This document shows, one piece after another, positions 1 to 34,027 of a stretch of 34,027 bases of DNA (position 1 is its first letter; the number at the start of each line of letters is the position of its first letter). The position numbers and the translations under genes were made by a program. The DNA lies in assembly GCA_011389655.1 (NCBI GenBank), contig JAABTX010000030.1:1-34027 (forward strand). The letters are read 5' to 3'. The notes beneath the pieces were generated by a model that saw only the letters and a list, made by a program, of their open reading frames with translations, was not told the origin of the DNA and made no database searches. Source of the stretch: Thioalkalivibrio sp. (GTDB taxonomy: Bacteria; Pseudomonadota; Gammaproteobacteria; Ectothiorhodospirales; Ectothiorhodospiraceae).

Positions 1-524
1 AGACCGGCCCGGCCCAGCGGGACTTCCTGGTCGAGGCCCTGAAGAACACCGATGCCAGGATCCGCGACGGGATGGGCGTGCACCCGGCCTTTCTTTATGC
101 GGCGATCCTCTGGGCACCGGTGCGGCGCGAGGCCGGGGCGCGGCTGGACGCCGGCGAGGAACCCGTCGCCGCCTGGCAACAGGCGGGTTCCATGGTGCTC
201 GAGCGGCAGGTGCAACGGGTCTCGATACCGAAGCGTTATTCACTGGTGGTGCGCGAGATCTGGGAGCTGCAGCAACGCCTTCCCCGGAACCAGGGCGGGC
301 GCGCCCTGAAGCTCCTCGGCCATCCGCGCTTTCGCGCGGGCTACGATTTCCTGTGCCTGCGCGCGCGTGCGGGCGAAGCGGATCCGGAACTCTGCGCGTG
401 GTGGACCGAGTTCCAGGACAGCGACGCCGCGCGCCAGCAGCAGAGGCCCGCGGCGGGGGCACCGGACACCGCGACGCGGCCGCGGCGCGGTCGGAGCCGG
501 CGCCGGCCAAGGGCGGTGTCGTGA
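1..524 (+). CDS. pcnB: Poly(A) polymerase I, C-terminal part (5' end outside window)
   Basis: The C-terminal ~173 residues of a PcnB-type polynucleotide adenylyltransferase, read from base 3 and ending at TGA 522-524. The family adds 3' poly(A) tails to RNA and so promotes RNA decay. The nucleotidyltransferase core lies upstream of the window. What is visible is the helical C-terminal region, with a 'TPAFLFAALLW'-like segment (here HPAFLYAAILW) and the RFRAGYDFLCLRA stretch typical of PcnB. It ends in an Arg-rich basic tail (PRRGRSRRRPRA), a usual PcnB RNA-binding extension. The stop overlaps the folK GTG start (GTGA), and pcnB-folK adjacency is common in gammaproteobacteria. Identification is by sequence recall and context. 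Confidence 0.9.
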   Translation, partial: TGPAQRDFLVEALKNTDARIRDGMGVHPAFLYAAILWAPVRREAGARLDAGEEPVAAWQQAGSMVLERQVQRVSIPKRYSLVVREIWELQQRLPRNQGGRALKLLGHPRFRAGYDFLCLRARAGEADPELCAWWTEFQDSDAARQQQRPAAGAPDTATRPRRGRSRRRPRAVS

Positions 525-1030
525 ACGCGCCGGTGTCGGCCTTCATCGGGATCGGGGCCAACCTGGGCGATCCGGTTGCCCAGGTGTTCGACGCCCTGGC
601 GCGACTGGCTCGCGACCTGCCGGAGACCCGTCCCTCCGGACGCTCGCGCCTCTACCGCAATCCGCCGATGGGGCCCCGGGACCAGCCCGATTACGTGAAC
701 GCGGTGGCGCGCCTGGAGACCCGGCTCGAGCCCCGCGCGCTGCTGCACCGGCTGCAGGCCATCGAGGTCGCCTGCGGGCGCCGGCGCGACGCCACCCGCT
801 GGGGTCCGCGCCTGCTCGATCTCGACCTCCTGCTCTTCGGCGAAGAGGTCATCGACGAACCGGGCCTGCGGGTCCCGCACCCGGGTATCCCGGAGCGTGA
901 CTTCGTACTGCTCCCGTTACTGGAACTGGCTCCCGGGTTGATGATCCCGGGGCACGGCCCGGTCGCGGCGCTGTGCCGCGGGATGTGCGGAACCGGGCTG
1001 CAGGCCGTTGCCGAGGAGACGCGCGCATGA
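521..1030 (+). CDS. folK: 2-amino-4-hydroxy-6-hydroxymethyldihydropteridine pyrophosphokinase
   Basis: HPPK transfers pyrophosphate from ATP to 6-hydroxymethyl-dihydropterin in the cytosol, in folate synthesis. The 169-residue product has the family hallmarks in order: an N-terminal FIGIGANLGDP segment, the LYRNPPMGPRDQPDYVNAVARLET block, then the signature RWGPRLLDLDLLLFG with its metal-binding aspartates, and PHPGIPERDFVLLPLLE near the end. Length is normal for the family. The GTG at 521 is chosen because it overlaps the pcnB stop, follows a purine-rich AAGGG stretch and puts the protein at the expected N-terminus. The stop at 1028-1030 overlaps the next gene's ATG (ATGA), so translation is probably coupled. 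Confidence 0.95.
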   Translation: MNAPVSAFIGIGANLGDPVAQVFDALARLARDLPETRPSGRSRLYRNPPMGPRDQPDYVNAVARLETRLEPRALLHRLQAIEVACGRRRDATRWGPRLLDLDLLLFGEEVIDEPGLRVPHPGIPERDFVLLPLLELAPGLMIPGHGPVAALCRGMCGTGLQAVAEETRA

Positions 1031-1677
1031 GCCTTGCCGATTTCCGGTTCATCGCAGTGGAGGGTCCGATCGGGGTCGGGAAGTCGAGTCTCGCCCGGAT
1101 GCTCGCGGAGCACCTGGGCGCAGAGGGCCTGTTCGAGGTGCCGGACGAGAACCCGTTCCTGGAGCGCTTCTACCAGGATCGTTCCAAATACGCCCTGGCC
1201 ACGCAGCTGCATTTCCTGGTGCAGCGCATCCGGCAGCTGACGCCGCTGGCTCAGCTCCAGCTCTTCGAACGCCTGCACGTGGCCGACTACCTGGTGGACA
1301 AGGATCCGCTGTTTGCGGAGCTCAATCTCTCACCCGACGAGATGACCATCTATCGGGAGATGTTCCGGCACCTGCGCCCCCGGCTTCCGCGCCCGGACCT
1401 GGTCGTGTGCCTGCAGGCCCCGGTCGACGTCCTGCTGGAACGCATCCGCCGGCGCGGCCGCGGCTACGAGCGCCGGATCGACGGCGCCTACCTCGAACAG
1501 TTGAACGCAGCCTACGCGGAGTTCTTCTATCATTTCGATGCGGCCTCGCTGGTGATCGTGAACGCGGCGGAGATCGACTGGGTCAACCGCGCCGCGGATT
1601 TTCGGCAGCTCGTCGAATTCCTAAATCAGGTTCACGGGGGGAGGCACTACTTCAACCCTCTGCCCGTGCAGCTGTGA
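1027..1677 (+). CDS. Deoxynucleoside kinase (dNK/dCK family)
   Basis: A 216-residue P-loop kinase of the deoxyadenosine/deoxyguanosine/deoxycytidine kinase family, which phosphorylates deoxynucleosides in salvage. Visible motifs are the P-loop GPIGVGKSS near residues 13-21, the substrate-site stretch ENPFLERFYQ, the DRSKYALATQLHFL segment and an Arg-rich lid region (RIRRRGRGYERRI) near residue 140. The ATG at 1027 overlaps the folK stop and gives a normal N-terminus. A kinase of this family between folK and panB recurs in gammaproteobacteria (recall, not checked). The specific deoxynucleoside cannot be read from the sequence. An alternative would be a generic nucleoside kinase of the same fold. 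Confidence 0.88.
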   Translation: MSLADFRFIAVEGPIGVGKSSLARMLAEHLGAEGLFEVPDENPFLERFYQDRSKYALATQLHFLVQRIRQLTPLAQLQLFERLHVADYLVDKDPLFAELNLSPDEMTIYREMFRHLRPRLPRPDLVVCLQAPVDVLLERIRRRGRGYERRIDGAYLEQLNAAYAEFFYHFDAASLVIVNAAEIDWVNRAADFRQLVEFLNQVHGGRHYFNPLPVQL

Positions 1678-1694
1678 CCGGTGCAGGAGGTCCG

Positions 1695-2486
1695 ATGCGC
1701 ACTACCATTCGCACCCTTGAAAGGCACAAGCGGGACGGACGGCCGATCACCTGCCTGACTGCCTACGATGCCAGCTTCGCCCGGCTGCTGGACGCCGCGG
1801 ACATCGACGTGATCCTGGTGGGCGACTCGCTGGGCATGGTGGTGCAGGGGCACGAGACCACGCTTCCGGTGACCATCGAAGACGTGGTCTATCACGTCGC
1901 CGCGGTGTCCCGGGGCGCGCGTCGCGCGATGCTGATGGCCGACCTGCCGTTCCTCGGTGACCGCGACGTGCTGACCGCGCTGGAACAGGGGGGTGCGCTG
2001 ATGCGCGCCGGCGCGCAGATGGTCAAGGTGGAATGCGACGGCGCTCACGCCGATCTCGTGCGGCGTATGGCCGGTGCCGGGATTCCGGTGTGCGCGCATC
2101 TCGGCCTGACCCCCCAGGCGGTGCACCGTTTCGGTGGCTACCGGATCCAGGGCCGGGAGTCCGCGGCGGCCGATCGCATGCAGGCGGAGGCACGGGCGCT
2201 CGAGGCCGCGGGCGCGCAGTGCCTGCTGCTGGAGGGGGTTCCGGAGGCGCTGGCGACGCGCATCGCGCACGCGGCCCGGGTACCGGTGATCGGGATCGGC
2301 GCGAGCCCCGACTGCGACGGACAGGTGCTGGTGCTGCAGGACGTGATCGGCCTGACGCCGGATCCGCCCCGGTTTGCACGCAACTTCATGCCGGGGGCCG
2401 GAGGGCTCGCCGAGGCCATCGCGGCCTATGCCGCGGCAGTGCGGGAGCGCCGCTTCCCCGTTTCCGGCGAGCACACCTTCACCTGA
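1695..2486 (+). CDS. panB: 3-methyl-2-oxobutanoate hydroxymethyltransferase
   Basis: Ketopantoate hydroxymethyltransferase adds a hydroxymethyl group from 5,10-methylene-THF to 2-oxoisovalerate, the first committed step of pantothenate synthesis. The 263-residue product shows the family blocks ITCLTAYDASFARL, VGDSLGMVVQGHETTLPVT (metal-binding Asp in VGDS), MADLPF, VKVECDG, CAHLGLTPQAVHRFGGYRIQGR and VIGIGASPDCDGQVLV(L)QD, in order. A strong AGGAGG ribosome site (1685-1690) precedes the ATG at 1695. It lies 17 bp after the kinase stop and 5 bp before panC, so the genes are probably co-transcribed. The preceding folate gene folK is a sensible neighbour because PanB uses a folate cofactor. Confidence 0.97.
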   Translation: MRTTIRTLERHKRDGRPITCLTAYDASFARLLDAADIDVILVGDSLGMVVQGHETTLPVTIEDVVYHVAAVSRGARRAMLMADLPFLGDRDVLTALEQGGALMRAGAQMVKVECDGAHADLVRRMAGAGIPVCAHLGLTPQAVHRFGGYRIQGRESAAADRMQAEARALEAAGAQCLLLEGVPEALATRIAHAARVPVIGIGASPDCDGQVLVLQDVIGLTPDPPRFARNFMPGAGGLAEAIAAYAAAVRERRFPVSGEHTFT

Positions 2487-2491
2487 ACCCG

Positions 2492-3376
2492 ATGCGGATC
2501 CTTCGCGATCGACGCCAGGTGACCGCGCTGTGCCGGGAATGGCGGAGCAGGGAGCTCGGCAGACTCGCCTTCGTGCCGACGATGGGCAACCTGCACGCAG
2601 GTCATCTTGCGCTGGTGCACCGCGCACGGGAACAGGGCCGCCGGGTGGTGGTGAGCGTGTTCGTGAACCCCCTGCAGTTCGACCGTCCCGACGACCTCTC
2701 CCGCTATCCGCGAACGCTGGAGGCCGACGCGAAGGTGCTGGCCGAGGCCGGGGTCGACGCCCTGTTCTGCCCGGACGCCGCCGAGATGTACCCGGAACAT
2801 GAGCCGGTGACCGCGCGAGTGGTGGTCTCCGGGCTGTCGCGCGTGCTCGAAGGCGAATCGAGGCCGGGCCACTTCGACGGGGTCGCCACCGTGGTCGCCA
2901 AGCTGTTCAACCTGGTGCGGCCCGATCTCGCGGTCTTCGGCGAGAAGGATTATCAGCAGCTGCTGCTGATCCGGGGCATGGTCGCGTCGCTGAACTTTCC
3001 GGTGTCCGTCGAGGCTGTGCCCACGGTCCGCGAGAGCGACGGGCTGGCGCTCAGTTCCCGCAATGCCCGGTTGTCGCCGTCCGGGCGGGCGCGCGCGCCG
3101 GAACTGTACCGCTGCCTGCGGGACACGGTAGAGGCCTGCCTGCTCGAACCCGACCAGTGGCCCGGGATCTTTCCCGAGCTCGTCGCCACGTCCGAGGCAC
3201 GGTTGCGCGAGGCGGGTTTCCGGCCGGATTATCTCAGCATCCGGCGCGCCGAAGACCTGGGGGAACCCGGGCCGGGGGACCGGGATCTGATCCTGCTGGC
3301 GGCTGCCTGGCTTGACGGCGTCCGGCTGATTGATAATCTGCGGCTTCGCTGCGGGAAGTTTGCCGGTCCTGCATGA
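2492..3376 (+). CDS. panC: Pantothenate synthetase
   Basis: PanC condenses pantoate with beta-alanine using ATP through a pantoyl-adenylate. The 294-residue protein has the nucleotidyltransferase HxGH-type motif in VPTMGNLHAGHLALV near residue 30, then VSVFVNPLQF, VVAKLFNLVRPDLAVFGEKDYQQLLLI, and the KMSKS-like ESDGLALSSRNARLS. Length is typical. The ATG at 2492 is five bases after the panB stop; no strong separate ribosome site is visible, consistent with coupling to panB. Its beta-alanine substrate is made by PanD, encoded next. Confidence 0.97.
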   Translation: MRILRDRRQVTALCREWRSRELGRLAFVPTMGNLHAGHLALVHRAREQGRRVVVSVFVNPLQFDRPDDLSRYPRTLEADAKVLAEAGVDALFCPDAAEMYPEHEPVTARVVVSGLSRVLEGESRPGHFDGVATVVAKLFNLVRPDLAVFGEKDYQQLLLIRGMVASLNFPVSVEAVPTVRESDGLALSSRNARLSPSGRARAPELYRCLRDTVEACLLEPDQWPGIFPELVATSEARLREAGFRPDYLSIRRAEDLGEPGPGDRDLILLAAAWLDGVRLIDNLRLRCGKFAGPA

Positions 3377-3388
3377 TTGCCGCATAAT
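3360..3388 (+). promoter_or_regulatory. Possible sigma70 promoter for panD
   Basis: TTGCCG (3360-3365) and CATAAT (3383-3388) are separated by exactly 17 bp, starting inside the 3' end of panC. The A+T-rich -10 stands out in this GC-rich sequence. It would start transcription near 3395, about 40 nt ahead of panD. A separate panD promoter is plausible because panD sits 59 bp after panC, unlike the tightly packed upstream genes. The call rests on consensus match only. Confidence 0.4.
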
Positions 3389-3435
3389 GCGCTGCACAAT
3401 AGTTGCTGACGAACGCGTCACCGGAGTTTCCGCCG

Positions 3436-3816
3436 ATGATGATTAGCCTACTGAAGGGCAAGCTGCACAAGGCCCGGGTCACGCACTGCGAGCTCGAGTA
3501 CGAGGGTTCTTGCGCGATTGATATCCGACTGCTGGAGGCGGCCGGCATCCTGCCGTTCGAGCAGATCCAGATCTACAACATCGACAACGGCGAACGCTTC
3601 ACCACCTATGCGATCGAGGCCGAAGCGGGCTCGGGCGTGATCTCGGTGAACGGCGCCGCCGCGCACAAGGCCGCGGTCGGGCACCGGGTGATCATCTGCG
3701 CCTATGGCCAGCTGGACGCGGAGGAGGCCCGATCCTTCACCCCGAACCTGGTCTACCTGGGTCAGGGCAACCGCATCACGCACACCGGCCACCAGATCCC
3801 CGTCCAGGCCGCCTGA
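3436..3816 (+). CDS. panD: Aspartate 1-decarboxylase proenzyme
   Basis: PanD decarboxylates L-aspartate to beta-alanine using a pyruvoyl group formed by self-cleavage. The 126-residue protein contains YEGSCAID; with the ATG at 3436 the cleavage pair is Gly24-Ser25, the same numbering as the E. coli enzyme, which supports this start over the ATG at 3439. Other family features are the [13 protein letters not shown] opening, [33 protein letters not shown] and a C-terminal [15 protein letters not shown] at 3423-3426 is suitably placed. It completes panBCD and is followed by a palindromic repeat array. Confidence 0.97.
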
Positions 3817-3823
3817 CGCTGCG

Positions 3824-4110
3824 GCGTCCCCACCGGGCTGTGGTGGGTGCGCTTCGCTTCACCCACCCTACGGGTTACCTGCTTCCGCCCACGCGTAGGG
3901 TGGGCCAGGCGCAGCGTCCCCACCGGGCTGTGGTGGGTGCGCTTCGCTTCACCCACCCTACGGGTTACCTGCTTCCGCCCTACGCGTAGGGTGGGCCAAG
4001 CGCAGCGGGCCCACCGGGCTGTGGTGGGTGCGCTTCGCTTCACCCACCCTACGGCCTACCTGCTTCCGCCCACGCGTAGGGTGGGCCAAGCGCAGCGGGC
4101 CCACCGGGGA
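3824..4110 (+). repeat. Three ~90-bp tandem BIME-like palindromic units
   Basis: Three near-identical units start around 3831, 3921 and 4012 (periods 90 and 91 bp), with a partial fourth start at 4102. Each unit holds two hairpin halves. One has arms GTGGGTG/CACCCAC; the other has arms GTGGGCC/GGCCCAC (perfect in later units, degraded in the first). The halves are joined by an outer inverted repeat CCCACCCTACG / CGTAGGGTGGG. This is the architecture of paired inverted REP elements. The array fills the gap between convergent panD and ppc, where it may block read-through. Proteins read through it on either strand are repeat artefacts. Confidence 0.93.
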
Positions 4111-4115
4111 CCCCC

Positions 4116-6956
4116 TCAGCCCGTGTTCCGCATGCCGGCCGCGATCGCGTTGATCGAGCGCAGCAGCGGCGCAATCCAGGGGTTGGCCTCGTTCTCGTCC
4201 GAACGCGCCTCCTCGACGGCCCGCGACTCCCGCAGCAGATGGATCTGGATGCTGTTCAGCGGATCCAGGTAGGGATTGCGCCGCTGCAGCGACAGCGCGA
4301 GCAGCGGTGTCCCGGCCATCAGTGCATCGAGCTGCGAGACCAGCAGCACCTCCCGCACCGTGCGCTCGTACTCTTCCCGGATGCGCGCATAGACCGTGTC
4401 GGCAAGCTCGCGATCGCCGCACAGGCGGGCGTATTCGGCAGCGGTGCGCATGTCCGCCTTGGTCAGCGCCATCTCGCTGTTCGAGAGCAGCGAGCGGAAG
4501 AACGGCCACTCGACATACATCCGCCGCAACAGTTCGAGCCGGCCCGGATCGTCCCCCCGCCAGCCTTCCAGCGCACTGCCGATCCCGTACCAGGCGGGTA
4601 CGGTGTGACGGGACTGCCCCCAGCCGAAGACCCACGGAATGGCCCGGATGGACGACTTCGATCGGTCGGTCTTGCGCCGGTGCGAGGGCCGGGAGCCGAT
4701 GTTGAGGAAGCCGATCTCCTGCACCGGCGTGCTCTCGTAGAAGTAGTCGAGCAGGCCCGGGGTGCGGTCGACCAGATCGCGGTACGCATCCTCGCCGAGC
4801 GCGGCGAGCTCTCCCATCGTCACGCGATATTCGTCGCGGTCGCAGGTCGGTTCGCGGATCAGGCTGCGGCTGGCGAGGATCAGGCCGGTCGCGCCCATGC
4901 CGATCTCGTAGACCGCGGTCTCCACGTTGCTGTACTTGTAGGACAGCACCTCCCCCTGCTCGGTGAACTTGATGCGGCCCTGCACCGTGGCGGGAGGCTG
5001 GGCGAGGATGGACTCGTGGGTCGGACCGCCGCCCCGGCCAACGGTGCCGCCGCGCCCGTGGAACAGCTGGCAGCGGACACCGAAGCGCTCGCTGATCGCG
5101 ACGATCTTCTGCTGCGCCTCGTAGAGGCTCCAGCTGGAGGCGAGGATGCCGCCGTCCTTGCAGGAATCGGAGTAGCCGAGCATCACCTCCTGCAGATCGC
5201 CATTCGCGGCCAGCATGCGCCGGTAGCACGCGTTGCCGAACAGGCTGTTCAGCACGGCGTCGACGTGGAGCAGGTCCTCGATGGTCTCGAACAGCGGCGC
5301 GATCCGAAGATGGCAGAAGGGGTCGTCCCCGCTGCGGCCGGCGAGGGCGGTCAGCCGCCCGAGCAGCAGGACCTCGAGCACGTGCGACGCGGCATGGGTC
5401 ATGGAGATCACGTAGGTGCCGATCCCCTCCGCCCCGATCTCGTGGCGCATCTCGCGGATCACGTCGAACACGCGCAGCGTATCCCGCGCTTCCTCGTCGA
5501 GGGCGTCCCGATCGATCTCGGGCAGCTCCGGGCGATCGATCAGCCGGCTCAGCAGCTCCAGTCGGGATGCCTCGTCCAGGGAATGGTAGCCGGTTTCCAC
5601 TCCGGCCTGTGCGAGGACCGTCGCCACGGTGCGGGTGTGCACGCCGGATTCCTGCCGGACGTCGAGGTGATGCAAGTGGAAGCCGCAGGTCTCCACCAGG
5701 CGGATCAGGTCGGTGAGTTCCCGTCCGGCAATGTTGCGCTCGCCGTGGCTGACCAGCGAGTCGTGAATCACCCGGAGGTCCTCCAGAAAACCCGCCGCGC
5801 CGGCGTAGGCGGAACTGACGGGCAGGATCGCCGCCTCGCCCGAAAGGCGCCGATCGACCGTCGCCAGCGTCTCCTTCAGACGGAAAAGCATGATCTGGAG
5901 CTTGCGGCGATAGGGCTCCGTCTCGTAGCGGTCCCGGGCGCCCTGGAAGACCGCGGGCGCGATGCTGTCGTCCGCCTCCAGGCTGGCCTGAAAGGCCGCG
6001 GACGGCTTGCACATCAGTGACGAGTGCGTGAGGACATTGCGCAGCCGCACGACGCGCCTGAGGTACTCGCGCAATACCTGCTGCATCGCCAGCCGGCAGG
6101 CCATCGCGGTGACCGCGGGGGTGACGTTGGGGTTGCCGTCACGGTCGCCCCCGATCCAGGAGCCGAAGCGCAGGAAGGCCGGGATGCGGATCGGCAGGCC
6201 GCCGTCGGCCCGGGTTCCGTAACTGCGCCGCACGGCCTTCTCGAGGAACCGGTAGGCCAGCGGTATCGCCTCGAACAGGCTCTCCTCGAAATAGAAGAGA
6301 CCGTACTTGATCTCGTCGCGTACCTGGGGCTTCTTCACCCGCACCTCGTTGGTACGCCACAGGATCTGGATGTGCGCCTCCAGTTCCTCGATCAGCAGCT
6401 GGCGCTCGGCCGCGCCGATACGCGGGTTGTTGAGCTGGTCCGCGGTCCGGAACACGCGCCGCTGGTTCTCCATCGTGGTGCGTCGCCGGGCCTCGGTCGG
6501 GTGGGCGGTGAATACCGGTGTGTAACTGATCTGCGACAGCAGCCGCTCCAGTTCGGGTGCGGTGACGCCCTCGGCATGCAGGTCGCGCAGCGTCCGGTCG
6601 AAGGAGCCCACCCACAGGGGCTCCCCGCTGCTGACCTGGGCGCGGCGCCAGCGGTAGTACAGGTCTTCCTCGGCGATGTTGACCAGGCTGAAGTAGATGC
6701 TGAACGCGCGGATGACGCGCTCGGTCACCTCCGGGCTCTGTTGCACGATGAAGCGCATCAGCCGCTGGCGCAGCTGCGGATCTTCACGCTTGCGGAGGCT
6801 GACGAAGCCCTTGCGCAGGGTCTCCACGGCGCTGAAGACCTTCTCGCCCTCCAGCCGGCGTATGACCTGTCCCAGCAGATCGCCGAACAGACGAACCCGG
6901 GCGCGGAGTTCCCGGTCCCTGGGCAGAAACGGCTGGTCGCTTGGATGCGTAGTCAT
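4116..6956 (-). CDS. ppc: Phosphoenolpyruvate carboxylase
   Basis: PEPC carboxylates phosphoenolpyruvate with bicarbonate to oxaloacetate, replenishing the TCA cycle. The 946-residue protein carries the catalytic-His motif VFTAHPTEA (His152, equivalent to E. coli His138), GSWIGGDRDGNP near 265, HHLDVRQES near 430, GYSDSCKDGG at 594-603 and the glycine loop FHGRGGTVGRGGGP at 632-645. The C-terminus ends in the conserved R-N-T-G. The ATG at 6956 is preferred over an upstream in-frame start at 7055, whose extra 33 residues look unlike the family; a CAGGGG stretch lies just upstream. It is slightly longer than the E. coli enzyme. glgA lies upstream on the same strand. Confidence 0.97.
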   Translation of the reverse strand: MTTHPSDQPFLPRDRELRARVRLFGDLLGQVIRRLEGEKVFSAVETLRKGFVSLRKREDPQLRQRLMRFIVQQSPEVTERVIRAFSIYFSLVNIAEEDLYYRWRRAQVSSGEPLWVGSFDRTLRDLHAEGVTAPELERLLSQISYTPVFTAHPTEARRRTTMENQRRVFRTADQLNNPRIGAAERQLLIEELEAHIQILWRTNEVRVKKPQVRDEIKYGLFYFEESLFEAIPLAYRFLEKAVRRSYGTRADGGLPIRIPAFLRFGSWIGGDRDGNPNVTPAVTAMACRLAMQQVLREYLRRVVRLRNVLTHSSLMCKPSAAFQASLEADDSIAPAVFQGARDRYETEPYRRKLQIMLFRLKETLATVDRRLSGEAAILPVSSAYAGAAGFLEDLRVIHDSLVSHGERNIAGRELTDLIRLVETCGFHLHHLDVRQESGVHTRTVATVLAQAGVETGYHSLDEASRLELLSRLIDRPELPEIDRDALDEEARDTLRVFDVIREMRHEIGAEGIGTYVISMTHAASHVLEVLLLGRLTALAGRSGDDPFCHLRIAPLFETIEDLLHVDAVLNSLFGNACYRRMLAANGDLQEVMLGYSDSCKDGGILASSWSLYEAQQKIVAISERFGVRCQLFHGRGGTVGRGGGPTHESILAQPPATVQGRIKFTEQGEVLSYKYSNVETAVYEIGMGATGLILASRSLIREPTCDRDEYRVTMGELAALGEDAYRDLVDRTPGLLDYFYESTPVQEIGFLNIGSRPSHRRKTDRSKSSIRAIPWVFGWGQSRHTVPAWYGIGSALEGWRGDDPGRLELLRRMYVEWPFFRSLLSNSEMALTKADMRTAAEYARLCGDRELADTVYARIREEYERTVREVLLVSQLDALMAGTPLLALSLQRRNPYLDPLNSIQIHLLRESRAVEEARSDENEANPWIAPLLRSINAIAAGMRNTG

Positions 6957-6986
6957 GAGGCCCCTGGATGCGCGGCTTGAACGAGC

Positions 6987-7010
6987 GGGGCCGGCACGGT
7001 GGCCGGCCCC
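6987..7010 (-). promoter_or_regulatory. Perfect 9-bp hairpin in the ppc leader
   Basis: GGGGCCGGC (6987-6995) and GCCGGCCCC (7002-7010) form a perfect stem with a 6-nt loop, about 30 nt upstream of the ppc start. No T-run follows on the minus strand, so it is not a canonical intrinsic terminator. It lies between the possible -10 element at 7036-7041 and the start codon, so it would be in the ppc 5' untranslated region. A role in leader stability or attenuation is inference. Confidence 0.45.
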
Positions 7011-7035
7011 GGATCTGTAACGTTCCGTCGATTCC

Positions 7036-7041
7036 AGTATA
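7036..7041 (-). promoter_or_regulatory. Possible -10 element for ppc
   Basis: On the minus strand this reads TATACT, a strong -10 match in GC-rich surroundings, between the hairpin after glgA and the ppc leader hairpin. No convincing -35 box lies 16-18 bp upstream (the sequence there reads GCGGCC). The site suggests ppc has its own promoter instead of depending only on read-through from glgA. Confidence 0.3.
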
Positions 7042-7046
7042 ACGCA

Positions 7047-7062
7047 GGCCCGCAAGCGGGCC
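7047..7062 (-). terminator. Hairpin just after the glgA stop
   Basis: GGCCCGC (7047-7053) and GCGGGCC (7056-7062) form a perfect 7-bp stem with a 2-nt gap, starting two bases beyond the glgA stop codon on the minus strand. A short T-containing stretch (TGCGTTATA) follows, but there is no clean U-tract. It could end or attenuate the glgA message before ppc. Confidence 0.4.
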
Positions 7063-7064
7063 GC

Positions 7065-8513
7065 TCACGCCCTGCCGGCCAGCCCTCGATAGAGATCCAG
7101 GTAGGCCGAGGAACTCTGGTTCCAGTCGAAGTCGCGCACCATGCCATTGCGCATGATCCGGCGCCAGTGCTCCTGCCCGGGTTCGGCGAACAGCGCCAGC
7201 ACCCGCTCGATCGCGCCGGTGAGCGCGCTGACGCTCGCAGGGACGAAGGAGAAGCCGGTCGCGGTACCGTCCGCGAGGGTCGCGGGATTCGCGTCGATCA
7301 CCGTGTCGACCAGGCCGCCGGTCGCGTGCACGACCGGAGGCGTCCCGTAGCGGAGGCTGTACATCTGGTTCATGCCGCAGGGCTCGAAGCGCGAGGGCAT
7401 CAGGAAGGCGTCGGAACCGGCCTCGATGCGGTGCGCGAGCGTCTCGTTGTAGGCGATGACCACGCTGCAGTGCTGCGGATGGGTGACGGCCAGCGCGCGC
7501 GCCGCGTCCTCGAAGCGCCGCTCCCCGCTGCCCACCAGCGCCAGCTGAATGCGGCCGTCGGCCAGAAAGGGCGCGCACGCCTCCAGCAGCAGGTCGATTC
7601 CCTTCTGTTCCACCATCCGGCCGACGTGCCCCAGCAGCGGGACGTCGTCCCGGGCCGGCAGATGCAGATCCCGCTGCAGCGCGGCGCGGTTCAGGGCCTT
7701 GCCGGACAGGTCGTCCGCACTGTAGTGGGCCTCCAGGTAACCGTCGCGTTCCGGGTTCCACTCGCGGTAATCCACCCCGTTCAGGATGCCGTACAGGCTG
7801 GCCGAACGCGCGCGGAGCACGCCATCGAGGCCCATGCCGGCCTCGGGGGTCTGGATCTCGCGCGCGTAGGTGGGCGATACCGTGGTGATCAGGTCGGAGA
7901 ACACCAGCCCGCCCTTCATGAACGACAGCAGTCCGTGGAACTCCAGGGCCTCGAGGTGCCAGAGATCCTCCGGCAGGCCCAGCGCGTGGCGCACGGATCC
8001 GGGGAACAGACCCTGGTAGGCGAGATTGTGGATGGTGAAGACGGTCGGCGGTCGCCGCGGGTGGTCGCGGAGAAAGACCGGCACCAGACCGGTCTGCCAG
8101 TCGTTCAGATGCAGGATCTGCGGCGTCCAGCCCACCCCCGCCTCGTTCACCGCCAGCGACGACACGGCCCGGGCGAAGGCGGCGAAGCGCTGCGGGTTGT
8201 CCGGCCAGTCGCTGCCGTCGGTCGCCCGGTACGGATCGCCGTCGCGCTCGAAGTACATCGGCCAGTCGATCAGGTAGACCACCACCGAGGTACCGGGCAG
8301 GTAGCCCTGGATCAGGCTCCACGGCGCATCGGCCGGGCCCGGCAGGCGGGTCGCGTCGGCGAGGCGGCTGACCGCCCGCGGGTAGGCGGGCAGCACGAGA
8401 CGCACGTCCTGGCGGCGGCGTTTGAGTGCGGCGGGAAGACTGGAGCTGACGTCGCCGAGCCCGCCGGTCTTGACCAGTGGATAGGCTTCGCTGCTCGCGA
8501 ACAGGATGCGCAT
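7065..8513 (-). CDS. glgA: Glycogen (starch) synthase, ADP-glucose dependent
   Basis: GlgA (GT5 family) elongates alpha-1,4-glucan from ADP-glucose. The 482-residue protein begins MRILFASSEAYPLVKTGGLGDV, carrying the ADP-glucose-binding KTGGL at residues 15-19. It continues with LHLNDWQTGLVPVFLR, HNLAYQG, NGVDYREWNP and the C-terminal catalytic block PSRFEPCGMNQMYSLRYGTPPVVHATGGL. The ATG at 8513 gives the exact family N-terminus; longer upstream reading in this frame is antisense to pgi. It is divergent from pgi across 93 bp and upstream of ppc. No glgB or glgC is in the window, so branching and ADP-glucose supply must be encoded elsewhere. Confidence 0.97.
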   Translation of the reverse strand: MRILFASSEAYPLVKTGGLGDVSSSLPAALKRRRQDVRLVLPAYPRAVSRLADATRLPGPADAPWSLIQGYLPGTSVVVYLIDWPMYFERDGDPYRATDGSDWPDNPQRFAAFARAVSSLAVNEAGVGWTPQILHLNDWQTGLVPVFLRDHPRRPPTVFTIHNLAYQGLFPGSVRHALGLPEDLWHLEALEFHGLLSFMKGGLVFSDLITTVSPTYAREIQTPEAGMGLDGVLRARSASLYGILNGVDYREWNPERDGYLEAHYSADDLSGKALNRAALQRDLHLPARDDVPLLGHVGRMVEQKGIDLLLEACAPFLADGRIQLALVGSGERRFEDAARALAVTHPQHCSVVIAYNETLAHRIEAGSDAFLMPSRFEPCGMNQMYSLRYGTPPVVHATGGLVDTVIDANPATLADGTATGFSFVPASVSALTGAIERVLALFAEPGQEHWRRIMRNGMVRDFDWNQSSSAYLDLYRGLAGRA

Positions 8514-8531
8514 GGAGACTCTCGGGTCGCG

Positions 8532-8560
8532 TTGTATGGCCTGGCCGGCCATTGTAGTGT
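8532..8560 (+). promoter_or_regulatory. Weak candidate promoter for pgi
   Basis: TTGTAT (8532-8537) and TAGTGT (8555-8560) are spaced 17 bp apart in the 93-bp divergent glgA-pgi gap. On the minus strand an overlapping TACACT (8556-8561) could be the glgA -10, so the two promoters may overlap. Both calls rest on weak consensus matches. Confidence 0.25.
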
Positions 8561-8606
8561 AGGGCCGCACCCCATTTCCTGCCGCCAACGACTCGAGGAG
8601 CCTTCC

Positions 8607-10277
8607 ATGCCCCAGCCCCGACACGCCTCTGCCCGCTGGCCGGAGCTGGCGGACGCCCGTGGCCGGCTCCGCCCGGTGTCCCTGCGCGAGTTGCTGTCCG
8701 GCGACCCGGACCGCGTCGAACGCGATGTGCTGAATGCCGCTGGGCTGCGCCTGGACTGGACCCGCCAGCGGCTCGACGCCGCGGCCTGGACGGCGCTCTA
8801 TGCGCTGGCCGGGGATGCCGGGTGGGCCGATGCGCTGCGCCGCCAGTGGGATGGTGAGCACGTGAACACCACCGAGGACCGGGCCGCGCACCACATGGCC
8901 CTGCGCCTGCCGCGCGAGGCCAGCTGCCGGATCGACGGCCAGGACGTGGTCCCCGAGGTGCACCGGGTCCTCGATGCGATCGAATCCCTGGTCCAGCGGG
9001 TGCACGACGGCCGCCATGTCGGCTATTCCGGCCGGCCGATCCGCAGCGTGGTCAATATCGGCATTGGTGGCTCCGATCTCGGTCCGCGCATGGTCTGCGC
9101 GGCTCTGGCACCGCTCGCGACCACGACGGCCGAGGGCCATCCCCTGCGCATGCACTTCGTCTCCAACGTGGACGGTGCCGCGCTGGAGGCGGTGCTGCGC
9201 GAGTCGGACCCGGAGACCACGCTGTTCATCGTCGCCTCCAAGACCTTCGGCACGCAGGAGACCCTGACCAACGCGCGTTCGGCCCGGGCCTGGCTGCTCC
9301 GGCATACGGATCACCCCGAGGCGGTCGCGCGGCATTTCGTTGCGGTGTCAACGCATGCCGAGCGTGTCGCGGAGTTCGGCATCGACATCGCAAACATGTT
9401 CGGTTTCTGGGACTGGGTCGGCGGCCGGTACTCGGTGTGGTCGGCCATCGGCCTGCCGGTCGCGCTCTATCTCGGCATGGACGGTTTCCGCAACCTTCTC
9501 GCCGGTGCGCACGCGATGGATCGGCACGTGCTGGAGACCGTGGCGCCGGAGGCCAACGCGGCGCTGCGCATGGCGCTGGTGGACATCTGGAACCACAACA
9601 TCCTCGGCGCCTGCGCGCGGGTGGTGCTCCCCTACGACGAGCGCCTGAGACTTCTGCCCTCCTACCTGCAGCAGGCGGAGATGGAGAGCCTCGGGAAGGG
9701 CGTGCACGTCGATGGTTCCCCGGTGGAACGGGACACCGGTGCGCTGGTCTGGGGCGCCGTCGGTACCGACGGTCAGCACGCCTTCTACCAGCTCCTGCAC
9801 CAGGGCACGCGCTGGGAGCCGACGGAGTTCATCGGCGTCGCGCAGCCGGCGCATGGCCTGCCCGGTCATCACACGATCCTCCTGGCCAACCTGATCGCAC
9901 AGGCTGAGGCCCTGGCGCATGGCAAGACCGCCGCCGAGGCCGCGGCGGAGATGTCGGCGGACGGCGTTCCGGACTCCGAGGTGCAGCGGCTGGCACCCCA
10001 CCGCAGCTTCCCGGGCGACCGGCCGAGCACCGTGATCCTGATGGAGCGGCTCGATCCGCACAGTCTCGGGGCGCTGATCGCGCTCTACGAACACAAGATC
10101 TACCTCCTTGCGACCCTGTGGGAGATCAACGCCTTCGACCAGTGGGGCGTGGAGCTCGGCAAGCAGCTGGCGGGCCGCGTGCTCGAGGATCTTCGCTCTG
10201 ATGCCGGGACCCATGCGCATGACCCTGCAACGCTGGCCGCAATCGACTGGCTGCGGGCCCGGCTACCCGCCTCCTGA
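8607..10277 (+). CDS. pgi: Glucose-6-phosphate isomerase
   Basis: Pgi interconverts glucose-6-phosphate and fructose-6-phosphate. The 556-residue protein has the phosphate-binding GIGGSDLGPRM at about 152-162, SKTFGTQET near 211-219, the catalytic Glu360 in EMESLGKG, His391 in GTDGQHAFYQLLHQG and Lys519 in the C-terminal signature DQWGVELGK. The ATG at 8607 follows a GAGGAG ribosome site and gives the normal length; the frame is open far upstream, but that region is antisense to glgA. The stop is three bases before the next ATG, so the DUF938 gene is probably co-translated. It links hexose phosphates with the glucan genes here. Confidence 0.97.
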   Translation: MPQPRHASARWPELADARGRLRPVSLRELLSGDPDRVERDVLNAAGLRLDWTRQRLDAAAWTALYALAGDAGWADALRRQWDGEHVNTTEDRAAHHMALRLPREASCRIDGQDVVPEVHRVLDAIESLVQRVHDGRHVGYSGRPIRSVVNIGIGGSDLGPRMVCAALAPLATTTAEGHPLRMHFVSNVDGAALEAVLRESDPETTLFIVASKTFGTQETLTNARSARAWLLRHTDHPEAVARHFVAVSTHAERVAEFGIDIANMFGFWDWVGGRYSVWSAIGLPVALYLGMDGFRNLLAGAHAMDRHVLETVAPEANAALRMALVDIWNHNILGACARVVLPYDERLRLLPSYLQQAEMESLGKGVHVDGSPVERDTGALVWGAVGTDGQHAFYQLLHQGTRWEPTEFIGVAQPAHGLPGHHTILLANLIAQAEALAHGKTAAEAAAEMSADGVPDSEVQRLAPHRSFPGDRPSTVILMERLDPHSLGALIALYEHKIYLLATLWEINAFDQWGVELGKQLAGRVLEDLRSDAGTHAHDPATLAAIDWLRARLPAS

Positions 10278-10280
10278 GTC

Positions 10281-10883
10281 ATGGACGGCAAGCCGTTCGC
10301 CGGGTCCGCCGAACAGAACAGGGGCCCGATCCTCGACGTGCTGCGGCGGTGGTTCGCCGAACCGGGCAGTGTGCTGGAGGTGGGCAGCGGAACCGGCCAG
10401 CACGCGGTGCATTTCGCCGCCGCGATGCCCCACCTGAGCTGGCAGCCTACCGAGATCGAAGGCCGGACCGAGGGGATCGAGGCGTGGCGCCGCGACGCGG
10501 GGCTGGACAATGTCCGGCCGGCCCGGGTGCTGCGCGCCACGGGCCCGTGGCCAGCCGAGTCCTACGATTACGTCTTCACCGCCAACACCGCGCACATCAT
10601 GCACTGGTCCGAGGTGCTGGCGATGCTCGCGGGGGTGTCCGGCGTTCTGCGTCCCGGCGGGATCTTCGCGATGTACGGACCGTTCGCACGAGGCGGCCGC
10701 CACACCGCGGCCTCCAACCTCGAGTTCGACCGGGCGCTGCGCCAGTCCGACCCGGGGATGGGCGTGCGCGACATGGACGCGATCCAGCGCGAGGCCGTCC
10801 CGCTCGGGCTGGATCTCCTGCAGACGATTGCGATGCCCGCCGACAATTTCACGCTGGTCTGGCGCCGGCGCGCCGGCGCCTGA
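10281..10883 (+). CDS. DUF938 family class I SAM-dependent methyltransferase-like protein
   Basis: A 200-residue cytosolic protein of the DUF938 family, with the Rossmann methyltransferase fold. Visible are motif I VLEVGSGTGQHAVHFA near residues 35-50, an acidic position in PTEIEG where the SAM ribose is normally held, and the post-core segment SGVLRPGGIFAMYGPF. Characteristic DUF938 pieces include PFAGSAEQNRGPIL at the start, FTANTAHIMHW and DNFTLVWRR at the end. The methyl acceptor is unknown. It starts three bases after pgi with no separate ribosome site, suggesting coupling. The last codons lie in a perfect 20-bp GC palindrome. Confidence 0.88.
   Translation: MDGKPFAGSAEQNRGPILDVLRRWFAEPGSVLEVGSGTGQHAVHFAAAMPHLSWQPTEIEGRTEGIEAWRRDAGLDNVRPARVLRATGPWPAESYDYVFTANTAHIMHWSEVLAMLAGVSGVLRPGGIFAMYGPFARGGRHTAASNLEFDRALRQSDPGMGVRDMDAIQREAVPLGLDLLQTIAMPADNFTLVWRRRAGA
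10861..10880 (+). terminator. Perfect 20-bp GC palindrome at a convergent gene junction
   Basis: The two halves GGCGCCGGCG and CGCCGGCGCC are exact reverse complements with no spacer, covering the last sense codons of the DUF938 gene. The convergent gene on the minus strand ends at 10894. The element could form a stem in either transcript and may serve both genes, but it has no U-tract, so terminator function is inferred from position. Confidence 0.35.
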
Positions 10884-10893
10884 ATGCGCGCCC

Positions 10894-11652
10894 TCAGCGC
10901 GACGGGTCGAGGCCCCCGCGCGGGTATTCGCCAAACGGCAGGCGCCCGTCGGAAGCACTCGGGTAACCGCCTTCCGTCGGCGGTGCCAGGGGCCACTGGT
11001 GGTCCCTCCCGCTGCCCGGCGCGGGCATGCGATCGCCCCGTGCCCCGGCCGCCGGAAAAGCGGCCCCACCCCGCTGACCGCGGTCCGTCGGCACGGCAGG
11101 GAGACCGGCCCGGTCGCGCGGCTCCACGCCCGGCGGCACGGCGGGGAAGTCGATCCGGCCGTCGCCCCGGTCGTGGCGCGGGATGTCGGTGTCCTGCCCG
11201 GCGGGCGCCGTGAACGCGGGCGCGCCCCAACCCCCCGGCGAAGCGGACCCCGTCCCCCTCCGGTCTGCCTGCTCCCGCGGGTCACCCGAGGGCATGCCTC
11301 CCCGCAGGCCTTCAGGCACGTAGACCGGGCTGGCGGGAGCGATAACCGGCGACTGGTTTCCGCCTCCCAGCGGCGGCTGAGGGTCCTGGAACCGGTCCCC
11401 TCCGGAAGCGTCCGCCCGAGCCCGCGGGGGATCCTCGATGTCCTCGAGATAGCCGCGGGGCGGAAATTCGGGTTCGCTCTGGAACCGGCCGCCGGCTCCG
11501 CCGCGCTCCTGTACCTGTACCAGTACATGGTTCCCGATCGGGGCGTGGGCGACCGCTGGTTGGTCCCACGCCGCGGGGGTCGGTTCGGTCACTCCAAGGA
11601 ACAGCACGCCCAGCGTGATGGAGGCGGCGATCATGGTCTTTCTGTCGGTCAC
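10894..11652 (-). CDS. Exported Pro/Gly-rich protein of unknown function
   Basis: A 252-residue protein not recognised as any family. The start is GTG at 11652, preceded by GGAAG at a suitable distance; an ATG six codons later is an alternative. The N-terminus looks like a signal sequence (basic MTDRKT, then hydrophobic IAASITLGVLFLGV, with likely cleavage after PTPAA). A short ordered-looking stretch follows (PIGNHVLVQVQE). The rest is low complexity, very rich in Pro, Gly, Arg, Asp and Ala, with no transmembrane span and no Cys, so probably disordered in the periplasm or outside. Part of the opposite strand is also open, as expected at this GC content. The signal peptide and ribosome site favour the minus strand. 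Confidence 0.55.
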   Translation of the reverse strand: MTDRKTMIAASITLGVLFLGVTEPTPAAWDQPAVAHAPIGNHVLVQVQERGGAGGRFQSEPEFPPRGYLEDIEDPPRARADASGGDRFQDPQPPLGGGNQSPVIAPASPVYVPEGLRGGMPSGDPREQADRRGTGSASPGGWGAPAFTAPAGQDTDIPRHDRGDGRIDFPAVPPGVEPRDRAGLPAVPTDRGQRGGAAFPAAGARGDRMPAPGSGRDHQWPLAPPTEGGYPSASDGRLPFGEYPRGGLDPSR

Positions 11653-11975
11653 GAAACACTTCCGTCAACGGTTTTTGCCGATCCTCGAGGATAGGCGTTG
11701 TCGGCCGTTTTTCCAGCGCGGCAGGGGATCCGGGCGGCCCCGATGTTCGCCGGTGGTGCGATCAGCGGCCGGCACGGGCGCCGGCGTGATGTCCTCGCGC
11801 GGCAGCAACCGGAGCGTCAGACCAGCGGTGTCGGAGGGCGCCGGTCAACTGCGCGGGCAGAACATCGCGGTGGACGTGGGCCCGGGCGGGGACGACCGCG
11901 TCGGGGGTGGATACCGATCGCCAGCTCGCCTCACTCCTCGCGATGACGGCCATGCCCGCGTTTCCCTGGCGGGTC
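11653..11975. other. Gene-free stretch with a degraded dispersed repeat and a small palindrome
   Basis: No convincing gene lies here. At 11909-11950, read on the minus strand, is a segment resembling the widespread 'GTCATTGCGAGGAGCGAAGCGA-type' dispersed repeat (here GTCATCGCGAGGAGTGAGGC), known in many proteobacteria as a palindromic repeat remnant. At 11681-11692 is a perfect 12-bp palindrome ATCCTCGAGGAT, 29 bp upstream of the GTG of the exported protein. It could be an operator for that gene, but there is no further support. Short ORFs here lack ribosome sites or family features. Confidence 0.5.
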
Positions 11976-12635
11976 TCACAAGGCCCCCGTCTGCACCAGC
12001 AGCCGGTGGATGCGCTCGGCGACGTACCGGTAACCATCGCCGTTCGGGTGGATCGGATCGGCCTTCATCGTGTCGCGCGAGAGGACGTGTGCGAGCGCTT
12101 CGTCCTCGACCGGAACCCGCAGCCGCTGGCCGATCTCGGCGTAAAGCGGGTCGCTGCGCAGGCGCAGCAGGGTGGGTGCGGGTACCGCGACCAGCAGCAC
12201 GTCGATGCCCCGTTCCCAGGCGTGGCCGATCATCGTCTCGAGGTTCTCGCGGGTCTCTTCCGTGTCCACGCGCCGCAACAGGTCGTTGCCCCCGTGCGTG
12301 AGGATCAGCAGGTCGGGCCGGTGCGCCTCCAGCAGGCCCGGCAGCCGGTCGACGCCGCCACGCGAGAGCTCTCCGGCGATCCCGCCGTTGATCACCCGTC
12401 GCCCGCTGAGGGCCTCGAGGCGGGACGGATAGGAGGCCTCCGGGGCGGCGCCGGTGCCGGCCGTGAGGCTGTCCCCGAAGGCGAGAATCACCGCATCCGG
12501 CGCGAGCGGCGCCAGCGCCTCGGGTCGCGGCGAGCACGCGGCGGCCAGGAGGAGCGCGCAGATCAGGCCGATGATCGGGGCAGTGCTCCAGCGTGCGCGC
12601 GCCCGTGCCCGGGATCCTGCCTCGCCTCCGTTCAT
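11976..12635 (-). CDS. SGNH/GDSL esterase, TesA-like, predicted lipoprotein
   Basis: A 219-residue hydrolase of the SGNH (TesA/arylesterase) family. Block I FGDSLTAG holds the nucleophile Ser, GGIAGE is block II, THGGNDLL is block III with the oxyanion Asn, and DPIHPNGDGY is block V with the catalytic Asp and His. The N-terminus is basic, then hydrophobic (APIIGLICALLLAAACS), with a lipobox-like AAAC that suggests lipid anchoring on the periplasmic side. The ATG at 12635 follows GGGGAG at good spacing, which decides against longer starts at 12665 and 12770. Such enzymes cleave acyl-CoA, lysophospholipid or aryl esters; the substrate is unknown. It is divergent from the DUF3617 gene. Confidence 0.9.
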   Translation of the reverse strand: MNGGEAGSRARARARWSTAPIIGLICALLLAAACSPRPEALAPLAPDAVILAFGDSLTAGTGAAPEASYPSRLEALSGRRVINGGIAGELSRGGVDRLPGLLEAHRPDLLILTHGGNDLLRRVDTEETRENLETMIGHAWERGIDVLLVAVPAPTLLRLRSDPLYAEIGQRLRVPVEDEALAHVLSRDTMKADPIHPNGDGYRYVAERIHRLLVQTGAL

Positions 12636-12875
12636 TCCGACTCCCCGGTGTTGCTCGAGCGCCATTATGACAGCCCGCACCGGTGGCGGTCCCGAACCCT
12701 GGCCGGAACTCCAGGCCCCGGCGCGGCGGGACCCGGCCGGGCCCCGGAATTGACCCCCGCGCGCCGTCATGGCAGTTTGACCTGCCCTGATCCGGGGACC
12801 GGTGCGGGCTCGCAGTCCGCGCTGGCCACTCGATGCCCTGGCACTTCACACCGCCATCTGTAAAGGAATCCACGA

Positions 12876-13298
12876 ATGAAGCTTCGCAGCCTTGCCATTG
12901 CCGCCGCCGCTGTCCTTCCGCTGAGCGCCCTCGCCGTCGAGCCCAACATTCAGCCGGGTGAGTGGGAACTCAACTCCGTGACCACCTTCCCGGGAACTCC
13001 CATGCCCGAGCAGACGGAATCCTCGCGGGAATGCGTGACCGCAGAGGACCTGGCCGAGGGCCTCGCATTCGACGTGGACGTCGAGGGCTGCGAGATCACG
13101 GACATGGATCTGCGCGAGGGAGGCATGAACTACTCGATGAGCTGCCAGGACGACGAGGGCTTCGAGATGACCATGGATGCCGAGCTTCTCTTCATGGGCG
13201 ACCAGACCGAGGGCACAATGCAGGCCCAGATGCTCACGCCCATGGGACCGATGGAGATGCATATGGAGCTCGACGGCCGCCGCATCGGCGACTGCTGA
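12876..13298 (+). CDS. DUF3617 family periplasmic protein
   Basis: A 140-residue exported protein. The N-terminus is a clear Sec signal peptide (MKLRSLAIAAAAVLPLSALA, cleavage likely after residue 20). The mature part opens with IQPGEWELNSVTTF, the hallmark of the DUF3617 family (function unknown). Four cysteines (in REC, EGC, MSC and the last residue) could form two disulfides. It is acidic and rich in Met, with a GxMxxxM-like stretch near the C-terminus. AAGGA precedes the ATG at 12876. DsbC, encoded elsewhere in the window, could act on such proteins, but that is only inference. Confidence 0.88.
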   Translation: MKLRSLAIAAAAVLPLSALAVEPNIQPGEWELNSVTTFPGTPMPEQTESSRECVTAEDLAEGLAFDVDVEGCEITDMDLREGGMNYSMSCQDDEGFEMTMDAELLFMGDQTEGTMQAQMLTPMGPMEMHMELDGRRIGDC

Positions 13299-13345
13299 GC
13301 CCGCGCCGGGACAACCGGGCAAACGGGGCCCCCGTCCCGCGCCCG

Positions 13346-13858
13346 TCACGTCCGATCGGGAGGCTCGATCAGCACCGGGTCCCCGACGCGAATCAGGCCC
13401 CCGGTCAGCACGCGCAGGCAGACCCCGCTGTTCCTTCCCAGCGCCCGGGCCATGTTTTCCCCGGTGACCTGGTTGATGTAGCCGCACGGTGGCCGGGGCT
13501 TCAGGTACTCGAAGCCCGCCCCGCCGATCCGGAAGCGCCGTCCCTCCAGATCCCGGGTACGAATGCCGGAAACGACGAGATTGCGCCGGTGCTGCCCGCG
13601 GTCCACCGCCACGGGCAGGCGCCGCTGCGCGAGCCGGAGGTCGTGCTCCGAGATCAGGGTGACCTCGCAGCTCTCGACCGGATGCCAGTGCCCGGTGGCC
13701 AGGGAATAGCGGTCACCGGCGAGCCCCTTGCCAGCGATGGCCTGCACCGATGCCGGTGCCTCCATCGGCTCCCCGGCTGCGGGGCTGATGAAGATCGCGG
13801 CCAGACGGGGCACGGGCGCGGCCCTGCCGAGCCTCCGCAGCAGCGCGGTCCAGGCCAT
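13346..13858 (-). CDS. MOSC domain protein
   Basis: A 170-residue single-domain MOSC protein. The domain is related to the C-terminal sulfurase domain of Moco sulfurase and to YiiM-like molybdenum enzymes, with a conserved Cys thought to act in sulfur or metal-sulfur handling. Visible family pieces are IFISPAAGEPM, GKGLAGDRY, VTLISEHDL, RRNLVVSGI and the KPRPPCGYINQV stretch containing the conserved Cys, ending in GVCLRVLTGGLIRVGDPV. Its ATG (13858-13856) overlaps the stop of the upstream kinase gene (TGATG), so the two are translationally coupled. The substrate is unknown. Molybdenum cofactor genes lie ~10 kb away on the same strand, which may be coincidence. Confidence 0.9.
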   Translation of the reverse strand: MAWTALLRRLGRAAPVPRLAAIFISPAAGEPMEAPASVQAIAGKGLAGDRYSLATGHWHPVESCEVTLISEHDLRLAQRRLPVAVDRGQHRRNLVVSGIRTRDLEGRRFRIGGAGFEYLKPRPPCGYINQVTGENMARALGRNSGVCLRVLTGGLIRVGDPVLIEPPDRT

Positions 13859-14796
13859 CAGTACCGGTAGCCGAAGGTCTCCTCGAAACGCGCTGCGAAG
13901 CCCTCCGCGTCGAAGCGGTGGTTCTGGGTGCCGGGGCTCGCGATCTTGATCGACCCGAGCAGCGAGGCGATGCGGCCGGTGGTCTCCCAGTCCATGCCGC
14001 GTTCGAGCCCGAACAGCAGGCCGGCCCGGAAGGCATCGCCACAGCCGGTGGGATCGACGACCGCTTCCGGCGTCACCACCGGAATATCGATGCGGCGACC
14101 GCCCGTGTAGATCTGCGATCCCTCGCCGCCGCGCGTCACGATCATCGCATCGACCCGTTCCGCCATCTGCTCGAGGCTCAGGCCGGTGCGTTCGGCGGTC
14201 AGCTGGGCCTCGTAGTCATTGAACGCGGCATAGGTCGCCTGCTCGAGGAACCGGTTGAGTTCCTCGGCGTTGAACAGCGGCAGGCCCTGGCCGACGTCGA
14301 AGATGAACGGAATACCCGCCCGCTCGAACTGCTCGGCGTGCTCGATCATGCCTTCGCGGCCGTCCGGTGCGACGATACCGATGCGGACGCCAAGGCTCGC
14401 CGCCTCGTCCACGCGGTTGTAGTGCGAGAAATTCATCGCCCCCGGATGGAAGGCCGTGATCTGGTTGTCGTCCTGATCGGTGGTGATGAAGGCCTGGCCG
14501 GTAAAGCTGCCCTCCACCGTGCGCACGTGGCGGGAATCGATGGCCTGCTGTTCCAGCCACTCGGCATAGATGCCGAAGTCGGAGCCCACGGTGGCCATCG
14601 GCACCGGGTCGCCGCCAAGAAGCCTCAGGTTGTAGGCCATGTTGCCCGCGCAGCCCCCGAACTCCCGGCGCATCTCGGGAACCAGGAACGAGACGTTCAG
14701 GATGTGCACCTTGTCGGGCAGGATGTGATGCCGGAAGCGGTCGGGAAAGACCATGATGGTGTCGAAGGCGAGAGAACCGCAGATCAGGGCGGGCAT
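13858..14796 (-). CDS. PfkB family carbohydrate/adenosine kinase
   Basis: A 312-residue ribokinase-fold kinase. The first PfkB signature lies in EFGGCAGNMAYNLRLLGG, and the second, with catalytic Asp254, is in VVDPTGCGDAFRAGLLFG. The family phosphorylates sugars or nucleosides with ATP; similar gammaproteobacterial proteins are annotated as adenosine kinase or plain carbohydrate kinase, and the substrate cannot be read here. Two in-frame starts exist. ATG 14802 directly abuts AAAGGA, while ATG 14796 has AGGA at a 6-nt spacing, so 14796 is preferred. The stop overlaps the MOSC start. A good promoter match lies upstream. Confidence 0.88.
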   Translation of the reverse strand: MPALICGSLAFDTIMVFPDRFRHHILPDKVHILNVSFLVPEMRREFGGCAGNMAYNLRLLGGDPVPMATVGSDFGIYAEWLEQQAIDSRHVRTVEGSFTGQAFITTDQDDNQITAFHPGAMNFSHYNRVDEAASLGVRIGIVAPDGREGMIEHAEQFERAGIPFIFDVGQGLPLFNAEELNRFLEQATYAAFNDYEAQLTAERTGLSLEQMAERVDAMIVTRGGEGSQIYTGGRRIDIPVVTPEAVVDPTGCGDAFRAGLLFGLERGMDWETTGRIASLLGSIKIASPGTQNHRFDAEGFAARFEETFGYRY

Positions 14797-14867
14797 AGGC
14801 ATTCCTTTGATTGCAAGTGAAAAAGAGCGGCGCTGCGGCGGTATCAGCCGGGCGCCAGGGCCTGCAT

Positions 14868-14896
14868 AGCCTAAGGATTTGCCCGGTCGGTCACAA
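14868..14896 (-). promoter_or_regulatory. Candidate sigma70 promoter for the PfkB-MOSC pair
   Basis: On the minus strand TTGTGA (14896-14891) and TAGGCT (14873-14868) are separated by exactly 17 bp. Transcription would start near 14861, about 65 nt before the kinase ATG. It faces away from the arfB promoter candidate in the same divergent gap. Confidence 0.4.
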
Positions 14897-14910
14897 ATCC
14901 CGACGCCGGT

Positions 14911-14939
14911 TTGTAGTCTCGTCCGTCCCGTCCTACCCT
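14911..14939 (+). promoter_or_regulatory. Candidate sigma70 promoter for arfB and the RNase-barstar pair
   Basis: TTGTAG (14911-14916) and TACCCT (14934-14939) have a 17-bp spacer. The start would be near 14946, giving a ~55-nt leader before arfB. The ribonuclease and barstar genes follow closely on the same strand and could be in the same transcript. Confidence 0.35.
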
Positions 14940-15000
14940 GCTGCGGGCGTCTCCCGCACAGCGTTCAATCGGTTCAACGCGGGGGGTGACGGAGACCATC

Positions 15001-15435
15001 ATGTCCATGATCGAAATCGGCGCCGGCCTGCGGATTCCCGAGGAGGCGCTGGAATTCCGCTACAAGCGCGCGACCGGGCCGGGCGGCCAGCATGTGAACC
15101 GCACCGAAAGCGCGGTGGAACTGCGTTTGCGCCTGGAGACCCCGGGGCTGCTGCCGCCGCCGATGCTGGAGCGGTTGCGCCGGATTGCGCGCAGGCGTAT
15201 CTCTCGGGAGGGGGTGCTGATCATTCACGCCCAGCGCTTCCGCAGCCAGGAGCGCAACCGCGAGGATGCCCTCGCGCGACTCGCGGACCTGCTGCAGGAG
15301 GCGGCGCAGCCGCGGGCGCCGCGGATCGCCACGCGGCCGACCCGCGCGTCGCGCGAGCGCCGTCTTGCCCGGAAGAAGCGCCTCGGCGAGCGCAAGCGCG
15401 GGCGCGGAAGGCTGCGACCGACCGAGGACCACTGA
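15001..15435 (+). CDS. arfB: Alternative ribosome-rescue factor B (peptidyl-tRNA hydrolase ArfB)
   Basis: ArfB hydrolyses peptidyl-tRNA on ribosomes stalled at the end of non-stop mRNAs. The 144-residue product has the release-factor-like catalytic GGQ in RATGPGGQHVNRTESAVELR (GGQ at residues 28-30) and a long basic C-terminal tail (RPTRASRERRLARKKRLGERKRGRGR), which in ArfB occupies the empty mRNA channel. Length matches the family, and there is no codon-recognition domain as in true release factors. The ATG at 15001 has GGAG six bases upstream; a GTG at 14986 is a less likely start. The RNase gene begins 16 bp after the stop. Confidence 0.95.
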   Translation: MSMIEIGAGLRIPEEALEFRYKRATGPGGQHVNRTESAVELRLRLETPGLLPPPMLERLRRIARRRISREGVLIIHAQRFRSQERNREDALARLADLLQEAAQPRAPRIATRPTRASRERRLARKKRLGERKRGRGRLRPTEDH

Positions 15436-15451
15436 CCCGTCCGGAGATGCC

Positions 15452-15892
15452 ATGAAGAAGCCGTCACTGATCATCCTGCTGCTGGTGCTCGCGCTGGCGG
15501 TACTGACCCTGCAGTTCCTCGGGCCGGATTCCGGGCTCGGGCCCGACGCGCCGCCCCCGGCCGAGGAGATCGATGCAAACGGCGCAGCGCTGGTGGTGCC
15601 CGATGTGGCGGTGCGCGACCTGGACGGCCGTGTCGCCTGGCGGGGCGATGTGGACCTGGCACCGGAACTCCAGCGCATCGCCGCGGGAGAGCGCGATCCG
15701 CACCGCAACGACGGCGGGGTGTTCCAAAACCGCGAGGGGCTGCTGCCCGACCGGCCCCGCGGCCACTACCGGGAGTACGTGGTGCGCACTCCGGGCATTT
15801 CCCACGCGGGGCCACAGCGTCTCGTGATCGGCGCCGACGGGGAAGTCTACTACACCCATGACCACTACCAGAGCTTCCGGAGGATACGCTGA
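15452..15892 (+). CDS. Exported or membrane-anchored microbial ribonuclease (barnase/RNase Sa family)
   Basis: A 146-residue guanyl-preferring ribonuclease of the N1/T1/barnase family. After a basic-hydrophobic N-terminus (MKKPSLIILLLVLALAVLTLQFL), which may be a signal peptide or anchor because no clear A-x-A site is visible, comes a Pro/Asp linker and the catalytic domain. It aligns by eye with RNase Sa and barnase: VFQNREGLLP, then the general base Glu108 in HYREYVV, Arg123 in PQRLVIG and the general acid His138 in THDHYQSF. The position of the second active-site Arg (barnase Arg83, RNase Sa Arg65) is Ala119. It starts 16 bp after arfB and overlaps the barstar start by TGATG. Confidence 0.9.
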   Translation: MKKPSLIILLLVLALAVLTLQFLGPDSGLGPDAPPPAEEIDANGAALVVPDVAVRDLDGRVAWRGDVDLAPELQRIAAGERDPHRNDGGVFQNREGLLPDRPRGHYREYVVRTPGISHAGPQRLVIGADGEVYYTHDHYQSFRRIR

Positions 15893-16302
15893 TGACCCGG
15901 GACCGCGTTCGCTCGGGGATTTGGGAGTGGCTGGAGCTGTCCGATCCGGTGCTGCGGCTGGACGCGGATACGGTGATCGACGAGGTGCTGGTGGTGCTGA
16001 CGGAATGCGGGCTGGATGCCCGCACCGTGGACGCGCGGACCCTTTCCGGCAAGGCGGCGCTGCTCGAGGCGCTGCACCGCACCCTGGAGCTCGACGAGTG
16101 GTTCGGGTTCAACTGGGACGCGCTGGAAGAGGCGCTGCACGGGCCGGAGGAGGCGGCGGCCCCGGAGCGCGTGCTGGTCTGCGTGGGCTTTGGCGACTTC
16201 GAATCGCGCGCGCCGGAGGACGCCGAGGTCTTCCTCGACATCGTGCGGAACGTGGCCTCGACGCCGGGCAGCGGGCTGCGCGGCTGCGTACTGACCCCCT
16301 GA
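15892..16302 (+). CDS. Barstar family ribonuclease inhibitor
   Basis: A 136-residue cytosolic barstar-like protein expected to bind and block the RNase encoded just upstream. The core shows the barstar pattern: a helix ending LHRTLELDEWFGFNWDALEEALHG, which corresponds to the barnase-binding helix. Asp76 matches barstar Asp35, and Glu79-Glu80 replace Trp38-Asp39, keeping the acidic surface. A VLVCVGF strand follows. The N-terminus is longer than in the 89-residue Bacillus barstar. Start ATG 15892 overlaps the RNase stop, with GGAGG at 15879-15883 giving its own ribosome site, which would favour inhibitor synthesis along with the enzyme. Confidence 0.9.
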   Translation: MTRDRVRSGIWEWLELSDPVLRLDADTVIDEVLVVLTECGLDARTVDARTLSGKAALLEALHRTLELDEWFGFNWDALEEALHGPEEAAAPERVLVCVGFGDFESRAPEDAEVFLDIVRNVASTPGSGLRGCVLTP

Positions 16303-16356
16303 GGGCTACCGCCCCTTGCTCCCCTCTCCCGCTTGCGGACAAGGCGGCCAGGGACC

Positions 16357-16380
16357 GGGACAGATCTGCAAATCTGTCCC
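16357..16380 (+). repeat. Small palindromic repeat (GGGACAGAT / ATCTGTCCC)
   Basis: A perfect 9-bp inverted repeat with arms 16357-16365 and 16372-16380 and a 6-nt loop. The 'GGGACAGAT...ATCTGTCCC' type is a familiar dispersed intergenic repeat in several gammaproteobacteria (recall). It lies 54 bp after the barstar stop and may also act as a 3' stabiliser or terminator. Confidence 0.7.
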
Positions 16381-16424
16381 CGCGGGCGCCGAGGCCGGGG
16401 CCGACGCCGCACCCCCCACCCCAG

Positions 16425-16448
16425 CCCTCCCCCGCGAGCGGGGGAGGG
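16425..16448 (+). repeat. Perfect 11-bp GC hairpin (CCCTCCCCCGC / GCGGGGGAGGG)
   Basis: Arms at 16425-16435 and 16438-16448 with a GA loop. Together with the nearby CCCCTCTCCCGCTTGCGG (16320-16337) it looks like a copy of the common 'CTCTCCCGC-TTGCGGGAGAG' class of dispersed repeats. The stem is followed by GGCTTTCCTTG, not a T-run. It lies in the otherwise gene-free 16303-16478 stretch. Confidence 0.65.
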
Positions 16449-16478
16449 GGCTTTCCTTGTCAGGGGTGGCGCAGGGTC

Positions 16479-16562
16479 ATGACACAGGAGGCCATCGCCG
16501 AGTGGTTGCCAAGAATCGTGTATTTCCTGGTCCTGATTCACCTCGCGCGCGGCCTCTTCTGA
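16479..16562 (+). CDS. Possible 27-residue hydrophobic small protein
   Basis: ATG 16479 to TGA 16562 encodes 27 residues, with an acidic-amphipathic start (MTQEAIAEWLP) and a hydrophobic segment RIVYFLVLIHLARGLF that could lie in the membrane. An AGGG lies only two bases from the ATG and an AGGGG further upstream, so the ribosome site is unconvincing. It lies between the barstar gene and the ABC transporter. No family is recognised, and it may be chance. Confidence 0.2.
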   Translation: MTQEAIAEWLPRIVYFLVLIHLARGLF

Positions 16563-16588
16563 GCCGCATGGCCCGCTAGACTGTTGTG

Positions 16589-17335
16589 ATGGCAGCCGAT
16601 GCAGCGACACGGGCAGAGGGTCCGGGAGGCCGCGACGTGGTCTTCGAGACCCGGGGTCTGACCAAGACCTACCTGATGGGGGAGGTGCAGATCCACGCGC
16701 TGCAGGGCGTGGATCTCGATCTCTATGCCGGAGAACTGGTGGTGATGCTCGGCGCCTCCGGCTCGGGCAAGTCCACACTGCTCAACATCATGGGCGGGCT
16801 GGACACCGCGACCTCCGGCAGCGTGCGTTACCGCGACCAGGACCTGACCCATGCCTCCGAGAGGGATCTGACGCTGTTTCGGCGCGATCATGTCGGCTTC
16901 GTGTTTCAGTTCTACAATCTGATCGCAAGCCTGACCGCGAGGGAGAACGTGGCGATCGTCACCGAGATCAGTCGTGACCCGATGCCCCCCGAGGAGGCGC
17001 TCGCGCGGGTCGGGTTGAAGAAGCGGCTGGATCACTTTCCGGCGCAGCTTTCGGGTGGTGAGCAGCAGCGGGTCGCGATCGCTCGCGCCATCGCGAAGCA
17101 GCCGGCGGTGCTGCTGTGCGACGAGCCGACCGGCGCGCTGGATTCGAAGACCGGCATCCAGGTGCTCGAGGCCCTGGAACATATCAACGACGAGATGCGC
17201 ACCACGGTCGCGATCATTACCCACAACGAGGTGATCGGCGAGATGGCGGACCGGGTGGTTCGACTGCGCGACGGGCGCGTGGAGGGGATCCACGTGAATG
17301 ACCGGCGCCGCGAACCCCGCGAGCTCCGCTGGTAG
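16589..17335 (+). CDS. ABC transporter ATP-binding protein (LolD/MacB type)
   Basis: The 248-residue ATPase of an exporter. Walker A is GASGSGKST near residue 55, the Q-loop is in [18 protein letters not shown], the signature is [14 protein letters not shown], Walker B is [13 protein letters not shown] and the switch His is in ITHN. The sequence style ([28 protein letters not shown]) is typical of LolD/MacB/FtsE-like ATPases that pair with FtsX-type permeases. ATG 16589 is used; GTG 16586 one codon earlier is equally possible, and neither has a strong ribosome site. Its last 38 bases overlap the permease gene, implying co-translation and assembly of the pair. Confidence 0.94.
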
Positions 17336-19709
17336 GGGCGCTCGGCTGCGCGCGCTGAACCGCAAGCTGCTGCGTGACCTGTCCGCGCTGAAGGGACAGG
17401 CAGCGGCGATCGCGCTGGTGATCGCCAGCGGCGTGATGACCCTGATGATTGCGGTGACCACGCTGGACGCGCTGAGTCTCACGCAACAGCGCTTCTACGA
17501 GGACTTCCATTTCGCCGACGTCTTTGCCGACCTGACCCGTGCGCCCGAGGCAGTCAGCGAACGCCTGCGCGGGATTCCGGGGGTGAACCGGATCGAGACC
17601 CGGGTAAAGGCTCCGGTCCGGCTCGAGGTGCCCGGGTTCGGCGAGCCGGCGCGGGGCCTCCTGCTGTCGATTCCGGACGGGCGGGAAGCGCTGCTGAACC
17701 AGCTCTACCTGAGGGAGGGGCGGCTGCCGGATCCGGGGCGGGCGGACGAGGTCGCGGTCAGCGACGGCTTTGCCGCGGCCCACGGCCTGCGTGCCGGCGA
17801 CCGGATCACGGCGATCATCCGCGGACGCCTGACCACCCTGTGGATCAGCGGCACGGTGCTGTCGCCGGAACACGTATACCAGGCCGCGCCCACTGACCTG
17901 CTGCCGGACTACCGGCGCTACGGCATCCTGTGGATGAACCGGCGCGCGCTCGCCAGCGCCTACGGGATGGAGGGCGCCTTCAACAACGTGGTGCTGGGCC
18001 TGGAGGCCGGGGCGTCCGAGGCGAGGGTGATTGCGGAGGTCGACCGCGTCCTCGGCCGTTACGGCGGCACCGGCGCGTACGGCCGCGACGACCAGCACTC
18101 GCACCGCTTCCTGCACGAGGAACTGAGACAGCTGCGTGCCCAGGCGGCGATCCTGCCGACCATCTTCATGCTGGTCTCGGCCTTTCTGCTGAACGTGGTG
18201 CTCGGCCGGATCATTCGCAACCAGCGGGAGCAGGTGGCGGTGCTCAAGGCCTTCGGTTACCACGACCGCGACATCGCGCTGCACTACGGGACGATGACCG
18301 GCATGATCGTTGCCATCGGCAGCGCGCTCGGCATCGGATTCGGCCTGTGGGCGGGCAGCGGGCTGGCGGGGATCTACACCGAGTATTTCCGCTTTCCCGA
18401 GCTGAGGTTCAGGCTGCAGGGCTGGGTGATCCTGCTTGCCATCGGAGTCGCCGCGGGCGCCGCGATGCTCGGCACCCTGCGCTCAGTCCGGGCGGCGGCG
18501 CGCCTGCCGCCGGCCGAGGGCATGCGCCCGGAACCGCCGGCGCGCTTTCACCGGGGCTGGCTCGAACGTTCGGCCCTCCGCGGCTGGCTGGATCAGCCGA
18601 CGCGCATCGTCCTTCGCAACGTCTCGCGCCATCCGCTGAAGTCCGCCCTGTCGGTGGTCGGGATCGCGATGTCACTGGGTCTGCTGGTGATGGGTGCCTA
18701 CCAGCTGAATGCGGTCGATCACATGATCGACACCCAGTACCGTCAGGTGATGCGCATGGACCTGCACCTGAGCTTCAGCGACCCGACACCGGCCCGGGTG
18801 CAGTCGGAGCTGCGTCACCTGCCCGGCGTGCTGGTTGCGGAGACCTACAGATCGGTTCCGGTGCGGCTGCTGGCCGGGCACCGCGAATACCGCACCGCGG
18901 TCCTCGGCATGGATGAGCAGCCCTACCTGCGGCAGTTGCTGGACGGGCGGCAGCGGCCGCAGCGCCTGCCACCGGAGGGGCTGTTGCTGACCGACTACCT
19001 GGCGCAGGACCTCGGTCTGCGCGTCGGCGACCGCGTGCGGCTGGAGGTGCAGGAGGGGCACCGCCAGACGGTGACCGTGCCGCTGGTCGGTGTGGTCGAT
19101 GAACCCCTGGGGGTCGGTGCCTACATGCGCCGCGCGGCGCTGAACCGGCTGATGCGCGAGGGTCCGGCCGTGAGCGGAGCCTGGCTGATGATCGACGCCG
19201 GGCAGGAGGCGACGCTGTTCGAACGCCTGTGGGAGCTGCCTGCCATCGCCAGTGTCGGCATGATCTCGGAGGCCGAAGGCGACATCCGGGAGTACATGGC
19301 GGATACCCTGCTGATGTTTGCGCTGGTCTTCGTGCTGCTCGCGACCTCGATCACCTTTGCGGTGGTTTACAACAACGCCCGGATCGCCTTTGCGGAACGC
19401 TCGCGCGAGCTGGCGACGCTGCAGGTCCTGGGGTACTCCAGGGCCGAGGTGAGCTGGATCCTGATCGGCGAGATCCTGCTGCTCACGCTGGTGGCGCTGC
19501 CGGTCGGGTGGCTGATCGGAACCGGATTCGCCTGGGCGCTGAACCAGGCCTTCAGCATGGACATGTTCCGCGTGCCGCTGGTGCTCACGCCGGGCGCCTA
19601 CGGCTTCGCGACCGCTGTTGTGCTGGCCGCCTCGGTGGCCGCGGCGGCGCTGGTGGTCCGGCGCCTGCACCGGCTCGACAAGCTGTCGCTGCTGAAGGCG
19701 GTAGAGTGA
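17298..19709 (+). CDS. FtsX-type ABC transporter permease, duplicated (8 TM)
   Basis: An 803-residue inner-membrane permease with two FtsX-like units. Predicted membrane spans lie near residues 35-54, 284-303, 331-352, 376-394, 449-467, 669-691, 720-745 and 768-787. The first and fifth spans are each followed by a large periplasmic domain (about 55-283 and 468-668) resembling MacB_PCD. The coupling segments [17 protein letters not shown] and [17 protein letters not shown] are the duplicated cytoplasmic loops that contact the ATPase. This is the long 4+4 TM architecture, unlike single-unit MacB. ATG 17298 overlaps the ATPase gene. The substrate is unknown; with the HlyD-type adaptor downstream an envelope-spanning efflux role is likely. 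Confidence 0.92.
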
Positions 19710-19718
19710 CCATGGAGT

Positions 19719-19844
19719 GCGGCGGCTTGCCGCCGCCTTGCCCTGCAGGGGGCCTGCCCCCTGTCGCGGAAGCGAGCTTCCGCGAATGAAAGCGGGAGCA
19801 GGCTCCCGCAGTCCAGAAGTGCTTTTTGGGGGGTGGATTCCCCC
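19719..19844 (+). repeat. Cassette of five consecutive short hairpins between permease and adaptor genes
   Basis: Five inverted repeats follow each other closely. Stems are GCGGCGGC/GCCGCCGC (19719-19736), CAGGGGGC/GCCCCCTG (19746-19763), TCGCGGAAGC/GCTTCCGCGA (19764-19785), GCGGGAGC/GCTCCCGC (19792-19809) and GGGGG/CCCCC (19829-19844). The first four have exact 8-10 bp arms and 2-nt centres. They fill the 158-bp gap inside an otherwise tight exporter operon, ending just before the adaptor ribosome site. This is probably a mosaic of dispersed repeat units. In RNA it would be a strong block to 3' exonucleases or to read-through. Confidence 0.8.
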
Positions 19845-19867
19845 TGGTCCACGAGGAGAACATCCGT

Positions 19868-21070
19868 ATGAAGGTGCGCAAGAAGCTGCTCTGGGCCCTG
19901 ATCGCGCTGGTGGCGCTGGGACTGCTCGCCTGGACGCTGATGCCCGCGCCGGTGCCGGTCAGCGCGACGGCGGTGGAGAGCGGCCACTTCGCCGAGACCG
20001 TGGCGGAGGAGGGCCGCACGCGGCTGCAGGATTCCTTTACCGTGTCGGCGCCGATCGGCGGCTATCTGTTGCGGGTGGAGCTCGAGCCCGGCGATCCGGT
20101 GGAACGCGGTCAGGTGGTCTTCCGGATGGAACCGTATCCCGCCCCGGCACTGGATGCGCGCAGCCGCGAGTTGGCCCGGGAAGACCTCTCGGCGGCCCGG
20201 GCACGCCTGGAGACGGCCCGTGCCACCCTCGAGACGGAACAGGCGGAGGCCCGCTTCGCGGAGTCGGAGTATCAGCGTTACCGCCAGCTGCACGAGAACG
20301 AGCTCGTCTCCGCGACGGAAATGGAGCGGGCACGGAGTGTGCGGGACCGGCGGCGGGCCGCGGTCCGCGCGGCCGAGCACGCGGTCGAGGTGGCCCGGTT
20401 CGAGGTCGAGAGTGCACGGGCGATGGTGGACATCGCGAGCGGGCAGCGGATCGAGGATGACCAGCCACAGCTCGAGGTCCGCTCCCCGTCCGATGGCCTG
20501 GTGCTGGAACGGCACCGCTGCTGCGAGGGCACGATCAACGCCGGCGAACCCGTGCTGGAGGTCGGCAACCTCGGGGATCTGCAGGTCCAGGTGGACCTCC
20601 TGTCGATGGACGCGGTGCAGGTACGGGCGGGCATGCGGGTCCTGATCACCGGCTGGGGCGGGGACAAGACCCTGAACGGGACGGTCCGGCGGGTGCAGCC
20701 GGCGGGATTCACCAGGGTATCGGCGCTGGGTGTCGAGGAACAGCGGGTCCCGGTCATCGTCGATTTCGACGACGTGCAGCAGGCGGCCAGGTGGTTCGGG
20801 GTCGGGTTTCGGGTCGAGGCGGAGTTCGTGCTCTGGGAGGGCGATGACGTGCTTCAGGTCCCCACCAGTGCGCTGTTCCGCAGCGACGGACGCTGGTCGC
20901 TCTTCGTGGTGGCGGATGGCCGTGCGCAGAGGCGCGAGGTCCGGACCGGGCGGCGCAGCGGCATGAGCACCCAGATCCTCGGGGGTCTGCAGCCGGGCGA
21001 GATCGTGATCACGCACCCCGGCGACCGCGTGCGGGATGGCGTGCGCGTGAGTCCGGAACCGCGCGGCTGA
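19868..21070 (+). CDS. HlyD/RND-type periplasmic adaptor (membrane fusion) protein
   Basis: A 400-residue adaptor that would link the inner-membrane ABC exporter to an outer-membrane channel. Residues 5-23 form a single N-terminal membrane anchor. Lipoyl-like halves lie at about 57-90 (APIGGYLLRVELEPGDPVERGQVV) and 200-236 (VRSPSDGLVLERH...EVGNLGDLQVQ). Between them is a long charged helical hairpin (about 95-190) rich in Ala, Glu and Arg. Beta-barrel and membrane-proximal domains follow, with IVDFDD and GLQPGEIVITHPGDRV. A Cys pair (RCCEG near 217-220) in the second lipoyl half is unusual. GAGGAG at 19853-19858 sets the ATG at 19868. No outer-membrane TolC-like gene is nearby. Confidence 0.93.
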   Translation: MKVRKKLLWALIALVALGLLAWTLMPAPVPVSATAVESGHFAETVAEEGRTRLQDSFTVSAPIGGYLLRVELEPGDPVERGQVVFRMEPYPAPALDARSRELAREDLSAARARLETARATLETEQAEARFAESEYQRYRQLHENELVSATEMERARSVRDRRRAAVRAAEHAVEVARFEVESARAMVDIASGQRIEDDQPQLEVRSPSDGLVLERHRCCEGTINAGEPVLEVGNLGDLQVQVDLLSMDAVQVRAGMRVLITGWGGDKTLNGTVRRVQPAGFTRVSALGVEEQRVPVIVDFDDVQQAARWFGVGFRVEAEFVLWEGDDVLQVPTSALFRSDGRWSLFVVADGRAQRREVRTGRRSGMSTQILGGLQPGEIVITHPGDRVRDGVRVSPEPRG

Positions 21071-21092
21071 CCCCCAGCATGCCCCGGCCCCC

Positions 21093-21185
21093 TGTAGGAG
21101 CCAGCCTGCTCGCGAACGCGCCGCAGGCGCGCCCAACGCCGGGCGCCATCCGACATCCATTCGCGTGCAGGCACGCTCCTGCAGG
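21093..21185 (+). repeat. Degenerate palindromic repeat preceding the 94-bp array
   Basis: Outer arms TGTAGGAGC (21093-21101) and GCTCCTGCA (21175-21183) match with one mismatch, and smaller inverted pairs lie inside (GCGCC/GGCGC types). It is a 'TAGGAGC...GCTCCT' REP-like element related in style to the main array but diverged from it. Confidence 0.6.
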
Positions 21186-21192
21186 TGTGGTC

Positions 21193-21774
21193 GTGGGAGC
21201 GGCTTCCAGCCGCGATGCGGCGTCCTGCTGTGAGATGCCCAGGGCCATCGCGGCCAGAGGCCGCTCCCACAGGAGGCCGCCCGGGGTTCGTGGGAGCGGC
21301 TTCCAGCCGCGATGTGGCGTTGTGTCGAATGCCCAGGGCCATCGCGGCCAGAGGCCGCTCCCACAGGAGGCCGCTCCCACAGGAGGCCGCTCGGGGTTCG
21401 TGGGAGCGGCTTCCAGCCGCGATGCGGCGTTGTGTCGAATGCCCAGGGCCATCGCGGCCAGAGGCCGCTCCCACAGGAGGCCGCTCGGGGTTCGTGGGAG
21501 CGGCTTCCAGCCGCGATGCGGCGTTGTGTCGAATGCCCAGGGCCGTCGCGGCCAGAGGCCGCTCCCACAGGAGGTCGCTCGGGGTTCGTGGGAGCGGCTT
21601 CCAGCCGCGATGCGGCGTTGTGTCGAATGCCCAGGGCCATCGCGGCCAGAGGCCGCTCCCACAGGAGGCCGCTCGGGGTTCGTGGGAGCGGCTTCCAGCC
21701 GCGATGCGGCGTTGTGTCGAATGCCCAGGGCCATCGCGGCCAGAGGCCGCTCCCACAGGAGGCCGCTCCTACAG
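21193..21774 (+). repeat. Six-copy tandem array of a 75-bp palindromic element (94-bp period)
   Basis: Units start at 21193, 21290, 21400, 21494, 21588 and 21682. The last four are exactly 94 bp apart; the 110-bp step comes from a small internal duplication near 21365-21380. Each unit has a 75-bp core with outer arms GTGGGAGCGGC and GCCGCTCCCAC and inner inverted parts around CAGCCGCGATG / CATCGCGGCC, then a 19-bp linker. Copies are almost identical (e.g. the fourth core has CCGTCG for CCATCG). The core is a BIME-like pair of inverted REPs. It fills the 773-bp gap between convergent adaptor and amylosucrase genes. ORFs read through it on both strands are artefacts. Confidence 0.95.
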
Positions 21775-21843
21775 GCACACCCGGCGCCGGGTGGCGGGCC
21801 CTAGCGGCGATCGGGCGCCCGAAGACCAGCGCCCGGCTCCCGG

Positions 21844-23805
21844 CTAGCGCAGATTGCTGAGCCAGTAGAAGCGGTACGGGGGGACCACCAGCCGGTCGCT
21901 GAACAGTCGCGGCGTCTCTCCGGTGTGGAGATCCTGCAATGTGCCGCGCAGGTGGACGCTGCGGTAGCGCAGGTTGCCGAGTTCCAGATACTGGGGGTTG
22001 GCGTCGAAGTTCGCGACCACCAGCACCGAGGAGGCCATGTGCTGTTCCGGGTGGGTGCGCAGGAAGGCGAACAGATGCGGGTTCTCGAGATCGATCAGCT
22101 CGCGGTTGTTGAAATCGGCGAAGGCCGGCACACCCTTGCGCACCGCGATCATCCGCTTCAGACCGTCGAAGATCCGCTGCTCCACGCTGCCGTGCTGGTA
22201 CCGGCGCCCGGCCTTCTCCCAGTCGATGCGCGGCCGGTTCATCCAGCGGCTGTCGCCGGCCTTGTTCGGGTCCTGCAGGTAGCTGTATTCGCTGAGTGTG
22301 CCAATCTCGTCGCCGTAGTAGAGCAGCGGTATGCCGCCAAACGACAGGATCATCCCGTGCAGCAGCAGGATGCGCTGGATCGCGCGGTCGATCGCCTTTT
22401 CGTCGCCGGCCTCCAGCGCACTCTCGAGCCCGGCGAGCGACGCGAGTGAACCGGAGATCCTGGCATCGCCGGTCTTCTCGTTGCGGCCGAAGGGCTGGCC
22501 GCGCGCGTCCGAGCCCTCGTACGCGCCGGTAAAGTAGTCGACCAGGAACCTGCGGTGGGCGAAGGGCTCGTAGCCGGCCGCGATGATGTCGCGGTCGTCG
22601 AAGCCCAGGCCGATGTCGTCGTGGCAGCGCACGTAGTTCAGCCAGGTCGCGCGGTCCAGCTTGTTGGGGAGGCTCTGGATGCCGAGATTCAGCAGGCGGG
22701 CATTGCGGGTGGCCATCGCGTCCCAGAGCAGTGCCATGAAGGTCGCGTTGTAGGCGATCTCGCACTCCTTCGCGATCACCGCGTCCTCGCCGAAGTACTT
22801 GATGATCTCCAGCGGCGCGACGATGGCCTCGGCGATGAACAGCACGCCCGGCGCGGTGACCTGGCAGCAGTCCTTCATCAGCTGCAGGATCAGGTGCGCC
22901 TCACGCTCGTTCTGGCTGGTGGTGCCGATCTTCTTCCACAGGAAGGCGACGGCGTCCAGGCGCAGGATGTCCGCGCCCTGGTTCGCCCAGAACAGCAGCA
23001 CGTCCAGCATCTCGATGAAGACGTCGGGATTCCCGTAGTTCAGGTCCCACTGGAAGGAGTTGAAGACCGTCATCACCCACTGGTCCATCTCCGCGTCCCA
23101 GGTGAAGTTCCCGGGCGAGGTCTCCGGGAAGATCTCGGGCATGGTCTCCTCGAACATGTCCGGGATGTCGCGGTTGGGGAAGATGTAGTAGTAGTCCTGG
23201 TATTTCCTCTCCCCGGCACGCGCCCGGCGCGCCCACCCGTGCTCGTCGGAGGTATGGTTCACCACCACGTCCAGCGTCAGCAGCATGCCGCGCCTGCGCA
23301 TGCTCGCGGCAAGCTGCTGCAATTCCTCGAGCGTGCCGACGCGCGGGTCGATGCGGCGGAAGTCACTGATTGCGTACCCGCCGTCGCTGGCCTTCTCCGG
23401 GCACAACAGCATCGGCATGATGTGCAGCATGTTCACGCCCAGTTCCTGCAGATAGGGCACGTGCGAGCATACGCCGTCGAGGTTCCCGGCGAAGCCGTCG
23501 GCGTACAGCGCCATTGCCACCCACTCCTGGCTCAGGAACCAGTTGTGGTTGTGTTCCCGTTCCTTGTCCTGCGCCTCGAGCTCGGCAGAACGCTCGATGT
23601 AGCGCGCCGCCATCACCTCCACCAGCTTGATGCTCTTGTCCCTGAAGTCCTCGCGGGATCCGTACAGGGCATGGAACAGCGAGTGGATCGCGTAGAAGTT
23701 GGCCCCCAGCCGGGTGTAGAAATGGCGCAGGTCCTGACGCCGTATCTCCGGCTTCAGCTCATCGAGGATCTCGTTGAGCAGGGAGTGGGATACCTGTTCG
23801 TACAT
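21844..23805 (-). CDS. Amylosucrase (GH13 subfamily 4)
   Basis: A 653-residue glycoside hydrolase that by family makes alpha-1,4-glucan and fructose from sucrose without nucleotide sugars. It aligns by recall along its length with Neisseria polysaccharea amylosucrase, including the helical N-terminal domain. Catalytic residues are in place: nucleophile Asp284 (ILRLDAVAF), acid/base Glu326 (LFIAEAIV) and transition-state Asp396 (RCHDDIG). Further matches are KASDGGYAISDF, NHTSDEHGWA, FNSFQWDLNYGNP and GGIPLLYYGDEIGTLSEYSYLQDPNKAGDSRW. ATG 23805 follows CGGAG. No signal peptide is visible, so it is probably cytosolic. Sucrose hydrolase is the main alternative. Repeat copies flank it on both sides. 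Confidence 0.93.
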   Translation of the reverse strand: MYEQVSHSLLNEILDELKPEIRRQDLRHFYTRLGANFYAIHSLFHALYGSREDFRDKSIKLVEVMAARYIERSAELEAQDKEREHNHNWFLSQEWVAMALYADGFAGNLDGVCSHVPYLQELGVNMLHIMPMLLCPEKASDGGYAISDFRRIDPRVGTLEELQQLAASMRRRGMLLTLDVVVNHTSDEHGWARRARAGERKYQDYYYIFPNRDIPDMFEETMPEIFPETSPGNFTWDAEMDQWVMTVFNSFQWDLNYGNPDVFIEMLDVLLFWANQGADILRLDAVAFLWKKIGTTSQNEREAHLILQLMKDCCQVTAPGVLFIAEAIVAPLEIIKYFGEDAVIAKECEIAYNATFMALLWDAMATRNARLLNLGIQSLPNKLDRATWLNYVRCHDDIGLGFDDRDIIAAGYEPFAHRRFLVDYFTGAYEGSDARGQPFGRNEKTGDARISGSLASLAGLESALEAGDEKAIDRAIQRILLLHGMILSFGGIPLLYYGDEIGTLSEYSYLQDPNKAGDSRWMNRPRIDWEKAGRRYQHGSVEQRIFDGLKRMIAVRKGVPAFADFNNRELIDLENPHLFAFLRTHPEQHMASSVLVVANFDANPQYLELGNLRYRSVHLRGTLQDLHTGETPRLFSDRLVVPPYRFYWLSNLR

Positions 23806-23953
23806 GGGGCTCCGGGGGGATGCAGGGCGACCCGGAACGCGACGTCACCGCCCCGGGCGCAGGAGTGTGGCGGACATGATCGGCAACCCGGCGCCCCAGC
23901 GCAAACGGTCCAGGCGATCCCGCGCCGGGGATGGCCGCCCAGGGGCGCCTCCT

Positions 23954-24080
23954 GTGGGAGCGGTCTCCTGTGGGAGCGGCCTCTGGCCGCGATGGCCCTG
24001 GGCACCTCACAGAACGCCGCGTCGCGGCTGGAAGCCGCTCCCACGACCCTTGCAGGAGAGAAGCCAGAAGCCGCTCCCAC
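23954..24080 (-). repeat. Inverted copy of the 75-bp palindromic element plus partial copies
   Basis: The 75-bp stretch 23970-24044 is the reverse complement of the array unit at 21193-21774, with a few differences (for example GGGCACCTCACAG in the centre). A truncated arm precedes it at 23954-23967, and another partial arm ends at 24080 (AGAAGCCGCTCCCAC). The element lies upstream of the amylosucrase start. The remaining gap 23806-23953 shows no gene. Confidence 0.9.
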
Positions 24081-24095
24081 GGGGTACGAGGGGCG

Positions 24096-24611
24096 TCAGT
24101 GCGCCCCTGAGGCCTGTCGCGGTGCATGCACGAGCACCGTCCCGGACAGCCAGTCGTGCAGCATCAGCCGGCGCGGATGCAACTGACTGAGGCCAAGCCC
24201 GACCAGCACCAGCGTGGTGACGGCGATGGTGACCGCAGCGCCATATTCCCGCGCGAGGTGAATCGCGAACAGCAGCAGCAGCCATTGCGCGAGCGCGACC
24301 AGGTAGCGCAGCGTGGCCCTCCGCACCGTCACCGGGCCGCCCCCCTCGTCGCGCAACCGGATCTGCCAGGTCTGCATGCCCAGCGTCTGGCCGGTGCGGG
24401 TCCAGAACCCGACCAGGAACAGCCAGGCGGCAAGCAGGTTCACGGCGAATTGCAGCGGGATCATCGGCCGCCCCACAAGGTTCCCGAGAAACACGAAGAG
24501 GAGACCCAGGACCATCCAGATCGCCAGCAGCAGCAGGCCGTCGTAGATCATCGCTCCAAGGCGGCGGAACAGGCCTGCGGGCTCGCCCTCCGCGGTCGCA
24601 TGCACGGCCAC
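24096..24611 (-). CDS. RDD family membrane protein
   Basis: A 171-residue inner-membrane protein with the RDD domain: AGLFRRLGAMIYDGLLLLAIWMV at the start gives the conserved Arg and Asp, then GQTLGMQTWQIRLRDEGG, and near the end the LHDWLSGTVLV segment with the second Asp. About four membrane spans are predicted (roughly 20-42, 54-70, 104-121 and 124-142). The function of RDD proteins is mostly unknown; some have been linked to ion transport. The start appears to be GTG 24611, two bases after the moeA stop, implying coupling. It is not an obvious part of molybdenum cofactor synthesis. Confidence 0.88.
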   Translation of the reverse strand: MAVHATAEGEPAGLFRRLGAMIYDGLLLLAIWMVLGLLFVFLGNLVGRPMIPLQFAVNLLAAWLFLVGFWTRTGQTLGMQTWQIRLRDEGGGPVTVRRATLRYLVALAQWLLLLFAIHLAREYGAAVTIAVTTLVLVGLGLSQLHPRRLMLHDWLSGTVLVHAPRQASGAH

Positions 24612-24613
24612 CG

Positions 24614-25861
24614 TCAGAACACGGACTGGAAGGGAATGACCTCGACCTCTTCGCCGGCGCCGGCGCCGCTGCTCTCCGCGGGCAGACGGATGTAGGCGTT
24701 GGCGAGGCTCATCGAGCGCAACTGGTGCGATCCCTGCCCTCCGGTGGACCGCACGACCCAGCCGCCGTCGCGCTGCTCCAGGATGCCGCGCTGGAAATCG
24801 GCGCGTCCCGGCCGCTTGTGCAGGTCCTCCAGCAGCCGGGCCTGCAGCGTCCAGGGCGGTTCCGCGGCAGCACCGCTGAGCCGGAGCAGGGCCGGGCGCA
24901 CGAACAGCGAGAAGGTCGCCATCGCGGACACCGGGTTCCCGGGCAGGCCTAGGAACAGGGCCCTGCCGAAACGGCCGAAGGCGAGTGGTCGGCCCGGCTT
25001 TATCGCGACCTTCCAGAAGCCGACGCGACCCTCCTTCTGCAGCAGCTGCGACACGAAGTCGGCGTCGCCGACCGACACGCCGCCGGTGGTCAGGATCAGG
25101 TCGGCGGTTGCGCCGGCCTGCGTCAGTGCCGAGCGGACCGCCTCCTCGGTGTCGGCGATCACCCCGAGGTCCACGAATTCCACTGGGTAGCGCGTGAGCA
25201 GCGCCGCGAGCGTGTAGCGGTTGCTGTCGTGGATCTGGCCGGGGCCGAGCGGCTGCCCGATGGGCACGAGCTCGTCACCCGTGGTGAAGAAGGCCACGCG
25301 CGGGAGGCGTACCGCGACGACTTGCGGGATGCCCTGCGAGGCCAGCAGGCCGATGTCGGCCGCGGTCAGGCGGCGCCCGGCGTCGAGTATCACCGCCCCG
25401 GCCCGGGTGTCCTCGCCACGTTCGCGGATGTAGGCTCCGGGGGTCGCGTCCATCTCGAGCGTCACCTGTCCGCTCTCCGCCAAGCCAGTGTGCTCCTGCA
25501 TCACCACCGTGTCCAGGTCCTCCGGCACCACCGCCCCGGTCAGTATCCGGACGCACTCGCCGGGACCGACGGGTCCCTGCCAAGGATGCCCGGCCGCGGA
25601 GACGCCGATCAGGCGCAGGCGGTTTCCGGCCCGGCCGTCTGCCGCGCGCAGCGCATAGCCGTCCATTGCCGAATTGCGCGCTGGCGGTATGTCGATCCGC
25701 GCGGCCACCGGTTCCGCGAGCACCCGGTCCAGCGCCGCCGCGATCTCCAGCGTCTCGGTGCCGCCCACGGGGACGCTCTCGGCCAGCACTCGCTCCAGGG
25801 CCTGCTCGACGGTCAGCGCATTGGGATCGGATTCGTCCAGGCAGGTGGTCGCGGTGTTCAT
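24614..25861 (-). CDS. moeA: Molybdopterin molybdenumtransferase
   Basis: MoeA inserts molybdate into adenylylated molybdopterin to give molybdenum cofactor. The 415-residue product has the expected motifs: PPARNSAMDGYALRAAD, RILTGAVVPEDLDTVVMQEHT, GEDTRAGAVIL, the MoaB/Mog-like domain FFTTGDELVPIGQPLGPGQIHDSNRY, TTGGVSVGDADFV, KPGRPLAFGR and GLPGNPVSAMATF. ATG 25861 follows GGGAGGGAGACC at a good distance; the longer open frame overlaps mobB. It starts two bases after the mobB stop (TGATCATG), so the two are coupled. It implies that the organism makes at least one molybdoenzyme, none of which is encoded here. Confidence 0.97.
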   Translation of the reverse strand: MNTATTCLDESDPNALTVEQALERVLAESVPVGGTETLEIAAALDRVLAEPVAARIDIPPARNSAMDGYALRAADGRAGNRLRLIGVSAAGHPWQGPVGPGECVRILTGAVVPEDLDTVVMQEHTGLAESGQVTLEMDATPGAYIRERGEDTRAGAVILDAGRRLTAADIGLLASQGIPQVVAVRLPRVAFFTTGDELVPIGQPLGPGQIHDSNRYTLAALLTRYPVEFVDLGVIADTEEAVRSALTQAGATADLILTTGGVSVGDADFVSQLLQKEGRVGFWKVAIKPGRPLAFGRFGRALFLGLPGNPVSAMATFSLFVRPALLRLSGAAAEPPWTLQARLLEDLHKRPGRADFQRGILEQRDGGWVVRSTGGQGSHQLRSMSLANAYIRLPAESSGAGAGEEVEVIPFQSVF

Positions 25862-25863
25862 GA

Positions 25864-26421
25864 TCAGGTCTCCCTCCCGGGGCGCCGCAGGCCGAGGTAT
25901 TCGCCGATGAAGTTTGCGATCAGAGAGACATCGTCCAGTGGCAGGGTGCGCATGCCGCCGGGTACCGCATCCGGCCGATCGGTCGCGACGGCGACGATGT
26001 GAGGGTCCCCGGTGCACAGCAGCGGCTTGCCGAGGACGGCGCGGTGTATCTCGATCTTCGGGATCGGCTCGCGCTTGAACCCCTCGACCAGGATCAGGTC
26101 AGTCCGGCGCGGGTCGATCCGGTCGATCAGCTCCGGCAGCGCCGGATCGGTCTCCTCTCCCGACGGATTCTCGACCATCAGGGCGAACCGGCGGCTCGAT
26201 GCGACCAGCACCTGTCCCGCCCCGGCCTGGCGGAGCTCGTAGCTGTCCTTCCCCGGTTTGTCGACATCGAAGTCGTGATGTGCATGCTTGATCATCGCGA
26301 CCTCGAGGCCGCGAGCGCGCAGCACCGGCAGCAGACGGGTCAGCAGTGTGGTCTTGCCGGCCCCGCTCCAGGCGGCAAGACCCAGAAGTGGAATCGGTCG
26401 TTCACGGGTGTCGGTGTTCAT
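25864..26421 (-). CDS. mobB: Molybdopterin-guanine dinucleotide biosynthesis adaptor MobB
   Basis: MobB is a GTP-binding P-loop protein that assists MobA in making the guanine dinucleotide form of molybdenum cofactor. The 185-residue protein has the P-loop WSGAGKTTLL at residues 18-27, AMIKHAHHDFDVDKPGKDSYELRQAGA and DLILVEGFKREPIPKIEIHR, all diagnostic for MobB. ATG 26421 is chosen because the family N-terminus (PIPLLGLAAWSGAGKTT) begins right after it. A GAG abuts the start and no strong ribosome site is seen. mobA itself is not in the window. It is divergent from nfeD across 289 bp with no gene; no clear promoter was found there. Confidence 0.95.
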   Translation of the reverse strand: MNTDTRERPIPLLGLAAWSGAGKTTLLTRLLPVLRARGLEVAMIKHAHHDFDVDKPGKDSYELRQAGAGQVLVASSRRFALMVENPSGEETDPALPELIDRIDPRRTDLILVEGFKREPIPKIEIHRAVLGKPLLCTGDPHIVAVATDRPDAVPGGMRTLPLDDVSLIANFIGEYLGLRRPGRET

Positions 26422-26710
26422 CTCGGCGTCGGTATCTCGGTCCCGGTCGTGCCGGAATGCGTGCCTGTGCGAGGATAACCGAGCGGGCGCGGGATCACAC
26501 CCGATTACCGGTGTGGTGATCCGGCCTCCCGCCCGGTCCGCGGATTCGGGAAACCCGAGCGGCGGGTGGTTGTCCATCAGTTGGGGAAGGCGCGCACAGC
26601 GCGAGCCCTGCGTGTAGGATTGAATCCGGGTCGTCCGCGACCGCGACACCTGTTCCGCAAGGATACCCGGTCCGGCACCACCACATCCTGAAGCCTCCTG
26701 GGATACGAGC

Positions 26711-28228
26711 ATGCGCCTTCAGTCGATGAAATCCTGGTTCCGTATGGTCCTCTGGCTCCTGCTCCTGGCGGCCGGTGCCGGCTGGCTGCTGGTGGCCTCG
26801 GGTGACGAGGCGCGCGGGCAGGCGATGCTGCTGACCGTCTCGGACGCGATCGGACCGGCGACGGGCGACTACATCATCCGCGGGATCCAGAGGGCGGAAG
26901 ACGAGGAGTTCGACCTGATCATCCTGCAGCTGGACACGCCGGGCGGACTGGATTCGGCGCTGCGGGGGATCGTGAAGGAGATCCTGGCCTCGGATGTCCC
27001 CTTCGTCACCTACGTGCATCCGGCGGGCGGCCGGGCCGCGAGCGCGGGCACCTACATGCTACTGGGGTCGCACGTGGCGGCGATGACGCCGGCAACGAAC
27101 ATCGGCTCGGCCACGCCGGTGCAGATGGGCGGCGGATTCCCCGGATTCGATGATGGCGACGGCACGGCGCCGGGCGATCGCGAGGATGCGGAACCGGCAT
27201 CGGACGAAGACGTGCAGGCGTCCGGCGACGGCGCGGCCGAGGGGGATGACGCGGAGACCCCGGAGACGGAAGGGGCGACCGAGGCCACTGACGGGGACGA
27301 AGAGAAGCGCCGGGGCGAGACCGCGATGGAGCGCAAGGTCCTGGAGGACGCGGTCTCCTACATTCGCGGCCTGGCCGAACGGTTCGACCGCAACGCCGAC
27401 TGGGCCGAGGCGGCGGTGCGCGAGGGCGATAACATCGGTGCACGGGAAGCCCTTGAGCGGAACGTGATCGAATTCGTGGCCAGCGACCTCGACGCGCTGC
27501 TCGAACAGATGGACGGGCACACCGTGCGCATGCCCTGGGGCGACACCGTGCTCGAGACCGGGAACCTCGAGGTGGTGCGCGTGGATCCGGACTGGCGGAC
27601 CAATCTGCTGGCGGTGATCACCAGTCCCAACATCGCCTACATCCTGATGCTCGTCGGCATCTACGGCATCATCTTCGAACTCTCCAACCCCGGTGCGATC
27701 TTCCCCGGTGTCATCGGCGCGATCTCGCTGGTGCTCGCCTTCTACGCGCTGCAGGTGATGCCGGTCAATTACGCCGGGCTCGCGCTGATCCTGCTCGGCC
27801 TGATCTTCATGGTCTCCGAGGCCTTTTTGCCGAGTTTCGGCATACTGGGCATCGGTGGCGTCATCGCCTTCATCACGGGCTCAATCATCCTCTGGGACGA
27901 TCCTGAATTGAATATCTCGCTACCCCTGGTCTTCGGGACCGCACTCGTGGTCGCTGTCTTCTCCATCTGGGTGCTGGGGCGACTGTTCCAGCTGCGCAGG
28001 GTGAAACCGAGTATCGGACGCGAGGAAATGATCGGCATGGTCGGAGAGGCGCGCGAGGACTTCGACCGCCACGGCCGGGTCTACGTGCACAGCGAACTCT
28101 GGACCGCCGAGACGACCACACCCGTCGAATACGGGCAGCAGGTGCGCGTGGTGGGGGTGGACGGGCTTCGCCTGCGCGTGGAACCGCTGCCGGACGACGC
28201 GGGCCGGCCCGCGGACAGCCGTTCCTGA
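26711..28228 (+). CDS. NfeD family membrane-bound serine protease (long form)
   Basis: A 505-residue NfeD/STOPP protein. A signal or anchor sequence (residues 9-28) is followed by a ClpP-like serine protease domain with LDTPGGLDSALR near 75 and the nucleophile Ser111 in GGRAASAGTYMLL; the likely base Lys209 is in MERKVLEDAVSYIR. Membrane spans lie at about 310-330, 335-355, 358-375 and 385-440, then an NfeD OB-fold domain (GREEMIGMVGEARED...GQQVRVVGVDGLRLRVEPL). An unusually long acidic linker (~147-205, nearly all Asp, Glu, Gly, Ala, Thr) lies between Ser and Lys. In studied archaeal homologues the protease cleaves the stomatin C-terminus. Its slipin partner follows. Confidence 0.93.
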   Translation: MRLQSMKSWFRMVLWLLLLAAGAGWLLVASGDEARGQAMLLTVSDAIGPATGDYIIRGIQRAEDEEFDLIILQLDTPGGLDSALRGIVKEILASDVPFVTYVHPAGGRAASAGTYMLLGSHVAAMTPATNIGSATPVQMGGGFPGFDDGDGTAPGDREDAEPASDEDVQASGDGAAEGDDAETPETEGATEATDGDEEKRRGETAMERKVLEDAVSYIRGLAERFDRNADWAEAAVREGDNIGAREALERNVIEFVASDLDALLEQMDGHTVRMPWGDTVLETGNLEVVRVDPDWRTNLLAVITSPNIAYILMLVGIYGIIFELSNPGAIFPGVIGAISLVLAFYALQVMPVNYAGLALILLGLIFMVSEAFLPSFGILGIGGVIAFITGSIILWDDPELNISLPLVFGTALVVAVFSIWVLGRLFQLRRVKPSIGREEMIGMVGEAREDFDRHGRVYVHSELWTAETTTPVEYGQQVRVVGVDGLRLRVEPLPDDAGRPADSRS

Positions 28229-28335
28229 GCGCACGGGCATGACGATCCCGCGCTGCACGCCTCCCGCCCCAACCACAAAGCCCGGTCGCGGTCCCACGGC
28301 CGGTCAGGGACAACCCAAGTGAAGGAGAATACGGA

Positions 28336-29124
28336 ATGACTGGTGCCTATCTGTTTCCCCTCGTGGTGGTCGTCGCGCTCATCGCGATGTCCATCAAGAT
28401 CCTGCGCGAGTACGAGCGGGGCGTGGTCTTCTTTCTCGGACGCTTCCAGGCGGTCAAGGGTCCCGGCCTGATCATCATCATTCCCGGGATCCAGCAGATG
28501 GTGAAGGTGGACCTGCGCATCATCACCCTCGACGTGCCCGGCCAGGACGTGATCTCCCAGGACAACGTGACCGTGCGGGTCAACGCGGTGCTGTACTTCC
28601 GCGTGGTCGACTCGGCCAAGTCGGTGATCCAGGTGGAGGACTACTACTCGGCAACCAGCCAGCTGGCACAGACCACGCTGCGCTCGGTGCTGGGCAAGCA
28701 CGACCTGGACGAGATGCTGTCCGAACGGGACAAGCTGAATGCCGACATCCAGGAGATCCTGGATTCGCAGACCGATGCCTGGGGCATCAAGGTCACCAAC
28801 GTCGAGATCAAGCACGTCGACCTGAACGAGTCGATGGTCCGGGCGATTGCGCGCCAGGCCGAGGCCGAGCGCGAGCGTCGCGCCAAGGTGATCCATGCCG
28901 AGGGCGAGGAGCAGGCCGCCGAAAAGCTGGTGTCTGCCGCCAAGATGATGGAAGAGGCGCCGACGGCGCTGCAGCTGCGGTATTTGCAGACGATGGCGAA
29001 CATGTCCACCAGCAGCCAGACGAGCAGCATCTTCTTCCCGATGCCGCTGGAGATGACCCGGGTCTTCGAGGCCCTGACGGGCAAGCGTGCGGAGCCCTCC
29101 GGGTCCGGTGGCGGGAACGGCTGA
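28336..29124 (+). CDS. Slipin/stomatin family protein (SPFH domain)
   Basis: A 262-residue membrane-associated SPFH protein. One N-terminal membrane segment (residues 5-21) is followed by [41 protein letters not shown], the classic stomatin start, and the SPFH domain through [34 protein letters not shown]. The C-terminal [11 protein letters not shown] stretch resembles the hydrophobic site cut by NfeD proteases in archaeal homologues. AGGAGA precedes the ATG at 28336. With nfeD 107 bp upstream it forms the conserved nfeD-slipin operon, thought to organise membrane domains or protein quality control. It overlaps the xerD start. Confidence 0.95.
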
Positions 29125-30049
29125 GCCGGTCGCCGGGGACGCCGGATCCGCGGCGGGCTGCGCGGATCCGGTGCTCGAGCGCTTCCTCGACGAGCTTTGG
29201 GCGGTCGACGGCCTCGCCCGCCTGACACTCGACGCCTACCGCAGGGATCTCGAGGCGCTCTGCCTGTGGCTGCGGGGGCAGGGGTCGGATCTCGTCAACG
29301 CCAGCCGCTCCGAGCTGCTCGCCTTCCTCGGTTCCAGGATGCAGGCAGGGAGCCGTCCGAGGTCGGTGGCCCGCTGGCTGTCCAGCCAGCGCCGTTTCTA
29401 CCGATTCCTGGTGGCCTCCGGTCTGCGCCGGGATGACCCCACTGCGCGCATTGACGCCCCCGCGCTGGGCCGCCCGCTGCCCGGCAGCCTGTCGGAGGGC
29501 CAGGTGGAGGCCCTGCTCGGCGCGCCCGACACCGGCAGCCCGGTCGGGTTGCGGGACCGGGCGATGCTGGAGCTGCTGTACGCGACCGGCCTGCGTGTGT
29601 CGGAGCTGGTCGGCCTGGAACAATCCCGGGTGAACCCGCGCCAGGGGGTGATCCGGGTCACCGGCAAGGGTTCGCGTGAACGGCTGGTGCCGCTGGGCGA
29701 GGAGGCGGCCGACTGGCTGGGGCGCTACCTGCATGGGGCGCGGCCGGAACTGCTGCGCGAACGCCCCCCGACCGAGGCCCTGTTCGTCAGCCGCCGCGGT
29801 TCCGGCATCACCCGGCAGGCCTTCTGGTACCGGATCAAGGAGTACGCGGCCGTGGCCGGCATCACCGGCCCCCTCTCTCCGCACACCCTGCGCCACGCCT
29901 TTGCCACGCACCTGCTCGACCACGGTGCCGACCTGCGGGTGGTGCAGATGCTGCTCGGCCACAGCAGCCTGTCCACCACCCAGATCTACACCCACGTCGC
30001 GCGAGCGCGGCTGCAGGCGCTGCACGCCCGGCACCATCCGCGGGGCTAG
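29087..30049 (+). CDS. xerD: Site-specific tyrosine recombinase
   Basis: XerD with XerC resolves chromosome dimers at dif. The protein (320 residues from GTG 29087) has the N-terminal SAM-like domain [33 protein letters not shown] and the full catalytic set: Arg170 (TGLRVSEL), Lys194 (GKGSRER), His266 and Arg269 ([14 protein letters not shown]), His292 ([11 protein letters not shown]) and nucleophile Tyr301 (IYTHV). GTG 29087, GTG 29108 and GTG 29171 are all in frame. The longest overlaps slipin by 38 bp and adds ~20 poorly conserved residues, so the true start may be later. Being followed by dsbC supports XerD over XerC, as in many gammaproteobacteria. Confidence 0.92.
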
Positions 30050-30112
30050 TGGGCCATGCGCTTGGTTCCGTGCCCGGTTCGACCACTGCCTGCGGCCGGA
30101 GTCCGGCAGCAG

Positions 30113-30121
30113 TGATACACT
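30113..30121 (+). promoter_or_regulatory. Extended -10 promoter candidate for dsbC
   Basis: TGATACACT is a TGn-extended -10 (TACACT at 30116-30121) in the 106-bp xerD-dsbC gap. There is no good -35, as is usual for extended -10 promoters. Transcription would begin near 30128, about 28 nt before dsbC. Confidence 0.4.
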
Positions 30122-30155
30122 CCGGGCGTTTTCCTTCACCTGAAGAGACGGTTGC

Positions 30156-30860
30156 ATGCTGATGATACGAACAATCCTGATCGCACTGCTGAGCCCGCTG
30201 GCCATCCCGCCGGCCCTTGCCACCGAAGCGATCGAAAGCCGGCTGGCGGAAGTGGTGCCGACGGTAAGTCCGGACGCCATCGAGCCATCGGGCATTCCCG
30301 GTGTGTACCAGGTGCGTTTCGGGACCGACGTCTTCTACGTCTCCGAGGACGGCCGCTATCTGCTCCAGGGCAGCCTGATCGACCTCGACACGCGGGAAAA
30401 CCTGACCGAGAAGTCGCTGCGCAGCGTGCGTGCAGAGATCTTCGCGGACATTCCGGATGAGGAACTGACCGTCTATGTCCCGGAGCGCGAGGTGCAGCAC
30501 GTGATCAACGTCTTCACCGACCCGAACTGCCCCTATTGCCGGCAGTTGCACGGGGAGATGCAGGACTACCTCGATGCGGGGGTGAAGGTGCGCTATTTCA
30601 TGTATCCGGTGCTGGGCCGTGATTCGCCGACGATCATGCGCGACATCTGGTGCGCGGAAAGCCGCACCGCGGCGATGGATCGCGCGAAGGCCGACATGCC
30701 GGTGCCCTCCGCGGACTGCGTGACGCCGGCGGAGCGGCACCTGGCATTGGGACGCGAGCTGGGCATCAGCGGCACCCCGGCGACGATCACCCGGGACGGA
30801 CAGCTGATCTCCGGCTACCGCCCCGTGGCCGAGGTCCTGCAGGCGCTGGAAGCGGAGTAG
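30156..30860 (+). CDS. dsbC: Thiol:disulfide interchange protein DsbC
   Basis: A periplasmic disulfide isomerase of 234 residues. The signal peptide is MLMIRTILIALLSPLAIPPALA (cleavage likely after residue 22). A dimerisation domain (FGTDVFYVSEDGRYLLQGSLIDLDTRENLTE) precedes the thioredoxin-fold domain with active site FTDPNCPYC (Cys125, Cys128). The second disulfide pair (WCAESR and SADC) and the cis-Pro GTPATI are present. Length is typical for DsbC. ATG 30156 and ATG 30162 are both possible. In E. coli it is kept reduced by DsbD, which is not in the window. The next gene, cnoX, is convergent. Confidence 0.96.
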   Translation: MLMIRTILIALLSPLAIPPALATEAIESRLAEVVPTVSPDAIEPSGIPGVYQVRFGTDVFYVSEDGRYLLQGSLIDLDTRENLTEKSLRSVRAEIFADIPDEELTVYVPEREVQHVINVFTDPNCPYCRQLHGEMQDYLDAGVKVRYFMYPVLGRDSPTIMRDIWCAESRTAAMDRAKADMPVPSADCVTPAERHLALGRELGISGTPATITRDGQLISGYRPVAEVLQALEAE

Positions 30861-30877
30861 CACGCCTCCCGGAGGCA

Positions 30878-30935
30878 GTCCCCGGGGGCACCCGCGAGGC
30901 GCCCGGGGACCGGGAGGGGGTAATCCCCCTTCCCG
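30878..30935. terminator. Two hairpins between convergent dsbC and cnoX
   Basis: The first stem is GTCCCCGGG (30878-30886) with CCCGGGGAC (30902-30910). The second, directly after, is CGGGAGGGGG with CCCCC-T-TCCCG (30911-30935) around a TAAT loop with one bulged base. Both could form in either transcript. Neither is followed by a clean U-run, so the call rests on stem strength and position. Confidence 0.5.
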
Positions 30936-30943
30936 CATGCCCC

Positions 30944-31807
30944 TCAGTACAGCAGCGCGACCATCTTCCGGCGGTACTGGTTGACCAGCTCGTGGCGGGG
31001 ACCCAGCATCTCGAAGGCCGCCAGCAGCCCCTTCTGGCCAGCGTTGTCGCCGTAGCTGCGGTGCCGCTGCATCAGCTTCAGGTAGAGGTCCATCGCCTCC
31101 TGGCTGCGCCCGGCCACCATGTAGGCGGCGGCCAGCTGCTCCATTGCCTCCGGGTCGGACTCGTTGTCGCGCAGCCTGCTCTCCAGTGCTGCAGGATCGG
31201 CCCCGTTCGCCCGGCTCGCGAATACCAGCCGCGCGCGCAGACGCTTCACCGGCTCCTGCTCGTGCACGTCGATCGGCAGCATGTTGAGCTGGGCCTCGGC
31301 GCCCGCGGCGTCTCCGGCCGCCAACAGCGCCTCGGCGAGGTCGATCTTCAGCGCGTGGTGGTCCGGATCGTTCTCCACCGCGCTGCGCAGGTCGGCCACG
31401 GCGCCGTCGACATCCCCGGCATTCAGCTTCGCGATCGCCTGCTCGCGGATGCGGTCGGAGGGCCGTTCCACGTGGCGGTCGATCATGGCGCGGATGGCCG
31501 ACTCCGGCTGCACGCCCATGAACTGGTCGACCGGCTGGCCGTGCCGGAAGCACATCACCGTGGGGAGGCTGCGTACGCCGAACTGGCCCGCGAGACCCTG
31601 CTGCTCGTCGCTGTTGACCTTGGCCAGGCGGAACCGGCCGGCGTATGACTCGACCAGGCTGGCCAGCACCGGCATCAGCATCTTGCACGGACCGCACCAG
31701 TCGGCCCAGAAGTCCACCAGCACCGGACGGCGGAAGGACTCCTCGATCACCGCCGTCTCGAAGTCTTCCGCGGTCACGTCGAGGAGGTCGTTGCTTGCAT
31801 CTGCCAT
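30944..31807 (-). CDS. cnoX: Thioredoxin-fold co-chaperone (chaperedoxin) with TPR-like domain
   Basis: A 287-residue cytosolic protein of the YbbN/CnoX family. The N-terminal thioredoxin domain has VDFWADWCGPCKMLMPVL with both cysteines (Cys38, Cys41) and the cis-Pro SLPTVMCF. The C-terminal part is TPR-like (EQAIAKLNAGDVDGAVADLRSAVENDPDHHALKIDLAEALLAAGD), followed by a conserved tail EMLGPRHELVNQYRRKMVALLY. In E. coli CnoX the first active-site Cys is lost; here the CGPC motif is intact, so redox activity is expected. CnoX delivers substrates to GroEL and protects them from oxidation. ATG 31807 is preceded by CGGAG. It is convergent with dsbC. Confidence 0.93.
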   Translation of the reverse strand: MADASNDLLDVTAEDFETAVIEESFRRPVLVDFWADWCGPCKMLMPVLASLVESYAGRFRLAKVNSDEQQGLAGQFGVRSLPTVMCFRHGQPVDQFMGVQPESAIRAMIDRHVERPSDRIREQAIAKLNAGDVDGAVADLRSAVENDPDHHALKIDLAEALLAAGDAAGAEAQLNMLPIDVHEQEPVKRLRARLVFASRANGADPAALESRLRDNESDPEAMEQLAAAYMVAGRSQEAMDLYLKLMQRHRSYGDNAGQKGLLAAFEMLGPRHELVNQYRRKMVALLY

Positions 31808-31809
31808 GA

Positions 31810-33942
<2,133 letters not shown>

Positions 33943-33964
33943 AACCGGCGTCAGAGGGCGGTGC

Positions 33965-34027
33965 GTAGGAGCGGCTTCCAGCCGCGATGCCCTTGGGCCC
34001 CGCGATGCCCGATCGCGGCCCGAGGCC
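33965..34027 (+). repeat. Further copy of the GTGGGAGCGGCTTCCAGCC-type repeat, cut by window end
   Basis: GTAGGAGCGGCTTCCAGCC starts at 33965, 22 bp after the parE stop, and matches the left half of the 94-bp array unit apart from A for G in the arm. The following GATGCCCTTGGG and CGATCGCGGCCCGAGGCC resemble the right half. It continues beyond the window. Confidence 0.8.

Follow-up and report, generated by a model that had tools for sequence, protein, structure and literature searches.

The window, the whole 34,027-nucleotide stretch of Thioalkalivibrio sp. DNA analysed here, contains three adjacent, co-oriented genes, which we refer to as the trio. The first, arfB (15001..15435, + strand), encodes a 144-aa alternative ribosome rescue aminoacyl-tRNA hydrolase which, like ArfB/YaeJ, has a stand-alone GGQ domain (GGQ at residues 28-30) and a basic C-terminal tail. 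The protein matched the equivalog model NF006718 in a profile search (155 bits vs a cut-off of 100) and aligned to solved PDB ArfB/YaeJ across 138 residues (E about 1e-27). The second gene (15452..15892, + strand) encodes a 146-aa guanyl-type RNase that matched PF00545 (60.6 bits vs a cut-off of 24) and RNase Sa3 (phmmer, E 7.5e-17); its AF2 model (pLDDT 78) also matched RNase Sa3 (Foldseek, E 1.1e-6, probability 1.00). The third (15892..16302, + strand) encodes a 136-aa barstar-family inhibitor, as judged by its match to PF01337 (58.4 bits vs a cut-off of 23.4) and by the match of its AF2 model to the barstar fold (Foldseek, E 8.6e-5), and no signal peptide was seen in its sequence. In the genome assembly (3.46 Mb, 367 contigs), PF00545 and PF01337 each matched once, at the trio.

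A 16-bp spacer (15436..15451, + strand), with a GGAG upstream of the RNase ATG, separates arfB from the RNase gene. The RNase and barstar genes share one base, the RNase stop and barstar start codons overlapping as TGATG (15890-15894, + strand), and a GGAGG Shine-Dalgarno sequence (15879..15883, + strand) lies within the RNase 3' end, eight bases 5' of the barstar ATG. This order, spacing and overlap had been described in the initial annotation and were borne out in every respect, including the gene positions. A divergent pfkB-family kinase gene (13858..14802, - strand) forms the left border of the site, and an ABC ATPase gene (16586..17335, + strand), followed by FtsX-like and HlyD-like genes, forms the right border.

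A search for a sigma-70-type promoter around the trio found none. A terminator-like stem-loop is present 3' of barstar (16425..16448, + strand), although the signal is weak, with one found vs 0.7 expected in shuffles, and a palindrome, GGGACAGATCTGCAAATCTGTCCC, lies between barstar and this stem at about 16356-16380. An inverted repeat between pfkB and arfB was considered as an operator of the trio and rejected; a related block occupies the same place in sister genomes that lack the trio, and the repeat therefore belongs to pfkB. Elsewhere in the window, a near-identical 90-bp repeat (96% matches) occurs three times in tandem at 3829-4108, and a tandem array of a 94-bp unit (about 6 copies), the unit being built from an imperfect palindrome (GTGGGAGCGGCTTCCAGCCGCGAT...ATCGCGGCCAGAGGCCGCTCCCAC), occurs at 21191-21776 and also at 23947-23983.

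Active site and predicted membrane anchor of the RNase

The enzyme had been annotated as a secreted-type RNase. Export is indeed predicted, but the N-terminus does not fit a freely secreted protein: residues about 4-21 (15452..15523, + strand; MKKPSLIILLLVLALAVLTLQFLG) form a hydrophobic helix (helix 4-21 in the AF2 model), and neither AxA nor a lipobox was seen on reading the N-terminus of the window RNase. Because this helix has no evident signal-peptidase site, the RNase looks membrane-anchored, with the helix as a predicted uncleaved anchor. The trio RNases form one group (100/100 in the tree) with those of Wenzhouxiangella and two other family genera, and the N-termini read across this subfamily are either hydrophobic anchors with no evident cleavage site or, in one genus, carry a lipobox (LTGC). 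The group also has in common an N-terminal segment, LVVxxVxVRDLDGRVAWRGDVDLAP, modelled by AF2 as a beta hairpin ahead of the catalytic fold, and a strict HAGPQR motif in place of the HRGARR or similar of other members.

The general base E108, the general acid H138 and the Arg87-type R123 are conserved and correspond to barnase E73, H102 and R87, and the guanine-binding Glu (barnase E60) is retained as E95. In the alignment, the equivalents of barnase E73, R87, H102, R59 and E60 are all kept throughout the subfamily. The second active-site arginine, R83 in barnase, is missing: the position is occupied by A119 in the window RNase and by Ala in 21/21 subfamily sequences, whereas the comparison sequences have Arg, or His in one case. 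We take this position to be equivalent to R65 of RNase Sa. Arg83 sits in the barnase active site and touches barstar, where R83, R87 and H102 contact D39 and R59 contacts D35 (PMC4207830, PMC8837141). On the inhibitory helix of the window's barstar, D76, the D35 equivalent, is invariant, N74 stands at the N33 position, and the D39 equivalent, E80, is Glu or Asp within the clade and differs from known barstar in being Glu in most clade members.

The subfamily-wide loss of an arginine with these two roles could mean that RNase activity is lost or weakened and that the protein now serves in the membrane for RNA binding or signalling, under barstar control. The retention of the other active-site residues and of the inhibitor speaks against this, and related enzymes such as RNase T1 work with one such arginine. 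The dN/dS of the RNase (0.08-0.19) is lower than that of either ArfB (0.22-0.33) or barstar (0.25-0.31) in the same comparisons, which indicates strong purifying selection; the gene is therefore not decaying, and we consider an inactive RNase very unlikely.

Barnase domains with barstar as immunity protein are used in many lineages as contact-dependent or polymorphic toxins (PMC3482391), and the RNase might likewise be delivered to competitors, with barstar protecting the producer. At 146 aa, with an anchor and linker only and no delivery domain, it is not the large delivered protein of such systems. No secretion-effector genes were seen among the identified neighbours, the gene is present in a single copy per genome, and its sequence is conserved rather than polymorphic, all of which make a weapon highly improbable. 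No RNase relative was found in phages, and plasmids yielded only distant ones (<60% identity). In one soda-lake MAG (L014, 110-1312), the RNase and barstar genes are separated by a second C-terminal piece of RNase that is apparently frame-broken and may be a partial duplication.

The RNase and barstar resemble Bacillus amyloliquefaciens barnase-barstar and actinomycete RNase Sa (PF00545/PF01337) in their folds and domains, in the order of RNase gene then inhibitor gene and, as predicted here, in an exported enzyme with a cytoplasmic inhibitor. They differ from barnase and RNase Sa in the predicted anchor, the extra N-terminal segment and the Ala at the Arg83 position.

Distribution of the trio and of the RNase-barstar pair

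Close RNase relatives with readable flanks came from Thioalkalivibrio MAGs, including T. paradoxus. An intact trio, with arfB directly upstream of the RNase gene and sited between pfkB and the ABC transporter, was present in 12/12 members of a single Thioalkalivibrio clade of soda-lake sulfur bacteria. All 12 belong to the same genus as the window, and two are assembled as one contig each. In the 15/15 other genomes of the genus examined, which belong to a sister clade, pfkB is next to the ABC gene with no trio gene, and at least one of these has an insertion-sequence-like gene at the trio-less site. A conserved 52-60-aa ORF (MNPRVLIPILIILLLLLSLWSMSLDG...) also lies there between pfkB and the ABC gene (L101, L106, L215-L226). 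Its product combines a single membrane helix with a Pro/Ala-rich tail and weakly resembles the RNase anchor, of which it may be a remnant; region-preserving shuffles were suggestive, and a profile comparison gave just 40% probability over the membrane helix.

The left pfkB and the right ABC/FtsX/HlyD genes are likewise conserved in the trio clade, and synteny alone is therefore no proof of selection for the arfB link; within the clade, this linkage is no more than background synteny. Several clade members have about 1.5 kb between barstar and the ABC gene, and in the one such interval read the genes are oppositely oriented, which leaves the trio as a three-gene run. Nothing is inserted between arfB and the RNase gene in any of the 12 genomes, while the barstar-ABC interval has gained genes in several. 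The arfB-RNase gap measures 16, 21-23, 90, about 110 or about 195 bp, and the nine trio loci that could be resolved all have the one-base overlap (TAATG in one) and GGAGG. Translational coupling, as predicted from this spacing, belongs to the RNase-barstar pair and not to arfB with the pair.

RNase and barstar occur in the identical 18 of 47 family genomes, and in the remaining 6 of these 18 the pair is located away from arfB. Two of these six, the nearly complete genomes G003 (99%) and G046 (98%), have no ArfB that passes the family cut-off. PF00545 was detected in 15/369 sampled class genomes and 35/398 sampled phylum genomes, both counts including the window genome. Outside the clade, we read about 50 separate RNase loci, drawn from the family, genome-contig, class and phylum sets; barstar adjoins the RNase at about 49 of them. 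The flanks of these loci contain no arfB, four of them (L013, L014, L016 and L018) holding <600 bp upstream.

With barstar beside nearly all of these RNases, the pair is ordinary in proteobacteria, and together with the overlap and GGAGG kept in the trio clade this strongly supports the RNase-barstar pairing proposed initially. The same annotation had called a gammaproteobacterial pair beside arfB less usual; the pair itself is not unusual, and arfB is the odd element. The survey of arfB neighbourhoods that it suggested found the linkage conserved in one Thioalkalivibrio clade and nowhere else examined, with no recurrence in independent lineages. Simple barnase-barstar pairs with the same two-gene, toxin-then-immunity order have been described across bacteria and are widespread (PMC3482391); the window locus differs from them in having arfB directly upstream, in a single clade only.

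Origin of the linked ArfB

The ArfBs linked to the RNase are 69-88% identical to that of the window, vs 44-52% for other family ArfBs, which are no closer to it than are those of unrelated gammaproteobacteria. In the tree, the linked ArfBs form a clade separate from the family ArfBs (100/100, in an analysis whose bootstrap had not fully settled), and each is the sole ArfB above the cut-off in its genome, such that the surviving arfB of the trio genomes is the copy adjoining the RNase. Phylogenetically, the linked ArfB is a xenolog from another ArfB clade than the family's own. In the sister clade, the resident arfB adjoins prfC, which encodes RF3 (e.g., L095 6065-8765 and L202); the prfC place is without arfB in the trio genomes, and the arfB-prfC adjacency was also not seen in G008 and G046. 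Given the separate ArfB clade and the absence of the resident prfC-side arfB from the trio genomes, one ArfB lineage replaced another.

The barstars of the trio group in their tree with those of Wenzhouxiangella and not with other family genera (97/91), and the RNase tree gives no clear placement. The barstar tree alone hints at a shared origin with Wenzhouxiangella. As a donor of the whole trio, Wenzhouxiangella was rejected: its ArfBs are 42-48% identical and are encoded on other contigs, with no match in one genome.

The window's ArfB differs from ArfB/YaeJ elsewhere not only in its clade but also in its neighbour, an RNase and not the pseudouridine synthase that a release-factor survey reported as the only extensive conserved ArfB neighbour (PMC6514570). 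A further parallel is the RtcB2-PrfH operon (PMC9223846, PMC6514570), in which a peptidyl-tRNA-hydrolysing relative of release factors is likewise linked to an RNA-cleavage-related system. There, however, the partner of PrfH is an RNA repair ligase that acts against ribotoxins, and the link recurs in many bacteria, whereas the partner here is a nuclease with its inhibitor, linked in a single clade only, and ArfB lacks a codon-recognition domain. Our literature search found no paper treating both ArfB and barnase.

Role of arfB beside the RNase-barstar pair

The initial annotation suggested that the trio could be an RNase with two safety layers. As a dedicated operon, this would mean that RNase that leaks or is not exported cleaves mRNA, barstar inhibits the enzyme, ArfB rescues the resulting non-stop ribosomes, and the genes are co-expressed for that purpose. 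Non-stop ribosomes are known to arise from mRNA cleavage (PMC8012679), and the intact trio in every clade genome, the displacement of the family-type ArfB by the linked one, and the single run of co-oriented genes, flanked by divergent pfkB and in some relatives by an oppositely oriented gene, are all in keeping with such an arrangement. An exported RNase should, however, seldom meet mRNA, the arfB-RNase gap reaches about 195 bp, the flanking synteny is equally conserved, and arfB is absent from about 50 other RNase-barstar loci. In addition, since G003 and G046 carry the pair without ArfB, ArfB is not needed to tolerate it, a point against a dedicated second layer of safety. Of the two proposed layers, the RNase-barstar pairing stands and the ArfB layer fares poorly, and we regard the dedicated two-layer operon as unlikely.

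The explanation that we favour, and consider probable, is that an exported, membrane-tethered guanyl RNase and a cytoplasmic barstar constitute a working unit located downstream of a foreign arfB that performs general rescue. As suggested by its sequence, the N-terminal helix of the RNase would insert in the inner membrane and place the guanyl-type endonuclease domain on the periplasmic side. Barstar, translated in the cytoplasm from the overlapping start codon, would plug the active site of RNase not yet exported, as in Bacillus. In the ancestor of the trio clade, a foreign arfB would have come to sit upstream of the pair, the resident type would have been lost, and the linked arfB may now be co-transcribed as the first gene in the same run. 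Its product most likely carries out general rescue of non-stop ribosomes with no specific RNase partner. The missing catalytic arginine counts against this explanation, and both the activity and the topology of the RNase are predictions. The presence of arfB next to the pair would then be a local feature, probably without a dedicated safety function.

A local functional benefit of the arfB linkage is possible, and the intactness of the trio in 12/12 genomes and the survival of the RNase-linked arfB also fit a functional link. A more specific version, in which ArfB was captured into the RNase-inhibitor operon, and replaced the resident ArfB, so that rescue and a membrane-tethered RNase, from a new subfamily using a single active-site arginine, are now expressed together, appears to us quite unlikely. 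If true, this capture would represent the first nuclease-inhibitor-ArfB unit, and a functional link would connect ArfB with RNA cleavage that is self-inflicted; the papers found describe no such role for it.

Read conservatively, these data document how one ArfB lineage clearly displaced another and describe a distinct branch of barnase/RNase Sa enzymes in haloalkaliphilic gammaproteobacteria that lacks Arg83 and is, by prediction, membrane-anchored. This subfamily is a natural test of the need for the second arginine in an intensively studied active site, and also of how barstar recognition adapts without the Arg83 contact.

What the first reader, a model, noticed from the sequence alone, without database searches (positions are those of the whole stretch)
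21193..21774. Near-identical six-copy array of a 75-bp palindrome
Four successive exact 94-bp steps with very few differences indicate recent tandem amplification or active homogenisation. Each core is a pair of inverted REP-like halves joined by an asymmetric ~19-bp centre. The array lies between convergent genes, where it could stop transcription, bind gyrase/IHF as BIMEs do in enterics, or fold into a long structured RNA.
Basis: partly seen in the sequence, partly recalled or inferred. Interest (0 to 1): 0.5.

Follow-up and report, generated by a model that had tools for sequence, protein, structure and literature searches.

The report
Tandem array of REPIN mobile palindromes
This is a six-copy tandem run of a small mobile DNA palindrome (a REPIN) that is scattered through this bacterium's genome; such elements and such runs are already known from other bacteria, so it is a tidy new example, not a new kind of thing.

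Summary
The array is real. Six copies of a 75-bp palindrome (25-bp arm, 25-bp centre, 25-bp arm; the first copy is 78 bp) lie between two convergent genes in a draft genome whose nearest named relatives are Thioalkalivibrio. It is a dispersed family: 23 nt of one arm occur exactly 114 times in this genome, 40 times in sister genome G003, 0-2 times in 20 other genomes chosen by handle, and at most 5 times in other genomes of a 369-genome class sample. Each arm is a small REP hairpin; two inverted REPs make a REPIN. In 15 of 37 clusters examined the REPIN is repeated, with locus-specific steps; copies are more alike within (0.94) than between clusters (0.86), and in 6 of 15 a spacer end copies the local flank. 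So a REPIN inserted here and was then duplicated, at least partly with flanking DNA. Eight relatives keep the same gene pair with only 141-204 bp between. No RAYT transposase flanked by this REP was found, but contigs often end at these repeats, so that and the copy number stay open. Thioalkalivibrio REPs and tandem REPIN clusters of Pseudomonas are in print. New member of a known kind; host function untested.

The parts
21193..21270 (+). REPIN copy 1 (Y arm 21193-21217, Z arm 21246-21270; 78 bp, 28-bp centre)
21290..21364 (+). REPIN copy 2 (75 bp)
21365..21399 (+). 35-bp spacer between copies 2 and 3 with an extra 16-bp piece (GAGGCCGCTCCCACAG), which makes this step 110 bp
21400..21474 (+). 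REPIN copy 3 (75 bp)
21494..21568 (+). REPIN copy 4 (75 bp)
21588..21662 (+). REPIN copy 5 (75 bp)
21682..21756 (+). REPIN copy 6 (75 bp)
21757..21774 (+). right flank; its first 12 bases (aggaggccgctc) recur at the start of inter-copy spacers (12 of 12)
21090..21190 (+). element of another REP-like family (GTAGGAGCCAGCCTGC type) directly left of the array; 43 matches in the genome, reverse-strand matches of the same places included
23970..24044 (-). single dispersed REPIN of the same family upstream of the GH13 gene; two copies at the orthologous site in sister genome G003
33965..33989 (+). single Y head (1 mismatch) 38 bp from the end of contig C204
19826..21070 (+). left convergent gene: RND/HlyD-type periplasmic adaptor subunit (TIGR01730, 126 bits, cut-off 94.9)
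21844..23805 (-). right convergent gene: GH13-type (maltose glucosyltransferase/amylase-like) protein, 653 aa, below every NCBIfam cut-off shown

Best explanation
The array is a tandem cluster of a REPIN, a REP doublet that forms a hairpin and is a non-autonomous mobile element. Shown: two inverted REP hairpins per unit, over a hundred exact copies of the head in this genome, conservation that falls off at the element's edges, location outside called genes in the clusters examined, and local tandem repetition with copies more alike within than between loci. Inferred: a REPIN was copied into the gap between the two genes by a RAYT (Y1/HUH) transposase acting on the REP hairpins as single-stranded DNA; afterwards replication slippage or unequal exchange duplicated the REPIN with some flanking DNA. 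The effect on the host is probably slight; the hairpins may limit read-through or protect the 3' ends of the two convergent transcripts. The confidence given is for the identity (tandem REPIN cluster); for the duplication mechanism I would say about 0.65.
For: 114 exact Y 23-mers in G000, 40 in G003; of the other 20 genomes of that search six have 1-2 and 14 none. In a class sample 6 of 369 genomes have any, G000 included, the next highest 5 (G364). 64 REPIN doublets in 37 clusters in the stretches examined; 15 multi-copy clusters, all copies in one orientation in 14 and by the script's default in the 15th (C69, one Z-Z doublet); within-cluster identity 0.943 (49 pairs; 0.926 with clusters weighted equally) against 0.857 between clusters (1967 pairs); 0 of 2000 label shuffles reach it. 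Spacer start matches the own right flank in at least 10 of 12 bases in 5 of 14 arrays against 6 of 196 comparisons with other loci; spacer end matches the own left flank in 2 of 15 against 3 of 210. Outside the element the information is 0.1-1.1 bits per base in the 35 of 37 clusters with full flanks, while most arm positions are over 90% conserved. Local REP hairpins: 269 of 270 (Y) and 264 of 270 (Z) Watson-Crick cells, against 959 of 1125 for the long hairpin. 0 of 37 clusters inside a called gene; 10 of 25 classifiable ones convergent. At the GH13-upstream site, spanned on both sides in both assemblies, G000 has one REPIN and G003 two. Eight relatives with the same gene pair have only 141-204 bp there and no Y/Z head with up to 6 mismatches. 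In seven other genomes of the genus whose RAYT flanks I read, the gene has REP-type palindromes on both sides, GTGGGAG-headed on both sides in six (by eye); one of these proteins scores 145.6 bits against NF047646, cut-off 80.
Against: No RAYT flanked by this REP family was found in G000 or G003: the four G000 RAYT-family genes (two over the curated cut-off: C11 199 bits, C336 87.7 bits) have no Y/Z heads on their fetched stretches, nor has the one in G003; C11 is flanked by a different REP (GTAGGGTGGG). The G004-type RAYT matches nothing in G000 or G003 better than about 30% identity. Transposition was not observed. In 9 of 15 arrays neither spacer end matches its own flank at 10 of 12 bases, and here only the right-flank end does (12 of 12; left 4 of 12). 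Three of the 15 clusters (C69 0.77, C302 0.82, C228 0.85) are no more alike inside than the between-cluster mean. This array supplies 15 of the 49 within-cluster pairs. In 8 of 35 right flanks a partial arm follows the element, so its Z-side edge is not always clean. At the other site spanned on both sides in G000 and G003 (C147) the number of heads is equal, 3 and 3. Copy number rests on a draft assembly.
Confidence: 0.9

Rival explanations
1. The array is a selected functional unit like a BIME-2: hairpins between convergent genes that block transcription in both directions, protect mRNA 3' ends, or bind gyrase or IHF.
For: Convergent gap; strong folding (RNA z -13.66 for the array; DNA z -6.19 for one unit); clusters lie in convergent gaps in 10 of 25 classifiable cases against 18 of 101 gaps of at least 50 bp in the same stretches, those gaps included.
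Against: Eight relatives keep the gene pair without the array, so it is not needed there; no T-run terminator in 20900-22000; no binding was tested; a bias to gene 3' ends is also what is left after selection removes harmful insertions (inference).
Confidence: 0.2
2. Copy number, or part of the array, is an assembly artefact.
For: 14 contig ends in the fetched set lie within 100 bp of a head; contig C295 starts inside a 100-bp-step array; only a draft of 367 contigs is held.
Against: Contig C204 runs through the array, with differing spacers and point differences between copies; arrays with other steps occur at other loci. That the family exists does not depend on the copy number here.
Confidence: 0.25
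3. A simple minisatellite that grew from local sequence by slippage, with no mobile element.
For: Tandem units with locus-specific steps and 15-16 bp terminal repeats show that local duplication does act.
Against: The same 75-bp unit sits at dozens of places in the genome and its conservation falls off at its edges.
Confidence: 0.03
4. A structured non-coding RNA or CRISPR-like array.
For: Regular repeat-spacer look; strong folding.
Against: Spacers are near copies of one another; no Rfam match at gathering score; the unit is palindromic and dispersed.
Confidence: 0.02

Closest known systems
REPINs and tandem REPIN clusters of Pseudomonas fluorescens SBW25 (Bertels and Rainey 2011, PMC3116915; passages and section 13 read)
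   Same: Inverted REP doublet forming a hairpin; mostly single, some in ordered tandem clusters of nearly identical REPINs including flanking sequence; extragenic.
   Different: Other head sequence; no adjacent RAYT with the same REP found here; six copies against four REPINs in the largest ordered cluster reported there. That paper found higher-order arrangements of clade I REPs mainly in P. syringae and P. fluorescens, with two classes in P. putida; its text names none in its Thioalkalivibrio genome.
GTGGGAG-type REPs of Pseudomonas putida (Nunvar et al. 2010, PMC2817692; passages of the text and of Table 1 read)
   Same: Head TGTGGGAGCGG..., small stem, CGCGA tail in several entries.
   Different: Stem and loop (GCGGCT TCC AGCCGC) differ from the entries seen.
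Thioalkalivibrio REPs: HL-EbGR7 GTAGGTCGGCCTTCAGGCCGAC (PMC2817692) and K90mix GTAG-1 elements (GTAG/CGTC paper of 2013, PMC3733652; passages read)
   Same: Genus as then named; inverted doublets predominate; REP families differ between isolates.
   Different: The HL-EbGR7 sequence differs; the K90mix consensus is in a figure that is not held, so the relation is open.
E. coli BIMEs
   Same: REPs in alternating orientation, intergenic, with tandem runs (as described in PMC2817692).
   Different: Head unlike the E. coli REP listed in PMC2817692; gyrase/IHF binding untested.

Membership tests
REPIN | two REPs in inverted orientation with a short spacer, able to form a hairpin | tested here: met
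   64 doublets, 45 of exactly 75 bp; fold of one unit z -6.19
REPIN | REP with a small stem-loop and a GTAG/GTGG-type 5' tag | tested here: met
   tag GTGG in 25 and GTAG in 20 of 45 Y arms by the third base; 6-bp stem paired in 269 of 270 cells in Y and 264 of 270 in Z, 45 elements
REPIN | high-copy, dispersed, extragenic | tested here: met
   114 exact heads; 0 of 37 clusters inside called genes (home-made codon model with visible errors, see full report)
REPIN | the doublet is the mobile unit: homology between copies ends at its edges | tested here: met
   35 of 37 clusters profiled, 0.1-1.1 bits per base outside; but 8 of 35 right flanks carry a partial arm
REPIN | cognate RAYT in the genome, usually with the same REP beside it | tested here: inconclusive
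   RAYT-family genes present but none with Y/Z heads in G000 or G003; contigs end at the REPs; direct rayt-BIME association was reported for about one third of RAYTs (PMC2817692)
tandem REPIN cluster | near-identical REPINs repeated in tandem | tested here: met
   six copies here, mean within-array identity 0.97, lowest pair 0.94
tandem REPIN cluster | repeat unit includes flanking sequence | tested here: met
   spacers repeat with the unit; here spacer start = right flank 12 of 12, spacer end vs left flank only 4 of 12; 6 of 15 arrays match at 10 of 12 or better on at least one side
E. coli BIME | E. coli-type REP sequence | tested here: not met
   head differs from the E. coli REP given (compared by eye)
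E. coli BIME | gyrase/IHF binding | not testable with these tools
   needs binding assays
MITE with target-site duplication | target-site duplication | not tested
   flanks were listed but no formal test was made
intrinsic terminator | GC stem followed by a T-run | tested here: not met
   0 found in 20900-22000

The most novel reading that the evidence does not exclude
The Y/Z REPIN population of this lineage has expanded recently without a cognate RAYT, either mobilised in trans by a RAYT that serves another REP family (such as the C11 gene flanked by GTAGGGTGGG REPs) or kept up mainly by hairpin-seeded tandem duplication after the RAYT was lost.
Probability: 0.12. Interest if true: 0.45.

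Novelty: new member of a known kind. Interest (0 to 1): 0.2.

Why it matters
It adds a clear REPIN family in a sulfur-oxidiser genus, with several loci at different stages between a single REPIN and a tandem cluster, and one orthologous site where copy number differs from the sister genome. It suggests why such assemblies break, and warns that a RAYT set between REPIN arrays may be missing from a draft genome. It changes no view of what REPINs are.

Tried and rejected
Tried without result: Rfam at gathering scores, tRNA scan, terminator and promoter scan of 20900-22000; Y/Z heads beside RAYT genes (with up to 5 mismatches, with up to 6): none beside a G000 or G003 RAYT, only weak heads (5-6 mismatches) beside one G011 RAYT; the array unit in the 80 GH13-bearing loci kept (at E up to 1e-4 printed no hit; at E up to 1 gave two 19-base matches at E 0.7). 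G003 cannot show the HlyD-GH13 gap: its contig starts inside the GH13 gene and its best HlyD match is a 33% partial one. The RAYT-like genes C349 of G000 and C124 of G003 have similar flanking DNA by eye and no heads of this family; the blastp comparison took a wrong reading frame for C124 and is not used. Rejected: CRISPR, structured RNA, pure minisatellite.

Counting limits: the 163 heads, 64 doublets and 37 clusters come from 35 fetched stretches chosen from blast matches and RAYT hits, plus the window (three stretches, the RAYT contigs, have none); the genome-wide pattern search shows further heads, for example on C15, C46, C301 and C313, that were not fetched. 19 of 64 doublets that are not 75 bp, the first copy here among them, were left out of the pair counts; 2 of 37 clusters lacked full flanks. 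For G000-G003, 26 stretches of G003 were compared with 36 of G000. RAYT flanks were read at 7 of the 17 places that match the G004 RAYT at 58% identity or more.

Full report
What is there. Between 21193 and 21756 lie six copies of an imperfect palindrome: 25-bp arm Y, a 25-bp centre, and an inverted 25-bp arm Z. The first copy is 78 bp, the others 75 bp. Core starts step by 97, 110, 94, 94 and 94 bp. The array lies between two convergent genes, a HlyD/RND-type adaptor (19826-21070, +) and a GH13-type protein (21844-23805, -). The window is the whole of contig C204 of a 3.46-Mb, 367-contig genome. The nearest named records for the GH13 protein (L041-L045, 92-97% identity) are titled Thioalkalivibrio; the genome itself carries no name, so the genus is inferred from them.

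A dispersed family. The 94-bp unit has 101 matches in the genome, reverse-strand matches of the same palindromic places included. The first 23 bases of Y occur exactly 114 times, against 0 for the reversed control. Among 22 genomes chosen by handle, G000 included, G003 has 40, G023 and G017 have 2 each, G021, G037, G038 and G039 have 1 each and 14 have none. In a sample of 369 genomes of the class, 6 have any: G000, G364 (5), G150, G383 and G017 (2 each) and G196 (1). So the population is large in G000 and G003 and small or absent in the others searched.

The unit is a REPIN. In 45 elements of exactly 75 bp, the small stems inside Y and Z are Watson-Crick in 269 of 270 and 264 of 270 cells, while the long Y:Z pairing holds in 959 of 1125, plus 53 G-T. 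Y and Z differ in the top pair of the local stem, T-A against C-G, which keeps each small hairpin but puts a G-T wobble and an A-C mismatch into the long one. So the best-kept structure is the REP hairpin, as expected if a Y1 transposase reads it (inference from the known RAYT-REP system). In the 35 of 37 clusters with full flanks, information outside the element is 0.1 to 1.1 bits per base, highest at -1, so the doublet looks like the mobile unit; 8 of 35 right flanks carry a further piece of a Z arm, so that edge is not always clean.

Tandem duplication. In the 35 stretches fetched plus the window there are 64 doublets in 37 clusters; 15 clusters hold two to six copies, with steps that differ from locus to locus. 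All copies face one way in 14 of the 15; in the 15th (C69) one doublet is Z-Z and its direction was set by the script. Identity is 0.943 within clusters (49 pairs) and 0.857 between them (1967 pairs); 0 of 2000 shuffles reach the observed value; this array supplies 15 of the 49 pairs, and with clusters weighted equally the mean is 0.926. Three clusters (C69, C302, C228; 0.77-0.85) are not more alike than the between-cluster mean. If the unit was duplicated with its flanks, spacers should start like the right flank and end like the left flank. Starts match in at least 10 of 12 bases in 5 of 14 arrays, against 6 of 196 comparisons with other loci; ends in 2 of 15, against 3 of 210. Six of 15 arrays match on at least one side, C101:32828 on both. 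Here the start matches 12 of 12 and the end 4 of 12. The other nine give no such sign. The inner haplotype of copies 2-6 is shared by a single element on contig C33, its closest dispersed relative in the set.

Comparison between species. Eight relatives (G010, G012, G022, G023, G024, G037, G038, G039) keep the HlyD-GH13 pair with 141-204 bp between the matched ends, against 779 bp measured the same way here; none has a Y/Z head with up to 6 mismatches in these loci. In the named records L041-L044 the same gap, read by eye, holds other palindromes, and L045 has other sequence there; these records may be the same genomes as some of the eight. At two sites both flanks are spanned in G000 and G003: upstream of the GH13 gene G000 has one REPIN and G003 two (flanks 95.9% and 91.5% identical); on C147 both have three heads. 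Five other stretch pairs share flanks on one side only, so their copy numbers are not compared.

Transposase. G000 has four RAYT-family genes, two over the curated cut-off of 80 bits (C11, 199; C336, 87.7) and two just under it (C38, 76.7; C349, 73.9). C11:3886-4323 is flanked by GTAGGGTGGG palindromes, a different family that also forms the three-copy array at 3829-4108 of this window. None of the four has Y/Z heads on its fetched stretch (for C336, C38 and C349, exact GTGGGAG only, for C11). In seven other genomes of the genus a RAYT with an open frame of 156-181 codons has REP-type palindromes on both sides, in six with GTGGGAG heads on both sides (by eye; seven of 17 comparable places); that protein has no close match in G000 or G003. 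A RAYT gene packed between REPIN arrays would sit where these assemblies break: in the fetched set, 14 contig ends lie within 100 bp of a head, while about 2% of the assembly lies that close to an end (own arithmetic: 734 ends x 100 bp over 3.46 Mb). Absence of a cognate RAYT is thus inconclusive.

Function. All 37 clusters lie outside genes called with a simple codon model; of 25 with both neighbours called, 10 are convergent, 12 codirectional and 3 divergent; the other 12 lie at an edge of a contig or stretch; of all 101 gaps of at least 50 bp in the same stretches (REPIN gaps included), 18 are convergent. The model has visible errors: at 9348-10220 it calls an antisense frame where the + frame reads to me like a phosphoglucose isomerase (not searched). 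A preference for convergent and codirectional gaps is reported for REPs in general (PMC3733652). No T-run terminator is predicted. The array is absent from relatives with the same gene pair, so a needed role is unlikely; a mild effect on transcript ends is possible and untested.

Literature seen. Bertels and Rainey 2011 (PMC3116915; passages, section 13) define REPINs, describe ordered tandem clusters of nearly identical REPINs including flanks in P. fluorescens, and include Thioalkalivibrio HL-EbGR7; section 13 names higher-order clusters in P. syringae, P. fluorescens and P. putida. Nunvar et al. 2010 (PMC2817692; passages) list a REP for HL-EbGR7 and GTGGGAG-type REPs in Pseudomonas. The GTAG/CGTC paper of 2013 (PMC3733652; passages) reports GTAG-1 elements in Thioalkalivibrio K90mix and REP clusters reiterated with flanking DNA. 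A modelling paper (PMC8049555; passages) treats REPIN persistence. A 2025 REP survey tool (PMC12306157) was seen in a listing only. The search for Thioalkalivibrio with 'repetitive extragenic palindromic' returned only the first three; none of the passages read gives this exact sequence, but the K90mix consensus and the supplements were not read.

Verdict. A real tandem REPIN cluster of a lineage-specific REP family. Identity is well supported; the duplication mechanism is inferred from anatomy and only partly visible in the spacers; mobilisation and function are untested.

Noticed in passing
window 3829-4108: A second tandem array, 3.1 copies of a 90-bp unit with GTAGGGTGGG-type palindromes, also in a convergent gap (genes 3403-3816 + and 4116-6956 -); 91 matches, mostly weak, in the genome, among them on both sides of the RAYT gene on contig C11.
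   Followed up: partly
window 21090-21190: A third REP-like family (GTAGGAGCCAGCCTGC type), 43 matches in the genome, several in tandem (e.g. C361:6483-6914).
   Followed up: partly
window 21351-21392 and 23947-23983; G000 C238:19997-20053: 15-16 bp tandem repeats of the outer end of the Z arm (GAGGCCGCTCCCACAG), as if the element's end slips on its own; a partial arm follows 8 of 35 clusters.
   Followed up: partly
G000 C301:5121-5551, C313:4053-4185, C46:15598-15776, C15:4084-4270: Further regular runs of the Y head (steps of about 102, 55, 39 and 66 bp) seen in the pattern search; not fetched.
   Followed up: no
G021 C72:478-500 and C72:2036-2398: The only exact Y head in G021 lies about 1.5 kb from a Y1 transposase gene (open frame 145 aa; 127 bits to PF01797, only 27 bits to the RAYT model) on the same contig. 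Chance or a link, not examined.
   Followed up: no
L041 7960-8165, L042 2099-2300, L043 7960-8110 (same HlyD-GH13 gap): Relatives carry other palindromic repeats in the same gap, such as GGGAGCTTGCTCCCGC units and CACGGAAAACACGGA / CCGTGTTTTCCGTG pairs (read by eye).
   Followed up: no
window 21844-23805: The GH13-type protein is 71-97% identical (best segment) in the best 80 of 543 confirmed loci, mostly titled as gammaproteobacteria, yet is far below the cut-off of each of the 25 NCBIfam families shown.
   Followed up: no
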